Notes: a model not told the origin generated them from the sequence alone. A stretch of 64,000 bases of DNA from Tautonia marina (GCF_009177065.1 NZ_WEZF01000017.1:62001-126000), one strand, 5' to 3'. Positions 1 to 64,000 are shown, counted from the stretch's first letter. Translations and numbers: made by a program.

Positions 1-116
1 AGAAAAAAGTCCGAAGGGTCTCGGATTGCTTGCCAAAGGGGGGAGAGCGTCGGTAGGCTTGGCGCAAGAGGGTGGAATGGACTCGGGCCCGGGGAGAAGG
101 ATCGGAGGACCCGATA

Positions 117-812
117 ATGGCGAGCGACGGTCCGGCCACAAGGCCTGACGAAAGCCAAGACCTGCGCCGATTCCTCGATCGCATTCGCGCGGGGGATGAC
201 GATGCGGCCCGAGAACTGCTCGGGCGGTACGAGGCTGAGGTCCGTCTGGTCGTCCGTCGCCAGTTGCCCCGGCTCCTGCGCTCGCGGTTCGACTCCCTCG
301 ACTTCATGCAAAGCGTTTGGGGGAGTTTTTTCCGACGGATGCGAGGCAGCGACGGCCCGGCCGATTTCGAAGATTCCCGCCACCTTGTCGCCTTTCTGGC
401 CAAGGCTGCGAAGAACAAGGTGATCGACGAATACCGTCGCGCGGGCAGTCAGAAGCAGGACATGCACCGGGAGGAACCCCTCTGGGTGGACGGAGATCGC
501 CCCCGAGACCTTCCCGGACGTGACGACTCTCCCAGCGAGGTCGCCGAAGCGCGGGAAGCCCTCTCCCGGCTCCGTGACCTGATGCCGTCGGATCGGCACG
601 CGATCATCGAGTTGAAGGCCCAGGGGCTTTCCAGCCGCGATGTGGGGGATCGGCTCGGAATCAGTGAACGCACGGTTCAGCGGGTCATCGAGGACCTCAA
701 GCGACGTCTCGACCTGGAACGCGAATCGGAACCGTCCCGAGACGAACAGGATGCCTCGACGCCCAGGACGGGATCCACGGACGGACTATTCCCACGCCGC
801 CGACACGAATGA
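117..812 (+). CDS. ECF-family RNA polymerase sigma factor (planctomycete type)
   Basis: Predicted alternative sigma factor of 231 residues that would direct core RNA polymerase to a small regulon. A sigma region 2-like segment spans about residues 15-105 (charged helices, then DSLDFMQSVW and AKNKVIDEYRR). Region 4 spans about 145-200 with the helix-turn-helix core LSSRDVGDRLGISERTVQRV. The ATG at 117 is chosen because GGAGG lies at 104-108 with 8-nt spacing; an upstream in-frame ATG at 72 has no such site. The stop overlaps the start of the next gene (ATGA), so sigma factor and kinase are probably translationally coupled. The kinase, rather than a membrane anti-sigma factor, is the likely signalling partner; this is inference from planctomycete sigma-kinase pairs. 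Confidence 0.88.
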   Translation: MASDGPATRPDESQDLRRFLDRIRAGDDDAARELLGRYEAEVRLVVRRQLPRLLRSRFDSLDFMQSVWGSFFRRMRGSDGPADFEDSRHLVAFLAKAAKNKVIDEYRRAGSQKQDMHREEPLWVDGDRPRDLPGRDDSPSEVAEAREALSRLRDLMPSDRHAIIELKAQGLSSRDVGDRLGISERTVQRVIEDLKRRLDLERESEPSRDEQDASTPRTGSTDGLFPRRRHE

Positions 813-3800
813 TCGAGCCTACCCGCCCGTCGGACCTGGCCACGTCTTCCGGCCGGACCTGGGACGATGCCTCATCGCCCGCCGCCGCCCGGATCGTTCG
901 CCGCTTTGAGGACGACTGGAGACGCTCGCCACCGGACGCCCGGCCCGATCCCAGGGCGTATCTTCCCGACGATCCGACCGAGCAGCCCGGCGCCTGGCTC
1001 GCCTTGCTCCGGGCCGACCTGGGACTGCGATGGGATGCCGGAGAGGCCGTCCGTGTTGAGCAATACCGCGCTCGCTACCCCGATCTTGATGAGCAGACCC
1101 TCGTCGCCTTGCTGTACGAGGAGTTCTGCCTGTTCGAAGAAACCGGATCGAACCCCGATCCCACCGATTACGAGCGACGGTTCCCGGAACTGGCCTCGGC
1201 CTTGCGTCGCGTGTTCGACATTCACGCTCTGATCGGCGGTTCGGCCTCGCCGATGGTCGGCTCGACACAATCCAACTTCAATTCGGGGCGAAGCACCCGA
1301 TCGGCCGAGGCCGCGGCCGTCGATTCGGTCGAATTTCCCGAGGCCGGTGAGACGATCGGCGGCTTCCGGCTGGCCGAGGAGCTGGGCCGGGGCTCGTTCG
1401 CCCGAGTCTACCTGGCTCACGAGCGTCTTCTGGCGGATCGACCGGTCGCGCTGAAGGTCGCCACCACCGGCTCCCGAGAGCCGCAAACCCTGGCCCGATT
1501 GCAGCATACGCATATCGTCCCGGTGCACAGTTACCGGGTCGATCCGGTGACGGGGTTGCACCTGCTGTGCATGCCGTTTTTTGGTCGGACCACCCTGGCC
1601 GACGTTCTGAGCGATCCGGCCACCCTCGCCGCACGATCAGGGAGCGACTTGCTTGCAGTGCTCGACCGGGTCGAGCCGCCCGAGGATGATCGGCCGCGGG
1701 CCTCGACCGCCGCTCGAAAGGCCCTGACCGGTCGCTCCTTCTCCGGAGCGATTGCCTGGTGGGGGGCTCGGCTTGCCGAGGCGTTGCAGCACGCACACGA
1801 CCGAGGTGTTTTGCACCGCGACGTGAAGCCGACGAACGTCCTCGTTACCGGCGACGGGCTGCCGATGCTCCTCGACTTCAACCTGGCCATCAGCCCGATT
1901 CTCGACGAGTCCGAGAACGACTCGGCGAAGCTCGGCGGAACGCTGGCCTACATGGCTCCGGAGCATATTGAAGGGCTGGCCGAAGGGATCGATACGGGGG
2001 TCGATGCACGAGCCGACGTCTTCGCCCTCGGTGTTGTCTTGTTTGAGGCGATCGCCGGTACCCGGCCGTTTCCGGTCGTTCGCCAGGCGCGATCGGTGCC
2101 GGAAGCCTTCTGGAAGACGGCCGAGCAACGCCGCGCCGGAGCTCCTCCGCTGCAGCGGGGTGGCCGGCCGGTTTCACCAGCCTTGGAGGCGGTCATCCGC
2201 CGCAGTCTTGAGCCCGACGTGGAGCGTCGTTACCAATCGGCCGCGGAGTTGGCGGCTGACCTTCAGGCGATTGCCAACGACGGGCCGTTGCGGCACGCTA
2301 CCGAGCCAATCGCCAGCCGATCGCTTCGCTGGCTGCGTCGCAATCGGGTTCGGTTCGTGATGGCCGCCCCGGCTGTGGTGGCCGGTTCCATCCTCCTCGC
2401 CACCGTCCACGATGCTCGGGTTCGTCGGGTCGCGGCGCAAGGGGAGGTTCGACGGGTCATCGAGCAGGCCGAGATGTACCAGCAAGCCGGCAAGCTCGAC
2501 GCCGCGATTCAGGGATACGGCTTTGCCATGCAGGCCGCCGCCAAGCATCCCTCGCTGGCAAAGCTTTGGTGGGAGGCCCAGGAAAAACGCCTCTGGGCCA
2601 TTCATATCGAGCAGCTCGAACGTCACACGATCGAGTTCTTTGAGGAGGCCGAGTGGCTTCGCTATCGCCTCTTTGGATTTGTGGAACCGGAGCGGCCACC
2701 GGGCGACGCGCTCCGTGGCCTGCTTTCGCCGTTCGGGGTGTTCTCGGAGATCGATTGGGCGGCGAACGACGACTTCGACCGCTTGCAACCCGAGCGTCGT
2801 CGTCGGCTGCTCGAAGCGGTGCCCCAGTTGCTGTTCCTTCGAGCCGTCCACCTGTGGCTGACCGAACCCGCCGGGGCAGCCCCCACCGTGGAAATCGCCG
2901 ACCTGCGCGATCGAGCCGTCCGGGCCATGCCGATCGACGATCCGCGCCGAGCGGCCTGGGACGCCCTCTGCCGAGAACTGGGAATCCTCCGACCGGCCAT
3001 CGCTCCTGCCTCCGGCCAAACCCTGTCGGCACGAGAACGAGCCCGGCAGACGGCCGAAGCAGCGTTTTTGCTGGGAATTGCCTCGGCGGCACGCTACCAA
3101 GGGACCAGAGCCCCGGCCGATGCGTCTCGGGCAATCACCTGGCTGGAAGCCGCCGTCAGGGGACGCCCCGACGCCTACTGGCCTCGGTTCTATCTGGCGA
3201 CCTTTGCCCTCGAATCGGGTCGGATCAACGATGCCCTTCGTCATGCCGACGCGGCGGTCGCCCTGAATCCGTCGACCCCCTGGGCCCTGTTCAACCGAGC
3301 CCTGGCGGCGAGAGCCTCGGGGAACACCGCGACGGCCCTTGGGGATCTCCGAGCCGCCTCGGCGCGCATTCCGTCGGGCGACCGCGACCGATTGCGCGAT
3401 CGAATTGAGCTGAACGTCGGCCTGGTCTTACTTCAGCGAGGCGATCGGGCCGGAGCCCGAGCCGCCTTCGAATCGATCGTGGGAGAAGCTCCGGTCGGGC
3501 TGGCCCTGGGACGCCTGGGAACGGACCTGCTGCTGGCCTCGGGGACTTCCGGCGTGGCAAGCGGCCTGGGATCGGCGGGGACTCAGACGGCGATCGGGGC
3601 GATTGCCGCCTCGTCGGGCACGCGATTCGAACGGGCCGCTCGGCTGGACCTGGCCCGGCTCGACGCCGAAGCCGGTCGGCCCGCGCTGGCCCTGCTGACC
3701 TACAGCGACCTGCTGGTCAACGAACCCGCCCAGCGCGAAGCCCGCCTGGGCCGCGCATTGATCTTGCTGGCCTCGGGTGAGCAACAGAAGGCCCTGGCGG

Positions 3801-4783
3801 ATGCGGAATCCCTGGTCGCTCAGGCCCGAGCGTTCCAGGATCGGACGCTCGCCACGGTGTCGTGGGCCGATCGCCGTCCCCTGGCCGAGTTGCTCGAATT
3901 TCGGGGCCGATGCCTCCTGGCGACTGAGCAGCCCACCGCCGCGCTGGCGGATTTTGCCGAGAGCCTGGCGATGGCCCCGACCCCCGCGCGGTCTCGACTA
4001 CACCTGCGAGCCTTGCTCGCGACCCGGCCGGGAGGTTCGCTCCGGCTGGATGACCCCTCAGTCCTCGACCTGCTTCCCGGCCCCGGCCTGGCCGACGACT
4101 TGCGCGATGCGGCCGAGGCGCTGGCCTCGCCTCCAGCCTCGGCCGAAGCGTCTCCCGTGCCACGGATGCTCACCCGGGCCACCGTACTCGCAGGGCTGGG
4201 AGAGACCGAGGAGGCCGAGACGGTCGCCTCGGAGGCCGCGCTGATCGCCCCGGATGCCTCGTTGCCGAGACTGGTGCGGGCTCGGATTCGACACCGCTCG
4301 GGGGATCTGGCCGGAGCGCTGGCGGATCTCGACGCGGCCCTGGCGCTCCGCCCGAACGATCTGGCCTCGTTGATCTTGCGCGGGCAGGTGTTGTGCGAAT
4401 CCGGACGCCCGCTCGATGCGATGAACGACCTGAACCGGGCCTCGGTTCTGGGACGAGATGACGCGAGCTTGCATCGCGCCCGAGCGCTTGCCCTGGCCGC
4501 GATCGGCCACCTCGATGCGGCCATCGCGGACCTGTCGGAAGCACTGACACGCGACCCGCACGACCCGATCCTGTCGTTGCTTCGCGCCCGGCTGCACCGC
4601 CGAGCCGGCCAGCCCGCCGCCGCTCGGGCCGATCTGGACCATGCACTCGCCTGGTCGACCGATCGCCCCGAACTCCGGGCGTTGATCGCCTGGACCCGAC
4701 GGCTGCGACCATTGGCTGATGAGAACACGCCCGACGGACTTCGGGGGGCCGAGGAACTCACGACCGTCACCCGGTCGCGTTGA
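809..4783 (+). CDS. Ser/Thr protein kinase with membrane segment and C-terminal TPR array
   Basis: A 1324-residue membrane-anchored Hanks-type kinase. Residues 1-180 form a helical N-terminal module typical of planctomycete kinases. The kinase domain follows with glycine loop ELGRGSFARV at 191-200, VALKV with Lys216, HRDVKPTN at 336-343 (catalytic Asp338) and APE at 383-385. The metal-binding motif is DFN (356-358) instead of DFG, but the Asp is kept, so activity is likely. A transmembrane helix lies near 514-533. The remaining roughly 780 residues are Ala/Leu/Arg-rich TPR-like helices (several A-x-x-D-x-x-x-A-L repeats), probably a protein-interaction platform. The gene overlaps the sigma gene by 4 nt, so the kinase probably reports to that sigma factor. 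Confidence 0.9.
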   Translation: MIEPTRPSDLATSSGRTWDDASSPAAARIVRRFEDDWRRSPPDARPDPRAYLPDDPTEQPGAWLALLRADLGLRWDAGEAVRVEQYRARYPDLDEQTLVALLYEEFCLFEETGSNPDPTDYERRFPELASALRRVFDIHALIGGSASPMVGSTQSNFNSGRSTRSAEAAAVDSVEFPEAGETIGGFRLAEELGRGSFARVYLAHERLLADRPVALKVATTGSREPQTLARLQHTHIVPVHSYRVDPVTGLHLLCMPFFGRTTLADVLSDPATLAARSGSDLLAVLDRVEPPEDDRPRASTAARKALTGRSFSGAIAWWGARLAEALQHAHDRGVLHRDVKPTNVLVTGDGLPMLLDFNLAISPILDESENDSAKLGGTLAYMAPEHIEGLAEGIDTGVDARADVFALGVVLFEAIAGTRPFPVVRQARSVPEAFWKTAEQRRAGAPPLQRGGRPVSPALEAVIRRSLEPDVERRYQSAAELAADLQAIANDGPLRHATEPIASRSLRWLRRNRVRFVMAAPAVVAGSILLATVHDARVRRVAAQGEVRRVIEQAEMYQQAGKLDAAIQGYGFAMQAAAKHPSLAKLWWEAQEKRLWAIHIEQLERHTIEFFEEAEWLRYRLFGFVEPERPPGDALRGLLSPFGVFSEIDWAANDDFDRLQPERRRRLLEAVPQLLFLRAVHLWLTEPAGAAPTVEIADLRDRAVRAMPIDDPRRAAWDALCRELGILRPAIAPASGQTLSARERARQTAEAAFLLGIASAARYQGTRAPADASRAITWLEAAVRGRPDAYWPRFYLATFALESGRINDALRHADAAVALNPSTPWALFNRALAARASGNTATALGDLRAASARIPSGDRDRLRDRIELNVGLVLLQRGDRAGARAAFESIVGEAPVGLALGRLGTDLLLASGTSGVASGLGSAGTQTAIGAIAASSGTRFERAARLDLARLDAEAGRPALALLTYSDLLVNEPAQREARLGRALILLASGEQQKALADAESLVAQARAFQDRTLATVSWADRRPLAELLEFRGRCLLATEQPTAALADFAESLAMAPTPARSRLHLRALLATRPGGSLRLDDPSVLDLLPGPGLADDLRDAAEALASPPASAEASPVPRMLTRATVLAGLGETEEAETVASEAALIAPDASLPRLVRARIRHRSGDLAGALADLDAALALRPNDLASLILRGQVLCESGRPLDAMNDLNRASVLGRDDASLHRARALALAAIGHLDAAIADLSEALTRDPHDPILSLLRARLHRRAGQPAAARADLDHALAWSTDRPELRALIAWTRRLRPLADENTPDGLRGAEELTTVTRSR

Positions 4784-4840
4784 TCGAGGTCTCGGGCTGG
4801 GTCCCGGCCAAAGCGTTGGGACAAATCACCCGAGTCGTGC

Positions 4841-5578
4841 TTACCATGTGTGCAGGGAATGCGTTTCCGGCGTCTCCAGCCAGTGGAACTCCGGCTTCGG
4901 GAATCCTCCTGAGAAGGGATCGGCGGGCCAGAAGTGGACGACCCACCAGCCGAGCATCGCCAGGATCACATAGGTCACGAGGGTCGCACTGGCTGACTTT
5001 GACGAGAACTTCAGGGCCGTGCCGAACGCCTTGTTTACGCGCCTGCCGACCAGATCGACGCTGCACCACTCATCGAGCAACAGGTGCGAGAGAAACCCGA
5101 GAATGACCGCGCAGGCCATCAAAACCCGCAGCAAATGCGACTCCGCGGGATAGCCGATGTAGGTGACCGCCCCCCAGATCAAGGCGGCCGGAACGCTGTG
5201 CGACATGCCCCGGTGGACCGTCAGACGCGAGAGGGTCCGCCGCAAGCCGTGCCGGACGAGCACGTACGTCACGATGGCCGACCAGAGGTGCAGCTCAAAC
5301 GGGACCTCCACCGGCGAATCGTCGATATCCTGCCAAACGGCCACCGCAGCGAGAATGCCCAGCAGTCCGCTAAAGCCTCTAAGCTGGATCGAGCTATCCG
5401 AATCGAGGTCCGGCAACAATCCCCCGACCGTGGCCAGCAAGGCCGCCACCGAACCGTACATCCAGTGAACGCCCATCACCACCGCCCCCCCCCAGGCGTA
5501 CAAAACCCCGAGGAAGCTGGCGAAGCCGACGTGCTGCCGAAAATTCCCCATCGCCACGACCCTACCTTCCTTGATCAT
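4841..5578 (-). CDS. YdjM/DUF457-family membrane-bound metal-dependent hydrolase
   Basis: A 245-residue polytopic membrane protein. It carries the family motifs LLPDLDSD (54-61), TVHRGMSHS (His122 and His127) and FLSHLLLDEW (His165, Asp169), which form a predicted metal site facing the membrane. Hydrophobic stretches at about 25-55, 70-83, 98-110, 128-142, 150-168 and 200-215 are membrane segments. The substrate of DUF457 proteins is not established. The ATG at 5578 has GAGGG upstream; a second ATG nine codons in (5551) is also possible, with AAGGAAGG about 13 nt before it. The gene converges with the kinase gene and is divergent from the porin. Confidence 0.82.
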   Translation of the reverse strand: MIKEGRVVAMGNFRQHVGFASFLGVLYAWGGAVVMGVHWMYGSVAALLATVGGLLPDLDSDSSIQLRGFSGLLGILAAVAVWQDIDDSPVEVPFELHLWSAIVTYVLVRHGLRRTLSRLTVHRGMSHSVPAALIWGAVTYIGYPAESHLLRVLMACAVILGFLSHLLLDEWCSVDLVGRRVNKAFGTALKFSSKSASATLVTYVILAMLGWWVVHFWPADPFSGGFPKPEFHWLETPETHSLHTW

Positions 5579-5797
5579 GCCGACCCTCGATCCTTCGAGG
5601 CGGTCCCCATCCTACCGCCATCCTGCCAACCGTCGAGTCGGAAACGGTCTGCAAGCGAAGCCATCGTCGTCTCCGTTCGAGCCAGGCGCCCCACCCGTCG
5701 CAGGCTGCCGGACGTCCGCGTATGACGATCAGGCCCGATTTCCTGAAGTTTCCGTCTGGGGAGCGTCGATGCAACACGCGAAAGGCAAGGAGGGCCG

Positions 5798-7513
5798 TTG
5801 AAGAAAACGCATTCAACCCCATTGATTGATTTCCGGATGAGTCCAGGGCGAGTCGAAAGTTCGTTCGCCTCCTGGTTTCGAATCTTCAAGGATTTCGGAC
5901 CAATCGGGCTGCGGTGCTCATGGCTGGTGATCTTGCTCGGGCTTTTCCCGACTGACTTACGCGCCGAGCAACCGCAAACGCCCGAGCCAGCAGGCTCGTA
6001 CTCCTTCAATTCGCTCTTCGAACGCATTGGGCGTCGGTCATCGAACCGTTCGACTCAGCGGGTGACCAGTCTCCCAGCACCGGGGAGGGCTGGTCCGAAC
6101 GATCAGCCGAGCGCTGTCAGCCTTCCCCTACCGCCCCTTCCGGCGTCTCCGACGACCACTCCGAACGATGCAACTGTGGTACGGACCCAGTTTGAGGACG
6201 ACCAGGGCGGAGTTGAGGCGGAGACGGGTGGACCGGGAATTCCCGGCTCGACCCTTGCTCCGCTTCCGGGAGTTCCGGGCCTCGACCTCGTGGTTCCGAG
6301 AGCTGAGGAAGTGGAGGCTCCAGGACCTCACTTCCTTCAGGAACTCATCGGTCTGGAAGACTTGCCCTTTCGCTTCCGTGGTTGGATTCAGAACAGCTTT
6401 TCCGGGAATCCGGCGAACCCGCCCGATCGCATCAACTTCGGTGAGTATCCGAATTACCAGGCGAATCAGTGGCAAGGGAATCAATACTACCTGATCGTGG
6501 AGCGACTTCCTGACCAGGAAGACCAGCTCAGCCTGGGGTTCCGGGTCGATTCGTTTCTGGGCAACGACTGGATATTCTCAAAGTCGTACGGATTTGCCGA
6601 CGAGGCGTTCGACGTCGGACAGTTCTCCGGGGTCGACGTTCCGCAGTTTTTCGCCGAGCTACACCTGCCGCTGTTCACCGAGCGAGGGCTCGACATCCGG
6701 GGTGGCCGCTGGTACAGCCCGGCCGGGTTCGAGGGGGTCCAGGCGATTGAACGCCCCCTGTTCTCCGTCACAAACTTGATGACCTTCACGCCCTTCACGT
6801 TTTTCGGCGTACTCGGAATTCAGCATCTTGATGATCGAACAGACCTCTACCTGGGGACGGTCAACGGCTGGGATCGCTTTCTCAACGCCAACTATGTCTG
6901 GAATACCATCGCCGGCCTGACCCGAGATTCGGCCGACGGTCGGACTCGGTTATCCGGCTTCATGGTCGTTGGCCCGAACCAGTTGCCGTTCTTTCCTTCG
7001 GCCAATTCCACCTTTCTGCCGGTGGGTGTGCGGACGTCTGCCGAGGTCGCCGGCCTGACGAATTTCGGGTACTCCCGAAGCAACCGGTTTTATGCCTCGT
7101 TCGTGCTGACCCGCGACTGGACCGATCGGCTGACCCAGGCGATGGAAGTGGCCTGGGTTGTTGATGAGAACACCCCGTTAATGACAGGCCCCGGCTCTCG
7201 ACAAACCGGAGCGCGGAACACCCGGCAGAATACCGAGTGGTACGGCTTCGCCAACTGGTTCCTCTATGAACTCGACCCGAAGCTCACCGCCGTCTGGCGA
7301 TCGGAGATCTTCCGGGACGACGACGGGGTCATCTTCGGCACAACCTCCGACACCTACTACGAAATGACCCTTGGATTGAACTACAAGCCACGCCCCTGGT
7401 TCTGGGTTCGGCCCGAGGTCCGGTTTGACTGGTCGCAGACCGGCACGCCTTACGACGATGGGCAGGCGGGAAGCCAGATCACCCTCAACGTCGACGCAAT
7501 CCTCCTCTATTGA
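5798..7513 (+). CDS. Outer-membrane beta-barrel protein (BBP2/OmpL-like porin)
   Basis: A 571-residue predicted outer-membrane channel. A long N-terminal leader ends in a hydrophobic core (SWLVILLGLF) followed by a likely signal-peptidase site after LRA. A Pro/Ser/Thr-rich linker runs to about residue 180. The rest shows alternating hydrophobic and aromatic beta strands and the family-type segments WIQNSFSGN, FSKSYGFADE, PQFFAELHLP and WYSPAGFEG. It ends in DAILLY, an aromatic-terminated last strand as expected for BAM-dependent insertion. The start is probably TTG at 5798 with AAGGAGGG just upstream (short spacing); ATG at 5837 is the alternative but lacks a ribosome site. Transported substrate unknown. 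Confidence 0.8.
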   Translation: MKKTHSTPLIDFRMSPGRVESSFASWFRIFKDFGPIGLRCSWLVILLGLFPTDLRAEQPQTPEPAGSYSFNSLFERIGRRSSNRSTQRVTSLPAPGRAGPNDQPSAVSLPLPPLPASPTTTPNDATVVRTQFEDDQGGVEAETGGPGIPGSTLAPLPGVPGLDLVVPRAEEVEAPGPHFLQELIGLEDLPFRFRGWIQNSFSGNPANPPDRINFGEYPNYQANQWQGNQYYLIVERLPDQEDQLSLGFRVDSFLGNDWIFSKSYGFADEAFDVGQFSGVDVPQFFAELHLPLFTERGLDIRGGRWYSPAGFEGVQAIERPLFSVTNLMTFTPFTFFGVLGIQHLDDRTDLYLGTVNGWDRFLNANYVWNTIAGLTRDSADGRTRLSGFMVVGPNQLPFFPSANSTFLPVGVRTSAEVAGLTNFGYSRSNRFYASFVLTRDWTDRLTQAMEVAWVVDENTPLMTGPGSRQTGARNTRQNTEWYGFANWFLYELDPKLTAVWRSEIFRDDDGVIFGTTSDTYYEMTLGLNYKPRPWFWVRPEVRFDWSQTGTPYDDGQAGSQITLNVDAILLY

Positions 7514-7876
7514 TCAGGCGCCTCCTTCGGAACTCACCGGGCGAGACTTGAAGAAAAATCCCGAGCGAGGTCACCGTACTGTGGTATTGTATCGGTATCG
7601 CCAGACCGGGCCTTCGATGCCCGGTATCGGTGAGTCCGAACCGACGAGAGGACCTTGCCGCATTTCTTGAGCGGCTGCGCCCCGACTTCCGACTGATTGC
7701 CTCGGGGATGACCTCCTGGGCAATTGTTCCTGGTTGCTCACCTTTGACTGGGCGTTCGTCCCGACCACGGTTCAGGAAGAACGGTCCGGCCCCTGCATTT
7801 AGGATGGCACCACCTTGATCGCAGGACACCCAGGGGCTGGGCCGCTCACCGAACCGCTCGACGGAGGGATCGAGCG
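7514..7876. other. Intergenic gap, 363 bp
   Basis: No convincing gene was seen. It holds one perfect hairpin (7605-7625, listed separately) and the ribosome site GGAGGG (7863-7868) of the next gene. No known regulatory motif was recognised. Confidence 0.6.
7605..7625 (+). terminator. Hairpin downstream of porin gene
   Basis: ACCGGGC and GCCCGGT form a perfect 7-bp stem around a 7-nt loop, 92 bp after the porin stop. There is no T-tract, so termination is only a suggestion. Confidence 0.35.
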
Positions 7877-9631
7877 GTGGCACGAAGGAGTCGGACGGAG
7901 GACGTCCGGGCAGGGAGCCTCAAACCGCTGATGATGCCGACGTTGATCGGGAAGGAAGCCTCGTCTGCCTCTGGTTTCGCAATTCGTTCCGGTTGGCTGC
8001 TGACTCTCGCGGCCCTGCCGGCGGTCTTCGCGGTCTGGATGGTGCCGGGATTCGTGACCCAGGACGGCCCCTCGCACGTTTACAATGCCCACATCTTGCG
8101 GGAGTCGGTTCGGCTCGGAGCGAATTCACCGTTTGCCTCGGCATTTGAGGCACAATGGCGCCCCTTGCCGAATCTCGGCGGCCATCTGGCGTTGATGGGA
8201 ATGCTCACGGCGATGCCGCCTCGCGTGGCCGATCGGGCGATGACGACGATCACGCTCGTCGGGTTCGCCTCGGCGATTCTCTGGCTTCGCCTCCGGGTGG
8301 TCGGGCGGGTCGGCCTGACTCCCTCCGCGCTGCTGGCGGTTTTGCTCGCGTTCAACATGCCCTGGCTCATGGGCTTTGCAAATTTTTTGATTGGTGCAAC
8401 GCTTACCCTGCTCACCTGGGGCATTTGGTGGGGTTGGCGAGACCGACTCCGAGCCGGCCAGATCGTGGCGCTAGGCGGATTGCTGGTGATCGGCTATGTC
8501 GGTCATCTCGTCAGCCTGGGGATCACGGCCGGGGGCCTGGTGGTGCTGGCATGGCTGTCTCCCGGAACTCCGGAGGCACGATGGCCTCGACTGGTCCGGA
8601 CTCTGGCAAGCTGTGCCCCCTTGATCCCCTTGGCCTTGCTCTACAAATCACTTGCGACCGAAGGGGGAGCCTTCGCGCCGACCTGGGAACAATCCGGCCC
8701 GTTCTGGTCGCCGGTCGTGTGGGTGAAACGGCTCACCTGGGTCGATCCGATTACCCTCGGCCGCCGCGACTTCGTCCCGCTCTGGCCCGACGCGGGTGGC
8801 CGATGGTGCCTGATCCTGTCGCCGAGCCTCTGGCTGGGCCTCGGGTTGGCGGTGCTCCTTGGAAACACCCTGTTTCGAAGGAATTTCGGCGCGACACGCA
8901 CCGAGGAGACCGGCCAGCGGGCCTGGGCGATTCTCCCGGCCTTGCTGCTGCTGGGAGCGATGGTTGGGCCAGACGGATTCGGCGAGGACCACGGCTATTT
9001 TCTCTCGCAGCGCGTGGCCTTGATCGGTCTGGCCTGTCTCGTGCCGGCCCTTGATCTGGACCCTCGCGCAAGGCTCACCCGTCTGGGAACGGGCTTCATC
9101 GCCGTGGCGCTAACCTTGCAATGGGCGTTCGTCTGGGATTACGCAATCGAGGCCGATCACCGGGTCCGGCCGATCATGCAGGCGGCTCCCGAGGTCGGAC
9201 GGGGGGAACGGGTCGGCACCCTTCTGATCGACATCCGGGGCCGTTACCGATCGAACCCGCTGTTGCATGCCGACTGTCTGCTGGGCCTCGGCACCGGCAA
9301 CATCATCTGGAGCAACTACGAGACACGGCACTATTACTTCCCTGTCCAGGTCCGACCGGGGATCGACGCCCCCCCTTCAATCCTCTTCGAGCAGGTGGCG
9401 ATCCTCGACGATCCTGCCGACCTCGACAAACGGGCCACCCTTTGGCGTGATCTTCTGCTCAATTATGACTCCCTAATCGATGTGGTTCTCGTCTGGGGCT
9501 CTGACCCAACTCTCGACGCCATCACCGCCGATTGGGCGAACCGGGGGCCGGTCTTGCAAACGGACAGGGTTCAGGTCTTCCGAAAGCCGCCGAGGGCCGA
9601 GCGTCTCGACAAAACCTCATCGAATCCATGA
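7877..9631 (+). CDS. Polytopic membrane protein, GT-C glycosyltransferase-like
   Basis: A 584-residue inner-membrane protein with about ten to twelve hydrophobic segments in the first 430 residues and a soluble C-terminal domain of about 150 residues. The first loop after the first helix contains TQDGPSHVYNAH (Asp63). This resembles the acidic catalytic position in the first extracytoplasmic loop of GT-C, lipid-linked sugar transferases such as the GT39/GT83 families. On that basis a role in surface glycan assembly is inferred, not shown. The GTG start at 7877 is supported by GGAGGG 8 nt upstream; ATG codons at 7931 and 7934 are alternatives. Confidence 0.65.
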   Translation: MARRSRTEDVRAGSLKPLMMPTLIGKEASSASGFAIRSGWLLTLAALPAVFAVWMVPGFVTQDGPSHVYNAHILRESVRLGANSPFASAFEAQWRPLPNLGGHLALMGMLTAMPPRVADRAMTTITLVGFASAILWLRLRVVGRVGLTPSALLAVLLAFNMPWLMGFANFLIGATLTLLTWGIWWGWRDRLRAGQIVALGGLLVIGYVGHLVSLGITAGGLVVLAWLSPGTPEARWPRLVRTLASCAPLIPLALLYKSLATEGGAFAPTWEQSGPFWSPVVWVKRLTWVDPITLGRRDFVPLWPDAGGRWCLILSPSLWLGLGLAVLLGNTLFRRNFGATRTEETGQRAWAILPALLLLGAMVGPDGFGEDHGYFLSQRVALIGLACLVPALDLDPRARLTRLGTGFIAVALTLQWAFVWDYAIEADHRVRPIMQAAPEVGRGERVGTLLIDIRGRYRSNPLLHADCLLGLGTGNIIWSNYETRHYYFPVQVRPGIDAPPSILFEQVAILDDPADLDKRATLWRDLLLNYDSLIDVVLVWGSDPTLDAITADWANRGPVLQTDRVQVFRKPPRAERLDKTSSNP

Positions 9632-9717
9632 GTTGTCTCGGAATCATTCGCCCTGCCGAGGGTTCTGGCCTAGAATCAAAGCGATGGTCCCCCCCGAGGT
9701 TGCGCCGGAGGTGATGA

Positions 9718-10584
9718 ATGGGCATCGTCGAGACGCGACGCGGACTCCTGTTGGGGCTGGTCGCATCGTTACTGGTCGGATCGCTTGACTTGGCGGTAAC
9801 GCAATCGGCGACCGCCCAGGGAGGCGAACGGCGGATCGCGGCCCGGTCGATCACACCGGAGGATTTACCTGGCCCGCTTGACGACGTGATCTTCCGGCCC
9901 ACCGTCATGGTGCGCAAGGGGAACTCGCGCGGGAGCGGCACGATCATCGCCTCGACCAAGGGGCGGTCCCTGATTCTGACGGCCGCCCATGTCATCGACG
10001 GACCCGGCCGGGCGGCCATCGAGTTGCACCGCTTCAACCTCGGAATCGAGGGCCGCAAACTCGGAGGGTCGTGGCCGAAGGTCATCCCTGCCAAAATTCT
10101 CGCGGCCGACCTGGATGCCGACGTGGCGGTCTTGATGGTGGAGGGTCTGGCAAGGCTTCCGCATGTCGCTCGGCTGGATGAATCGCTGGCCGAGCCGCTG
10201 CCGGACGGCTTCCCCGTCACGTCGGTCGGCATTGACCACGCGAGCGATCTGAATAGCTGGGATTCGCGGATCCGAGGGACCGCCCTGCTCTCCCGGAATC
10301 TCGCCGACGAGGGTGGTTCGGCCTTCACCTCACCCTCAGGAAACCAGGGCCAAACGCCCTCCCGCGACCCCCGGTTGTTCGTGATTACCGAGCACCCACC
10401 CATCCAGGGGCGATCGGGGGGTGGGCTCTACGCCAGCGACGGCCGATTGCTGGGTGTCTGTGTCGGCCGGATCGAGGTCAAAAGTACCCGGGGAGAGGAA
10501 CGGGCGATCGGCCTGTTCGCCTCGGGCCAGAGCATTCAGCGCGTGCTGGAGCAGCTAGACGAGGCCCAATCCCCCTCGAATTGA
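9718..10584 (+). CDS. Secreted trypsin-like serine protease
   Basis: A 288-residue exported protease of the S1 (chymotrypsin/HtrA) fold. The N terminus is a signal peptide with core GLLLGLVASLLVGSL and a cleavage site near TAQ (34). The triad is visible: His91 in LTAAHV, Asp135 in DADVAVL and Ser233 in GRSGGGLY, so it should be active. No PDZ domain follows, unlike DegP/HtrA, so it may be a simple periplasmic protease. The ATG start has GGAGG 6 nt upstream. It lies directly before the YccA-like, LemA and HtpX genes and may share an envelope quality-control role (inference). Confidence 0.85.
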   Translation: MGIVETRRGLLLGLVASLLVGSLDLAVTQSATAQGGERRIAARSITPEDLPGPLDDVIFRPTVMVRKGNSRGSGTIIASTKGRSLILTAAHVIDGPGRAAIELHRFNLGIEGRKLGGSWPKVIPAKILAADLDADVAVLMVEGLARLPHVARLDESLAEPLPDGFPVTSVGIDHASDLNSWDSRIRGTALLSRNLADEGGSAFTSPSGNQGQTPSRDPRLFVITEHPPIQGRSGGGLYASDGRLLGVCVGRIEVKSTRGEERAIGLFASGQSIQRVLEQLDEAQSPSN

Positions 10585-10689
10585 ATTGCCCTGACGCGAC
10601 CAAACGGCCACAATACAGCGAGGTGAGCCGGCCCGACACTTGGGGGCGGTTCGCCGTCTTTTCCCTCAACGACTCGGAGGTTCGCCAAG

Positions 10690-11427
10690 GTGGAGACGTC
10701 CAATCCTGTTTTTTCGGAAACCGTATTTGGTGACTGGGCTCGCGAGGAGACTCGCGTCAACGCGATGACCGTGCAGGGCACGGCGTCGAAGTGCTTCCTG
10801 CTTCTGGCCATCTTGACGGCCGTCGCCGCGTACGTCTGGGGGCTCGGGCAATCGGGCACCGACGTCACCCCCTGGATGTTCGGCGGCATGATCGCCGGCC
10901 TGGTGCTGGCGCTGATCACCGTCTTCGCCATGAAATGGGCCGCCTACACCGCCCCGCTCTACGCCGCGGCCCAGGGGTCGTTTCTTGGTGGTGTGTCCTG
11001 GTGGTTCAACTCGATGTACCCGGGCATCGCCTTCAACGCGATGGCCCTGACGCTGGCTGTTTTGCTGGTGATGCTCTCGCTCTACACCTCGCGGATCATC
11101 CCGGTGACGGACAAGCTCCGCATGGGGATCGTCGCCGCGACCGGGGCCATCTTCCTGGTCTACATGGTCAGCTTCGTGCTGAGCTTCTTCGGGGTGTCGG
11201 TGCCGATGATCCACGGCTCCGGCCCGATCGGCATCGGCTTTAGCCTGGTCGTCGTCGGCGTCGCAGCGTTCAACCTGCTGCTCGACTTCGACTTCATCGA
11301 GCGCGGAGCCCGCTCCGGCGCTCCGAAGGCGATGGAGTGGTACGGCGCGTTTGGGCTGCTGGTCACCTTGATCTGGCTTTATATCAGCCTCCTGCGCTTG
11401 CTGGCCCAGCTCCAGGGACGCGAGTAA
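10690..11427 (+). CDS. Bax inhibitor-1/YccA-like membrane protein
   Basis: A 245-residue integral membrane protein of the Bax inhibitor-1 superfamily, in the subgroup starting with an N-terminal SNPVFSET-type segment. Seven hydrophobic helices follow (for example CFLLLAILTAVAAYVWG, MIAGLVLALITVFAM, IFLVYMVSFVLSFFG). The family includes the E. coli FtsH modulator YccA and eukaryotic TMBIM channels; here the role is inferred to be membrane stress or proteostasis. The start is GTG at 10690, with GGAGG at 10676-10680. A strong hairpin follows the stop. Confidence 0.85.
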   Translation: METSNPVFSETVFGDWAREETRVNAMTVQGTASKCFLLLAILTAVAAYVWGLGQSGTDVTPWMFGGMIAGLVLALITVFAMKWAAYTAPLYAAAQGSFLGGVSWWFNSMYPGIAFNAMALTLAVLLVMLSLYTSRIIPVTDKLRMGIVAATGAIFLVYMVSFVLSFFGVSVPMIHGSGPIGIGFSLVVVGVAAFNLLLDFDFIERGARSGAPKAMEWYGAFGLLVTLIWLYISLLRLLAQLQGRE

Positions 11428-11481
11428 TTTCGGGGAAATCCCGACCGTCGCACTCCCCCCCACCTTCGATTCGAGTCTACG

Positions 11482-11520
11482 ACGCCCGCCCCCGCGCTTC
11501 CCAGGAGCGAGGGCGGGCGT
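11482..11520 (+). terminator. Strong GC hairpin after the Bax-inhibitor gene
   Basis: ACGCCCGCCC pairs with GGGCGGGCGT (10 bp), continued inward by CGC/GCG across one mismatch, around an 11-nt loop. It lies 55 bp after the stop. The following sequence TGTTCGT is only weakly T-rich. Confidence 0.7.
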
Positions 11521-11688
11521 TGTTCGTAAAAAAGAGGCTCGATTTCCTGCCAAGGCCACCAGGGGCACAGTCCTGTCAAGAAAATAGACTTGCGGACGAA
11601 CACCGGTTAGTCTCGTGACATCCCAGGTCCCGGCTCCGGGACCGTGCTCCTCGAACCCGCTTCGCCCAATTCGGAGGATCGTTCGCCC

Positions 11689-12342
11689 ATGAGTCTGCTT
11701 CTCGCCCAGGAGGCCGGCGGCCTCGGAGGAACGGCCATCATCCTGATCGTCATCGGGGTGATCGTCGCCATCCTCGTCTTCCTGGCCATCGGCACGTACA
11801 ACAAGCTGGTTCAGCTTCGGAACCGCTACAAGAATGCCTATAGCCAGATCGATGTTCAGCTCAAGCGGCGGTACGACCTGATCCCGAACCTCGTGGAGAC
11901 GGTCAAAGGGTACATGAGCCACGAGCGTGAGACGCTCGAAGCCGTGATCCAGGCCCGTAACGCCGCCGTTTCGGCCAGCAACCAGGTGGCCGCCAACCCC
12001 GGCGACCCCGACTCGATGAAGCGCCTGGGTGCGGCCGAGGCCGACCTCGGCTCTGTCTCCGCCAGCACCGGCGTGCTCGGCCGCCTGTTCGCCCTATCGG
12101 AAGCCTATCCCGACCTGAAGGCGAACACGAACATGCTCTCCCTTCAGGAAGAGCTGACCAGCACCGAAAACAAGGTGGCCTTCTCTCGGCAAGCGTATAA
12201 TGATGCCGTGATGAGTTACAACACCGCCCGAGAAGTCTTCCCCGCCGTCATCTTCGCCGGCATGTTCGGCTTCGGACCGGCCCAGTTCTTCGAGATCGAG
12301 TCTCCGAAGGAACGCGAGGCCCCGCGCGTCTCGTTCTCCTGA
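11689..12342 (+). CDS. lemA: LemA family protein
   Basis: A 217-residue protein with one N-terminal membrane helix (about 13-34) and a helical domain carrying the family hallmark TYNKLVQLRNRYKNAYSQID followed by VQLKRRYDLIPNLVETVKGY. LemA proteins are membrane-bound helical-bundle proteins of uncertain function, often encoded next to HtpX-type proteases or TPM-domain proteins. The ATG at 11689 has GGAGG at 11673-11677 and gives the expected short N terminus. The gene precedes the M48 protease by 114 bp with a strong hairpin between them. Confidence 0.93.
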   Translation: MSLLLAQEAGGLGGTAIILIVIGVIVAILVFLAIGTYNKLVQLRNRYKNAYSQIDVQLKRRYDLIPNLVETVKGYMSHERETLEAVIQARNAAVSASNQVAANPGDPDSMKRLGAAEADLGSVSASTGVLGRLFALSEAYPDLKANTNMLSLQEELTSTENKVAFSRQAYNDAVMSYNTAREVFPAVIFAGMFGFGPAQFFEIESPKEREAPRVSFS

Positions 12343-12353
12343 TCCCGATCCTT

Positions 12354-12389
12354 GGGTGTCGTGCCCCTCATGAGGCGGGCACGACACCC
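12354..12389 (+). terminator. 13-bp perfect hairpin between lemA and htpX-like gene
   Basis: GGGTGTCGTGCCC and its exact complement GGGCACGACACCC flank a 10-nt loop. It sits 12 bp after the lemA stop and 68 bp before the protease start. It may terminate lemA transcripts or attenuate read-through; no T-tract is present. Confidence 0.6.
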
Positions 12390-12456
12390 GAGCGACGTGT
12401 CGCCACGATTCCTCACCAATCCATTCCTACTCGGATCGCAGCCGACCGGATCGCCC

Positions 12457-14388
12457 ATGGATTTCTTCGAGCATCAAGAAACCGCCCGCCGCAAGACCGG
12501 GCTGCTGATCGTGTATTTCCTTCTGGCTGTCGTCGCCATCATCGGGGCGATCTACCTGGTGCTGGCGTTTTTCTTCCTCGCCAGTGCCGAGAATGAGGCC
12601 GGAATGGCCGTTGCGGAGCCGACACTCTGGGACCCCGGCCTATTCGGCCTGGTCGCCCTCGGAACGACGGCCCTGGTCGGCGGGGGAAGTCTGTACAAGA
12701 TTGCCTCGCTCGCCGGAGGTGGGCACACCGTGGCCGAACTGCTCGGCGGGCGTCTGATCCACCCCGATACGAGAGATCCCGACGAGCGCCGCGTGCTGAA
12801 TGTTGTCGAGGAGATGGCGATTGCCTCGGGCACTCCGGTGCCGCCGGTCTACCTCATGGATCAAGAGCCGGCAATCAATGCGTTTGCCGCCGGTTACACG
12901 CCGAACGACGCGGTCATTGGCGTGACCCGAGGGTGCATCCAGACCCTCTCGCGTGACGAGCTTCAAGGGGTGATGGCGCACGAATTCAGCCACATTCTCA
13001 ACGGAGACATGCGGCTGAATATCCGGCTCATGGGGGTCCTGTTCGGAATCCTTCTGATCGGGATCACCGGCTGGATCATCTTCCGCTCGACCATGTACTC
13101 CAACATGCGAGCGCGGAGCGACAACAAGGGGGGGAATCCCCTTCCCTTGATCGGCCTGGCGCTTTACATCATCGGATATGTCGGTGTCTTTTTCGGTCGC
13201 CTGATCCAGTCGGCCGTCTCGCGCCAGCGGGAATACCTGGCCGATGCCTCGGCGGTGCAGTTCACCCGAAATCCAGAGGGAATTGCCGGAGCCCTGAAGA
13301 AGATCGGGGCCATCTCGGCGGGTTCTCGCCTGAAGAATCCCGAGGCAGGAGAAGCCGCTCACATGTTCTTCGGCGAGGGGATCGGCGGTGCCTGGCTGAG
13401 CCTGATGGCCACTCACCCCCCCCTGGCCGACCGCATCCGACGGATCGACCCGAACTTCGACGGCGACTTCTCGAAGGTCTCGCTCGCTCCTCCCAGCCAC
13501 GCGCGGATCGATCGCGAAAAGCCCAAGGGCCCCTCCCGCAAGGCTGAGACAGGTCGGATGAAATTCGACCCGGTCGAGGCGATTACCAAAATCGGCACGA
13601 TCGACCCGCAGCGCCTTGCCTATGCCGCCGCCTTGCTGGAGTCGTTTCCCGAGCCGATCACCCGCCTGACGCACGATCCGTACAGCGCCCGGGTGCTCGT
13701 CTATGGCCTCCTGATCGACCGCGACTCGGAACACCTCGACAGTCAGTTGCAGGCTCTGGCGGGATCGGCCGGATCGAAAATTGCCGATCAAACCCGTTCG
13801 ATCCTGCCCGAGGTTCAAGGGGTTGAGCTGACCGCCCGACTTCCGCTGGTCGAGCTGGCGTTGCCGGCCCTCCGGCAGCTTTCGCCCGATCAGTACCGAG
13901 CCTTTCAGCGCGACGTGCGAGCCTTGATCGAGGCCGATCGACGGATCAGCCTTTACGAGTTCGCCCTGCTCCGGCTCTTGATGCGACACCTTGGGCCGCA
14001 GTTCGGCAACAAGACCGCGCCGAGCGTCCGCTATCGATCGGCCGCGGCCATCAGCGAGCCGACCGGCACCCTGCTGACCGCCATCGCCCGCGTCGGTCAA
14101 CCCCACGACAGTGCCGAGGCCCGCCGCTCCTTCGAGTCGGGCGTTCAGGCGCTCGGCTGGGACTCGGTCCAGGTGAAACCGGCCTCCGAATCGGGCCTCG
14201 AAGCCGTTAGCAAGGCCCTCGATGTCTTGCTCGAAGCCAGTGCTCCGTTGAAGCGCGACGTGCTTCGCGCCTGTGCCTCGGCCGTTGGCTCGGACGGTCA
14301 GATCACCGTTGAGGAGGGGGAGCTGCTCCGGGCCATCGCCGATTCGCTCGACAGTCCCATGCCCCCGATCCTGGCCGAGGCTTCCTGA
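12457..14388 (+). CDS. htpX: HtpX-like M48 zinc metalloprotease with C-terminal extension
   Basis: A 643-residue integral membrane metalloprotease for membrane-protein quality control. Two N-terminal membrane helices (about 15-40 and 58-80) precede the zinc motif HEFSH (175-179). The third zinc ligand is Glu259 in REYLADASAV. Two more hydrophobic segments lie between them. E. coli HtpX has about 290 residues; here about 300 additional residues follow the catalytic domain. The end of this extension (DVLRACASAVGSDGQITVEE) resembles TerB-like helical domains. The start at ATG 12457 (MDFFEHQE) is chosen as it directly precedes the first membrane helix. Pairing with lemA is common. Confidence 0.88.
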   Translation: MDFFEHQETARRKTGLLIVYFLLAVVAIIGAIYLVLAFFFLASAENEAGMAVAEPTLWDPGLFGLVALGTTALVGGGSLYKIASLAGGGHTVAELLGGRLIHPDTRDPDERRVLNVVEEMAIASGTPVPPVYLMDQEPAINAFAAGYTPNDAVIGVTRGCIQTLSRDELQGVMAHEFSHILNGDMRLNIRLMGVLFGILLIGITGWIIFRSTMYSNMRARSDNKGGNPLPLIGLALYIIGYVGVFFGRLIQSAVSRQREYLADASAVQFTRNPEGIAGALKKIGAISAGSRLKNPEAGEAAHMFFGEGIGGAWLSLMATHPPLADRIRRIDPNFDGDFSKVSLAPPSHARIDREKPKGPSRKAETGRMKFDPVEAITKIGTIDPQRLAYAAALLESFPEPITRLTHDPYSARVLVYGLLIDRDSEHLDSQLQALAGSAGSKIADQTRSILPEVQGVELTARLPLVELALPALRQLSPDQYRAFQRDVRALIEADRRISLYEFALLRLLMRHLGPQFGNKTAPSVRYRSAAAISEPTGTLLTAIARVGQPHDSAEARRSFESGVQALGWDSVQVKPASESGLEAVSKALDVLLEASAPLKRDVLRACASAVGSDGQITVEEGELLRAIADSLDSPMPPILAEAS

Positions 14389-14479
14389 GAAGTCCGAGGA
14401 ATTGCGGGGGTTCATCATTCGTCACCGCGTTGCCGATCAACAAGGAGAGTGTGACGAACTCGTTTCGACAATTTCATGA

Positions 14480-14507
14480 GTGACACAAACGCGAGCGTTT
14501 GTGCCAC
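14480..14507 (+). terminator. Hairpin terminator between convergent genes
   Basis: CACAAACG/CGTTTGTG form an 8-bp stem with a CGAG tetraloop, extended by GTG/CAC across one mismatch. It is followed by CCTTTTGCTTC. It lies between the protease (+) and nucleoside hydrolase (-). Confidence 0.7.
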
Positions 14508-14550
14508 CCTTTTGCTTCGTTCAGACTTCCCATGAAAGGTTGCAAATAAG

Positions 14551-15576
14551 TCAATTACCGTTCCTGATGTCAGGCGGCTGGCTGACGAGTTGGGCGAAGG
14601 CTTCACGAATGCGAATCACCTGTTCCGGACTCACGATCAGGTAGCGGTGCCGGCCATCGGAATCTGGCTCGAACCGGGTGTGTCCGTCCTCCTCGACGAT
14701 GACCCGGCCGGGTGGAGAGAGGTCGAAGTAACCACGGTCGGGCTCGACGGCATGGAGGACGCTGGTCAGGTCCCAGGTCGGCCGTTCGTGAGGGGTCGGT
14801 TCGTAGACCTGATACGCTTCAGAAACCGGGTGGTGATCGACGTATCCGAAGTCGTTGTCGATGCTCGCGGCCGGGTAGGGAATGGCGATGCCGATTTCAA
14901 AGCCGCTGTAGATGATGGGTGTGGGCCAGTCTCGGGCGAGGATGCGGGCGGATTCGAGATCCTGGACCACATTGTACTCGCCGAAGCGAGCATTGTTGCC
15001 GATGGGTGCGAAGGCTCCCGCCATCACTTCCAGCAGGCGAACCTTCTTCGCCACCAGTTCGGGGCCGGAAAGCGGGGAGACGTCATCGGGTCCCGAGGCG
15101 AGGAGTCGGGCCAGGTTCGTCGAGAATCCGACCTGAGCGATCACCACCGCTCCGTCCGGTTGCTCCGCCAGCACCTTGCGGAGCAAGGCAACCGCGTCGG
15201 GAGCCTCGGAACCGGAAGCCAGGGATCGGGGGTAACGGAGCCCGTCGCCCGATCCATCCGGTTCGGCGGCCAGGCCAAGGAACTTGCCTTGTTCGGGGGT
15301 CACCCCGTCGCGGACCACGCCGATCGGGATCGAACCACGTCCATAAAAGTGGTTGATCGCATCGGCAAGTGGACCGGCCAATTCGTGATCCTTCGTCAGG
15401 GTAACGGCCAGCAACTCGCACTTGCCACGCGACTGCAAGGCATGGATCAAGCCCATCGCCATCGCGTCGTCAACGTCGTTGCCGAGGTCGGTGTCGAAGA
15501 TCAGGCGAACCGGCTCGTCGGCCGGTGGTGCCGGGGTTGCGGTCATGAGCAGCAGGGAGAGGAGCATTGTGGTCAT
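14551..15576 (-). CDS. Secreted nucleoside hydrolase family protein
   Basis: A 341-residue protein of the inosine-uridine preferring nucleoside hydrolase fold, which cleaves the N-glycosidic bond of ribonucleosides using a bound calcium ion. The aspartate cluster is seen as FDTDLGNDVDDAMAM (Asp28, Asp30, Asp34, Asp36, Asp37). A hydrophobic N terminus (MLLSLLLMTATPAPP) is a likely signal peptide, so it would act outside the cytoplasm. It is the last gene of a leftward group of exported enzymes, 46 bp after the FAD oxidoreductase. Exact substrate cannot be read from sequence. Confidence 0.85.
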   Translation of the reverse strand: MTTMLLSLLLMTATPAPPADEPVRLIFDTDLGNDVDDAMAMGLIHALQSRGKCELLAVTLTKDHELAGPLADAINHFYGRGSIPIGVVRDGVTPEQGKFLGLAAEPDGSGDGLRYPRSLASGSEAPDAVALLRKVLAEQPDGAVVIAQVGFSTNLARLLASGPDDVSPLSGPELVAKKVRLLEVMAGAFAPIGNNARFGEYNVVQDLESARILARDWPTPIIYSGFEIGIAIPYPAASIDNDFGYVDHHPVSEAYQVYEPTPHERPTWDLTSVLHAVEPDRGYFDLSPPGRVIVEEDGHTRFEPDSDGRHRYLIVSPEQVIRIREAFAQLVSQPPDIRNGN

Positions 15577-15622
15577 GGTGTCATCATCATCAGTCAGGGT
15601 GAAGCTTATCGAGAATTGATGC

Positions 15623-17341
15623 TCAGCGAGGCCGAGCCCTGGGCCAGTGGATCTCGACTCCCTGAGAGGTCAGGAACGACTGGAATTCCCGGAGCCGCGC
15701 CGGGGTATTGCGCACGGCTCGGGGAGACAGGCCCCGATCGAGGCAGAAGGTGGCCAGGGCGCCGGCCGCTTCGCCGATGGCCCACTCGACCGGATGGAGC
15801 CGATAGCAACCGTTGGTCACGTGAGTCGTGCCGAGGTTTTTGCAGGCGGGAAGCAGGTTCTCGACCCGAACGGGAATCAAGGCACCGAGCGGAATCTCAA
15901 AGGGGAGGGAACTGACATCAATATAATTATCACCTCCCGTGCTCGGATGGAGGTCGATTCGGTAGCTCCCGACGCCGACGCTGTCGGGGAAGGTCGCCTC
16001 GGCCACGTCGGTTCCCTCGGCCTCGCGTCGGGCCTCGGTGCCGACGTGACGCTCAAGGATGGTGAACTCGGCAGCGATTCTTCGAGATTCTCGAATATAA
16101 GGGGCCTTGGCCATGCCGTCAGACGTGCCCATCAGGTCGGGACGGAGCCGGAGCCCCGGCCAGCCGGTGCCGCCGTCGGGCCGGGGGCATTCGGTCTGGA
16201 GCCAGTAGAGCAACGCGCGGTTCAACCCCTTCGCTCGCTCAATGTGCTGCCGAGCCTCGTCGGCCGAGACGCCGACAAGCGGCCCGAGCAGGTAGTCGTT
16301 TTGCGGCCAGTTGACGCAGGTCACGCCGGTCGAGCCGTCGAACGGACCGGGGCGGAAGTTGCTCGGGTCGATCACGCGGCGGTAGGTCCACCAGCCGAAG
16401 GCGTTGCTGGTGGGGTCGAACGGAACCGATCGAGGTTCAAGCGTTTGAGGACTGCTATACGAGAGGCTCAGCAACGGGCCTGACCAGGGGGGAGTCAGGT
16501 CGGGGACGAAGTCGCGCCAGAACCGGTAATCGTCCGGTTCGTCGATCGTGTGGTCTTCCTCGGGACGGTATTCCATGAGAAAGCAAACCGTGAAGGCTTG
16601 CTGATTCATCGGATCGGGCTGCTCCGGGGCGGAGCGGTCGCCGGTCTGCGAGGCGGCCTCGAAGCCGACGATATGCTCGACATTGGCCAGTTCGAGCAGA
16701 TCGCCGAGTTCTGTTGCATCGAGGATGTACGGGGCGACCAGGGTACGGTCGTCGCCGGTCGTCGCATCGCGGACGGTGACGGATCGAACCCGGTCCCCTT
16801 CGGTTTCCGCGGCAATCGGCACGTGTTTCAGCAGGACTGAGAGTGTCCCGGCGGAGGCAAACGGGGCGAGCATCTCGGTCAAAGCCGCGAGATACGCCCG
16901 GGGCTCAGCGCACAGGGCCGAGACGCGGCCGTTGCCGGGGTTGAGGTATCGAGCGTCTCGGGCCTCGGCGGTCAGGGGGTAGTTGCGCTGAACGTACGCG
17001 CGGGTCCGTTTGCGGAGGTCGGCATACGATGCGTTCCGGCCGAATTGTTCGATCCACGGATGTTCATCCGGCGGAACGGCCTGACTGGTGAGCTGCCCGC
17101 CGATCCAGTCGGTTTCCTCGGTCATCACGACCGTCTTGCCCGCCCTCAGGGCCGCCAACGCCGCCGCGCAGCCGCCGAGGCTACCACCGACGATAACGAG
17201 GTCGGCCTCGATGGTTTGCCTCTGGATGCTTGGGCCTGAAGCGAGGACATGCCCTCGCTGCGCCGCCATCAGAGCGGCCAGGCCGGAGGAGCTGCCGATC
17301 AGAAAGCGGCGACGGTTGGGACGCGAATAACTCTCGTTCAT
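15623..17341 (-). CDS. Exported FAD-dependent oxidoreductase
   Basis: A 572-residue flavoprotein. The N terminus holds a twin-arginine type signal (NRRRFLIGSSSGLAAL), fitting export of a folded cofactor-bearing enzyme. It is followed by the dinucleotide fold LVIVGGSLGGCAAALAA and the second FAD motif EETDWIGGQLTSQ. The later segment NLLPACKNLGTTHVTNG and the C terminus match the FAD-dependent oxidoreductase family (PF12831 type) abundant in Planctomycetota. Substrate unknown; polysaccharide or sugar-acid metabolism is possible given the sulfatase nearby. It lies 46 bp upstream of the nucleoside hydrolase in the same direction. Confidence 0.82.
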   Translation of the reverse strand: MNESYSRPNRRRFLIGSSSGLAALMAAQRGHVLASGPSIQRQTIEADLVIVGGSLGGCAAALAALRAGKTVVMTEETDWIGGQLTSQAVPPDEHPWIEQFGRNASYADLRKRTRAYVQRNYPLTAEARDARYLNPGNGRVSALCAEPRAYLAALTEMLAPFASAGTLSVLLKHVPIAAETEGDRVRSVTVRDATTGDDRTLVAPYILDATELGDLLELANVEHIVGFEAASQTGDRSAPEQPDPMNQQAFTVCFLMEYRPEEDHTIDEPDDYRFWRDFVPDLTPPWSGPLLSLSYSSPQTLEPRSVPFDPTSNAFGWWTYRRVIDPSNFRPGPFDGSTGVTCVNWPQNDYLLGPLVGVSADEARQHIERAKGLNRALLYWLQTECPRPDGGTGWPGLRLRPDLMGTSDGMAKAPYIRESRRIAAEFTILERHVGTEARREAEGTDVAEATFPDSVGVGSYRIDLHPSTGGDNYIDVSSLPFEIPLGALIPVRVENLLPACKNLGTTHVTNGCYRLHPVEWAIGEAAGALATFCLDRGLSPRAVRNTPARLREFQSFLTSQGVEIHWPRARPR

Positions 17342-17347
17342 CAGCGA

Positions 17348-17376
17348 TGGACCGATCGGGGTTAGGCGGGTATACT
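17348..17376 (+). promoter_or_regulatory. Candidate sigma-70 promoter for tRNA-Leu
   Basis: TGGACC (17348-17353) and TATACT (17371-17376) are spaced by 17 bp, placing a start near 17383, about 46 nt before the mature tRNA. Seen by eye only. Confidence 0.45.
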
Positions 17377-17428
17377 CAGGGCTCAGTTCAGTTCTGATAG
17401 CTCATGGCCGAATTTGACGGAACTCCTT

Positions 17429-17510
17429 GCGAGAGTGGTGGAACTGGCAGACACGCAGGATTTAGGTTCCTGTGCCGAAAGGCGTGAGGGTTCGACTCCC
17501 TCCTCTCGCA
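17429..17510 (+). tRNA. tRNA-Leu (anticodon UAG)
   Basis: An 82-nt class II tRNA. The acceptor stem is GCGAGAG/CTCTCGC with discriminator A at 17510. The anticodon stem is CAGGA/TCCTG with loop TTTAGGT, giving anticodon TAG at 17463-17465 (reads CUA, Leu). A long variable arm (GCCGAAAGGC) and the T-arm GAGGG-TTCGACT-CCCTC are complete. CCA is not encoded. It lies between two leftward genes on the opposite strand. Confidence 0.97.
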
Positions 17511-17519
17511 TTGCTCGGT

Positions 17520-18338
17520 TTAGTCGGGGATCTGGTCGAGTTCTTCGTCCTCGTTCACCTTCGTCAGGGTAAAGGTCCGGAAGTCGTCCGAGAAGGTCTC
17601 GGGCCGGGTGGAGGATCCACGGCCGAGGCCGAGACTGACGCGGAGTGACGAACCGTTCAGCTCGTAAATGGACTTCAAGGGCTGCGCATCCTCGCGGTCG
17701 GGGATCCAGTCCATCGCTTTCGGCGTGGCCAACTCGTCGAGCTGAACGCGGCCGGTCGAGGCGAGCACCTCCTGGCCATCGGGTCCGACGATGACAAACT
17801 TGGTCACACGGCCCTGGATTGACAGCGACGCCTGAAGCGAACCGTTGGGGCCGAGGTTGCCGGACCAGTTCCCTTGGAGGGCGATCAGGTCGCCGGTCAG
17901 GGGTTCCTCGTCGGCGGAGACGACCACACGGGAGTAGGTTTGGAGGCTCGGGTAGAGTCCTCGGCCGGCGGCGAGGGCATCGGGCCGGGTGGCCCCGGGG
18001 GCGGCCGAGCAGATGGTCAACTCGTCACCGTCGAGCCGGTAGAGGCCCAACATATCTGCCCGGGGCTTGTCGCCGGGTCCGACAATCTCGACCCAGTCGA
18101 GGGTTCCCGGTTCGGCTGACTCGTCCAATCGGAGTAGACCCCGGAACGTAAACGAGGTGCGGGGGCTGGTCTCGACAACCCGCACGAAGCGGTCGCCATC
18201 AATGGTGAGGGTAATGATCACCTCGCCGGTCGGCCCGGCCTCGGCACGCCAGGTTCCTTGAAGTGAAGCCAGGTCATCGGACTGAACCGGGGTCGAGCCG
18301 AGCAAAGCAGTCATCAGGAGGCAGGCAACGGATTGCAT
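17520..18338 (-). CDS. Secreted TIGR03067-type planctomycete protein, two domains
   Basis: A 272-residue protein with a short signal peptide (ACLLMTALLGSTPVQS). It has two related beta-rich halves. Each begins with LQGxW (LQGTWRAE, LQGNWSGN) and continues to a Y-x-L-[DN]-G-x-x-L segment (YRLDGDELTIC, YELNGSSLRVS). This matches the TIGR03067 domain family, which is expanded in Planctomycetota and has no known biochemical role. It lies just beyond the tRNA end and downstream of the sulfatase in the same direction. Confidence 0.75.
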   Translation of the reverse strand: MQSVACLLMTALLGSTPVQSDDLASLQGTWRAEAGPTGEVIITLTIDGDRFVRVVETSPRTSFTFRGLLRLDESAEPGTLDWVEIVGPGDKPRADMLGLYRLDGDELTICSAAPGATRPDALAAGRGLYPSLQTYSRVVVSADEEPLTGDLIALQGNWSGNLGPNGSLQASLSIQGRVTKFVIVGPDGQEVLASTGRVQLDELATPKAMDWIPDREDAQPLKSIYELNGSSLRVSLGLGRGSSTRPETFSDDFRTFTLTKVNEDEELDQIPD

Positions 18339-18462
18339 CGGGGGTCCTCGGTGAAGGGAACGCCACGACCGAAGGCGAGGGGCAGTCTGATCAGCCGGAA
18401 GCCTCGGTCGATCGGGCTACCCCGGTCGAGTCGGTCGGGTTTCGATCGAGGCGAGGATTGGA

Positions 18463-19872
18463 TCAGTCGGCGGTAATCCGGGCTTCAAGCTGGTTCGGCA
18501 CTGGCTCGACGGAGGCCCGGTGCGCGTCGGCCAGGGCCTGGATGGTGGCAAGGACTTCGGGGTGGTCGGCGGAGACGTCAAACCGCTCGGAGGGGTCATG
18601 CTCCAGGTGGAAGAGCAAGGGTGGGTCGTGCTCGATCCGGTTGGTGTCCCGGCCGTAGGGCTCCTGGGTGATGAAGTGGGCCTTGTAGGGGCCGAGCCGG
18701 ACGGCGTAAAGCTCGGTCCCCCGGTAGTAGAACATTGAGTCTCGGGGGCTGGGTCCGGCGCCGAACAGAGCCGGACGGAGGTCAACCCCGTCGAGCACTC
18801 GGTCGCTCGGTGGCTCGCCCCCGGCCAGCCGGACGGCGGTCGGAAGGAGGTCCATCGTCGAGCCAAGGTCCGGGACGACCTGACCGGTGGGGATCGTGCC
18901 GGGCCACCAGGCGAGGAAGGGCTCGCGCATCCCCCCTTCCCAGGTGCTTCCCTTGCCGTTGCGAAGCAGGCCGGCCGATCCCCCTTGCTGGTCGTAGGTC
19001 AGCCAGGGGCCATTGTCGCTGGTAAAAACGACAAGGGTTTCCTCGGCGATGCCCAGCTCCCGGATCGTGTCGAGGATCTGGCCGACCGACCAATCAATTT
19101 CCTCGATCACGTCGCCGTACAGGCCCCGGCGGCTGGCATCGACGAACGCCTCGGATCGAAAGAGCGGCACATGGGGCATCGAGTGGGCGAGGTAAAGAAA
19201 GAACGGTTGATCCCCCTGGGCATGGTCGCGGATGAAGCGGAGGGATTGCTCGGTGTAGCGTCGGGTGAGTGTTCGTTGATCGGTGGGGCGTTCAATGATC
19301 CGGGTGTCTTGAAGCAGGGGGACGTTGAAGTACTCGATCTCCGGCTCGGTGATCGCCACGCGGCCCTCGGGGGCCGATGCGACGCGGTCCATGTCGTTGC
19401 TGTAGGGGATGCCGTAGTACGAGTCGAAGCCGTGGTTCGTGGGGAGGAACTCGGCCAGGTGACCAAGGTGCCATTTCCCGACCATCGCAGTGGCGTAGCC
19501 GAGGTCCTTGAGGGCCTCAGCTAGGGTGATCTCACTGGCGGGGAGCCCGCCGGCGGAGTCGGGGAACAGGACCCGTCGACGCGTGTTGCACATCCCCGAT
19601 CGGATGGGCAGACGGCCGGTCATCAGGGCGGCCCGGCTGGGGGTACAGACGCTCGCCCCCACGTAGAACTGCGTCCAGCGCTGGCCTTCGGCGGCCATCC
19701 GGTCGAGGTTGGGAGTGGCAATCGTCGGGTGCCCGTAGCAGGAGAGATCGCCGTAACCGAGGTCGTCGGTGAAGATCACCACGAGGTTCGGCCGGGGAGC
19801 GTCGTTGTCCTTCTCAATGGTGGGGGCCGTCGCCAGCATCGGCAGGAGGGAAAGCAGCAGAGGTGCGATCAT
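18463..19872 (-). CDS. Secreted arylsulfatase (type I, formylglycine)
   Basis: A 469-residue sulfatase that hydrolyses sulfate esters, probably from sulfated polysaccharides. A signal peptide covers about residues 1-20. Metal ligands appear in IFTDDLGYGD (Asp36, Asp37). The active-site motif is Cys76-Thr-Pro-Ser-Arg80, with Cys76 expected to be converted to formylglycine, followed by AALMTGR. Further family motifs are VGKWHLGH and FTSDNGPWLTY. The ATG has AGGAG 10 nt upstream. No sulfatase-modifying enzyme gene is present in the window. A second, partial sulfatase lies at the right edge. Confidence 0.93.
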   Translation of the reverse strand: MIAPLLLSLLPMLATAPTIEKDNDAPRPNLVVIFTDDLGYGDLSCYGHPTIATPNLDRMAAEGQRWTQFYVGASVCTPSRAALMTGRLPIRSGMCNTRRRVLFPDSAGGLPASEITLAEALKDLGYATAMVGKWHLGHLAEFLPTNHGFDSYYGIPYSNDMDRVASAPEGRVAITEPEIEYFNVPLLQDTRIIERPTDQRTLTRRYTEQSLRFIRDHAQGDQPFFLYLAHSMPHVPLFRSEAFVDASRRGLYGDVIEEIDWSVGQILDTIRELGIAEETLVVFTSDNGPWLTYDQQGGSAGLLRNGKGSTWEGGMREPFLAWWPGTIPTGQVVPDLGSTMDLLPTAVRLAGGEPPSDRVLDGVDLRPALFGAGPSPRDSMFYYRGTELYAVRLGPYKAHFITQEPYGRDTNRIEHDPPLLFHLEHDPSERFDVSADHPEVLATIQALADAHRASVEPVPNQLEARITAD

Positions 19873-19980
19873 CGAGAGAAACTCCTGGCGTCGGGAGGTC
19901 GATCGGTTCGGGTGCCCACCATATCCGATCCGATTGCACCGGTCACCGGGGGCGCACCGAGGGGCTCGATTGCACGGCCT

Positions 19981-20072
19981 GGTGCGCTTCGGTGCGCTCC
20001 GGACCAGAGCAGGTTATCCCTTGATCATCAACAGGTTATGACAATGGCCGACCGTTCGTTTCGGGAAAACGG
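19981..20072. repeat. Spaced repeat pair, copy 1
   Basis: Motif A, GGTGCGCTTCGGTGCGCT (19981-19998), is itself two GGTGCGCT octamers with a 10-bp period. Motif B, TTCGTTTCGGGAAAACGG, is at 20055-20072. The 56 bp between them are not conserved in copy 2. Confidence 0.85.
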
Positions 20073-20229
20073 CCTGATCTGGTTGGGGGAAGGAATCCGA
20101 GTGCGGCACAGGAATCCACGGAGGGTTCCGCCCAACGGGCGCTCGCAGGTCGAGGCGTGGTGACCGATCCGAGCTTGGTCCCGTCGAGGTGGTTCGGTGC
20201 GCGGTGAGGTGCGCTCGGAGATTCCCAGC

Positions 20230-20320
20230 GGTGCGCTTCGGTGCGCTGACAAACCGTGACGGAACCACTTGAAGGGAAAGGGTTTTCTGATCGAGGCGGA
20301 AGTTCGTTTCGGGAAAACGG
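20230..20320. repeat. Spaced repeat pair, copy 2
   Basis: Motif A recurs identically at 20230-20247 and motif B at 20303-20320, separated by 55 bp of unrelated sequence. The two copies are offset by 248-249 bp. Two further octamers, GGTGCGCG (20196-20203) and GGTGCGCT (20208-20215), lie just upstream of this copy. Confidence 0.85.
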
Positions 20321-20659
20321 GTGTCTCACACCGGGAACAATCGGGGGATGCGGTTTGGGAACGTCTGAGCAGGGCAGGATCGAGGAGCAAGGCCGGAATT
20401 TCAAAGAGCGAAGGCCGGAAGAAGGTTTTCCGGTCGGCGAGGGAAATCGCGTCTCCCTTATCATCGAGATTTGAGGCAGGGACACTCACAGGAAATGGGG
20501 ACGGAGGAAGAACGCCGCGTGGTACGGCGTTCGGGACGTGATCCAAAGCGTCAGGGTCGCCTGGCGGCATGCGACCCGGCGGACCTGACGATACGAGCGC
20601 GGACCGGCGAATCGGTTGGATTGGAAGCGGTGATCCTTCCAGGACGATTGAGCGCGGGC

Positions 20660-21532
20660 TCAGGCTTCGAAGGTCGAGAGACCGCCGTTCTTGAGCAGGG
20701 AACTATCGAGGTTCATTTCTTGAACGACGGCATCGAGACGCTGGCTGACCTCGTACATGGTCTCGGGACGTTTGGGGGGGTCGCTCTGGAGACAGGCGAC
20801 GAGCAGGCTATTGAGCGAGGCGGAGATGGCCGGGTTCAGGCGGGTCGGCAGGGTGATCTTCTCCACGTCTCCCTTGGCTCGACCGCCGATGTTGGCAGGC
20901 TGGCCGGTCATGAGGTGGTACATCAGGGCACCGAGGGCGTAGATGTCGGAGCGATCGCCGAGGATCTTGCCGCGGATTTGCTCGGGAGCCTGATAGAGAC
21001 GGGTTCCCTTGTACTGCTCTCGGAGCGGGCCGGGAACGAGGGTCAGACCGTAGCCGAGAATCTTGACCTCGCCGGCCTTGGTGAGCATGACGTGTTTCGG
21101 GGAGAGGTCGCCGTGGCGAACCCCTCGCCGGTGCATGTGGGCCAGACCGGCGGCAACCTTCTGGAAGATGAGAACAAGTTGATCGAGGGAGAGGTCTTCG
21201 AGCTGATCGAGCGACTTGCCGGGAACGTACTCCATGAGCAGCTCGCCGCGATCGGTGCGGAACCACTTCTTCCGGGTCTGGAAGTCGTGGTATTTCATCG
21301 GGACCGGGTGGCCGAGCTTGGCCGATGCCTCGCAGGCCGCTTTGGCCAGGGCAAGGTGGACGTCGGACGACTCATCTTCGCGCTTGATAACCTTCAACGC
21401 GTAGCGTCGCCCGAGTTGACCCTGGTCGGCGATCAGCATGACGGTGCCGGTGTCATCGGTATTGACGATCGACTCGACAAGATACTTCATGCCCGAGAGT
21501 TGTGGACGATCATCGCTCGATGCCCCAGACAT
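20660..21532 (-). CDS. Kinase-fold protein, predicted pseudokinase
   Basis: A 290-residue soluble protein with a Ser/Thr kinase fold and little else. The beta-3 lysine is kept (YALKVIK, Lys47) and the APE motif is present (182-184). The catalytic loop reads HGDLSPKH (140-147) in place of HRDLKPxN, keeping the Asp but losing the Lys and Asn. The DFG motif is replaced by GYG (160-162), removing the metal-binding Asp, and the glycine loop is not recognisable. It is therefore probably catalytically dead or very weak and may act as a scaffold. The ATG at 21532 has GGAGG 9 nt upstream. It is divergent from the CNNM transporter gene. Confidence 0.8.
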   Translation of the reverse strand: MSGASSDDRPQLSGMKYLVESIVNTDDTGTVMLIADQGQLGRRYALKVIKREDESSDVHLALAKAACEASAKLGHPVPMKYHDFQTRKKWFRTDRGELLMEYVPGKSLDQLEDLSLDQLVLIFQKVAAGLAHMHRRGVRHGDLSPKHVMLTKAGEVKILGYGLTLVPGPLREQYKGTRLYQAPEQIRGKILGDRSDIYALGALMYHLMTGQPANIGGRAKGDVEKITLPTRLNPAISASLNSLLVACLQSDPPKRPETMYEVSQRLDAVVQEMNLDSSLLKNGGLSTFEA

Positions 21533-21959
21533 GCGCAGATTCCTCCCAGGTCGGGCAGTCAGACGAGTGAGTTGAGGCACCATCACCTCGGCCTCAGACG
21601 GCACCCTTTGATCTTACCGATGGAATGGACCAACGCCAGCGGTCGCCGGGGCACGACTTTATAGAGACTTCCCTGGTTTGAGTTGGGGGCGTTTCTGGAA
21701 AGACGCCAAGGGGCTGACGGCGCGCGACGAGATGATCCTTTGGCAGACACCGCCAATTGTCGGCCCGGAATCCATTGCGAACCAACGAGTTCTACCAGCC
21801 ACCCCTCCTGGAAAGGTCCAAAAAGGGCTCGGCTTGCGTTGTGCCAGAACAGACTCGAAACTGGCGTTTCTTTCACATCGCCCTGGGGCACCTGGGGACA
21901 AGCTCTCGACACCACGAGCCTCGGCGACTCCAGACGGCGCCGGGTTGGGGAATTCTCGG
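21533..21959. other. Divergent intergenic region, 427 bp
   Basis: This lies between the pseudokinase (-) and the CNNM-type transporter (+) and should contain both promoters. No gene, repeat or known operator was recognised. Confidence 0.5.
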
Positions 21960-23216
21960 ATGATCGTCTTGATTGTGAGCGTGGTCGCGGCCCTCTCGAT
22001 TTCTGCACTCTGCTCGCTGCTGGAGGCTTCGCTGCTGAGCCTGACACCCAGCCAGGTCGGCGAGGTCGCGCAGCGTCATCCGGCCTCGGGTGAGCTGTGG
22101 CGGCGCTTCAAGGCCGATGTGCAACGACCCATCGCCGTCATTCTGATCCTGAACACTGCGGCCCACACCATCGGAGCGACAATCGCCGGAGCCGAATTCG
22201 AAGAACAGTTCGGTGAGGGAGGCATCATCTACTTCTCCATCCTGTTCACCTTCTTGATGCTACAGTTCACCGAGATCCTGCCCAAGACCATGGGAGTGCG
22301 TTATAACCGGCAGCTCGCTCCCTGGATCGCCCAACCGCTTGCGATCCTGATCAAGGTACTCTCGCCGATCCTCTGGCTGATCCACTTCATCAATCGACCC
22401 TTCCAGCCCCGACGCGAGAAGGGGAAGCCCGACGCCACGATCGAGGAAATCGCGGCACTGGCGGGGCTGGCCAGGCTGTCGAATCTGATCGGCTCGCACC
22501 AGGAACGGATCATCAAGGAAACCACCCGGCTGACGACGAAGCGCGTGGAACATCTGATGATTCCGGTCGAGGATGTCGCCTTCCTGTCGACCGAACAAAC
22601 GGTCGACGAGGCGATCGGGGTGGCCCAGGCGACCCCGCATACCCGGTTTCCCGTCTGCGAGGAAAGCGACGTCGATCGTGTGATCGGCTACGTCAACTTC
22701 AAGGATCTCATCACGCATTCCCGGAGCGGGTACGAAGTCGGAAGCCTGCGCGAGATTATCCGGCCGATGCACGTCACCAGCCCGGAGGAACAGGCCTCGG
22801 ATCTGCTGAAGGTGTATGTGGAGCAGCATGTCCATATCGCCATTGTCCGAGACGACGGCGGCAAGACGCTGGGCCTCATTACGCTGGAGGACATCATCGA
22901 GGAACTCGTTGGCGAGTTGGAGGACGAGTATCCGGTGGTCAGCATGCCCCGGATGATCCAGGCTCGGGGGGACGGGGCATGGGTCGTCGGCGGCGGTGTG
23001 ACCGTGGGAGAATTGGGGGATCGTCTGGGCAAGACGCTCTCGGACTCCGAGGTCACGGTCTCGAACTGGCTGGCGCAACGGCTCAGTCATCCGCCCCGGC
23101 CCGGCGAGACGTACCGCGAAGGGGGCTTGCACTTCGCTGTCCGTCGGATTCGTCGGGGACAGGTCTTCGAGGTGCTGGTTCAGTCCGACACCACCGAAGA
23201 TCGCACGACCCCGTGA
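21960..23216 (+). CDS. CNNM/HlyC-CorC family protein (DUF21-CBS-transporter-associated domain)
   Basis: A 418-residue membrane protein of the hemolysin C/CorC/CNNM family, which are cation (often magnesium or cobalt) transporters or efflux regulators. The DUF21 membrane domain spans about 1-170 and starts with VLIVSVVAALSISALCSLLEA; LEASLLSLTPSQV is typical. Two CBS domains follow (about 190-320: TTKRVEHLMIPVEDV, TLGLITLEDIIEELVGE). The C terminus carries the CorC_HlyC domain (DGAWVVGGGVTVGEL). The start at ATG 21960 gives the normal family length; the ribosome site is weak. It is divergent from the pseudokinase gene. Confidence 0.88.
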   Translation: MIVLIVSVVAALSISALCSLLEASLLSLTPSQVGEVAQRHPASGELWRRFKADVQRPIAVILILNTAAHTIGATIAGAEFEEQFGEGGIIYFSILFTFLMLQFTEILPKTMGVRYNRQLAPWIAQPLAILIKVLSPILWLIHFINRPFQPRREKGKPDATIEEIAALAGLARLSNLIGSHQERIIKETTRLTTKRVEHLMIPVEDVAFLSTEQTVDEAIGVAQATPHTRFPVCEESDVDRVIGYVNFKDLITHSRSGYEVGSLREIIRPMHVTSPEEQASDLLKVYVEQHVHIAIVRDDGGKTLGLITLEDIIEELVGELEDEYPVVSMPRMIQARGDGAWVVGGGVTVGELGDRLGKTLSDSEVTVSNWLAQRLSHPPRPGETYREGGLHFAVRRIRRGQVFEVLVQSDTTEDRTTP

Positions 23217-23837
23217 TTGGCATCGGGGATAACGGCTCGGGGCAACGACGTTACGGGGCGGCCGAGGAGTGTCGGCTCGGGGACCAAGGAGGTCAACCAA
23301 GGCCGCCGGGAGATGCGGAAAGCCCCGGAGGACAGCCTCCTGGGAATCGATGGGCAGCACGCGGCGGGGTTTTGCCTCGGTCGTAGACGACAGGTCGGGA
23401 AGGTCACGATGGAATTGCCCAAGGCCAGCCATTGCCGGCGCGGCGGGGCCTTGCGATCGGCTCGAAGCGGCCCTAGATTGGCCTGTTCGCGGGGGCCAAT
23501 TGCCGGGCCTTCGCCGGTGGGGAAGGTCACTCTCGAACTTCCAGAGCGTTCCGGAGGTCAGGCGGATCTTGGGGAAAACCAAGAGGCCGGTCCTGAGGTC
23601 GCCCCGACAACGCCGGTGGGTGGTCCTAGCGCCATCATCGGCAGAGGCATTGGGCCTCGTCGCGTCCGACCCGTGCCGGTCGAGCCTCGTGTTGCGGCGC
23701 GAGCGAGCGGGACCGACCGGTGATTGGGCCTCGAGAGGTCCCGGGGCTGCCATCCTCTACAACGCTCCGTTGCTCCGAACCAATTCGATTCGATCCGACG
23801 ATCGACCGACCGATCGACCGACGAAAGGGTGCCGAAC
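23217..23837. other. Intergenic gap, 621 bp
   Basis: No gene was recognised. GGGAAGGTCAC occurs twice (23398-23408 and 23520-23530). Just before the next gene there is a tandem 12-mer, GATCGACCGACC/GATCGACCGACG (23800-23823). The region should hold the promoter of the following oxidoreductase. Confidence 0.5.
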
Positions 23838-25004
23838 ATGGGTCGCAAGCTGCGCGTGGGGATGGTGGGGGGCGGTGGCCCGGCGAACTTCTTCGGAGGA
23901 CCGCACCGCCGGGGGATCCTGATCGACAACTCGGCCGAGCTGACGGCCGGCGCTCTGCGGTCGAACCCGGAGGAGGCGATTGCCTCGGCCAAGGAGCTGC
24001 ACTTCACCCGAGGCTACGGCGACTGGCAGACGATGATCGCCGAGGAATCGAAGCGAGACGACGGCATCGATTACGTGACGATCGTTACGCCGAACGACGC
24101 GCACTTCGGCCCGGCCGAGGCGGCGGCGAAGGCCGGAATGGGGGTGCTTTGCGAAAAGCCCCTGGTGATGAACCTCGACGAGGCGAGGCGATTGCATCAG
24201 GCGGTCAAGGCGAGCGGTGTGCCGTTCGTCGTGGCCTACACGTACACGGCCTTCCCGATGGTGATGATGGCCCGGGCGATGGTGGCCGACGGCAAGGTGG
24301 GCGAGGTGCGGAAAGTCGAAGCCTGGTATCCCCAGGGGTGGCTGGCGATCAATCGTGAGGGTACGGCCGATGCGGCCGGGCAGAAGCAGGCGTCGTGGCG
24401 GGTCGATCCGACGAAGTCGGGGGCCTCGGGCTGCGGCGGCGATATCGGCACGCATGCGTATGAATTCGTCCGTTTCGTCGCCGGTCTGACCGCCACGAAG
24501 GTGCAGGCAAGGCTCAAGACGTTCGTGCCCGGCCGCGCGCTCGACGACGACTTCACCGTGCTGGCCGAGTTGAACAATGGCGGAATCGCCACCATTACCG
24601 CCAGCCAGGTGACGATCGGCGCCCAGAACGATAACGGCTTTCGGATCGTCGGTACCCAGGGGACGCTGGAATGGTCGATCACCGACCACAATAACCTGAA
24701 GTATTACCGCGGCGGCGAGCCGGTGCAGATTTATCGGCTCGGCGGCATGTACACGTATTTCCCCTCGACGATCACCCCCTTCATCCGGGTTCCCGAAGGA
24801 CACCCCGAAGGCTTCCACGAGGCGCTGGCCAACCTGCACCGCTGCCTTGAATGGCAGATTCGGGCGAAGCTGGGTGAGGATGCGCCTGAGCACATGCACC
24901 TGCCGGGCATTGCCGACGGTGTCGCGGGCATGGCCTTCATCGAGGCGGCCGTCAAGAGCGGGCAGCAAGATGGGGCGTGGGTCGACGTTGAGCCGGTGGA
25001 ATGA
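23838..25004 (+). CDS. Gfo/Idh/MocA family oxidoreductase (first copy)
   Basis: A 388-residue NAD(P)-dependent sugar or inositol dehydrogenase-like protein. The Rossmann fold opens with LRVGMVGGGGPANFFGG and the family motif EKP lies at 106-108 (LCEKPLVMN). The C-terminal GFO/IDH domain includes SGCGGDIGTHAYEF, containing the DIGxH signature. No signal peptide is present, so it is cytoplasmic. Substrate cannot be assigned; such genes are strongly expanded in Planctomycetota. It is followed 40 bp later by nikR and then by a second, distinct family member. Confidence 0.88.
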   Translation: MGRKLRVGMVGGGGPANFFGGPHRRGILIDNSAELTAGALRSNPEEAIASAKELHFTRGYGDWQTMIAEESKRDDGIDYVTIVTPNDAHFGPAEAAAKAGMGVLCEKPLVMNLDEARRLHQAVKASGVPFVVAYTYTAFPMVMMARAMVADGKVGEVRKVEAWYPQGWLAINREGTADAAGQKQASWRVDPTKSGASGCGGDIGTHAYEFVRFVAGLTATKVQARLKTFVPGRALDDDFTVLAELNNGGIATITASQVTIGAQNDNGFRIVGTQGTLEWSITDHNNLKYYRGGEPVQIYRLGGMYTYFPSTITPFIRVPEGHPEGFHEALANLHRCLEWQIRAKLGEDAPEHMHLPGIADGVAGMAFIEAAVKSGQQDGAWVDVEPVE

Positions 25005-25044
25005 TTCCCCGAGCCCTCTGTTCGACGCGGGCACAGGTGATTGA

Positions 25045-25548
<504 letters not shown>

Positions 25549-25859
25549 GCAAAGGGGCCTGGGATTGATGCGCTCCGGACGGTGGATCGTCGGGGAGCGA
25601 AAAGGCGCATGGCCGTGTGGTATTCAGTGATTGTGAAACATCCATTCAATCGAGCGGTGAAGGAGTGGCGGGGCCTAGGCGGTGGGCGAGCGGTCGGCTA
25701 AGGTGTCGAGAATGGGACGGGCGGCGCGATGCCGCACGAAAAAACCTCCCGCGGCGGCGGCCCAAGGCCCCGTGCGAGCCGTGGGCAGATGTGTTGATCG
25801 AATCGGGCCGGGGGCCAGCGAGCCGCGTTCGGGGTCCGAGGTTTCTGGAGCAAGTGGTC
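25549..25859. other. Intergenic gap, 311 bp
   Basis: No gene or clear terminator was recognised between nikR and the second Gfo/Idh/MocA gene. The upstream extension of the open frame into this region lacks coding character; CTGGAG near 25847 may be the ribosome site of the next gene. Confidence 0.5.
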
Positions 25860-27032
25860 ATGGGTGCCCCAATTTATCTGAAAGATGCGCCAAAAGTCGC
25901 CTTGATCGGCGGTGGGTTCATCGGGCCGGTTCACTGCGAGACGCTCCGTCGGATTGGCGTCCCGGTTGCCGGAGTGCTGGAGATCAACCCTGAGCTGGGG
26001 AAGCGGACGGCCGATCGGCTGGGCATCCCGAAGGTCTTCACCGATCTGGATGAGCTGATGGCTGATCCGGAGATCGGCTCGGTGCATATTGCGTCGCCGA
26101 ACTTTGTGCATTACGAGCAGGCAATGGCGGCCCTTCAGGCGGGCAAGCACGTGCTTTGCGAAAAGCCGCTGGCGCTCACCTCGGCCGAGACGGGAGAGCT
26201 GGCGAAGGCCGCCGCCGATCGGCCGAGGCAGGCCGCCGGTGTGAACTACAACGTGCGGTTTTATCCACTTTGCCACGAGATCAAGGCGCGGATTGCTCGG
26301 GGAGATCTGGGGCAGATTCTCTCGATCACCGGTTCGTACACACAGGATTGGCTCTTGCAGCCGACCGACTACAACTGGCGGGTCGAGCCCGACGGGGCGA
26401 CCAACCTGCGGGCGGTGTCGGACATCGGCACGCACTGGATGGACCTGGCCCAGTTCGTCAGCGGCCTGAAGATCGAGCGGGTCATGGCCGACCTGGCCAT
26501 CTTCCACCCCGAACGCCGCAAGCCGGTTGGCGGATCGGAGACGTTCACCGGATCGGCCGCAGCCGAACGCGCGACCGAGCCCGTCAAGATTCTGACCGAA
26601 GACTATGGCGCGGTCGTGATGCACTGGACGGGAGGAGTCCGCGGGGTCTATCACGTCACCCAGTGCCAGGCCGGTCGGAAGAACCGCCTGTCGCTGGAGA
26701 TCTCGGGGACCGAGGGGTCAATCGTCTGGGATAGTGAGACGCCGAACCGCATGTGGATCGGCCGTCGAGGTCGATCGAGCGAGCTGTTCGAGCGCGATCC
26801 GTCGATCATGGACCCGTCGGCCGAGGCAATCTCGCATTACCCCGGCGGCCATGCGGAAGGCTTCCCGGACGCCTTCAAGCAGCTCGCGCTCTCATTCTAC
26901 GGGTGGATCGCCGGCGGCTCGGCCGGGCCGGCTCCGTTCCCAACGTTCGCCGACGGCCATTACGAAGTGCAGCTCTGCGAGGCAATCGCCCGAAGCGCCA
27001 AGGCCGGAAGCTGGGAGGCGGTGAGCGACTGA
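25860..27032 (+). CDS. Gfo/Idh/MocA family oxidoreductase (second copy)
   Basis: A 390-residue NAD(P)-binding dehydrogenase-like protein. The nucleotide fold is VALIGGGFIGPVHCETL and EKP is at 101-103 (LCEKPLALT). The substrate domain contains AVSDIGTHWMDLAQF, with the DIGxH signature, and a VEPDGATNLRAVSD segment typical of planctomycete copies. It is not a recent duplicate of the first copy, as the two differ through most of their length. It is cytoplasmic; substrate unknown. The ATG at 25860 is chosen for the usual short N terminus. A strong terminator follows. Confidence 0.88.
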   Translation: MGAPIYLKDAPKVALIGGGFIGPVHCETLRRIGVPVAGVLEINPELGKRTADRLGIPKVFTDLDELMADPEIGSVHIASPNFVHYEQAMAALQAGKHVLCEKPLALTSAETGELAKAAADRPRQAAGVNYNVRFYPLCHEIKARIARGDLGQILSITGSYTQDWLLQPTDYNWRVEPDGATNLRAVSDIGTHWMDLAQFVSGLKIERVMADLAIFHPERRKPVGGSETFTGSAAAERATEPVKILTEDYGAVVMHWTGGVRGVYHVTQCQAGRKNRLSLEISGTEGSIVWDSETPNRMWIGRRGRSSELFERDPSIMDPSAEAISHYPGGHAEGFPDAFKQLALSFYGWIAGGSAGPAPFPTFADGHYEVQLCEAIARSAKAGSWEAVSD

Positions 27033-27104
27033 GCCGGCGTTGGTCCCTGGCTGATCGTAGGTCCCGGAGATCGTCCGCGATCGCCGAATCGTTCTGGTGT
27101 CTTG

Positions 27105-27152
27105 CACACGAAGGACAGGCTCCTACCGCTTTAGGGGCCTGTCCTTCGTGTG
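27105..27152 (+). terminator. 16-bp perfect stem terminator
   Basis: CACACGAAGGACAGGC (27105-27120) and its exact complement (27137-27152) enclose a 16-nt loop that can add three more pairs (one G-T). It lies 72 bp after the second Gfo/Idh/MocA stop. No T-run follows, but the stem is very stable. Confidence 0.75.
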
Positions 27153-27696
27153 TTCAGGGAGTGTGAGTGCGAGGGACGAACCCTTAAGCCCTCCGCTCGA
27201 CGGATCTCGGACGCGCTCGATTCGTTTCGTCCCCTCGGACGATCGACCGTACGGGAAAATCGGGCAACTGAGAACCAATGAGATTTTGGGAAGTCTAGTA
27301 AAAATGGAGGATTTCAATGGAGAGGGGTTGCTATTCTTCCCACTTTGCGGATATTAAGCATTCTACCCAAACCAAGTGATTCCTGAAATCCGATCGTCGG
27401 AGCAGGAAATTGGGAAACTCGCGGATGGTTCGATTGCACCGACCGCAAGTGGAACCTATGGTTGGTTGGACCAGTGAACGAGCCTGGAGATTTCTGAATC
27501 GCCCGGGTGGGGATCACTGAGACCAGCCCGTTCTGCGTGGTCGTTTCCGCTTCAGGAGTTCGTGAATCGACTCGGGACTGACGGATTCGCTCCCTCGCGA
27601 TCCGCTCTCTCGGAACCAAGTGCCCTGGGACGCGTCAAGGACGCCGCGATTCCAACGCGACAGCACCATTGATTGCACACCTGGGATTGAACAGTC
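27153..27696. other. Intergenic gap with AT-richer core
   Basis: No gene was recognised in 544 bp. The stretch 27245-27400 is clearly richer in A and T than its surroundings. It includes a weak promoter-like pair TTGCTA (27328-27333) and TATTAA (27352-27357), 18 bp apart, reading toward the subtilase about 340 bp away. Confidence 0.45.
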
Positions 27697-29868
27697 ATGC
27701 CACGAACGGCTTCTCGCTCGCGATGCGCGCCGAGGGTTGAGGCGCTGGAAGTTCGAGCACTCCTCAGCACCCAGAACTGGTCCACCGCCCTGGTTGATCC
27801 TCCGGTGGTGGCCGCGTCGGTGGAGGCGTCTCGGTCGATGCTGGTCCGGATCGCCGATGGCGTGAATCCGGCAGCGGTTCAGCGGGTGTACCGGTCCTTG
27901 GGAGCACGGGTCGTGCAAACGTTCCCGAATGGTCCCTCGCTGGTGCAATTGCCGACCGAGGTGGCGCGCGATGCCGCGATTGGTCGGCTGAATGGCCGGC
28001 CCTGGGTCGTTTATGCCGAGCCTGATGAGGTGTTCGACCGTCCGGCGGCGGTCGAGATGATTCCGAATGACCCATCGTTCGGCGCGCTCTGGGGCCTCGA
28101 CAATGGTTCGGGGTCGGGAATCAATGCGCCGGAAGCATGGGCGGTGGCGGGTGGGGGAAATTCGGTGGTGGTGGCGGTGCTCGATTCCGGCATCGACCTG
28201 AATCATCCGGATCTCGCCGGGCGGTTGTGGGTGAACCCCGGCGAGCGCCCCGACGGGGTCGATAACGATGGCAACGGCCTCGTCGATGACGTCAACGGCT
28301 GGAACTTTGTGAGCAACACGTCGAACGTGATGGACGACAACGGACACGGGACGCACGTCTCGGGGACGATTGCCGCGGACTTCAACAACGGGATCGGCGT
28401 GACCGGGGTGGCCTGGGACACGAAGATCATGCCGTTGAAGGTCCTCGATGCGAATGGGAGTGGGAGGACCTCGAACGCCGTTTCGGCGATCTTCTATGCC
28501 GCAGCGCAGGGCGCTCGGGTGATCAACGCAAGTTGGGGAGGCCCCAGCTACTCACAGGCCCTGAACGACGCGATCCGGAGCGTCGGCCAGGCTGATCCGG
28601 CAACGGGACGGCTCGGGACGGTCTTCGTTACGGCCGCAGGCAACGAAAGCGTGAACAACGACGTCCGCCCGAGCTACCCGGCGAATCTTCGTGATGAGCA
28701 CACGATCACCGTGGCGGCGATTGACCAGTCGGGGCAACTGGCGTCCTTCTCGAATTTCGGGAGCCAGACCGTGGATGTCGCGGCCCCCGGCGATCGAATC
28801 TACAGCACCGTACCAGACGGTTATGCGTTGTATTCCGGGACCTCGATGGCAGCTCCGCACGTGAGCGGAACGGTGGCGCTGGTGGCCTCGATGTTCCCTC
28901 ATCTGACTGCGGCCCAGCTCGCCCAGCAAGTCATCGCCTCGGCTCGCCCCTTACCGAGCCTGGCAGGCAAGGTCGCCTCGGGAGGTCTGGTGGATGCGTA
29001 CGCCGCCGTAACGTCATTACCTCCGACACCGGCTCCAAGGCCCACCCCGACTCCGACTCCGACACCAACGCCAACCCCAACCCCAACACCAACCCCAACC
29101 CCAACACCAACCCCAACACCAACCCCAACACCAACACCCACGCCGGCACCTCCTGAATCAACGCTAATTGATCCGCTGCCGCTCTATCCGGTGCCGGTGG
29201 CGGGGCCGGCGACGGATGCGTTGCTGCGGGCGACCTTGATTTCGTCGGAGGAATTTTACCTCAATGCCGGAGCCACGCCGGAATCGTATCTGACGAGGCT
29301 CTATCAACTCGTGCTCGGACGTCAGCCGGAACCGAGCGGGCTGGAACACTGGGCCTCGAAGCTTCGATCGGGGGTTTCGCGGATCGACGTGGCGCTGGGA
29401 ATCACGTCGTCGTACGAGGCAAATCTCCGCCTGGTGGCTGGCTGGTATCAATCGGATCTGGGGAGGTCGGCGTCGATCCCGGCCCTGATGGCTGATCCTG
29501 GCGTGGTGAGCTGGGCGAAAATGCTCAGCGGGGGAACCCGTCCCGACGTGGTCCGCGCGACCATCTTGAGCGCACCGGAGTTCGTGCATCGATACGGCGG
29601 ATCGACCGAGGCCGTGATCACGGCGGTCTATCGGGCCCTGCTCGGCCGCGATCCCAACACGGCAACCCGCCAGGAAGCGGCCCTGGAGATGCAATCTGGG
29701 TTCTGGGACGTACGAACCTTCGTGCAGTCGGTCCAATCGATCGAGGAAGCGGCCCTGACGAAGGTGGCTGCCTGGTATCGCTCGGACCTGGGGAGAACCG
29801 CCTCGATCGCTGAGTTGAAATCGGATTTCGGCGTGGTCCACTGGGCTCAACTGCTGGGCCGAGGATGA
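27697..29868 (+). CDS. Subtilisin-like protease with Thr-Pro linker and tandem DUF4214 repeats
   Basis: A 723-residue S8 protease. The N terminus RVEALEVRALLS resembles the conserved N-terminal motif of many planctomycete secreted giant proteins. A propeptide-like region spans about 45-115. The triad is Asp163 (VLDSGIDLNHPDL), His217 (GHGTHVSGT) and Ser383 (SGTSMAAPHVSG). A Thr-Pro repeat linker of about 40 residues (446-486) separates the protease from a C-terminal DUF4214-type region. That region has two repeated blocks, each ending in WYxSDLGRxASIxxL. DUF4214 is often found in surface or matrix proteins, so cell-surface attachment is inferred. A strong terminator follows. Confidence 0.9.
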   Translation: MPRTASRSRCAPRVEALEVRALLSTQNWSTALVDPPVVAASVEASRSMLVRIADGVNPAAVQRVYRSLGARVVQTFPNGPSLVQLPTEVARDAAIGRLNGRPWVVYAEPDEVFDRPAAVEMIPNDPSFGALWGLDNGSGSGINAPEAWAVAGGGNSVVVAVLDSGIDLNHPDLAGRLWVNPGERPDGVDNDGNGLVDDVNGWNFVSNTSNVMDDNGHGTHVSGTIAADFNNGIGVTGVAWDTKIMPLKVLDANGSGRTSNAVSAIFYAAAQGARVINASWGGPSYSQALNDAIRSVGQADPATGRLGTVFVTAAGNESVNNDVRPSYPANLRDEHTITVAAIDQSGQLASFSNFGSQTVDVAAPGDRIYSTVPDGYALYSGTSMAAPHVSGTVALVASMFPHLTAAQLAQQVIASARPLPSLAGKVASGGLVDAYAAVTSLPPTPAPRPTPTPTPTPTPTPTPTPTPTPTPTPTPTPTPTPTPAPPESTLIDPLPLYPVPVAGPATDALLRATLISSEEFYLNAGATPESYLTRLYQLVLGRQPEPSGLEHWASKLRSGVSRIDVALGITSSYEANLRLVAGWYQSDLGRSASIPALMADPGVVSWAKMLSGGTRPDVVRATILSAPEFVHRYGGSTEAVITAVYRALLGRDPNTATRQEAALEMQSGFWDVRTFVQSVQSIEEAALTKVAAWYRSDLGRTASIAELKSDFGVVHWAQLLGRG
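29042..29144 (+). repeat. Degenerate hexamer tract encoding Thr-Pro linker
   Basis: CCAACC and CCAACA units repeat through about 100 bp and encode alternating Thr and Pro. The opposite strand carries closely spaced GG and GGGG runs, so secondary structure or length variation is possible. Confidence 0.9.
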
Positions 29869-29943
29869 TCGGAGACGAGGGACGGCTCCCTCTCGCTCAC
29901 GAATGATTCGGGGTCCGTTGCCTCATCTCGAAACGGCGGGACC

Positions 29944-29991
29944 GGCCGGTGATCGCCCTCGATCGAAGGAGCGATCGCCGGCCGATTTTTT
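29944..29991 (+). terminator. Intrinsic terminator after subtilase
   Basis: GGCCGGTGATCGC (29944-29956) pairs with GCGATCGCCGGCC (29971-29983) over 13 bp with one T-G pair. It is followed by GA and six T residues (29986-29991). This is the clearest rho-independent terminator in the window. Confidence 0.9.
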
Positions 29992-30078
29992 CGTGGCATG
30001 AGGACCTCGAATCGATCATGCTGGGCAACCACCTGGTGGAATCAGCGCAGCTCAAGACGACCCGAGGATTCAGCCACG

Positions 30079-31476
30079 ATGCGAATGCAGATTCGGTCAG
30101 CGACGGCCATCGGTTTCATGAGCCTCATCGGGCTGATGCTTGCAGCCTCCGACACCCGAGCGGTAGAGGTCCGCTCGGGCTGGTCGGCCGGCGTGGCGAC
30201 GGCGGAGATCACCCCCGATGGTCCCGTCTGGCTCGCAGGTTACGCGGCGAGGAAGGAGCCGTCGAACGGGGTCCTCGCCCCGATCTTCGCCAAGGCATTG
30301 GCCTTGCGAGATGCCGAGGGGGAAACGGTGGTGCTCGTTGCGCTCGACCTCGTGGGCGTGAAGCGTCCCCTGTTCAATCGCGTGGCCAGCCTGGTTTCCG
30401 AAGCGTACGGCCTGCCCAAGGAGGCGTTGACCCTTGTCTCGTCTCACACGCACTGCGCCCCGTTGCCGAGCGATACGGACGGCCGAGCCCGAGCCTATGG
30501 CATTGATGACGAGGCGATGGAGCCGAACCGCGAGTGGACGAAGCGGCTGGAGGGGTCGATCGTGGAGATCGTCGGCAAGGCCCTGGAATCGTTGCGACCA
30601 GCCTCGGCAGGTTTTTGCGTGGGATCATGTGAGTTTGCCATGAACCGTCGCGAACCGACGGCCACCGGCTTCAAGATCGGCTACAACCCCGACGGCCCGG
30701 TCGATCATTCGGTGCCGGTCCTTGATGTGACCGGAGAGGACGGCGAGCCGATTGCCGTCGTTTTCGGGTACGCCTGCCACTGCACGACCCTCGGCGGCGA
30801 CATGCTCCAGGTTTGCGGCGATTACGCCGGGTTCGCCCAGGAAGGAATCGAGGCCGATCGGCCTGGCGCGGTCTCTCTGTTCCTGACCGGCTGCGGGGCC
30901 GACTCCAATCCGGCCCCCCGAGGGACCGTTGAACTGGCCCGTCAGCACGGGAGGAGCCTGGCAGACGCGGTCGGAGCGGTGCTTGATTCCGAGTTGCGGC
31001 CCCTTTCCGGTTCGATCGGGACGGCACTGGTCGAGCCGAAGCTCCAGTTTGCCGGGCCGACCGATCGTGAATCGTACGAAGCGCGCCTCGACGACGGCGG
31101 CCCTCGAGCCGCCCATGCGAAGCGGATGATTGAGGACCTCGACGCCGGCAAACCGATCGTGTCCGAGCACCCCTACCCGATCCACGCCTTCGCCCTGGGC
31201 GACCTAACGATGGTGACGCTCGGCGGTGAGGTCGTGGTGGACTACGCGATCCGCATGCAGGAGGAACTGGCCGAGGCGGATCGGCCGCTCTGGGTCGTCG
31301 GGTACGCGGATGATGTGTTTGGTTACGTTCCCTCGCTTCGAGTGCTGCGAGAGGGTGGCTACGAAGGGGGGGATGCGTTCTACTATTCGACGTTCCCGAC
31401 CCCCTTTGCCGAGGATGTCGAGCATCGCGTGATGGACGGTGTCCGCGAAGCCGTGGCCAAGGCCCGGGGTCGGTGA
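30079..31476 (+). CDS. Secreted neutral/alkaline ceramidase-like hydrolase
   Basis: A 465-residue exported protein with signal peptide core GFMSLIGLMLAASDTRA. It has features of the neutral ceramidase superfamily: AGVATAEITPDGPVWLAGY near the N terminus, VSSHTHCAP and a YACHCTTLGGD segment with metal-ligand-like histidines, then FLTGCGADSNPAPRG. Known family members hydrolyse the amide bond of ceramides with a zinc ion. Many planctomycete homologues are of unknown substrate, so lipid amidase activity is inferred. The ATG at 30079 is chosen because it directly precedes the signal peptide. The FG-GAP gene follows 57 bp later. Confidence 0.82.
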   Translation: MRMQIRSATAIGFMSLIGLMLAASDTRAVEVRSGWSAGVATAEITPDGPVWLAGYAARKEPSNGVLAPIFAKALALRDAEGETVVLVALDLVGVKRPLFNRVASLVSEAYGLPKEALTLVSSHTHCAPLPSDTDGRARAYGIDDEAMEPNREWTKRLEGSIVEIVGKALESLRPASAGFCVGSCEFAMNRREPTATGFKIGYNPDGPVDHSVPVLDVTGEDGEPIAVVFGYACHCTTLGGDMLQVCGDYAGFAQEGIEADRPGAVSLFLTGCGADSNPAPRGTVELARQHGRSLADAVGAVLDSELRPLSGSIGTALVEPKLQFAGPTDRESYEARLDDGGPRAAHAKRMIEDLDAGKPIVSEHPYPIHAFALGDLTMVTLGGEVVVDYAIRMQEELAEADRPLWVVGYADDVFGYVPSLRVLREGGYEGGDAFYYSTFPTPFAEDVEHRVMDGVREAVAKARGR

Positions 31477-31533
31477 CGGACGATCGAGCCGCCTCCCCGG
31501 ATCGGACGACCCGCGATTGATCGAGAGTTTCTC

Positions 31534-32796
31534 ATGCGACAAATGCTCCCCTGTTCTGCCCTGGTCTTCCTGCTGATGATCTCCGCGACCGGCTCGGCCG
31601 ATGAGCCGTTCCCCCGGTTCGACATGCAGGAGATTGATCCGCACGCCGGCAATGTTGTTTATTCGCTCACGGTGGCCGATGTGAACGGCGACGGCAAGGG
31701 GGACGTTTGCGCCCTGACCGAAGACGCGATCGTCTGGTACGAGAACCCGACGTGGGAGCGGCACGACATTTTGAAAGGGGCCACCCAGACCGCGGCCGAG
31801 ACGAGGCGGGACAACGTCTGCTTCGCCCCGCTCGACATCGACGGCGACGGCGACCTCGACTTTGCTCTCGGGGCCGACTGGAGGCCGACCGACACCGAAG
31901 GGGGAGGCACGCTCTACTGGGCGCGTCAGGATTCACTGGAGGACTGGACCCTCATCCCGATCGGTCAGGAACCGACCGTTCACCGGATGCGATGGGCCAA
32001 TGTGGACGGCGAAGGGATGCCCGAGCTGATCGTCTTGCCGCTCCAGGGGCGAGGGACCTCCGGCCCCAACTGGGGAGAAGGCAATGGCGTTCGCATTCTG
32101 GTGTATTCGATCCCCGATGACCCGATGAACGACTCCTGGCCGGTCGAGGTGGCCAGCGACGCGTTGCACACGACGCACGGCTTTGTCGGACTCGACTGGG
32201 ACAAGGACGGCCGGGACGAACTGGTGGTCGCGGCATGGGAAGGGGTCTTCCGACTCGACCGCGAAGGGGACGAATGGAGCACGAAAAAGCTCGGGACCGG
32301 CAACCAGGAATCGGCACCGCATAAGGGGGCCAGCGAGGTGAAGGTCGGCAGGCTGGCCGACGGTCGAGACTACATCGCGACGGTCGAACCCTGGCATGGC
32401 TTTCAGGCCGCGGTTTACACGAAGCCCGAATGCGACGGCGAGTTCTGGCACCGAATCGTGATTGATGAACCCCTGGCCTGGGGACACGCGGTGTGGACCA
32501 TCGACCTGGACGGCGACGATGATCAGGAGTTGATCATCGGTCACCGCGACCCGAATCCGGAAGGGGCGGCCAACCCGGCTGCCCCCGGATTGTACGTCTA
32601 CGACCCGGTGCCGGGCTCGGAGCCGATCCAGTTTGATCGGCACGCGATCGACGTGGGAGGCGTGGCGGTGGAAGATGCGATCGCAGCCGACCTGGACGGC
32701 GACGGCCGACCAGACCTCATCGCCGGGGGCCGGGCCACGCACAATGTCCGCATCTACTGGAACCGCCCGGCCGAAGACGCGGGAGACGATCGCTGA
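31534..32796 (+). CDS. Secreted FG-GAP/VCBS repeat protein
   Basis: A 420-residue exported protein with signal peptide (MLPCSALVFLLMISATGSA). It is made of beta-propeller repeats with calcium-binding loops: VADVNGDGKGD, LDIDGDGDLDFA, TIDLDGDDDQELIIG and AADLDGDGRPDLIAG. Such proteins bind ligands or act as surface adhesion modules; no catalytic site was seen. Its stop is one base before the start of the CsaA-like gene, so the two are likely co-translated. Confidence 0.85.
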   Translation: MRQMLPCSALVFLLMISATGSADEPFPRFDMQEIDPHAGNVVYSLTVADVNGDGKGDVCALTEDAIVWYENPTWERHDILKGATQTAAETRRDNVCFAPLDIDGDGDLDFALGADWRPTDTEGGGTLYWARQDSLEDWTLIPIGQEPTVHRMRWANVDGEGMPELIVLPLQGRGTSGPNWGEGNGVRILVYSIPDDPMNDSWPVEVASDALHTTHGFVGLDWDKDGRDELVVAAWEGVFRLDREGDEWSTKKLGTGNQESAPHKGASEVKVGRLADGRDYIATVEPWHGFQAAVYTKPECDGEFWHRIVIDEPLAWGHAVWTIDLDGDDDQELIIGHRDPNPEGAANPAAPGLYVYDPVPGSEPIQFDRHAIDVGGVAVEDAIAADLDGDGRPDLIAGGRATHNVRIYWNRPAEDAGDDR

Positions 32797-32797
32797 G

Positions 32798-33130
32798 ATG
32801 ATCGACCCGATGGAAGCCTTCGGGGCGCTTGACCTGCGCGTCGGCCGGGTCGTTCGGGCCAAGCCGAACCCGAAGGCTCGGACACCGGCCTATTGTCTCT
32901 GGATTGATTTCGGGCCGCTTGGTGAGAAGGCATCGAGCGCCCAGCTGACAGCCCGATACCGGACGGAAACCCTCGTTGGCCGCCTCGTCGTCGCGGCGGT
33001 CAACCTGGGATCGAAGCGGGTCGCAGGGTTTCGGTCCGACGTGCTGGTGCTTGGCGTCGCGGACGCCGAAGGCAAGACGGTGTTGCTCGGTGTCGATGAC
33101 GACGTTCCGCCGGGCGGGAGAATTCACTGA
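32798..33130 (+). CDS. csaA: CsaA-like tRNA-binding domain protein
   Basis: A 110-residue protein consisting of a single tRNA-binding OB fold, close in length to the dimeric chaperone CsaA. Family motifs are LDLRVGRVV near the N terminus, PAYCLWIDFGPLGEK, SAQLT, VVAAVNLGSKRVAGFRSDVLVLG and the end VDDDVPPGGRIH. CsaA is implicated in tRNA binding and chaperone activity in protein export. It is sandwiched in an apparent operon: 1 nt after the FG-GAP gene and overlapping the next start by one base. Confidence 0.9.
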   Translation: MIDPMEAFGALDLRVGRVVRAKPNPKARTPAYCLWIDFGPLGEKASSAQLTARYRTETLVGRLVVAAVNLGSKRVAGFRSDVLVLGVADAEGKTVLLGVDDDVPPGGRIH

Positions 33131-34260
33131 TGGCGACGGCGAAGGTTCAGGTCGGCACCACTCCCCCCGCGAAGAGGATCGCTTCACTCGACCAGTTCCG
33201 CGGGTACACCGTGGCTGGGATGCTCGTGGTCAACTTTCTCGGCAGCTATGCCTGGATTGCCGAAACCCTGCCCGTGTTGAAGCATCACAACACCTATTGC
33301 AGCTATGCCGACACGATCATGCCGCAATTCTTCTTTGCGGTCGGGTACGCCTATCGGCTCACCCTATTGAAGCGGCTGCAACGTGAAGGGAAACGGGCGG
33401 CCTATGGCCATGTGTTTGCGCGGTGCCTGGGATTAATGCTCATTGCTTTCTTGATCTATTCACTCGACGGCAGCGTAAAGTCGTGGGAGGAGTTGAAGGA
33501 TCTTGGAATTTCCGGGTTTTTCGCCACGGCATTCCAGCGAAGCTGGTTCCAGACGCTCACTCATATTGCGCTCACCTCGATCTGGATCATGCCGGTCATC
33601 GCCGCTGGGACAGGGGTACGGCTGGCGTACACGGTGGGATCGGCTGCGTTGCACCTCTGGCTGTCTCACCTCTTTTTCTTCGAGTGGGCCATGGAGCGGC
33701 CGGTGATCGACGGTGGACAGCTCGGGTTCCTGAGCTGGACGGCGCCGATGATCATGGGATCGATTGCGTATGACCTGATGGCCGCTCGGGGGCCTCGAAA
33801 GGCACTGGGGCCGATGCTCGGGTGGGGGATGCTCTTGATGGCGATTGGCTATGGCCTTTCGAGTCTGGGAGGCGTGGAAGGGACCGACGGCGAGCCGGCG
33901 ATCGGCTGGGCGGCGGCCCCGTTCTTCCCGCCGGAGATCGAGACGAACCTTTGGACAATGAGCCAGCGGAGCGGGAGCGTCAGTTATCTGGTCTTCGCGG
34001 CCGGGTTCTCGATGGCGGTGTTCGCGCTCTTCGTGGTGCTGTGCGACTTGGGGACGATGCACGTACCACTGTTTCGGACGTTCGGGCGCAACGCGCTGGC
34101 GGTCTACATTCTGCACGGAATCGTCTTTGCGGCGGTCAAGCCGTATGTGCCGCGCGACGCGCCAGGCTGGTACGCGGCAGCGGGGTTTGGCGTTGCGTTC
34201 GCGATCACGTACGTGCTGGTGCGCCACCTGGAAAAGAACGAGATCTACCTGAAACTTTGA
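33130..34260 (+). CDS. NagX/HGSNAT-like membrane acyltransferase (DUF5009/DUF1624 type)
   Basis: A 376-residue polytopic protein related to the catalytic membrane domain of heparan-alpha-glucosaminide N-acetyltransferase and bacterial NagX. The N-terminal motif KRIASLDQFRGYTVAGMLVV and the segment YADTIMPQFFFAVGYAYRL are characteristic. About ten membrane helices follow, ending in LPYILHG-like NALAVYILHG and a final helix. The expected role is acetyl transfer to a sugar amine across the membrane. Its A start base is also the last base of the csaA stop (TGATG), indicating translational coupling. Confidence 0.82.
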   Translation: MATAKVQVGTTPPAKRIASLDQFRGYTVAGMLVVNFLGSYAWIAETLPVLKHHNTYCSYADTIMPQFFFAVGYAYRLTLLKRLQREGKRAAYGHVFARCLGLMLIAFLIYSLDGSVKSWEELKDLGISGFFATAFQRSWFQTLTHIALTSIWIMPVIAAGTGVRLAYTVGSAALHLWLSHLFFFEWAMERPVIDGGQLGFLSWTAPMIMGSIAYDLMAARGPRKALGPMLGWGMLLMAIGYGLSSLGGVEGTDGEPAIGWAAAPFFPPEIETNLWTMSQRSGSVSYLVFAAGFSMAVFALFVVLCDLGTMHVPLFRTFGRNALAVYILHGIVFAAVKPYVPRDAPGWYAAAGFGVAFAITYVLVRHLEKNEIYLKL

Positions 34261-34268
34261 GGGTATCC

Positions 34269-35258
34269 ATGCGAGCCGTCGTCATCGCTCGGACCGGAGG
34301 CCCCGAGGCGTTAGAGGTTCGGGAGGTCCCCCGGCCCGAGGTCCGGGGAGACCGGGTCCTGGTCCGTGTCCGGGCCGCGGGCCTGAACCGCGCCGACACG
34401 ATGCAGAGCCGAGGGCTCTACCCCCCTCCCCCGGGCGAACCGACGGAGATTCCGGGGTTGGAGTTCGCGGGAGAGGTCGAGGCGAAGGGACCGGATGCGA
34501 TCGGCCCTCTGAAGCCGGGGGATCGGGTGTTCGGGATCGTCGGAGGCGGAGGACTTGCGGAGTACGTCTGCCTTCCGGAACGAATGGCCGTGCCAATCCC
34601 AGCCGGACTCGACTGGCCAAGCGCCGCAGCCGTGCCCGAGGTCTTCCTAACGGCGTTTGATGCGCTCGATCAGCAGGCGGGATTATGCCCGGGTGAAGCG
34701 GTCTTGATTCATGCCGTAGGGGGCGGCGTGGGATCAGCCGCGGTGCAACTGGCGCATGCGATGGGTTGCCAGACGTTCGGGACAGCCCGAACCGCGAGGA
34801 AACTGGAGCGAGCGAAAGCGTATGGGCTTGACGTGGGGATCGACACGTCGAACGAGGATTTCGCAACGGTGGTTTGCGATCGGACAGGAGGCAACGGCGT
34901 GCCTGTGATCATTGATCATATCGGCGCTGCGTATCTCGGAAAAAATCTCGATGCCCTGGCCCGAAGGGGGCGGCTGGTGGTGGTCGGCTTGCTTGGCGGG
35001 AGGAAGGCGGAGGTTGACCTCCTGGCGTTACTCAACAAACGGGCGAGGATTGTTGGGACGACGCTTCGGGCACGCCCCATCGAGGAAAAAATCGCCGCCA
35101 CGCGGCGGTTTGCCGATCGGGTGGTTCCCTGGCTCAATCGCGGGTTGGTGCGGCCAATTGTGGATGCAGTGTTCCCAATCGATCAGATTCGGAAGGCGGC
35201 CGAACATCTGGAGTCGAACCAGGGATTCGGGAAGGTCGTGGTGACGATCGACGGTTGA
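34269..35258 (+). CDS. NAD(P)H quinone oxidoreductase, zinc-independent MDR family
   Basis: A 329-residue medium-chain dehydrogenase/reductase of the quinone oxidoreductase (PIG3/QOR) type. The GroES-like half starts MRAVVIARTGGPEALEV and contains AAGLNRADTMQSRGLYPPP, typical of this branch, without zinc-ligand cysteines. The nucleotide-binding motif is HAVGGGVGSAAVQLA. The C terminus EHLESNQGFGKVVVTI matches the family. It would reduce quinones with NADPH in one-electron or two-electron steps. It follows the acyltransferase by 8 bp. Confidence 0.9.
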   Translation: MRAVVIARTGGPEALEVREVPRPEVRGDRVLVRVRAAGLNRADTMQSRGLYPPPPGEPTEIPGLEFAGEVEAKGPDAIGPLKPGDRVFGIVGGGGLAEYVCLPERMAVPIPAGLDWPSAAAVPEVFLTAFDALDQQAGLCPGEAVLIHAVGGGVGSAAVQLAHAMGCQTFGTARTARKLERAKAYGLDVGIDTSNEDFATVVCDRTGGNGVPVIIDHIGAAYLGKNLDALARRGRLVVVGLLGGRKAEVDLLALLNKRARIVGTTLRARPIEEKIAATRRFADRVVPWLNRGLVRPIVDAVFPIDQIRKAAEHLESNQGFGKVVVTIDG

Positions 35259-35301
35259 CGCCCACGCATTCCCAAGCACTTTTTCGCAAAGGTCATAATT
35301 G

Positions 35302-35802
35302 ATGAAGGATGCCGCGTACTGGATTGATCGTCTGGGATTGCAACCGCATCCCGAGGGTGGATATTTCCGCGAGACGTATCGCGCTCTGGACGTGATCGAA
35401 GCCGGGGCGGTCGGGGGACGGTTCGCGGGGCCGCGATCGACATCCACGTCGATTTATTTTCTGCTCACCTTCGAATCTTTTTCATCACTTCATCGGATGA
35501 AATCGGACGAGGTCTGGAATTTTCATGCCGGTTCAGCGTTGACCGTGCATGTGATCGAACCCGACGGGGAGTACCGGCCGCACCGAGTCGGGCTTGACCT
35601 GGAGTCCGGGCAGGAGCCGCAGGCGGTGGTGACGGGGGGATCGTGGTTCGGGGCCTCGGTGGATGAGCCGGGAGGGTACGCCCTGGTCGGTTGCACCGTG
35701 GCGCCGGGATTTGACTTTGAGGATTTCGAACTGGCTGATCGGGAGGTGTTGACGCGGGAGTTTCCGCAACACGCGCATCTGATCCGCCGTCTCACGCGCT
35801 GA
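35302..35802 (+). CDS. DUF985 cupin family protein
   Basis: A 166-residue single-domain cupin. The opening AAYWIDRLGLQPHPEGGYFRETYR and FLLTFESFSSLHRMKSDEVWNFHAG are hallmark DUF985 (Cupin_5) segments; Glu/His residues in LHRMKSDE and WNFH may bind metal. The later VAPGFDFEDFELADRE is also conserved. The biochemical role is unknown. The ATG at 35302 is preferred over the adjacent TTG at 35299. It ends 71 bp before the stop of the convergent ABC ATPase gene. Confidence 0.88.
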   Translation: MKDAAYWIDRLGLQPHPEGGYFRETYRALDVIEAGAVGGRFAGPRSTSTSIYFLLTFESFSSLHRMKSDEVWNFHAGSALTVHVIEPDGEYRPHRVGLDLESGQEPQAVVTGGSWFGASVDEPGGYALVGCTVAPGFDFEDFELADREVLTREFPQHAHLIRRLTR

Positions 35803-35873
35803 TCGGCGCTCGCTCAGGGACCTGCGACAAGTCATTCCGACCCGGCAGGAAAATGATCGGCTGGCAGCGTGAT

Positions 35874-36575
35874 TCAATGAGCCTGGGCGAGGGAGTCGGC
35901 CTTGGGCTGGTCGTCGGTGAGAAGGAGTCCGTCCTGGATTTCGAGAACGATGTCGTCGGGGCGGATAAAGCGGCGGTCGTGGGTGACGACGACAAGCGTG
36001 GTGTCTTGTTCGGCCTGGAGGCGGCGGAGGATGCGGTAGATCTCGTCGCCGGTCTTGGAGTCGAGTTCACCGGTCGGCTCGTCGGCGAGGACAAGAACGG
36101 GATTCTTGATGAGCGCGCGGGCGATCGCCACGCGCTGCTGCTCGCCGCCGGAGAGTTGCCGGGGGCGATGGTGCATCCGGTCGCCAAGTCCGACATCCGC
36201 GAGAAGCGATTCGGCCCGGGATCGTTGCTCGGCGGTGATTCCGCGGGGGAGGAAGGGAATGAGGACGTTTTCCAGAGCCGTGAGATTATTGATGAGATTG
36301 AAAGACTGGAAGATGAAGCCGATGTGGTCGCGGCGGTAGAGGTTGAGTTCGGTTTCGGACATCGCCGTCAGGTCAGCGCCTTCGATCTGGATAGCACCAC
36401 TTCCAGGACGATCCAGGGCACCGAGCAGATAAAGCAGGGTGCTTTTGCCCGATCCGGAAGGGCCGACGATGAAGGCACAGGACCCTCGGGGAATGTGGCA
36501 GGTCACGCCGCGCAGGGCGTCCACGCGTTGATCGCCGCGGCGGTAGGTTTTCGTGACGTCGATCACGTCGATCAT
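35874..36575 (-). CDS. MacB/LolD-type ABC transporter ATP-binding protein
   Basis: A 233-residue nucleotide-binding subunit. Walker A is GPSGSGKST (38-46), the Q-loop is FIFQSFNLI (about 87-95), the signature is LSGGEQQR (141-148), Walker B is LVLADE (161-166) and the switch His is in VVTHDRR. The sequence resembles the MacB/LolD branch that partners with FtsX-like permeases in lipoprotein release or mechanotransmission rather than bulk transport. The permease gene lies 121 bp upstream in the same direction. No membrane-fusion adaptor gene was seen. Confidence 0.92.
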
Positions 36576-36696
36576 CGCGGGGGCCTCGGTCGGAGCATGA
36601 AGCGGGAGGCAACGGGGCCAAACAGGAAACGCATCGGGTCACACGAGGAGCGGCGGAGATGTGGTCGGATCGCCGAATCGCCGAGGAGCCGAGTCA

Positions 36697-37959
36697 TCAG
36701 TGTCCACCCAGCCGGATGGCATCCATCGGGACGAGCCGGGAGGCCCGCCAGGCAGGGTAAAGGCCGCCGAGGACCCCCATGACCACCGAGAGGGCGAGAC
36801 CGAAGGCGATCAAACCGGGACCGATGATCAGTTGCAGGCCGCCGCCGATAAACTGGTTGCCGATGGCGACGAGCCCCAGCGTCAGGCCGCAGCCGATCAG
36901 GCCGGCCCAGAGGCCGAGATAGGCACTTTCGGCGGTGACGAGCAGCAGGACGTCGCCACGGGACCAGCCGTTGGTGCGGAGGACGCCGAACTCTGCAAAG
37001 CGTTCGGTGGTGCTCATCAGCATGGTGTTGACAATGCCCACAACGCCCACGAGCAAGGCCAGGCTGACAATCATGAGCAAGAACGTGTCGAGATCACCAA
37101 GAAGGCGGGTGAAATTCTCAGAGAATTCGTCCATGTTGCGGGCGTCGATGTTGGGAATCTCAGCCTCGATGGCCTCGGAAACCTCCTCCATGCGGCGGGG
37201 GTCGTCGGCCTCGACATAGATGCAGGAAATCTTGGATTCGGGTTCCTTGAGGATGCGACGGGCCACATTGATATCGGTGATGATGACCACGTCGAGGAAC
37301 ATCGAGCCGGTGTCGTAAATCCCGATGATCTCGAAGGCCTCGGCCTCGTCACCGGAGCCGATGGTCAGGGTCTGACCGACTTGCTTGGGAGTGCCATCAG
37401 GATTGGCCAGATCCTTGGCGATCTTGCGGCTGATGACAACGCGGTTTTCGTTGATGTCGCGGCGTTCCAGGAATCGCCCTCCTCCTTCCTCGGGAGGGAG
37501 CATGGCCTTGGCGAACACGGCGGTGTTGAGCCCTTCATGGCTGGGAATGTCCTGGCCGGAAAGGACGATCGCATCGAACATGCCTTGCATGCGCTGCTCG
37601 CGGGACTCGCCGCGGAGGCGGCCGACCAGTTCATTGGCGGCGGCCTTGGCAATCAGGCTTGAGCCTTCGATCGAGGGGGGGATACCCCAGACTTCAGGCG
37701 CAACACTCCGAACATGGGGAATCTGCGCGATTCGCTCGACATAATCCGCTTCAAGACTGCTGAAGACCGGACTGGGAGCATTTTCTCGTAGGACGATGAC
37801 CCCCTGGATCTGCTTGAGGGTATCATCCACCAGATTTTTCAAGCCCCCGGAGACGCTGTAGAGTCCGAGTACGCCGACGATCGGGATCGAGAGGCCGATG
37901 AGGGCCAGGATCGTCCGCAGGGGGCGGGTAAGCAGGTTTTTCCAGGCGAATCGCCACAT
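36697..37959 (-). CDS. FtsX/MacB-type ABC transporter permease
   Basis: A 420-residue permease with the MacB topology: one N-terminal helix (TILALIGLSIPIVGVLGLYSV), a large periplasmic domain (about 45-270) and three C-terminal helices. The FtsX domain covers about 285-410, including LGDLDTFLLMIVSLALLVGVVGIVNTML and the following TERFAEFGVLRTNG motif. It pairs with the adjacent ATPase. Substrate is unknown; such pairs without an adaptor often act in lipoprotein or envelope functions. Confidence 0.9.
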   Translation of the reverse strand: MWRFAWKNLLTRPLRTILALIGLSIPIVGVLGLYSVSGGLKNLVDDTLKQIQGVIVLRENAPSPVFSSLEADYVERIAQIPHVRSVAPEVWGIPPSIEGSSLIAKAAANELVGRLRGESREQRMQGMFDAIVLSGQDIPSHEGLNTAVFAKAMLPPEEGGGRFLERRDINENRVVISRKIAKDLANPDGTPKQVGQTLTIGSGDEAEAFEIIGIYDTGSMFLDVVIITDINVARRILKEPESKISCIYVEADDPRRMEEVSEAIEAEIPNIDARNMDEFSENFTRLLGDLDTFLLMIVSLALLVGVVGIVNTMLMSTTERFAEFGVLRTNGWSRGDVLLLVTAESAYLGLWAGLIGCGLTLGLVAIGNQFIGGGLQLIIGPGLIAFGLALSVVMGVLGGLYPAWRASRLVPMDAIRLGGH

Positions 37960-38178
37960 GGTGGGGACCGGTCGCTCTCCAAGGTGCGAGACACGGGTGA
38001 GTGGGGACCGATCGAATGATGGGAAGTTTCAGACGATTCGGCCCATGGCTTTGATTGATTCTAGGCGCGGGGCGAGGTGGGCCAAGGGTTGTCTCTCTGG
38101 TCGGCCCGAGTGATCGCCTCGATCTCGTGAAGGGAGAGCAAGGCGATCGCTCGGGCTCGGCGGGGAGAGGGGCAAGAC

Positions 38179-41100
38179 TCACTCGGCCGGCTTGGGGTCC
38201 TCGGTGGCGTCCGAGGGAGGGGTGGGCGGCGCCCCCTGATCGGGTGACGCGCTCGATGACTCGCCCTGAGGCGGTGACGAGGGGTTGGGCTGGGCCTCTC
38301 CCCCCTGCTCCGTGGGCTCATCCTCGACTCGGGCCTTCCAGAGTTGAGCGAGCTGACCGAACGAGCGGAGGGGAACGGAGCCCTTGATGGCATCCTGCGA
38401 GAGCGGCTCGGGAGGAGGAGCCGGCTTGCGAGGAGTGGTCGGACGAGGGGGGGGCGGGCCTCCTTGATCGGATCGACCGCCACCGGGGCCACCGCGTCCG
38501 CCTCCGGAGCCGCCCCGACCGAATCGGCCGCCACCTCCACCTGGTCCACCCCGACCACCGGGGCCACCGCGACCGCGCTGGCCTTGCTGGGCTCGCATGG
38601 GAGGGCCAGGAACACGGCCGGAGCCGGGACGCCGTTCGCCACCGGTATCGGCGGGGGGAGTAGCTCCCTCGGGAGCCGCCCCCTGGCCTTCGTGAGAACG
38701 TCCGGGACCTCGACCACGGCCGCGACCGCGAGGGGGGCGGCCTTCGCCCTCGGCACCGTCGCCGTGGCCACGGCCTTTCGGGCGTTCGGTGCCGGGAGGA
38801 ACCATTGTGAGCGAGACCTTCTTGCGGTCCTGGTCGACGCTGAGCACCCAGACGGTGACCACGTCGCCCACGCTCACCACGTCGTGCGGGCTCTTGACGT
38901 AGCGGTTCGCAAGCTGACTGATATGAACGAGGCCGGAGTCCTTGAGGCCGATGTCCACGAAGGCGCCGAAGTCGACGACATTCAGGACAGTTCCGCGGAG
39001 CTCCATGCCGGGCTGGAGATCTTCGAGCTTCAGGAAGCCCTTCTTGAAGACGGGCTTGGGCAGGTCTTCACGAGGGTCGCGACCGGGGCGGGCGAGGGCC
39101 TCAAGGATGTCGACAAGCGTGGGCTCGCCGAGTTCGAGTTCCTGCGCGAGGGCGGCGAGTTCCTCGGGCTTGTCCTTCAGTTCGAGCAACTGAGCCTGGA
39201 GGGCGGCGAGCCGTTCCTTGTCGAGCAAGGCGGAGAGCTCGAAGCCGAGGCGGGCTAGCAGTTTCTCGGCGGCCGGATAGCTTTCGGGGTGGACCCAGGT
39301 ACGGTCGAGCGGGTGTTCCCCTTCGAGAATCTTGAGGAAGCCAGCGGCCTGGGTGAAGGTGGCGTCGCCGATCCCTTCGACCTGCAGGATCTGATCTCGG
39401 CGAGCAAACGGCCCGTGCTGGCTCCGGTATTCGACGAGCCGGCGAGCGGTCAGCGAATTCAGACCGGAGACGTGCCGCAACAAGGGAATGCTGGCGGAGT
39501 TGAGATCGACACCGACGTAGTTGACGCAGCTCTCGATGACTGATTCGAGCGATTCCTTGAGCTGCTTGGTGCCCACATCGTGCTGATAGAGTCCGACGCC
39601 GATATTCTGAGGCTCGATCTTGACCAGTTCGGCCAGGGGGTCCTGGAGCCGCCGGCCGATGGAGACGGTGCCTCGGGTGGTGGCGTCGTAGTTCGGAAAC
39701 TCTTCCTTGCCCACGGGGCTGGCCGAGTAAACGCTGGCACCAGCCTCGTTGACGATGACATAAGAGAGGCGGGCGAGGATCGGGTCGGCCGGGTGGGGCA
39801 TCGGCGGAGGGGGCGGCCCCTTGGGCTTGGGCCGCTGGTCGCGGTCGCGCTGCTTCTTGCCGGAGGGTTGCTGCCCCTTGGGCTTGCCGGTCATGCCGAC
39901 GGGGGGCTTGGTCAGATCGACCACGGCCGAGGCAGCGGCCCCTTCGGCGGCCTGGCCTTCGGTCGCCTCGGCGGAGGGAGCCGCAGATGCATCGGGAGCT
40001 TCGGAGGGGAGCGGAGCCGCTTCGATCTCACCGCCGCCGAGTTCGGCGTGGGCGACCTCGGCCTCGGGTTGGGGAACGTGATCGAGTGCCGGTTCGGTCG
40101 GTGACGTGTCGGCAACGGGAGTTGCGGTCGTCTCAGGCTCAGCGGAGGGTTCCGTGGGAGCACCGGCAGGAGCGTCGGTCAGTGCTCCGGCATCGCTGGG
40201 GCCTTGGCCTTCGATCGAGGAAGTGGTGCTTTGAGCCTCGGTGGAAGCAGGAGCGAAATCATCAGTTCCGGCAGCCGGGGAATCGGTGCCGGCGAAACCA
40301 GAGAAGGACTGCGAGGCTTCGGGGCCCTCTGCGGGAGGGACGCGATCGTTGACCGCCTGGGCGGCCTGTTCGGCGTGATGCTCGGGGGAGTGGGAGTCCC
40401 CTTCGGCCTGAGCCGGAGGCACGGCATCGGGCTGGGGTTCGTCGTCGGTCGGAGCACCACCACGGATCGGGGGGAGGGCTTCGGCGGTTGAGTCTCCGGA
40501 CTGGGGCTCGGAGTTGCCACTCGTGTTCGATCCATCGGCCAGGGTCGCCTCAGCGGAGAGAGGGGCCGGAGGATTACCGTCGGCCGGAGCGGAGGTGGTG
40601 GTGTCGGACTCGGAAGACGAAGCCTCCGAAACCGAGGGGTGCGGAAGCTCGGGAGCAGGACCGGGGGACGTGGGCTGGGGGCTTTCGGGAACCTCACCGG
40701 CGATCGGCGCGGCAGGGCGCTCCTCGGCCGGCAGGTCCGAAGCGGCGGTCGGTGAAGACTCTGCCTCGGCAGTGGGAGCGGCTTCGGTATCGGTGCCAGA
40801 GGCCGAGGGGGTGGCTTCGGGGTTCGCCGCACCTTGCTCGACGAGGCCCGAACCGAAGGTTTCGGGGGCCTGGAGCGGGGGAAGGTCCTGGACGTCAGGC
40901 GGCGGGGGGATGTATTCCTCGCCTCGCAGGGCCATCTCGTGGAATCGGGTTCCCTCTTCGAGCACCTCGACGATCAGTTCCTCGGTTTCTCGGCTGGCGG
41001 TGCCGTTGCCGATGGCGATGACCTCGACCTGGTGGCGGGCGACGAGATCCTTGAGGTAGCGCTTGCCTTCGGCCCGACGATGAGCGGGCATGAGGAAGAT

Positions 41101-42153
41101 GACCCCGTGCTCCTTGACGGTGCCCAGCGGGTCGAGCACGACGACCTTGCATCCGGTTCGGAAGCCGGGGTCGAGAGCCAGGACCGTCTGCTTGGGAATG
41201 GGCGGTTGGAGCAAGAGGCTGCGCAGGTTGCGGGCAAAGACCTCGACGGCATGCTGCTCGGCCCGTTCGGTCAATTCGCGGCGCACTTCCCGTTCGAGGC
41301 TGGGCATGAGCAGGCGATCGAGGGCGTCGATCGCAGCGTTGGTGAAGGCCTCGGACTGGGGGTGATCTTCGAGCGGGAGCTGGGCGCGGATGGTCCGTTC
41401 CAGGTCCTCGCGGGGGACCTCGATCTTGACCTTCAAGGGGCCTTCCTTGTCACCGCGATTGATGGCCAGGACGCGGTGAGGAGGAACCTGCCCGACCGGC
41501 TCGGAGTATTCGAAGTAGTCGGCGTATTTCGTCCCCTGCCCCTCGGGCAGATTGTCGGCCTTGCGGGTCACGACCCGGCCGAGGCGCCAGACGACGCGAC
41601 GGACGGCATCGCGGACGTTGGCAAGTTCACTAATCGACTCGGCCAGGATGTGCCCGACCCCTTCGATGACCTGATCGACGGAATCGACCCCCTTGGAGGG
41701 ATCGACGTAGGCCTCGGCGGCGGCGCGGAGGTCGAGCAGGGTTTCATCACGGTTCCAGATGCGCAGAGCCAGCGGTTCGAGCCCTTTCTCGCGGGCATCG
41801 CCGGCCTTGGTGCGCTTCTTGGGCTTGAAGGGCAGGTAGAGGTCTTCGAGGCGCTGTGGCGTATCGGCGCGCTTGATGGCCTCGGCCAGTTCCTCCGTGA
41901 GACGCCCCTGGGCTTCGATCGAGCGCAGCACGGTCTGCTTGCGTTCGGCCAGTTCCCGGAGTCGCGCGACCCGACGCTGGATCTCGCGAATGGCCGTCTC
42001 CTCCAGGTTCCCGGTTTTTTCTTTCCGGTACCGGGTGATGAAGGGGACGGTGTTGCCCTCGTCGAGCAACTGAACAACACTTTCGACCTGAAGACGCCGG
42101 ATTTGCAGATCTTGTGCAATCCGGCCCAGATCGACGGGAATCGGGGTGTCCAT
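38179..42153 (-). CDS. tex: Tex-family RNA-binding protein with large YqgF insertion and RGG tail
   Basis: A 1324-residue protein; typical Tex is about 770-790 residues. The helical N-terminal domain (RIAQDLQIRRLQVESVVQLL, TVPFITRYRKEKTG) leads into the YqgF nuclease-like fold starting near LALDPGFRTG (325-334; Asp328) and AIGNGTASRETEE. An acidic Pro/Ala/Ser/Glu/Thr-rich segment of about 375 residues (about 412-786) then interrupts the fold, which resumes at VIVNEAGASVYSAS (799-812). Helix-hairpin-helix motifs and an S1 domain (about 1048-1117) follow. The end (about 1125-1228) is rich in RGR/RGG and Gly, then Pro-rich. Tex is a nucleic-acid-binding transcription factor-like protein. GTG at 42165 is an alternative start. 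Confidence 0.9.
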   Translation of the reverse strand: MDTPIPVDLGRIAQDLQIRRLQVESVVQLLDEGNTVPFITRYRKEKTGNLEETAIREIQRRVARLRELAERKQTVLRSIEAQGRLTEELAEAIKRADTPQRLEDLYLPFKPKKRTKAGDAREKGLEPLALRIWNRDETLLDLRAAAEAYVDPSKGVDSVDQVIEGVGHILAESISELANVRDAVRRVVWRLGRVVTRKADNLPEGQGTKYADYFEYSEPVGQVPPHRVLAINRGDKEGPLKVKIEVPREDLERTIRAQLPLEDHPQSEAFTNAAIDALDRLLMPSLEREVRRELTERAEQHAVEVFARNLRSLLLQPPIPKQTVLALDPGFRTGCKVVVLDPLGTVKEHGVIFLMPAHRRAEGKRYLKDLVARHQVEVIAIGNGTASRETEELIVEVLEEGTRFHEMALRGEEYIPPPPDVQDLPPLQAPETFGSGLVEQGAANPEATPSASGTDTEAAPTAEAESSPTAASDLPAEERPAAPIAGEVPESPQPTSPGPAPELPHPSVSEASSSESDTTTSAPADGNPPAPLSAEATLADGSNTSGNSEPQSGDSTAEALPPIRGGAPTDDEPQPDAVPPAQAEGDSHSPEHHAEQAAQAVNDRVPPAEGPEASQSFSGFAGTDSPAAGTDDFAPASTEAQSTTSSIEGQGPSDAGALTDAPAGAPTEPSAEPETTATPVADTSPTEPALDHVPQPEAEVAHAELGGGEIEAAPLPSEAPDASAAPSAEATEGQAAEGAAASAVVDLTKPPVGMTGKPKGQQPSGKKQRDRDQRPKPKGPPPPPMPHPADPILARLSYVIVNEAGASVYSASPVGKEEFPNYDATTRGTVSIGRRLQDPLAELVKIEPQNIGVGLYQHDVGTKQLKESLESVIESCVNYVGVDLNSASIPLLRHVSGLNSLTARRLVEYRSQHGPFARRDQILQVEGIGDATFTQAAGFLKILEGEHPLDRTWVHPESYPAAEKLLARLGFELSALLDKERLAALQAQLLELKDKPEELAALAQELELGEPTLVDILEALARPGRDPREDLPKPVFKKGFLKLEDLQPGMELRGTVLNVVDFGAFVDIGLKDSGLVHISQLANRYVKSPHDVVSVGDVVTVWVLSVDQDRKKVSLTMVPPGTERPKGRGHGDGAEGEGRPPRGRGRGRGPGRSHEGQGAAPEGATPPADTGGERRPGSGRVPGPPMRAQQGQRGRGGPGGRGGPGGGGGRFGRGGSGGGRGGPGGGRSDQGGPPPPRPTTPRKPAPPPEPLSQDAIKGSVPLRSFGQLAQLWKARVEDEPTEQGGEAQPNPSSPPQGESSSASPDQGAPPTPPSDATEDPKPAE

Positions 42154-42387
42154 GGGAGCGACCACCTGGCAAGCACGCGGGGACGGCGGAGACCCTCGGG
42201 CGCGGGGCCGATCGACAGGGTCGGGGCGCCCGGGTCGAACATGAACATGCGGCGCGCAGCCTGGCCTGTGCGCGGCGATGGAGGCTGCACCTTAGAGGAA
42301 GAGACTGTCCGATGTCAAGCGCCACAGGCGGTTTCCGCCCATTTACGTCTTCAGCGGATCATGGCTCCAGTTCATGAGCGAATGACA

Positions 42388-42714
42388 CTAGCGTGCCCCG
42401 GTCCCGTCGCCGTCGGGGCGTTGACGGAGATGACGTTTGATGTCACCGACCACGTTTCGCATGTGATTGAGGTCGTTTTCATCGGTTTCACGTGCGTTTT
42501 GTCGAAGCACGATCACGATTTTCCGGCCGGATTCGTGGTCGATGGATTCGGAAACCCCAGGTCGACGGCGACCGGAGGACCGGGATTCGTCGGTGTGCAG
42601 CCACCGTTCGAGTTGCGGAGCGGTCAGATTCACGTGCTCCTTGAAGCGTTCGATCGTTTCCGCTCGACCTATGCTCCGGTGGTGTTCGGCTCGCGCCCCG
42701 ATCGGGTTGGCCAA
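42388..42714 (-). CDS. DUF3140 family protein
   Basis: A 108-residue basic protein. From about residue 21 it matches the DUF3140 pattern: IERFKEHVNLTAPQLERWL, TDESRSSG, ESIDHESGRKIVIVL and NHMRNVVGDIKRHLRQRP. The function of DUF3140 is unknown. The only suitable start in frame is TTG at 42714, with GAGGG about 10 nt upstream, which makes this gene easy to miss. It lies between the stress-type SDR and tex, all leftward. Confidence 0.75.
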   Translation of the reverse strand: MANPIGARAEHHRSIGRAETIERFKEHVNLTAPQLERWLHTDESRSSGRRRPGVSESIDHESGRKIVIVLRQNARETDENDLNHMRNVVGDIKRHLRQRPDGDGTGAR

Positions 42715-42841
42715 TGGGGTCGTCCCTCAACAGGCAGGCGAAATGAGGACGACACCAACGGATTCTCAGGGCATGCCGACCGCCCCCCCATCAAGGCAAA
42801 CCGGGCCGGACGGCAGGCACACCCCCGGAGCGGCAAGCCGA

Positions 42842-43723
42842 TTACCCGGCCTGAGTGACGCCACCGTAAAGCGAAAGGACTTCGCCGGTGACGTAGCTGC
42901 TATCGGGGTTCGAGGCGAAGTAGACGAAGGCGGGAGCCATTTCCTCGGGTTGGCCGGGGCGTCCCATCGGCACATTGCCGCCGTATTCGGCCATCTCGTC
43001 GGCCCCGCGAGCCGAGGCATTCAAGGGGGTCCAGACAGGACCGGGGGCAACGCAGTTCACACGGATCTGCCGGTCAACGAGCATCTGAGCCAGCGCCTTG
43101 GTGAAGGCGTGGATGGCGGCCTTGCTGGCCGAGTAGTCGAGAATCCCCTTGGAACCTTGCATGCCGGCAACCGATCCCGTGTTGATGATCGCCGCGCCTG
43201 GTTTGAGGTGCGACAAGGCAGCCCGGACCATATAAAAGAAGGAATAGACGTTGGTTCGGAAAACCTTGTCGAGATCGTCGTCGGTAATCTCGTCGAACGT
43301 CGCCCGTTTGGGCATATAGGCAGCGTTATTGACGAGGATGTCGAGCTTGCCAAACGCTCGGACGGTTTGCTCGACGGCATCCTTGCAGAATGACGAGTCT
43401 TTCAGATCACCGGGGATGCAGAGGCAGCGCCGACCGATTTGCTCGACGTGCTGACGGACATGGTCGGCGTCTCGTTGTTCCTCGGGAAGGTAGACGATCG
43501 CCACATCAGTCCCTTCTTTTGCGAAGAGGATGGCCACTGCCGCTCCGATGCCGGAATCGCCGCCGGTAATGAGGGCGACCTGATCGGTCAGCTTTCCCGC
43601 GGCTTTGTACTGCTCTGCCGAGTGCCTGGGCCGAGGGTTCATCTCGGCATCAAGTCCGGGAGGACTCTGGCTCTGAGGCGCAAAGGGCGGGGCTGGTTCC
43701 TTCAAGGGTGTCTTGGATGCCAT
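42842..43723 (-). CDS. SDR-family oxidoreductase (general stress protein 39/YhdF-like)
   Basis: A 293-residue short-chain dehydrogenase with a Pro-rich N-terminal arm of about 45 residues (EMNPRPRHSAEQYKAAGKLTD), typical of the stress-associated YhdF/GsiB-neighbour group. The cofactor motif is TGGDSGIG (53-60), NNAA follows at 132-135, and the catalytic set is Ser184, Tyr197 and Lys201 (YSASK). The end SSYVTGEVLSLYGG is typical. Substrate unknown. The ATG at 43723 is preferred; upstream codons lack coding character. The DUF3140 gene follows it. Confidence 0.9.
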   Translation of the reverse strand: MASKTPLKEPAPPFAPQSQSPPGLDAEMNPRPRHSAEQYKAAGKLTDQVALITGGDSGIGAAVAILFAKEGTDVAIVYLPEEQRDADHVRQHVEQIGRRCLCIPGDLKDSSFCKDAVEQTVRAFGKLDILVNNAAYMPKRATFDEITDDDLDKVFRTNVYSFFYMVRAALSHLKPGAAIINTGSVAGMQGSKGILDYSASKAAIHAFTKALAQMLVDRQIRVNCVAPGPVWTPLNASARGADEMAEYGGNVPMGRPGQPEEMAPAFVYFASNPDSSYVTGEVLSLYGGVTQAG

Positions 43724-44039
43724 CGTTGGTGTTGCTCTCTGGGTGTCTCGGCTCAGTTGTTGGCAGCACGTGAGAATGGGGAGGCGCGATCCAGTCGCAA
43801 ACCTCAAGACTCGCGGCGATGCCGCGTACGGCCATCCCGCCAAGTTGCGAAGGAAATGATTGTGCAAGCCGTGTTCCGAAATCCAAAGATGTCTCGACCT
43901 GAGTTCTCGATGGAAGGAGCGGACGAGGCCATTCGCATCAACGCAAAGACGGGTGTAGACCCTCATCCTCCGTATTCGGGAGGAAGCGATCTACACCCGC
44001 TCAACGAACAGGTCCCGAAGGAGCGTCGTCCTGGCACAC
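43724..44039. other. Intergenic gap, 316 bp
   Basis: This lies between the SDR gene and the end of the next leftward gene. It contains the hairpin at 43951-43998 and presumably the SDR promoter. No gene was recognised. Confidence 0.55.
43951..43998 (-). terminator. Hairpin downstream of the 44040-44564 gene
   Basis: GGGTGTAGA (43951-43959) pairs with TCTACACCC (43990-43998), and the interior TCCTCC/GGAGGA can pair as well. It lies 42 bp after the stop of the leftward gene. No T-run was seen. Confidence 0.6.
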
Positions 44040-44564
44040 TCAGCCGCCGATGTGCTTGTTCGCGAAATCGGGGACCCACCAGGGGAACCAGCCGGGACCA
44101 GGAACCATCGGGTCGAGGTCGTAGACCGGCACATAGCAGCCGCCGGAATAATAAACATCAACCGGCTTGAACGGCTTGACGAAGTTGCCGAACACCCGTT
44201 CCACGTGGTTAAACGGTTGACAGGTTGCATCGACGGCCTGAGAGCCGGTCACGCCGCGGAAGTAAGGTGTCCGGCAGGTCGTGCAACCCGCGGGCAAGAC
44301 CCGGCCATACAGACCACCGTCTTTCCAGGAGTTGGGCCCGCGTCCCCAGAATTTCGGGTTCCGGGGCATCCACTTCGAGTTGAAGAAGGTATCTCGCTTC
44401 GGGTCGACCGGGAGATTCGGCTCGATCGGGACGATTCGGGTGAACAAGCCGCTGCGTTCCCGGACGTCAGGGACCGCTGGGCCGTCGGCCTGGGCACGCG
44501 TCAACGATGGCAGCAAGGTGAGGGCCACCAGGACCGCCAGCGGTATCTTGACGTACGATTTCAT
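44040..44564 (-). CDS. Small secreted protein with CxxC motif, unknown function
   Basis: A 174-residue predicted exported protein. The signal peptide is YVKIPLAVLVALTLLPSLTRA. The mature part is rich in Pro, Gly, Trp and aromatic residues (KWMPRNPKFWGRGP, GWFPWWVPDF) and has a Cys-Thr-Thr-Cys pair plus two further Cys (ATCQPFNH, GGCYVPVY). No known domain was recognised. The ATG at 44564 has GGAGG 9 nt upstream. It follows the His/Gly-rich gene by 118 bp in the same direction, so the two may be functionally related. Confidence 0.7.
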   Translation of the reverse strand: MKSYVKIPLAVLVALTLLPSLTRAQADGPAVPDVRERSGLFTRIVPIEPNLPVDPKRDTFFNSKWMPRNPKFWGRGPNSWKDGGLYGRVLPAGCTTCRTPYFRGVTGSQAVDATCQPFNHVERVFGNFVKPFKPVDVYYSGGCYVPVYDLDPMVPGPGWFPWWVPDFANKHIGG

Positions 44565-44682
44565 ACGCTTTCGCCTCCGTGCGAAGGGTTCGCCCGCGAT
44601 CGTCCTGATTCCGGTGAACGGCGAGCCGCCCGACCCAGGCATGGGCCGAGCGGTCTCGCTATTCACTTTCCGGAAGGCGGGC

Positions 44683-45630
44683 TCAGTAGTCCAGCGCCCG
44701 ATTCAGGTAAGGCGGGAACGCGAAGAAGTCTCGCGGCGATCGGGTCACGTTGATGTAGGGAACGTAACCCGGGGTCAGGGGGACCGGCCCACCCGCTCCG
44801 ACAAAGTATCGGACCTGGTTGCTCGGATGCATCCCGTTCAGGTAGCCGAGTGCATTGTGGCCAAGGCCCTTCAGGTGGCCCAGGCCACCGTGCAGACCTC
44901 CACCATGCCCAAGACCATGTCCACCACCGTGGCCGTGACCGTCACCGATTCCATGACCGTCATGGCCAAGGCCCAGACCGCCACCGTGACCAAGGCCGCT
45001 GCCATGACCAAGGGCACCACCGTGCCCGAGCCCAAGACCTCCGCCGTGACCAAGGCCACCGAGTAAGCCACCACCGTGCTTGCCGGAGGCGTGGCCACCT
45101 GTCATGGACGGATCAAACTGAGGAGAGCTGAGCGGAGCGTGAAGGTCATGACCTCCATGTCCCCCCTTGCCCAGCCCAAGCCCCTTGCCGAGACCCAGGC
45201 CCGATCCGAGCCCACCGTGGCCGATTCCCGAGCCGAGGCCCAGGCCATGGCCGACGCCTTCATGGACATGACCAAGGCCCTGGCCGAGGTCGGCACCGTG
45301 AGCATGCCCACCGTGACCGAGCCCAAGACCTGATCCGTGCCCAAGGCCACCGGCACCATGAAGGGCACCTTTGAGATGAGCGGCAGCACCATGAAGGTGG
45401 CCGGCGGCACCGGCAAGACCCGCACCGTGATCCTTGGCATAGTGGCCGTAAGGAATCGCCGGGGCGTAGTAGAGGTCGCCGGTTTGAAGATTACGGGCGT
45501 AGGCCACACGGGGAATCGTGTGGGCCCAGGGGGCGATATCCGAAATGAAACCACCCGCCGAGGCATTGCCGGCCAAGGCGCCTAGCAGCGCGACAGCCAG
45601 TCCCAGTCCTCGCCGATGTCCGATACGCAT
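44683..45630 (-). CDS. Secreted Gly/His/Leu-rich repeat protein
   Basis: A 315-residue exported protein. The signal peptide is GLGLAVALLGALAGNASA. The central part (about 70-265) is built from imperfect repeats such as GLGHGGG, GHGSGLGHGG and GLGLGKG, with several dozen His residues. The C terminus (VRYFVGAGGPVPLTPGYVPYINVTRSP) is a separate, normal-composition domain. The repeats suggest a flexible, metal-binding or structural matrix protein; no enzyme domain is visible. The open frame and the good start (ATG 45630 with AAGGGA upstream) support it as real. Confidence 0.72.
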   Translation of the reverse strand: MRIGHRRGLGLAVALLGALAGNASAGGFISDIAPWAHTIPRVAYARNLQTGDLYYAPAIPYGHYAKDHGAGLAGAAGHLHGAAAHLKGALHGAGGLGHGSGLGLGHGGHAHGADLGQGLGHVHEGVGHGLGLGSGIGHGGLGSGLGLGKGLGLGKGGHGGHDLHAPLSSPQFDPSMTGGHASGKHGGGLLGGLGHGGGLGLGHGGALGHGSGLGHGGGLGLGHDGHGIGDGHGHGGGHGLGHGGGLHGGLGHLKGLGHNALGYLNGMHPSNQVRYFVGAGGPVPLTPGYVPYINVTRSPRDFFAFPPYLNRALDY

Positions 45631-46100
45631 GGTCAATCCCTTGTGAACATGGCCAGTCTCCCTCCTGGAGTGGTTCGGAACCGAGCGAGGCGAGCGTGTC
45701 CGCGCCGTCCTGTGCGGGGCCGTCGCCATCCTCCGACGAAGCCGCTTGCGACCTGGAAACCGATGCAAGCCAATTGGCCCTCCCCCCGCGATTCCTACGG
45801 TTTGGGAGAGGCCGGGAGCACCGGCGCCGGTCGAGCGTCTTGACCTTTTGAATCGGCCCGGCCCTGTCCTCTGCTGGAATCGAACCGATCAATCGGCCAG
45901 GGGGGGCGTTCCGCATGCAACGGCTGGGCAAACTGAGAGCATCGCGACGACTGGCTGGCCGTGTGAGTTCGGGTTGCCTGAGCAGTGGCCCAATGAAAAC
46001 ACCCCTGGCACCGGAGCATCGCCTGATGAGCGATCCCCCCGTACCAGGGGCAGTTGAGCCTGCGAGCTCCGCAGCGAATTTTGCAATTCCTGATGAGCGA
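45631..46100. other. Intergenic gap, 470 bp
   Basis: This lies between two leftward secreted-protein genes. Several open frames exist but none has recognisable content or a supported start. Nothing else was seen. Confidence 0.45.
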
Positions 46101-46850
46101 TCAGCGATTGTCGACGGCCCAGCCCGGCATCTGGTGCATCGACGGGGCGTAGGCCCCCTGCTTGGCCGAGGCTCGCATGGCACGAAGGGTCTTGCGCTTT
46201 TCGACCCAGTTCATCAGGCTGCTGGTGCCAAGCATGGTTTCCAGTGGACCGGATCGACGAGGGACGACGCGATCGGGCAATCGGTTCTGGTGCCACGCCT
46301 CGATGGCGGGGTTGGGCGGGATCACTGGCACTCCCGTGAATCCGCCATTCATGCTCGCAGCGTTCGGCATGGCAGCCGGAGCCGTCGGGACGGCAGCAGA
46401 CATCGGCGTGACATAGCTGGTTCGCATCTCACCAATTGGCATTGGTTCGCCCGAGGCGATCGCGCCGTAAGGTGCCGACGGCACGGCATGGCCTGGGCTA
46501 AGATTGGCGTAGCCGGTCTCGGCATCATGTCCAACCTCGTAAGAGAGGTGCTGCGAGCCGTTGCCCCAGGAAGGATTGGAGGCAGGAGCGTAGGCATTGC
46601 CCTGAGCGTGGGCATGCATGGGCTCGCCGCGCCGATTGACATGGTGACCGGTGGGGATGGAAACACGATCCCCGCCTCGGAGGCGACCAATGATCCCGTT
46701 GCGCTCTTCGACCACCGGGCTTGCGTGGCGAGCGGCCATGCAGGCCTCGCAATCCGGGGCGGAATGGGAGTGCGACTGAGCACGAGCTGTCGCGGGTGCG
46801 ACCAGGGCCAGACCGATCAGGGCCGGGGCATAATGGGCAATGCGGAGCAT
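46101..46850 (-). CDS. Secreted Pro/Ala/His-rich protein with CxxC, unknown function
   Basis: A 249-residue predicted exported protein. Signal peptide MLRIAHYAPALIGLALVAPATARA is followed by HSHS and an early Cys-Glu-Ala-Cys pair (DCEACMAARHASP). The middle is low-complexity and rich in Ala, Pro, Met and His. The end (SLMNWVEKRKTLRAMRASAKQ) is basic and helical. No known family was recognised. The ATG at 46850 has GGAGG 10 nt upstream. It is the first of three consecutive leftward genes for small exported proteins. Confidence 0.65.
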   Translation of the reverse strand: MLRIAHYAPALIGLALVAPATARAQSHSHSAPDCEACMAARHASPVVEERNGIIGRLRGGDRVSIPTGHHVNRRGEPMHAHAQGNAYAPASNPSWGNGSQHLSYEVGHDAETGYANLSPGHAVPSAPYGAIASGEPMPIGEMRTSYVTPMSAAVPTAPAAMPNAASMNGGFTGVPVIPPNPAIEAWHQNRLPDRVVPRRSGPLETMLGTSSLMNWVEKRKTLRAMRASAKQGAYAPSMHQMPGWAVDNR

Positions 46851-47147
46851 CGGGTTGATTCCTCCGGGACAGGGTCCTCTTCCCTTCGCGGTTCCGGTGG
46901 ATCGGGAGCCGGAATCCGGCTCCTCCCGGGGCGGGGCATCCTCCTGACACCCCTCGGTCGGCCCGACCTCGATGGCGAAATCACCACCGGGACGGTCAGA
47001 CAACCGCCGCGACTCACCGTTTCACATCGGCCGCCGGGGCACGACACCTTGCGGAAAATCGGCACAATCGGCCGCATCCCGGCAATCGCGAGAGCTGAAG
47101 TGTCTGTCGAACACCCGTGTGATTCGAACCCAAGGAGCACCTTTTCC

Positions 47148-47597
47148 ATGCACCTTTATCTCGCCGGCCCCTTGTTCTCTCAGGCGGAGCGAGCCTGGAA
47201 CGCAGCGCTGGCCAACGCCTTGATCGCGGCCGGCCACCAGGTGTTTTTGCCTCAAAGCGCGATCGAACAGCTTGAAACTCTGGAGGCCGACGCGATCTTC
47301 CAACTCGACGTGGAGGGAGTCCGATCAGCTGACGCCGTGGTTGCCGTGCTCGACGGTGCCGATCCGGACAGCGGAACGAGCTTTGAGTGTGGCCTGGCCT
47401 TCGCCCTGGGCATTCCGATCGTCGCGGTTCGAACCGACTTCAGGGCCGGAGGAGACGCCTTGCCCGGCCAGCGAGTGCCGACCATCAATCTGATGCTTTC
47501 TCAAGCCGTCTCGGCCGAAGTGCTTCTGACATCACCCGAAACGTCGCTCGACGAGGTTTCCCGACAGATCATCGACTGCCTGGATCGAATAAAGTGA
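47148..47597 (+). CDS. Nucleoside 2-deoxyribosyltransferase family protein
   Basis: A 149-residue protein of the NDT-like Rossmann fold, which exchanges bases on deoxynucleosides or hydrolyses nucleotide glycosidic bonds. The opening MHLYLAGPLFSQAERAWNAAL and the motif DGADPDSGTSFECGLAFALG (69-88) are typical; Glu80 is the predicted nucleophile. IPIVAVRTDFR follows. AAGGAG at 47132-47137 supports the ATG at 47148. It is cytoplasmic and divergent from the secreted-protein gene on its left. Confidence 0.9.
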   Translation: MHLYLAGPLFSQAERAWNAALANALIAAGHQVFLPQSAIEQLETLEADAIFQLDVEGVRSADAVVAVLDGADPDSGTSFECGLAFALGIPIVAVRTDFRAGGDALPGQRVPTINLMLSQAVSAEVLLTSPETSLDEVSRQIIDCLDRIK

Positions 47598-47696
47598 TCT
47601 CTGAAATTCTTCAGGGGTGAACCCTTGACGGTTAAGAATCGACTCTCAACACTAGGTGAAACCTCTGGAATCTTCCGCGTTTCTGACCTGATCACC

Positions 47697-48215
47697 ATGC
47701 ACTTTGCTCACGCCAAGCACGCAGATCGAGTTCCGATCCGATCGGCTCTGGCCGGCGTGGCGGTGATCGTGTTGATGGTCCTGTGCGGGCCCTGGATCAG
47801 GGTTTCGAGCGGGTCGTCTCGATCCGAGAACCCGTCTCCCAGACCTGCGTGCTGCTGTGGTCCGACCTGTAGCTCGGCAAAATGCTGCTGCACGCCGTTG
47901 GCGAAGCCCTCGAAATCCTCGACCACTCCTCCGCCCTCCTCTTCGAGCGAAACCACCGTACAGGCGGAGCTACTGGCCATCGCTTCCGCTTCCTCTGCGT
48001 GTATCGGCCCGATGCCGTGCGGTGGAGACCAGGAAGCAACCACCTCGCTCATGTCTCCACGGGAGCGTCCGGCGAACCTGGCAACGTGGGATCGTCCTGA
48101 CGCCGTGAAAGCGCGGCCCCCCCTCCCCTCCTTCATCGATCGCTTCTCGTCTGAGCTGCCCGGCGACTTGCCGGATGAACCTCCCGAGTCCTCCCGGATC
48201 GGCGTACTCGGCTGA
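47697..48215 (+). CDS. Putative membrane-anchored Cys-rich protein
   Basis: A 172-residue predicted protein with one hydrophobic helix (ALAGVAVIVLMVLCGPWI) and an adjacent Cys cluster, CCCGPTC and KCCCTP, plus Cys-x5-Cys later. The rest is Ser/Pro-rich. No known domain was recognised; the Cys cluster could bind metal. The chosen ATG at 47697 has no clear ribosome site; a TTG at 47625 with AGGGG upstream would add 24 residues. It is 99 bp after the deoxyribosyltransferase gene. Identity as a real gene is moderately supported. Confidence 0.5.
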   Translation: MHFAHAKHADRVPIRSALAGVAVIVLMVLCGPWIRVSSGSSRSENPSPRPACCCGPTCSSAKCCCTPLAKPSKSSTTPPPSSSSETTVQAELLAIASASSACIGPMPCGGDQEATTSLMSPRERPANLATWDRPDAVKARPPLPSFIDRFSSELPGDLPDEPPESSRIGVLG

Positions 48216-48828
48216 GCGGTGTCGAGTCACCCACCCGACCAGGTAGTGTCAGCGGTCAGTCAGGACAATCCATCAGGACTTTGTTCCTGTAGGTTTCGTC
48301 GTGGTTGCCGGCGATGTCGGGGTGGTTCTGTGCCTCTGATCCTACTCTACGGTCGAGTTGCGCCGAGAGCTTGGGATGCCCCGTCGCTCGGGGGACGAGT
48401 TTGTCGAAGGCTGTCACCGGATCGAGCGTTCCCGATCTCCTCAAGATCCGCTTGCCCGATCGTGCAACGGGTAAGTTGTGATGAGGCTCGGGGTCGATCG
48501 GAGACAGTCGAGCGATCCGTCCTCCGGGCGACCCTACTCATCACCGTTCTCTCGCGTGATTGAGATTCGGGATCGTTTGTCCGAAGTTCGAGGCTCACGA
48601 TCCAGGTGACTCTGGCGCATCCCTTCTTCTTCCGGTGATGTTCCCGGAGGGCAACACTTTTTCGACTCGACTCGCGATGGCGCGTCGATCCGGATCGTCG
48701 TGCGTCTGTTGGTCCCGATCGAGGAGATCGGCCACGGTCTGCGCAGGACGAACAGGGTTTAGAGATTTTTTACTCGCTGGAACTCTCTCGACTTACCACC
48801 GACCATTCTCACAGAAAGGGATTGCTCG
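48216..48828. other. Intergenic gap, 613 bp
   Basis: No gene was recognised. A T-rich patch (AGATTTTTTACTC, near 48762) lies about 65 bp upstream of the first DUF1559 gene and may belong to its promoter. Nothing else was seen. Confidence 0.45.
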
Positions 48829-49875
48829 ATGATGCGCATCGATCGACGTTCGGGATTCACCCTCATCGAATTGCTGGTGGTCATTGCGATCATCGGTGTC
48901 TTGATCGCGTTGCTCTTACCGGCCGTCCAGGCGGCACGAGAAGCGGCGAGACGGGCTCAGTGCGTGAACAACCTCAAACAACTTGGCATCGCGATGCACA
49001 ATTATCACGCAACCGTTAACGCGTTTCCAGTGGGGTATCTCTATCCGAGGCCCGGTTCGCATGACCCGCAAATCCCGGCCTTGCACTACCGATGGTCGGC
49101 ACTGGCGCAACTCTCACCGTATCTGGAACAATCGCAGGTCTACAATGCCTTGAACATGGATTGGCCGATCGCCACGGGCGCTTCGGGAAGCTATGGGGTT
49201 TCCGGATCGTTCACGTTTTTTCCAGCCAATCAGACGGTTCGACAAACGGTCGATGCCTTGTTTCTTTGCCCGAGCGACTCGGGAGAGCGTGTTGACCCGG
49301 TGTCCGGCCCTACAAACTACGTCTTCTGCGTCGGAGACGGCCTGAACGGAGGTCGAACTGCGCCGGGCGACGTGATCGACGCCAACGGGGCATTCTCGAC
49401 CGCGGTGGTCAATCTCTCTGCCATTCGAGACGGATCGAGCCAGACTGCTGCGGTGTCCGAGCAATTGCTTGGTCCCGGCGGCCCCCCCTTCGATCAAGCC
49501 TCACCCACACCGATTCCCGACGAACCAGGCCGCCTGATTGCGCGATCCGCCAGCCTTCCACTCACTGAGAGCTCGTGTGCCGCGGCTGGCCGTGGCTGGC
49601 GACTCGACAAGGGAGCCGGATGGTGGGACGGTGACTTTCGCAACACCATTTATAACCATTACCTCACCCCAAATTCTCGGCAATACGATTGCCTCGGTCC
49701 GTTCGTACCGCACAGCCCCGCCTGGAAAGCCGCCAGGAGCCAACATCCGGGTGGGGTCAACGTCCTCTTTTGCGACGGCCACGTCGGATTCCTGAAGGAC
49801 ACGGTCAATCCGATCGCCTGGCGAGCCCTCTCGACACGAAACGCTGGTGAAGTGATCTCGAATGATTCATATTGA
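48829..49875 (+). CDS. DUF1559 pseudopilin-like protein (first of pair)
   Basis: A 348-residue protein with a type IV pilin-like N terminus: a short basic leader, the cleavage/methylation motif [15 protein letters not shown], then [20 protein letters not shown]. The DUF1559 domain follows, with a C-terminal [21 protein letters not shown] motif. DUF1559 proteins are hugely expanded in Planctomycetota and are thought to form pseudopilus-like structures or envelope appendages; function is not established. Two adjacent ATG codons (48829, 48832) are possible starts. The second copy begins 50 bp downstream. Confidence 0.95.
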
Positions 49876-49925
49876 TTGGCGAAACGAAGCTCTCCATACC
49901 CCACCCATCAAACAAGAGTACATTG

Positions 49926-50909
49926 ATGCAAACCCAGCAACGGGCCTTGGGATTCACACTCATCGAGCTTCTCGTCGTGATTGCGATCATCGGCATCCTG
50001 ATCGCGTTGCTTCTGCCCGCCGTACAAAGTGCCCGCGAGGCAGCCAGACGGATCGCCTGCAACAACAATCTGAAGCAGATTGGAATTGCCATGCACCAAT
50101 ATCACGATACCAATGGCTGTCTCCCCCCGGCGAACCTCGGGCCGGTTTATCAATTTAGCCCGCTGGCCCGGGTTTTTCCTTTTCTGGAGCAGGCGGCGCT
50201 CTTCTCCGCGATCAACTTTGATCTCGGTTTACGAGCAGGCGGGAATGCTCCGGTTCGACCAGAGAACCTGACCGCAACGCAGACCGAGGTCGCGGTCTTC
50301 CTGTGTCCCAGCGATGGGAACAACCGGATCATCCTCGACCCGCAGTATCGGCCGGCCAATTACGTCGCCAGCGCGGGGTCGGGAGTTCCTGACGACGGGA
50401 ACTTCCTGGCACCGCTCGCCGATGGCGTCAGCTTCGTGTCGAGTCTCGTCAGTTTTGCCAATATCCAGGATGGCCTTTCCAACACCGCGATGGTCAGCGA
50501 ATCGCTTGTCGGCGAAGGGAGGGATACCGCAGCCGGAACCAGGGGAGATGTGAAGCGACAGTATTTGCATCTCGGCTCGGAACAGCCACCCGCGAATCGT
50601 CCCTCGATTGAGAACTGCGGGGTCGGCGCATCCTTCCCCTGGCGCGGCAACCGCAACTACGGATGGGCCGTTGGCCGACTCGATGCCGCACTCTACAACC
50701 ACTTCCTGCTGCCGAACGACCGGCAACCGGACTGCTACCATACCCACGTGCGCGGTTGGAAAGCGGCGAGGAGCGATCACCCTGGAGGCGTGAATCTGCT
50801 TTTCTGCGACGGTCATGTCGGATTTCTCAAAGACACAGTCAACCCGATGACCTGGCGAGCCCTTGCCACGCGACGGGGTGGCGAGGTCATTTCGGCCGAC
50901 GCCTTTTGA
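49926..50909 (+). CDS. DUF1559 pseudopilin-like protein (second of pair)
   Basis: A 327-residue paralogue of the preceding gene with the same layout: [47 protein letters not shown], and the end [21 protein letters not shown]. The two are similar at both ends but diverge in the middle, so the pair is an old duplication. Start ATG 49926 gives a leader of about nine residues. It is likely co-transcribed with the first copy and possibly the redoxin downstream (89 bp). Confidence 0.95.
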
Positions 50910-50998
50910 GTCGTTGCCTACAATGGAGTAAACAAAGCGATCGGCGAATCGGACGCCATCCGGTCACGACGATCCGAGTGTTGAACCCGGGGACAGTG

Positions 50999-51700
50999 AT
51001 GTCGACACGAGAATGGACCTTTTCGATCACGATCTGGGCTCTTGTGCTTGTGGGAGCGTTTGCGTGGTGGCGATGGGAAGCGAAGGCACCTGATCGCCGG
51101 GGGCCGCTGGTCGTCACAGGCGTTCTGGTCGATGAGGAACATCTTGTGACTCCCGAGATGCAAGCCGCGAGCGAGGCGATGGCCGATCGACCGGCGCCGG
51201 GATTCGTGGCCGAGAGTCACGAAGGGAGGACGATCGATTCGACAAGCCTGGTGGGCGATCGCCCCGTGTTTCTGGTGTTCATCAAGGACGGATGCCCGTG
51301 CAGCACGTCGGCCGAACCGTTCTTTGCCCGCTTGCATGCGAGCTACGGCGATCGTGCCTCGTTCCTCGGTATTATCGACGGTGATGTTGAGGTCGCCAAG
51401 CGCTGGGTGACTGCCCACGGAACAACCTACCCGGTGCTTGCCGACAAGGATCTGGAGATCGTGCGGGCCTTCGAGGTCCAGAACTCGGCCTATGTCGTTC
51501 TCATTGATAAAGAAGGCCAGATCACGGCCTACTGGCCAGGCTACTCCGAGGAAATTCTCCGTGAGATGTCCGCTCGCCTCGCCACGTTGACCGGTCAGGC
51601 CGAGGCAGAGGTGGGTGCCGAGCAAGCTCCAGAACTTCCCTATTCCGGGTGTCCCTTCCCCTTGGACGACGCGGACGCAGCCGTCGCTCAGGAGCCGTGA
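50999..51700 (+). CDS. Membrane-anchored redoxin (thioredoxin-fold) with CPC motif
   Basis: A 233-residue protein with an N-terminal membrane helix (ITIWALVLVGAFAWWRW) and a peroxiredoxin-like thioredoxin fold. The active-site region reads FIKDGCPCSTSAEPFFARL, with Cys99-Pro-Cys101 in place of the usual CxxC. LGIIDGD, YPVLADKDLEIVRAF and VVLIDKEGQI are further fold markers. It is likely a periplasmic thiol-dependent reductase. The C-terminal tail has one more Cys (GCPFP). Its stop abuts the stop of the convergent DUF1223 gene. Confidence 0.8.
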   Translation: MSTREWTFSITIWALVLVGAFAWWRWEAKAPDRRGPLVVTGVLVDEEHLVTPEMQAASEAMADRPAPGFVAESHEGRTIDSTSLVGDRPVFLVFIKDGCPCSTSAEPFFARLHASYGDRASFLGIIDGDVEVAKRWVTAHGTTYPVLADKDLEIVRAFEVQNSAYVVLIDKEGQITAYWPGYSEEILREMSARLATLTGQAEAEVGAEQAPELPYSGCPFPLDDADAAVAQEP

Positions 51701-52585
51701 TCAGCGAGCCGGCTGCGGGGGATCGTTCCAGGGGGTTGCCGCCACCTGGAAGATGGCCCCGGTCGCTTCGTCTTGCAGGAAGACGACAATCTCAGAGCGA
51801 GCAGGATCAGCCCCTTCCGCCAGTGTGACAGGAATGGTGGTTTCGGTGAGCGCGTCACGGCGGAGGGAAACGGTTTCATATTGAAGGGATCGGACGACGT
51901 TGTGCTCGACCAGCGTTTCACCGGCATTTTCACCAGAGGGAACCGCAGTGCTCATCGGCCCTTCTGTGATGGCGACGCAGGCAAGAAGATCTTTCCCGGC
52001 GAGTCGGGCGGTCTTCGCCTGGGCTCGGATCGTGAGCGAGCGATGAGAGGGGCGATCTGAGAACGATTCGACGCGAACACTCAGGCTTGCCTCGCGCCGC
52101 GTCTTGCCCGCTCGATCGAGCCTGGCCTTCAACAACGGCCAAAGCGGCGCAGTCCCCTCGGAATGATAGCCGCTCATGGGGTAGCGGCCATCGACCATGA
52201 TCATCGGGGTGAAGTAGAGGTCGGGAGCGTTCGCATTCCGTTTCTTGAAGGCTTCATGATAGGCCCACTGCCGACCGCTGTTGAACCGATTGGAGAACGG
52301 ATCGGTCCAGGGGGTGTTGAAGTAGTCGACGTGAAAGGCGAGGGGAATCACTCGGTTCCGCCCGTATCCCTTCTGGATCATCTCCTGGATCAATCGTTCG
52401 GCGTTCGGGCAATAATTGCACCCTTGTGAGGTGTAGAGTTCGAGCACGATTTGCGAGCCTTTCGCCTGGATCTCGCGAACCGAGGAGGGTTCGCTTGGGG
52501 TCGGCAGGAGCGAGGTATCGTCGGCCGAGACGAAGCTCAGGGGGAGGATCCAGCAGAGGGTCGCGATCGCCAGGCAGTGATCCAT
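51701..52585 (-). CDS. Secreted DUF1223 protein (thioredoxin-like fold)
   Basis: A 294-residue exported protein with signal peptide CLAIATLCWILPLSFVSA. The DUF1223 domain starts LELYTSQGCNYCPNAERLI (Cys56-x-x-Cys59) and continues VIPLAFHVDYFNTPWTDPF, FTPMIMVDGRY. DUF1223 belongs to the thioredoxin-like superfamily and may be a periplasmic thiol oxidoreductase. The ATG at 52585 has GGAG upstream at good spacing. It converges on the redoxin gene with no gap. Confidence 0.85.
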   Translation of the reverse strand: MDHCLAIATLCWILPLSFVSADDTSLLPTPSEPSSVREIQAKGSQIVLELYTSQGCNYCPNAERLIQEMIQKGYGRNRVIPLAFHVDYFNTPWTDPFSNRFNSGRQWAYHEAFKKRNANAPDLYFTPMIMVDGRYPMSGYHSEGTAPLWPLLKARLDRAGKTRREASLSVRVESFSDRPSHRSLTIRAQAKTARLAGKDLLACVAITEGPMSTAVPSGENAGETLVEHNVVRSLQYETVSLRRDALTETTIPVTLAEGADPARSEIVVFLQDEATGAIFQVAATPWNDPPQPAR

Positions 52586-52842
52586 CAGTGGTTCTCCTCG
52601 TCGTGTGGCTTTGCGGAACGAGTGATCCGTTCCATCGCCTGACAACCGGCGATTTGGGCCACGAGTCGGAGGGACTGACGCTTGACGATCAAATTGTATT
52701 CGGACAATTCAGAATCGGACTGCGACTGGGAAACCTGAGAAAAGCCGAGGTCAGCGGGGTCATTCTCTCCCGCTGACCTGGAAAAGGAGCAGTTGCAGCA
52801 CGCGTCCTGAAGACAACAGCGACCGCACGGCCAGGGCGTGGA

Positions 52843-54267
52843 TCAGGACGTCGCAGTCAGTTCCGGAATCGGCCGGCCGTTGGGGGCAATGGGGATGGGA
52901 CGGCCGAAGCGGTCGGGAATGGTGGCTTCGGGATCAATGCCGAGATGGCGGTAGATGGTGGCGAGGAAATCATGGGGCCCAACTCGGCGATCGACCACAT
53001 CTTCGCCGTAACGGTCGGTGCCGCCGATGACCTGGCCGGTCGGAATGCCGCCGCCAGCCCAGATCATTGAGTTGGCACGGGGCCAGTGGTCACGCCCGGG
53101 CTGCACGGTGCCGGCCTGGCCGCTGGCGACTCCGCCGCCGCTGCTGGCAACGTGGGAAATGCGAGGGGTCCGGCCAAATTCACCAGTCACGATGACCATC
53201 ACGCGGCGATCGAGCCCACGGGCATACACGTCTTCAATCAAGGCTGTAACGGCCTGATCAAAGGGAGGGGCGCGATGCTCAAGCGCTTCGAAGACGTGGT
53301 GATTCACCGCGTGATCGTCCCAGTTGGCCACCCGGCCGCAGAGAGGACCATCGAAGGTGGTGGTCACGAGATCGACGCCGGCCTCGACCAGTCGGCGAGC
53401 CATCAGACATTGTTGTCCCCAGGCGTGCCGACCGTAGCGGTCTCGGACGCGAGGATCCTCGCGGCTGAGATCGAAGGCCACAGCGGCCTCGGGGCTGGTC
53501 AGGAGGTCGATGGCACGCTCCTGAAACGTGTCCATCGATTGAACGGAGCGGGATGCGTCGATCGCCCGGCGCACGTCGTCCATCCGGCGTCGGAGTCCGA
53601 GACGCGTCTGAAGGCGGCGGGCCTCGGCCTCGGGAAGTCCGATGTTCGGAACCCGAAAATCGGGTGCGCTGGGGTCGCCCGTCACGGCGAACGGCTCGTG
53701 CGAGGGGCCAAGGAAGGCGGGCCCTGCGATCACGAAACCATCGTACCGCACGATCGGGTTGACCCCGATGTAGTTCGGGAGCGCCCGGGGAGGACCACCG
53801 GAGCGGAAGTAGTCGGCCACAGCCATGACGTCGGGGAAGACCGGTTCGGGCTTGTCCTGCATGTCGGGATCGCCCGAGAGCAACTGGAGCGATCCCGAAG
53901 GGTGCCCTGCTCCGGTGTGTGCCATCGAGCGGAGGACGGTGAACTTGTCGGAGATCCCGGCCTGCAACGGGATCAATTCCGTGAGCTGAAGACCGGGGGT
54001 CCGGGTGTCGATCGGCTTGAACGGCCCGCGATACTCGGAGGGGGCGTCGGGCTTCGGATCGTACGTGTCGAGGTGGCTGCATCCTCCGCGAAGCCAGACG
54101 AGAATGACCGCAGTGCGTTCCGATCGCTCGGCCCCTGCCGCCGCGGCCTCGGCCCGGAGACGAAACAGGCCGGGCAAGCTCAGTGATCCCATACCGGCGA
54201 GACCGGCACGGAGCAGCTCCCGGCGCGACGGATTCGGGGGGCGATGAGACGCGATCGGCAGGTTCAT
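52843..54267 (-). CDS. DUF1501 protein with twin-arginine signal
   Basis: A 474-residue exported protein. The N terminus SRRELLRAGLAGMGSLSLPGL is a twin-arginine type signal. The DUF1501 body has VILVWLRGGCSHLDTYDPKP, GPFKPIDTRTPGLQLTELIPLQ, TVLRSMAHTGAGHPSG and a late IVTGEFGRTPRI motif. DUF1501 is related in fold to alkaline phosphatase/sulfatase proteins and is expanded in Planctomycetota, often paired with DUF1553/DUF1549 genes; none is adjacent here. The chosen ATG (54267) directly precedes the signal. Function unknown. Confidence 0.9.
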   Translation of the reverse strand: MNLPIASHRPPNPSRRELLRAGLAGMGSLSLPGLFRLRAEAAAAGAERSERTAVILVWLRGGCSHLDTYDPKPDAPSEYRGPFKPIDTRTPGLQLTELIPLQAGISDKFTVLRSMAHTGAGHPSGSLQLLSGDPDMQDKPEPVFPDVMAVADYFRSGGPPRALPNYIGVNPIVRYDGFVIAGPAFLGPSHEPFAVTGDPSAPDFRVPNIGLPEAEARRLQTRLGLRRRMDDVRRAIDASRSVQSMDTFQERAIDLLTSPEAAVAFDLSREDPRVRDRYGRHAWGQQCLMARRLVEAGVDLVTTTFDGPLCGRVANWDDHAVNHHVFEALEHRAPPFDQAVTALIEDVYARGLDRRVMVIVTGEFGRTPRISHVASSGGGVASGQAGTVQPGRDHWPRANSMIWAGGGIPTGQVIGGTDRYGEDVVDRRVGPHDFLATIYRHLGIDPEATIPDRFGRPIPIAPNGRPIPELTATS

Positions 54268-54429
54268 AAATTCTTTCCCGTGCGACAGGAGACGGGGCCT
54301 CCGGGGCGATCCCGGCTCGTTGGGAAGCATCCGGCGATTATTGAACCAATGTTACACGATTGAGTCTGTATAGGGTAGCGAAGATCGGCAAGTCGCATGG
54401 AGCGTCTGGTGCTTCGCAGAGCGCCTTCG

Positions 54430-54474
54430 GTCACGCTCAGTGCTCCGGATCACGGTCGGACCATTGAGCGTGAC
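54430..54474 (-). terminator. 10-bp inverted repeat after the esterase gene
   Basis: GTCACGCTCA (54430-54439) and TGAGCGTGAC (54465-54474) are perfect complements with a 25-nt loop. They lie 33 bp after the stop of the leftward esterase gene. Confidence 0.45.
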
Positions 54475-54506
54475 GACGAGGCCGCGGGAACCGAGAACTC
54501 TTGCGA

Positions 54507-56486
54507 TTACTCGCCCGAGGCTACCCGGCGGATCGTTCGGGGAGCAACGAGGGCCTCGACCTGAGGCAAGTCGAATGCTTCAAGAAGGCCGAAGGTGAAC
54601 AGTTCGGGCGACTGGTCGTAGGTGCGGCCCTCCTCAAGGATCGCCTTCAGACTGGTCAAGGGGCGATCGAGACTGACCTCGGTGATCAGGTCGGGACCGA
54701 GCGCAGCCGCGATCAACGAGACCGCACTGGCACGAGGCCCAATCGCAACGATCGAGGGGGATTCACCATCCGTTGCCGAGCGAATGGCCTTTGCGGCGGC
54801 GAGGATCTGCCCCACCTGTACCCCAAGCGGACGCTCGCCGGTGGTGGCAATCATCAAGGCCCAGAGGTAATCGCGCTGGGCGGGGCGAGACTCTCCGAAG
54901 AAGAAGGGATCGATGGCAACGACCCGCTTGTTCTCGGCCAGCAAGGCCAGGGCCGCATCCTCGGCTTCGGTCCGGCCGCCGTCGGCAAGCACCAGGACCG
55001 TACCGGCCGGGTTCTCAACATCCGCAGGTTCCAGGCGAACGGCGGGAAGCGTCCAGGAGTCAGCAAGGCGGAGTCGGTAGGTGGTCGCCACGAGGGCCTC
55101 CCGCGAGCCATCGCTGACACGCTCGACGACGGCCTCCCCTTCGATCGGCCGAACAATCTCGCGAAGAGCGGTGCGACGCTCCTCTCGCCAGGTTTCGGCT
55201 GCGTCGGGATCGTCGGGAATGCTCGGTTCTCGGGGAAGCGATGCGGCGAGATCGAGGGCGAGACGCTGCAAGCTAAGAGAGTCGTCGGGGAGGGGAACAT
55301 GCAACTCTTCGGCGGTCTTGACCTCATCGGCGCAGGGGATTTCCGTGGCGTCGTAGTAAGGGTCGTCGGGGAACCAGTGGTCGCCGATCATTCTGTAAAG
55401 GGCCTCGCGGTTATCGATCTCATAGTTATGCGTTCCGGGAGACACATTCACCTGAAGTCGGAGGTTGGCTTCGCGATCGAACAGGGAATAAATCGGCGCA
55501 ACCGCCTGAACCAAGGGGGGCAACGCGTGGGGGGCCGCGAAGCAACAATTATCCTTTTGATTAAACGTCAGGAGTGTGGGCCGAGGCGCGAGCAAGGCCG
55601 TCAGGTGCGTGTAGTCGGCCACGGTGGCCAGGTCGCAAGGGGTTTGCTCGGAGTCTCCCAGGTCGGAGAGATACTCGATGCGGGTCAGGAAGCTGGAATA
55701 ACCGGCCACGGGATTCGACAGGGTAATCCGAGGGTCGAGTGCGCTGTAGAAGATCGTCTGCCAACCCCCTCCGGAGAGGCCGGTCAGGCCGACACGCTTG
55801 GGGTCGGCATTCGGGTGATCGAGCAACAGGTCGAGTGCCCGGCTCATCGCGAGGTAGTGCGTGGCAATCCCTCCCGAACCGCACAGATCAATCGCGTTGA
55901 TCAGGCCATGCGCGTTGGCTTCGCTCCGGAGTTGCCCCATGCCGATCCATTCGACGTTCAGGGCAAGCATGCCTCGCTTGGCCAGGTTGATGCACCGCTC
56001 TTGCTTGTAGGGGGCGGCCTTGCCCGCGGCATCGTGGCCGTTGACGTTCAAGACAACCGGCACCAGCCCATCACACTGTTCCGGTTCGTAGAGCAAGGCG
56101 GGAATCCAGAAGCCGGGCAAGGCTTCGTACCGGAGCTTCCGAATCCGGTAGCCGGGACCGCCCTCGATCGTGTCGAGCCATTCGACGCGGCACTCGGCAT
56201 CACGCCACGACGCGGCCTCGCCGCGGAAGACGACCTGGTCGAGCACCTCGGCGCGGATCTTGTCGGCGGCGGCTTGCCATTCGGCCTCGGTTGCGACCTC
56301 GGGCATTCGAGGGATTCGGGGTTCGACAAACTGGCGAACCTCTGTCATGGTCGTGTCCCGTTCGAGGACCATGCGGCCGAGGGCCTCGGCCACCGCCTCG
56401 CGACTTGGTTCGTCCGCGTGAACGGGAGCGATTGATCCGGAGAAAACCACGATGGTGTAACACAGTCGGAGCGGGAAACTCGGCAT
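54507..56486 (-). CDS. Secreted alpha/beta-hydrolase with two hydrolase-like halves
   Basis: A 659-residue exported esterase-like protein. Signal peptide LRLCYTIVVFSGSIAPVHA. The first half (about 100-375) is an acetyl xylan esterase-like alpha/beta hydrolase: VVLNVNGHD, nucleophile Ser238 in LTGLSGGGWQ, Asp312 in NQKDN and His353 in PGTHNYE. The second half (about 480-659) again looks like an alpha/beta-hydrolase core (TVLVLADGG, VVAIDPFFFGES) but has GPRAS where the nucleophile elbow would be, so it is probably inactive. Likely acts on polysaccharide esters. Confidence 0.8.
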   Translation of the reverse strand: MPSFPLRLCYTIVVFSGSIAPVHADEPSREAVAEALGRMVLERDTTMTEVRQFVEPRIPRMPEVATEAEWQAAADKIRAEVLDQVVFRGEAASWRDAECRVEWLDTIEGGPGYRIRKLRYEALPGFWIPALLYEPEQCDGLVPVVLNVNGHDAAGKAAPYKQERCINLAKRGMLALNVEWIGMGQLRSEANAHGLINAIDLCGSGGIATHYLAMSRALDLLLDHPNADPKRVGLTGLSGGGWQTIFYSALDPRITLSNPVAGYSSFLTRIEYLSDLGDSEQTPCDLATVADYTHLTALLAPRPTLLTFNQKDNCCFAAPHALPPLVQAVAPIYSLFDREANLRLQVNVSPGTHNYEIDNREALYRMIGDHWFPDDPYYDATEIPCADEVKTAEELHVPLPDDSLSLQRLALDLAASLPREPSIPDDPDAAETWREERRTALREIVRPIEGEAVVERVSDGSREALVATTYRLRLADSWTLPAVRLEPADVENPAGTVLVLADGGRTEAEDAALALLAENKRVVAIDPFFFGESRPAQRDYLWALMIATTGERPLGVQVGQILAAAKAIRSATDGESPSIVAIGPRASAVSLIAAALGPDLITEVSLDRPLTSLKAILEEGRTYDQSPELFTFGLLEAFDLPQVEALVAPRTIRRVASGE

Positions 56487-56693
56487 GACGGCCCCTCGAT
56501 GAAAACGGATGTCTGGCCAGAATTTCGGCCTCTCGGCCGCTATCGGCCTTGAGTTCGGATGTCCCGACATCAAACCCGAACAGGAACGACTTCGCCAGCA
56601 CGTACCGTCCGAAGTCCCATCGAGAGTAAGGTGAAATGAGTCGCTCGGCCCGCAAACAGTGACTCTCGGAACAGGAAGAGTCTGGAGACCACA

Positions 56694-57605
56694 ATGATGC
56701 CGCTTCCTTTCATCCGTTTAATGATTCTCCTCGTATCCACGACCACGCCGATGCTCCATGCGGGAGAATCCTCCGCGCCGATGGCTGAAACGCTTCGCGT
56801 GGCCGCCGTGCAACTGAGATCGACCCGAGGAATCGATGCCAATGTGGATCGAATGATTCAACATATGCAACATCTTAGTGAGGAAGGGGTCCAGGTCGCC
56901 GTTTTCCCGGAGTGCGCTGTGACGGGTTACTTTGAGGACGAGGCAACGGAGGCGACGGCCGAGCAACTCGCCTCGGCCTGTCGAACAGCGGGGATCGCCG
57001 CGATTGTGGGAACCCCTTCTCGTGACGGCGAGGCGTTGTATAACTCAGCGGTCGTGATTGATTCGAAGGGGAACGTGATCGAGCGGTATCACAAGGTCCA
57101 GCTTGCGGAGCCCTGGCCAACGCCGGGAGATCACCTCTCGGTCTTTTCGATCGAGGGGGTCCCCTGCTCGATCATCATTTGCCACGACGAGCGTTACCCG
57201 GAACTGGTGCGGTTGCCGGTCCTGGCCGGGGCTCGCGTGATCTTCTACCTCTCGCACGAGTCAGGCATCCGACAGGAGCGGAAGATTGACCCGTACCGGG
57301 CACAAATCCAGGCAAGAGCGGTCGAGAATTCCGTCTATGTTGTTCATGCCAATGCGCCGGCGAACGACGATCTGAGCGGATCGCACGGGCAGAGCAGGAT
57401 CATTGATCCAATCGGCACGATTCTGGAGGAAGCGTCAATGTTTGACGAGGAAAGCGTTCGTGCAACCCTCGACCTTTCCCTCGCTTCGGCCGGCAATGCC
57501 TTGAGGAGCGTCACTCGAGGGCCGCTTAGCGAATGGTGGCGTGAGGGAATACGCCAGGTTCGGATCATCGAGGCACCGCACGATTCATCGACCGAGGATC
57601 ATTGA
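56694..57605 (+). CDS. Secreted carbon-nitrogen hydrolase (nitrilase superfamily)
   Basis: A 303-residue amidase-like enzyme with the full catalytic set: Glu73 in VFPECAVTGY, Lys134 in RYHKVQL and Cys163 in IICHDERYPE. The N terminus (MILLVSTTTPMLHAGES) looks like a signal peptide, unusual because most nitrilase-superfamily enzymes are cytoplasmic. Alternatively translation could start at ATG 56781 (MAETLRVAAVQL), removing the leader. It would hydrolyse an amide or carbamoyl compound. It converges with the next small gene through a hairpin. Confidence 0.88.
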   Translation: MMPLPFIRLMILLVSTTTPMLHAGESSAPMAETLRVAAVQLRSTRGIDANVDRMIQHMQHLSEEGVQVAVFPECAVTGYFEDEATEATAEQLASACRTAGIAAIVGTPSRDGEALYNSAVVIDSKGNVIERYHKVQLAEPWPTPGDHLSVFSIEGVPCSIIICHDERYPELVRLPVLAGARVIFYLSHESGIRQERKIDPYRAQIQARAVENSVYVVHANAPANDDLSGSHGQSRIIDPIGTILEEASMFDEESVRATLDLSLASAGNALRSVTRGPLSEWWREGIRQVRIIEAPHDSSTEDH

Positions 57606-57614
57606 GAATCAGGA

Positions 57615-57645
57615 GAGGCCGGTGCTTGTCAGACTGACCGGCCTC
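57615..57645. terminator. Bidirectional hairpin between convergent genes
   Basis: GAGGCCGGT (57615-57623) and ACCGGCCTC (57637-57645) form a perfect 9-bp stem with a 13-nt loop, 9 bp after the nitrilase stop and 18 bp before the stop of the leftward gene. Confidence 0.65.
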
Positions 57646-57663
57646 ACGGTCGTTCTCTCGAAT

Positions 57664-57960
57664 TTACGCGGCTTCGGCCTCGGCATCCTCCTCTTCCTGA
57701 TATACGAGCAGATCGAGGCGACGGAACGACTCGTGGGTGACCTCGAAGGGTGCGCCATTGATGGCCCAGAGACGCTCAACCACTTCGTCGAGCTCCGTGT
57801 CGGGCTCATCCCACAGAACAAGGAACTGACCGTCACCTCGGGAATAGACGTCGAGACCTAGGTCGTTGAGATAGCCTTCGATCTCATCGCTTCGAGCCGG
57901 ATCGGCCGAAAACGTCCAGCGGATCAGGTCAATCGGAGGGGCGTCCTGTGTCTGACTCAT
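57664..57960 (-). CDS. Small acidic protein, unknown function
   Basis: A 98-residue acidic, soluble protein. It has a regular pattern, DLIRWTFSADPARSDEIEGYL, then RGDGQFLVLWDEPDTELDEVVERLW and a final Glu/Ala-rich tail. No known domain was recognised; the layout suggests a small alpha-beta fold. AGGAGG 6 nt before the ATG strongly supports it as a real gene. Confidence 0.75.
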   Translation of the reverse strand: MSQTQDAPPIDLIRWTFSADPARSDEIEGYLNDLGLDVYSRGDGQFLVLWDEPDTELDEVVERLWAINGAPFEVTHESFRRLDLLVYQEEEDAEAEAA

Positions 57961-58198
57961 TGATCGCCTCCTATTCGAGCCGGTTCACCGACAGAGTTGC
58001 AAGCGAACCATCGTCCCTGGAGGGGCCAGGAGACCGCGGTTCGTCCGATAGGGTCGGAGTCAAACCGCCAAAGAAAGATCGGCAGGACCTGCGGTTGCGC
58101 TGGAACGAATCCTCAAGTGTCTGCGAAGATGCCTCGGAGAAGAGCCGCGGGGAGACCTCATCCGGCGGATCCCTCGGCCAGGTGCTGCGATGAGGGGA

Positions 58199-58654
58199 TC
58201 ATGATCGAACCGCCTGGAGCGCCTGTTCAACCCGACCGTGATCGGTATCGCCCTGCAAGCCGTGCCAATCGCCTCGCAGCAGCAACAACGCTCGGCGTTC
58301 CTGCTCGATCTCGTGAGCCGTTCGAACCCCCATACGGCGGAACAGGGGCAACGGGGGGCACCACCCCTGAATGGCATGCTGGAGCAGAAAACCTGCCACC
58401 ACCGTGGGCACGAGGTAATACCGGCGATCGACCAAGGAGCCCAGTGCCATTCCCGCGAGGATGAGACTTGATGCGTTCGCTTCCAGCACGCGCTCAATGT
58501 CCCATTCGTCGTCGAGTTGACGCAGACGTCGATCGATCGCCCGAGGGCCAGCCGAAGCGAAGCGAAGGATCCGGGCCTCGGTCTGGCGCCGAATAGCCTC
58601 GTTAGTGAACTCAGGCGAGTGTTCGGGAACCCGGCTGACCGTGAAGGGGATCAT
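58199..58654 (-). CDS. DUF2892-type small membrane protein
   Basis: A 151-residue protein. After a helical N-terminal region, a YgaP-like membrane segment appears: WDIERVLEANASSLILAGMALG, DRRYYLVPTVVAGFLLQHAIQGWCPPLPLFRRMG, then TAHEIEQERRALLLLRGDW. This matches the DUF2892 family found alone or fused to rhodanese domains. The ATG at 58654 (GGAG upstream) is chosen over an upstream start. It is in the same direction as the ArsR gene, and a DUF2892 segment is also present in the rhodanese protein of this cluster. Confidence 0.78.
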   Translation of the reverse strand: MIPFTVSRVPEHSPEFTNEAIRRQTEARILRFASAGPRAIDRRLRQLDDEWDIERVLEANASSLILAGMALGSLVDRRYYLVPTVVAGFLLQHAIQGWCPPLPLFRRMGVRTAHEIEQERRALLLLRGDWHGLQGDTDHGRVEQALQAVRS

Positions 58655-59050
58655 GGAAAGCACTCCTTCAAAGCTCTCGGGGGAATCGGCCGGATCGACA
58701 CCATCGCAGTCCCCGATTCGGCCCTCGACTTCCCAATCAAGACATGCGATTCGCATGCCACGACCTACGGAACCACTGATCTGCTTGACGGCGAAGGGTG
58801 CGTACCGATACTTTGAAAGATGACGTCTCGCTCGTGAGGGGCGAGAGGCACGGCTACGATCGCCCCGTCATGCCTTTGATGCGCATGGTGGGGTTTTTTC
58901 ATGCCTGGGTCGGTAGCGTCTACGGCGAGGGTCGCCGTCATCTCGGACCGGGGGGAATTGTCCCCCCGGTCGTGGAGGACTTCGCCCCATGATTGTTCCA
59001 CCACCATCGCGATTTGGAGGCCCCCGGGCGTTGCGCCTCGGGCCAGGGCA
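58655..59050. other. Intergenic gap with terminator, 396 bp
   Basis: No gene was recognised. It contains the strong hairpin at 58946-58971 behind the ArsR gene and a second weaker hairpin (CATGC/GCATG) followed by a T6 run near 58889-58905 on the plus strand. Confidence 0.55.
58946..58971 (-). terminator. Hairpin terminator behind arsR-like gene
   Basis: GACCGGGGGGA and TCCCCCCGGTC form a perfect 11-bp stem with a four-base ATTG loop, 79 bp after the regulator stop. No T-run is present, but the stem is very stable. Confidence 0.7.
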
Positions 59051-59410
59051 TCAGGCCCCATCCCCACCGCTCCAGCCCGAGAGCAGGGTCTTCTGACGAG
59101 CGACGGCCTGCTGAGCATCCTGAACGATCGTCTCACAGACAAGCTTGCAAAGGCGATCGACCAGCGGGTCGTCGAGTCGGTAGAAGACCTGCAACCCCTG
59201 TTTGCGACGGGTCACCAACCCGGCATCTGCGAGCAATTTCAGATGCTTGGAGACGTTTGCCTGATTCCGCCCTGTTTCCTCAACGACCTGGGTGACATTC
59301 CGCTCTCCTTGCATCAAGGCGCGGAGGATCGCCAGACGGGTCGGATCGGCCAGCATCCGAAACTTCTCAGCCATCAGATCGAGGAACGCATCGGGAATGG
59401 TGGCAGGCAT
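59051..59410 (-). CDS. ArsR-family repressor with Cys-x3-Cys in the last helix
   Basis: A 119-residue winged-helix repressor: LADPTRLAILRALMQGERNV, then the recognition region QANVSKHLKLLADAGLVTRRKQG and wing LQVFYRL. Two cysteines, Cys88 and Cys92 (DRLCKLVC), lie in the C-terminal helix at the dimer interface, where ArsR proteins bind metals or sense thiol modification. Divergence from a sulfur-trafficking operon containing a YgaP-like protein suggests a sulfide/persulfide or thiol signal, as for YgaV, SqrR and BigR (inference; cysteine positions differ). Its start is 5 bp from an operator-like palindrome. Confidence 0.88.
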   Translation of the reverse strand: MPATIPDAFLDLMAEKFRMLADPTRLAILRALMQGERNVTQVVEETGRNQANVSKHLKLLADAGLVTRRKQGLQVFYRLDDPLVDRLCKLVCETIVQDAQQAVARQKTLLSGWSGGDGA

Positions 59411-59414
59411 GGAC

Positions 59415-59446
59415 TTGACTGTTCAACTGATTTGGAATATAGTCAA
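59415..59446 (+). promoter_or_regulatory. Divergent promoter/operator of the sulfur cluster
   Basis: On the plus strand, TTGACT (59415-59420) and TATAGT (59438-59443) are 17 bp apart, a near-consensus sigma-70 promoter toward the gene at 59536. The same bases form an inverted repeat, TTGACT-N20-AGTCAA (59415-59446). On the minus strand this gives TTGACT and a weaker AACAGT, 17 bp apart, toward the repressor gene. ArsR binding here would shut both directions. Confidence 0.65.
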
Positions 59447-59535
59447 TCGGTCGCGTGGAAGTATTGTAGCACGGCGATCGGTTGGGGGAAGGTGTTCGAG
59501 ACGGTTCGAAATTGTAAGTACAGGAGCACCGGGCG

Positions 59536-60210
59536 ATGAGACACCTAGCGATCGCGGTTGCGGCGTTGATGATCGGACCTCCGGGAGCGATGGCACAGCA
59601 CGACCACGGCTCCCATGAGGGGCAGCAGCAGCGAGGCCCCGAAAGGTGCCAGGGCCGATGCGGACATGGTCCGGGTCACGGTGCGGGCCGAGGATTCGGT
59701 CACGGTGCAGGCCGAGGGGCAAGGCATGGCACAGGTCATGGAGCAGTACAGGACGCGGAGCCGAGGCCCGGAGTCGGCAGCGGCCACGGTCCTGGCATGT
59801 CGGACGTGGAACATGGAAACATCCAGGCACTGCTGAGTGCTCATCAATCGATTACGAGAACGGTGGAGGAGATTGAGGGCGGGGTGAAGACGAAGACGGT
59901 TACGGATCGTCCCGAGCTGGTCACCTCGCTTCAGGAGCATGTTCGGCAGATGTCGAAGCGGCTGGAGACGGGTCGTCAGGTCCGGGTTTGGGACCCGCTA
60001 TTTCGCGAGATTTTTGCTCATGCCGATGAGATCACTCTGACCTGGACAAATCTCGAGAATGGGATCGAGGTCATCGAAACGAGTGAGAACCCTGACGTGG
60101 TTCCCTTGATTCGTGCCCATGCGAAGAAGGTCAACAGTTTTGTCGCCGAAGGCCACAAGGCGGCCCGCCCCCCGTGGGCAGGTGGCCGGGGTCGAGGGCA
60201 ACGACCGTAA
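59536..60210 (+). CDS. Exported His/Gly-rich protein with two helical repeats
   Basis: A 224-residue exported protein. Signal peptide AIAVAALMIGPPGAMA is followed by a His/Gly/Arg-rich segment of about 70 residues (HDHGSHEG, GHGPGHGAGRGFGHG) and two Cys. The rest is an internal duplication: HQSITRTVEEIEGGVK...HVRQMSKRLETG and HADEITLTWTNLENGIE...HAKKVNSFVAEG, each about 45 residues with matching His, Glu-x-Gly and Pro positions, probably a four-helix unit. It lies first in the ArsR-controlled operon upstream of dsrE. Function unknown; a metal- or thiol-binding periplasmic role is inferred. Confidence 0.75.
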   Translation: MRHLAIAVAALMIGPPGAMAQHDHGSHEGQQQRGPERCQGRCGHGPGHGAGRGFGHGAGRGARHGTGHGAVQDAEPRPGVGSGHGPGMSDVEHGNIQALLSAHQSITRTVEEIEGGVKTKTVTDRPELVTSLQEHVRQMSKRLETGRQVRVWDPLFREIFAHADEITLTWTNLENGIEVIETSENPDVVPLIRAHAKKVNSFVAEGHKAARPPWAGGRGRGQRP

Positions 60211-60233
60211 TGCGCGTTTCGCGTCGGGATACC

Positions 60234-60259
60234 GGTCGATCGAGACCCTTTGATCGACC
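60234..60259. promoter_or_regulatory. Inverted repeat between first gene and dsrE
   Basis: GGTCGATC (60234-60241) and GATCGACC (60252-60259) are perfect complements with a 10-nt loop. They lie 23 bp after the first stop and 31 bp before the dsrE start and could limit read-through or stabilise mRNA ends. Confidence 0.4.
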
Positions 60260-60290
60260 ACGTGATCAACCTGAATGAGGAGACCGTTTC

Positions 60291-60731
60291 ATGACATCCA
60301 GGATTGCCTGGGCCGCCCTGGCCCTGATTGGTGTCGGCGTGGTGCTCAGTCAGACCGGCTCCCGAGCGGACGACAGGGAGACCTCGGAGTCGCTCCGGGT
60401 GCTGGTGCACATGAACTTTGCCGACACCGGGCGGCAAGGCCAGGGCATGAAAAATATTTCAAGAATCCTGGAAGCTGATCCCACCGCTCGGGTTGTAGTC
60501 GTCTGCCACAGCGGGGGGATCAATGTCGTGGAGGCGGTTCGAACGGATCACGCCGAGGCGATCGCATCGTTGATTGATCGCGGGGTGACCTTTGTCGCTT
60601 GCGAGAACACCATGAAGCGCAACGGGATCACGAAAGACGATCTGATTTCGGGAGTCGGGACCGTGCCGTCCGGAGCGGTCGAGGTGGTTCGTCGTCAGCA
60701 ATTTGACGGGTTCGCATATTTCAGACCCTGA
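60291..60731 (+). CDS. Exported DsrE-family protein
   Basis: A 146-residue DsrE/DsrF-like sulfur-relay protein. The core has LRVLVHMNFAD, VVVVCHSGGINVV (Cys72) and the hallmark FVACENTMKRNGI (Cys104), where a conserved Cys typically carries persulfide. The N terminus (AWAALALIGVGVVLSQTGSRA) is a signal peptide, so it would act in the periplasm, unlike cytoplasmic DsrEFH. GAGGAG upstream supports the ATG at 60291. It sits between the His/Gly-rich protein and the rhodanese gene. Confidence 0.88.
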   Translation: MTSRIAWAALALIGVGVVLSQTGSRADDRETSESLRVLVHMNFADTGRQGQGMKNISRILEADPTARVVVVCHSGGINVVEAVRTDHAEAIASLIDRGVTFVACENTMKRNGITKDDLISGVGTVPSGAVEVVRRQQFDGFAYFRP

Positions 60732-60788
60732 GCGGGGATGATCTTCACTAAGACTCCTGGGTGATCGATCCGGGAAGGAGACGATTTG

Positions 60789-61343
60789 ATGAGCGTTGCC
60801 ACCATTTCTCCGAAAGAACTGGAAGAACGGCGCAAGCAAGGTCAGCCGGTGGATCTGGTCGACGTGCGCACCCCGGTTGAGTTCCGTGAGGTTCACGCCG
60901 AACCGGCACGACTGGTGCCACTCGATCAGCTTGAGCCGAAGTCTGTGATGGACAGTCGTAACGGCTCTCGAAATGAACCGCTGTACCTGATCTGCCGAAC
61001 TGGCAATCGGGCTCAGAAAGCGGCCGAGAAGTTTGTCGCGGCCGGTTACGAGAAGGTCGTGAATGTCGAAGGCGGCACGCAGGCCTGGGAAGCTGCCGGA
61101 TTACCGGTGGTTCGGGGCAAGAAAGCGATCTCGCTGGAGCGTCAGGTTCGGATCGCAGCCGGGACACTGGTCGCGATCGGCACTGCGCTTGGGGCGTTCG
61201 TCAATCCGTGGTTCCTGGTCATCCCGGGATTCGTCGGCGCGGGTCTCGTGTTCGCAGGGATCACCGATACCTGTGGCATGGGAATGATGCTCGCAAAGAT
61301 GCCCTGGAACCGGGTCGGCTGCGACACTTCCTGCGCGAAGTAA
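60789..61343 (+). CDS. Rhodanese-DUF2892 membrane protein (YgaP-like)
   Basis: A 184-residue sulfurtransferase. The rhodanese domain (about 1-110) has VDLVDVRTPVEF, catalytic Cys69 in LICRTGNRA, and VEGGTQAWEAAGLPV. Two membrane helices follow (about 118-160: GTLVAIGTALGAFVNPWFLVI), then a Cys-containing end DTCGMGMMLAKMPWN. This is the layout of E. coli YgaP, whose gene is regulated by the ArsR-type YgaV. It would transfer sulfane sulfur, coupled at the membrane. The ATG at 60789 has AAGGAG 9 nt upstream. Confidence 0.9.
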   Translation: MSVATISPKELEERRKQGQPVDLVDVRTPVEFREVHAEPARLVPLDQLEPKSVMDSRNGSRNEPLYLICRTGNRAQKAAEKFVAAGYEKVVNVEGGTQAWEAAGLPVVRGKKAISLERQVRIAAGTLVAIGTALGAFVNPWFLVIPGFVGAGLVFAGITDTCGMGMMLAKMPWNRVGCDTSCAK

Positions 61344-61495
61344 GTTGACCCGTCACAATAATCGATTCGGATGTGGGCCAACCAAGGGCGGGTGTCCCAC
61401 TTCAAGAATTGAGCAATAAATTCTGGTCAGACTTCACGCCTCCGAATGGGCCGGCCGATCGCCTGGAACAACAACGGGGCGGCCCGTTCGGTCGA

Positions 61496-62857
61496 TCATT
61501 GCTTGGCTTCAAGGTAGCCGAGTTCGGTGAGAAACGCGTCCATCCTTGCCGTCGTCCGATCGCGCCAGGGGGGGCGGTTGAAGAAGCCGTGCCCCTGGCC
61601 TTCGGCAAGAAACAGCGAAGCCAGAACGCCAACCTCGGTCGCTCGATCCAGGAATTCACGTCCCTGGTCGATCAGCCGATCCTCGTTTCCGTAGAACAAG
61701 AGGGTCGGCGGAGATGTTGAATCAAGATGCAAGGTCGGTGAAATGCGACGGCCGATCGCGTCATCATTACCGATGCGCTCCATGAGCTGGGGCTGGCCGT
61801 CGAATCTCAGGACGGGATTGAATAAGACGAGGGCAGCGGGGCGAGAGGGTTCCGGGGCACCCTCGACAGCCGGACTCAAGGCTGTGCAGGCTGCGAGGTG
61901 ACCACCGGCCGATCCTCCGGAAGAGATGAGTCGATCGGGGTCGATCCCGAGTTCGTTGGCGTGATCGGTGAGCCATCGAACGGCGGCGAAGGCATCGTCC
62001 ACGCAATCCTTAGGGGTCACTTCCTGGCGAGACTTGACGCGATAGTCGGCCCGGGCGGCGACGATCCCCCGTTGGGCAAGGTACTCGGCCTGGGGCTCGA
62101 ACTGGGCAATGCTGCCGTTGGTCCAGCCACCGCCAAAGAAGAAGACGATCGCCGGCCGGTGATCGGTCGGTTCCCATCCGCTTGGGAAGTGAATCACCAT
62201 CTCCAGAGGACCGTGTTCCGTCTCGGTGTAGGTAAAGGTCCGGGTGGAGGGCTCCTTGAGTCTCGCGGATTCAACCCCGATCGAGGCGACTTCCAGAGTG
62301 AAGCTTCCCGACTTCTTGTCGCTGAGGGTGATTCCGATCGACGTCACCCGCTTGGGATCCACTGGGCCCGCTCCAGGGACGGGACGACCGAAGGAGTTCG
62401 CGACAAACGCCTGGATCGGCACGCGAACGTCGATCCACTTGCCGGCGACGGTCGGCATCGGAGCGCGGTAGGAGTAGGCGATCCGAGTGGTCGGGACGTA
62501 GAGATTCAGTAGGTACTCGCGACCGTCTCCCCGAACGCGAAGGACGATGACATCGTCCGGTCCAAGATTCATCTGACCCGGAACGGAACGGATCGAGGCG
62601 AACCCGCCGTTGTTCTCCAGAGAGAGGGTCCCGAAAAATCTCAGGACCCCTTCCTCGGAGATCCGGAACGATCCCTCGGAAACTCCTCCCATCACTCCGT
62701 CGTTCACGCTTCGCCACGCGGCCGATGCATCGGCCTGGGAGAAGTTGAACAAGGGGCGAATCGTGTGGCCGTCCTCGTCCTCGGTGGTTGGTTGAGAGCC
62801 AAGTCCCACCGAGCTGGTCAGCATCGCGACGAGAAACCAACAGGCTGTACGTGTCAT
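61496..62857 (-). CDS. Secreted CIA30 domain-esterase fusion
   Basis: A 453-residue exported two-domain protein. Signal peptide ACWFLVAMLTSSVGLGS. Residues about 36-195 form a CIA30/NDUFAF1-like galactose-binding-fold domain (WRSVNDGVMGGVSEG, GSFTLEVASIGVE). Residues about 215-450 are an alpha/beta hydrolase of the BD-FAE/esterase type with FFGGGW as oxyanion loop, nucleophile Ser316 in SSGGSAGGH, Asp393 in YGNEDRLID and His423 in GQGHGFF. The CIA30 domain may bind carbohydrate. The sulfatase gene lies 117 bp upstream in the same direction, so desulfation and deacylation may cooperate (inference). Confidence 0.85.
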   Translation of the reverse strand: MTRTACWFLVAMLTSSVGLGSQPTTEDEDGHTIRPLFNFSQADASAAWRSVNDGVMGGVSEGSFRISEEGVLRFFGTLSLENNGGFASIRSVPGQMNLGPDDVIVLRVRGDGREYLLNLYVPTTRIAYSYRAPMPTVAGKWIDVRVPIQAFVANSFGRPVPGAGPVDPKRVTSIGITLSDKKSGSFTLEVASIGVESARLKEPSTRTFTYTETEHGPLEMVIHFPSGWEPTDHRPAIVFFFGGGWTNGSIAQFEPQAEYLAQRGIVAARADYRVKSRQEVTPKDCVDDAFAAVRWLTDHANELGIDPDRLISSGGSAGGHLAACTALSPAVEGAPEPSRPAALVLFNPVLRFDGQPQLMERIGNDDAIGRRISPTLHLDSTSPPTLLFYGNEDRLIDQGREFLDRATEVGVLASLFLAEGQGHGFFNRPPWRDRTTARMDAFLTELGYLEAKQ

Positions 62858-62974
62858 GCCAATCGGGCCCCTTTGGGGTTCGGTTCCGGGCGTCGAGCGA
62901 AGCGCCTGTGCGTTCGATACATAGCTTGCCCCGCTTCGATTGTGGACACGAGCCCGCCAAAGGTCAAAAGGCGG

Positions 62975-64000
62975 TCAGGGATTGGCCAGGTAGGCAGGAT
63001 TCGGCTCGGGCATCTGGGCATCGACACGGGCTCGCCAGTCAATCAGCTGCTGGTGCAGCTCAGCCGTCCGTTCGGGCTGTGCTGAGGCGAGATTTTCGAG
63101 CTCGCCGGGATCCCTGGCCAGGTTGTAGAGTTCGAGTCGACCGTCTTCAAAATATTCCAGCAGCTTCCAGTTACCGGCTCGAATGGCACCAACGGGTGTT
63201 GTGGTCGGGTAATCATGGGGAAAGTGCCAGTAGAGCGCATCGTGCCCAGCCCATGCCGACGGTTCATCATCGAGCAGAGGGACGAGGCTTTTCCCATCGA
63301 GTTCCTCAATCAGCTCCGGTTCCACCGCTACGCCGGCAACGTCGAGAAAAGTCGGGAACAGGTCCATGAGCGTGACCGGAGTGTCAATCACTGCCTCGTT
63401 CGCCGCACCACCCGGCAGACGGATGATGAGCGGCACGCGGATGCCCCCTTCATAGAGTGACCCTTTGCCGGATCGGAGCGGATGATTGGTGGTGACCGGA
63501 ACTCCACGGTAATCGTTGATGTAACCACCGTTATCGGAAACGACAACCACCAGCGTGTTTTGCGCAATTTCAAGCCGATCCAGACCGGCGAGCAGTTTGC
63601 CAACATTCTCGTCGACCGTCTGGACCATGGCGGCATACGTCGGGTTCTGGTGCTGGTCATCGGGGGAGCGTCGTTTCTGGTAGTATGCAACGAGTTCGGG
63701 TTTGGCCTCGATGGGAGTATGTACGGCGTAGTAGTTCACGCTGAGAAAGACGGGCTGATCGCCTGCGGCTTCGAGAATTTTCAAGGCTTCCTCGGTGAGC
63801 CGATCCGTCAGGTATTCTCCCGGTTTTCCCCAAGGTAGCCCCGGAACGTATCGGTATTCCTCGGTATTCGACCATCGCCCATGATACGGGAAAAAGAAGG
63901 TAGGAGGCGCTCCCCAGTGGGTGCCGCCAACGTTGAGGTCGAATCCCTGAGTCTCGGGATAATGGCTTGAGTCTCCCAGGTGCCACTTGCCAACGTGGGC
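62975..64000 (-). CDS. Arylsulfatase, N-terminal part outside window
   Basis: A partial sulfatase; the reading frame is open to the right edge. The last visible residues upstream read AHVGKWHLGDSSHYPETQGF, the conserved KWHLG region, so the start and the formylglycine motif lie beyond the window. The visible part includes VSDNGGYINDYRGVPVTTN, PLRSGKGSLYEGGIRVPLIIR and YWHFPHDYP, all typical of planctomycete sulfatases. A TTG at 63784 that could be taken as a start is internal. It lies upstream of the CIA30-esterase. Confidence 0.93.
   Translation of the reverse strand, partial: AHVGKWHLGDSSHYPETQGFDLNVGGTHWGAPPTFFFPYHGRWSNTEEYRYVPGLPWGKPGEYLTDRLTEEALKILEAAGDQPVFLSVNYYAVHTPIEAKPELVAYYQKRRSPDDQHQNPTYAAMVQTVDENVGKLLAGLDRLEIAQNTLVVVVSDNGGYINDYRGVPVTTNHPLRSGKGSLYEGGIRVPLIIRLPGGAANEAVIDTPVTLMDLFPTFLDVAGVAVEPELIEELDGKSLVPLLDDEPSAWAGHDALYWHFPHDYPTTTPVGAIRAGNWKLLEYFEDGRLELYNLARDPGELENLASAQPERTAELHQQLIDWRARVDAQMPEPNPAYLANP

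Follow-up and report, generated by a model that had tools for sequence, protein, structure and literature searches.

Tex is the bacterial relative of the Spt6 core, widespread in bacteria and concerned with gene expression in a poorly understood role. The window, a stretch of 64,000 nucleotides, carries a tex gene encoding 1324 amino acids, which raises the question of what fills a Tex chain of this length and what the unusual parts may do. The gene (38179..42153, minus strand) was assigned on the basis of its open reading frame, Pfam and phmmer. Its frame runs uninterrupted from the ATG at 42153 to the stop codon at 38179–38181, and no second Tex copy was found in the source genome. A GTG at 42165, four codons before the ATG, likewise opens the frame; the ATG was preferred, as the consensus of 44 orthologues begins there (MDxPIxVDLGRIAQ). 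Residue numbers are counted from the ATG, while tool output for window:38182-42165 is counted from the GTG and runs ~4 higher. The source genome falls within the Isosphaeraceae, its nearest named match being Tautonia sociabilis (72% in the best segment), and three further genomes were placed in the same genus. A literature search on Tex in planctomycetes returned no paper. Antisense to tex lies a 674-aa open frame (40834-42858, plus strand), probably an effect of the high GC content and codon bias.

Domains of the protein and the insert in the YqgF fold

The domains appear in the order Tex_N, central region, YqgF-like, HHH and S1, all with Pfam matches above the cut-off and all on the minus strand. 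Tex_N (PF09371, 1.4e-27) covers residues 11–80 (41914..42123), and the central region (PF22706, 1.3e-31) residues 142–306 (41236..41730). HHH_3 (PF12836; residues 877–940, 39334..39525), HHH_9 (PF17674; residues 947–1028, 39070..39315) and the S1 RNA-binding domain (PF00575, 1.5e-18; residues 1047–1116, 38806..39015) follow the YqgF-like region. From the presence of the S1 and HHH domains, nucleic-acid binding and an effect on transcription are predicted.

Pfam matched Tex_YqgF in two stretches, on either side of an insert. The first part (PF16921; residues 323–401, 40951..41187) comprises β1-β2-β3-α1-β4-α2 according to the predicted secondary structure. The second part (residues 793–840, 39634..39777), defined by Pfam, phmmer and AlphaFold2, runs from strand β5, VIVNEAGASVYSAS, onwards. 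A phmmer comparison with Pseudomonas aeruginosa Tex yielded two blocks, 21–403 and 799–1155 of the query (GTG numbering), which almost adjoin each other in the PDB chain (..408 and 414..). The insert therefore measures ~390 residues (402–792) and is located between helix α2 and strand β5. The first-pass annotation had thus placed the insertion correctly, inside the YqgF fold, and its estimate of 375 residues was slightly short.

AlphaFold2 was run on the window's own Tex with an input alignment of 43 sequences. The YqgF strands and helices flanking the insert reached pLDDT values of ~85–96, and residues 421–771 remained almost entirely below 50 (mostly 29–42). Charge–hydropathy analysis agreed, classing the insert and the tail as disordered and both core parts as folded; the disorder assigned to the insertion at first reading was thereby confirmed. 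All strands and helices of the YqgF-like fold were predicted, in order, around the ~390-residue split, and the fold looks intact in the model apart from the insert.

The model shows the same structural elements as the Tex fold. For a shorter homologue (L051, 1072 aa), a full-length model matched the solved Tex structures, with Z ~30 over 630–650 residues against 3bzk and 3bzc. P. aeruginosa Tex (PA5201; PDB 3bzc, 3bzk, 2oce), ~42% identical to the L051 model, has all folded domains in common with the window Tex and in the same order. Unlike the window Tex, it has no insert between α2 and β5, and its chain of 780–785 residues (728–730 in the crystal models) leaves room for only a short tail. 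Eukaryotic elongation factor Spt6 has the same core fold as the L051 model (Z mostly ~20–23), but the identity is only ~20% and the window Tex has no SH2 match in Pfam.

The insert is made up of three segments. The entry segment (residues 402–420, 40894..40950, minus strand) lengthens α2 with pLDDT values of 79–92 and contains a conserved xEGTxF motif. It leads into the acidic disordered body (residues 421–735, 39949..40893, minus strand), rich in Ala, Pro, Ser, Glu, Thr and Asp, which was delimited by pLDDT, charge count and codon-position shuffles. The exit segment (residues 736–792, 39778..39948, minus strand), recognized by conservation, charge and dN/dS, is first basic and then proline-rich.

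Conservation, selection and charge of the insert

Relatives were searched with the C-terminal half of Tex as the query. A Tex match was obtained in 44 of the 45 family genomes, some of them contig-end fragments, and the remaining genome (G023) gave only S1-type matches. The site could be read through in 31 Isosphaeraceae Tex sequences, and in all of them 173–420 residues separated the YqgF halves. Every length difference within the genus amounted to whole codons. The insert body evolves fast there, with dN/dS values of 0.22–0.48 compared with 0.02–0.10 for the core, and identities of 45–75% compared with 90–98%. The in-frame indels and the dN/dS below 1 imply that the insert evolves like a translated segment that is to some degree constrained. 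A frameshift, a misassembly or a wrong gene model, the first of the two refutations named by the first-pass annotation, was ruled out by 31 independent species assemblies with the same architecture; the in-frame indels and dN/dS values further contradict it, and its probability is negligible. The second, absence of the insertion in close relatives, did not apply either, the insert being present in every relative read.

The borders of the insert are conserved. Among the Isosphaeraceae, the E, G and F positions of the entry motif are 97–100% conserved. In the exit segment, the P-P, P, H, A and D positions are kept at 94–100%, with P-H-x-A-D directly before β5. This segment is net positive in 30 of the 31 sequences and has dN/dS values of 0.02–0.55; the basic-exit pattern was observed in the Isosphaeraceae only.

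Residues 426–735 of the window Tex include 55 Asp/Glu and 3 Lys/Arg, and aromatic residues are scarce in the insert (6 F/W/Y in 392). To separate this charge from base composition, the bases of the family's insert bodies were shuffled within each codon position. The insert bodies are more acidic than this composition predicts (median z = –4.2), with a mean net charge of –37 observed against –20 expected, and a Lys+Arg content of 1.1% against 4.4%. The same procedure showed that the basicity of the tail is no greater than its own base composition predicts. The net negative charge of the insert is kept in 31 of 31 Isosphaeraceae despite the divergence of the sequence.

These features were compared with 464 kb of the same genome, a sample of ~1/15 of the genome with ~354 gene-like ORFs, in which genes were called only roughly and several of the next-ranked ORFs appear to be spurious. 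The Tex insert contains the longest internal low-complexity run of the sample (307 aa, the second being 116 aa), and the Tex tail is the longest terminal one. This gives a strong hint, from a sample and not a census, that the insert and the tail are not simply typical of the proteome. A proteome-wide habit as the sole cause of the insert was rejected, Tex being an outlier in the 464-kb sample. Two other proteins of the source genome also carry charged segments: Rho (L138:4872-6836, minus strand) has a charged low-complexity N-terminal region before its folded part, and ribosomal protein S1 (L130:11202-13526, minus strand) has an acidic C-terminal tail in which AESTEPEA-like units recur.

The main rival to a functional reading of the insert is neutral or nearly neutral expansion, in which tolerant surface loops of Tex would, in GC-rich genomes, fill with Ala/Pro-rich sequence, acidity would serve solubility only, and no specific function would be involved. 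The 173–420-residue range of lengths within one family and the body dN/dS of up to 0.48 are in line with such drift. However, the insert has been retained in 31 of 31 Isosphaeraceae, its entry and exit segments are conserved, its acidity exceeds the base-composition prediction, and Tex is an outlier in the genome sample, so loop expansion is not general. We consider this explanation somewhat unlikely.

The tail and its C-terminal motif

After the S1 domain, and thus next to an RNA-binding domain, a basic linker (residues 1119–1245, 38419..38799, minus strand; 23 K/R against 9 D/E) contains the 10 RG and 4 RGG of the tail, which bears out its description as RGR/RGG-rich. The number of RGG ranges from 0 to 4 among the Isosphaeraceae; the motif as such is thus not strictly conserved. 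Outside the class, one further Tex (L146) also has an RGG-rich tail. The claim that known Tex lacks both the insertion and the tail was wrong. Four proteobacterial Tex proteins also end in short basic tails (56, 51, 63 and 55 residues in L015–L018), and the long RG tail is therefore an extension and not a new part. On sequence comparison, only the insert and the length and RG content of the tail are unusual relative to ordinary Tex.

The linker leads to a conserved C-terminal motif, PPPEPLSQDAIKGSVPLRSFGQLAQLWKAR (residues 1246–1275, 38329..38418, minus strand), defined by conservation, dN/dS and its pLDDT in the L051 model. The consensus, PLSKDALAGSVPLRSFGQLKQLWQAR, is well conserved in 30 Isosphaeraceae, with the F, G, Q and L of FGQL at 97–100%, and recognizable forms of the motif (PLRSFGQLKQLW) occur in nearly all tailed Planctomycetia Tex proteins. 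A variable acidic end completes the chain (residues 1276–1324, 38182..38328, minus strand; 11 D/E, 1 K/R). The dN/dS values are 0.07–0.11 for the linker, 0–0.07 for the motif and 0.20–0.82 for the acidic end. No further copies of the motif were found in the source genome.

In the L051 model, the motif has a pLDDT of ~89 after ~100 residues at 34–45, which suggests that it may be docked on the Tex core. Since the tail leads to a conserved motif predicted at this confidence, the RG segment may form a tethered loop instead of ending freely as an RGG tail. In three sequences of family f2 (L078, L085 and L092), Tex stops right behind the S1 domain, so that both the tail and the C-terminal motif are missing. 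The docking surface was sought among core residues freed from conservation in these three tail-less sequences; there were only 2 such positions, fewer than in control trios, and they pointed to no particular surface.

Short conserved segments beside variable disorder would also be expected if the C-terminal motif, or the two segments bordering the insert body, recruited a partner, be it RNA polymerase, the ribosome or some other factor, with the insert body acting as a spacer. The conservation of the motif across the Planctomycetia and the presence of the structural relative Spt6 in Pol II elongation complexes point in the same direction. Nevertheless, the entry and exit segments adjoin the fold and are partly ordered, so their conservation may reflect packing only; the motif is predicted to be ordered within the Tex chain alone, and the basic exit is seen in the Isosphaeraceae only. 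Recruitment of this kind appears quite improbable.

The contrast between a negative insert and a positive tail, proposed at first reading, recurred across the alignment: at site IV, the position of the insert in the window Tex, all 42 inserts carry a net negative charge, and tails are positive in 77 of 81 sequences. Opposite charge blocks within one RNA-binding protein could make Tex a condensate scaffold, in which the acidic loop and the basic RG linker would drive RNA-dependent coacervation, by analogy with Bacteroides Rho. Rho of Bacteroides thetaiotaomicron is a conserved transcription factor whose long disordered segment contains motifs of opposing charge; short charged motifs in this region are required for its condensation (PMC13269538). 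Rho is unrelated to Tex, and its segment is Lys/Glu-rich with a prion-like part and lies near the N-terminus, not inside a fold. The few aromatic residues of the Tex insert speak against a scaffold, and a long polyanion might just as well counteract coacervation driven by RNA. We give this possibility a similarly low probability to that of partner recruitment.

Insert sites across the Planctomycetia and a possible function

The alignment across Planctomycetota that the first-pass annotation had proposed was run on 82 Tex sequences, mostly from Planctomycetia. It showed the insert throughout the Isosphaeraceae and long inserts at four Tex sites in the class, numbered by the GTG count, ~4 higher than the ATG count. 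Sites I (after residue ~206) and II (residue ~261) fall within the Tex central region, site III (residue ~360) is the β3-α1 loop of YqgF, and site IV, between α2 and β5 of YqgF, holds the insert of the window Tex. Among the 71 inserts that reach 35 residues or more, 69 have a net negative charge, and the other two are short with a charge of +1; by site, the acidic fractions are 15/16, 5/6, 7/7 and 42/42 for I to IV. The largest insert seen belongs to a 1661-aa Tex (L097, G089:C8), with ~690 acidic disordered residues at site I and a charge of –91.

On a tree of the Tex core, the sites are distributed by clade. Site IV is used by the Isosphaeraceae and family f3, site III by f4, f8 and two f3 members, and site I by a clade with f7, f9, f10, f16 and termite-gut genomes, while f2, f11 and f15 have no insert at any site. 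Parsimony required 5, 3, 3 and 4 changes for sites I to IV. A single clade of f1 and f3 was compatible with the data (p-AU 0.42), which leaves room for either one origin of site IV or two. The new observation is this occurrence of acidic disordered inserts at four Tex sites by clade across the Planctomycetia. Sites that vary by lineage and families without any insert are also what neutral expansion of tolerant loops would leave behind.

The explanation that we tentatively prefer, at a little under an even chance as a whole, is that this is a genuine Tex orthologue in which the charged loop is a tethered polyanion and the C-terminal motif docks. Anchored at both ends between α2 and β5, the acidic loop would mimic nucleic acid, competing against RNA or DNA for binding to basic surfaces on the S1, HHH and tail regions. 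Such competition would raise selectivity and exchange and limit non-specific binding, in the manner of the acidic C-terminus of Hfq. The motif would dock, either on the core of Tex or on some partner, and this would keep the basic linker close to the folded portion. The selected property would be charge and not position; because relatives carry similar loops at other Tex sites, charge may matter more.

There are precedents for the individual steps. The acidic C-terminal domain of Hfq, likewise an acidic disordered segment in an RNA-binding protein, acts as a nucleic-acid mimic (PMC5606850), although it is a short terminal tip, whereas the Tex insert is a loop of hundreds of residues with both ends anchored. 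In DNA-binding proteins, negatively charged disordered regions autoinhibit and speed target search (PMC10250230). The insert–tail charge contrast and the acidity beyond composition would fit an electrostatic role, such as autoinhibition, and the presence of the insert in 31 of 31 Isosphaeraceae supports the polyanion explanation, as do the core predicted to be intact, the in-frame indels with dN/dS below 1, the acidic inserts at further sites by clade, and the conserved motif predicted to be ordered. Against it, families f2, f11 and f15 manage without an insert and the tail is not basic beyond its composition; the acidity of disordered segments may also in part be a general bias of cytosolic proteins. 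The functional interpretation first given to this protein, an interaction of insert and tail, appears partly supported by the sequence comparisons. It has changed because the tail is a lengthened ordinary feature leading to a conserved motif, and the insert has a basic, proline-rich exit segment of its own. The combination of independent, repeated gain at four sites, a docked basic linker and an electrostatic switch in a bacterial relative of Spt6 seems to us rather unlikely.

If charge regulates binding, Tex would join Bacteroides Rho as a conserved bacterial transcription factor that has gained regulation via disorder; in Tex, the disordered segment would sit within a folded domain and would have arisen repeatedly. 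The Tex proteins of Planctomycetia offer a natural experiment, with species carrying inserts at different sites and species carrying none.

Outside the class, most Tex frames are of ordinary length, with some exceptions. In three Tex-like proteins from other planctomycete classes (L143, L147 and L150), extra segments separate the N-terminal from the central domain or precede YqgF. Two genomes (G116 and G142) have two Tex-like genes each: frames of 894–993 aa with 57–58% identity to the query, and a second gene of ordinary length (723–741 aa) with ~51% identity.
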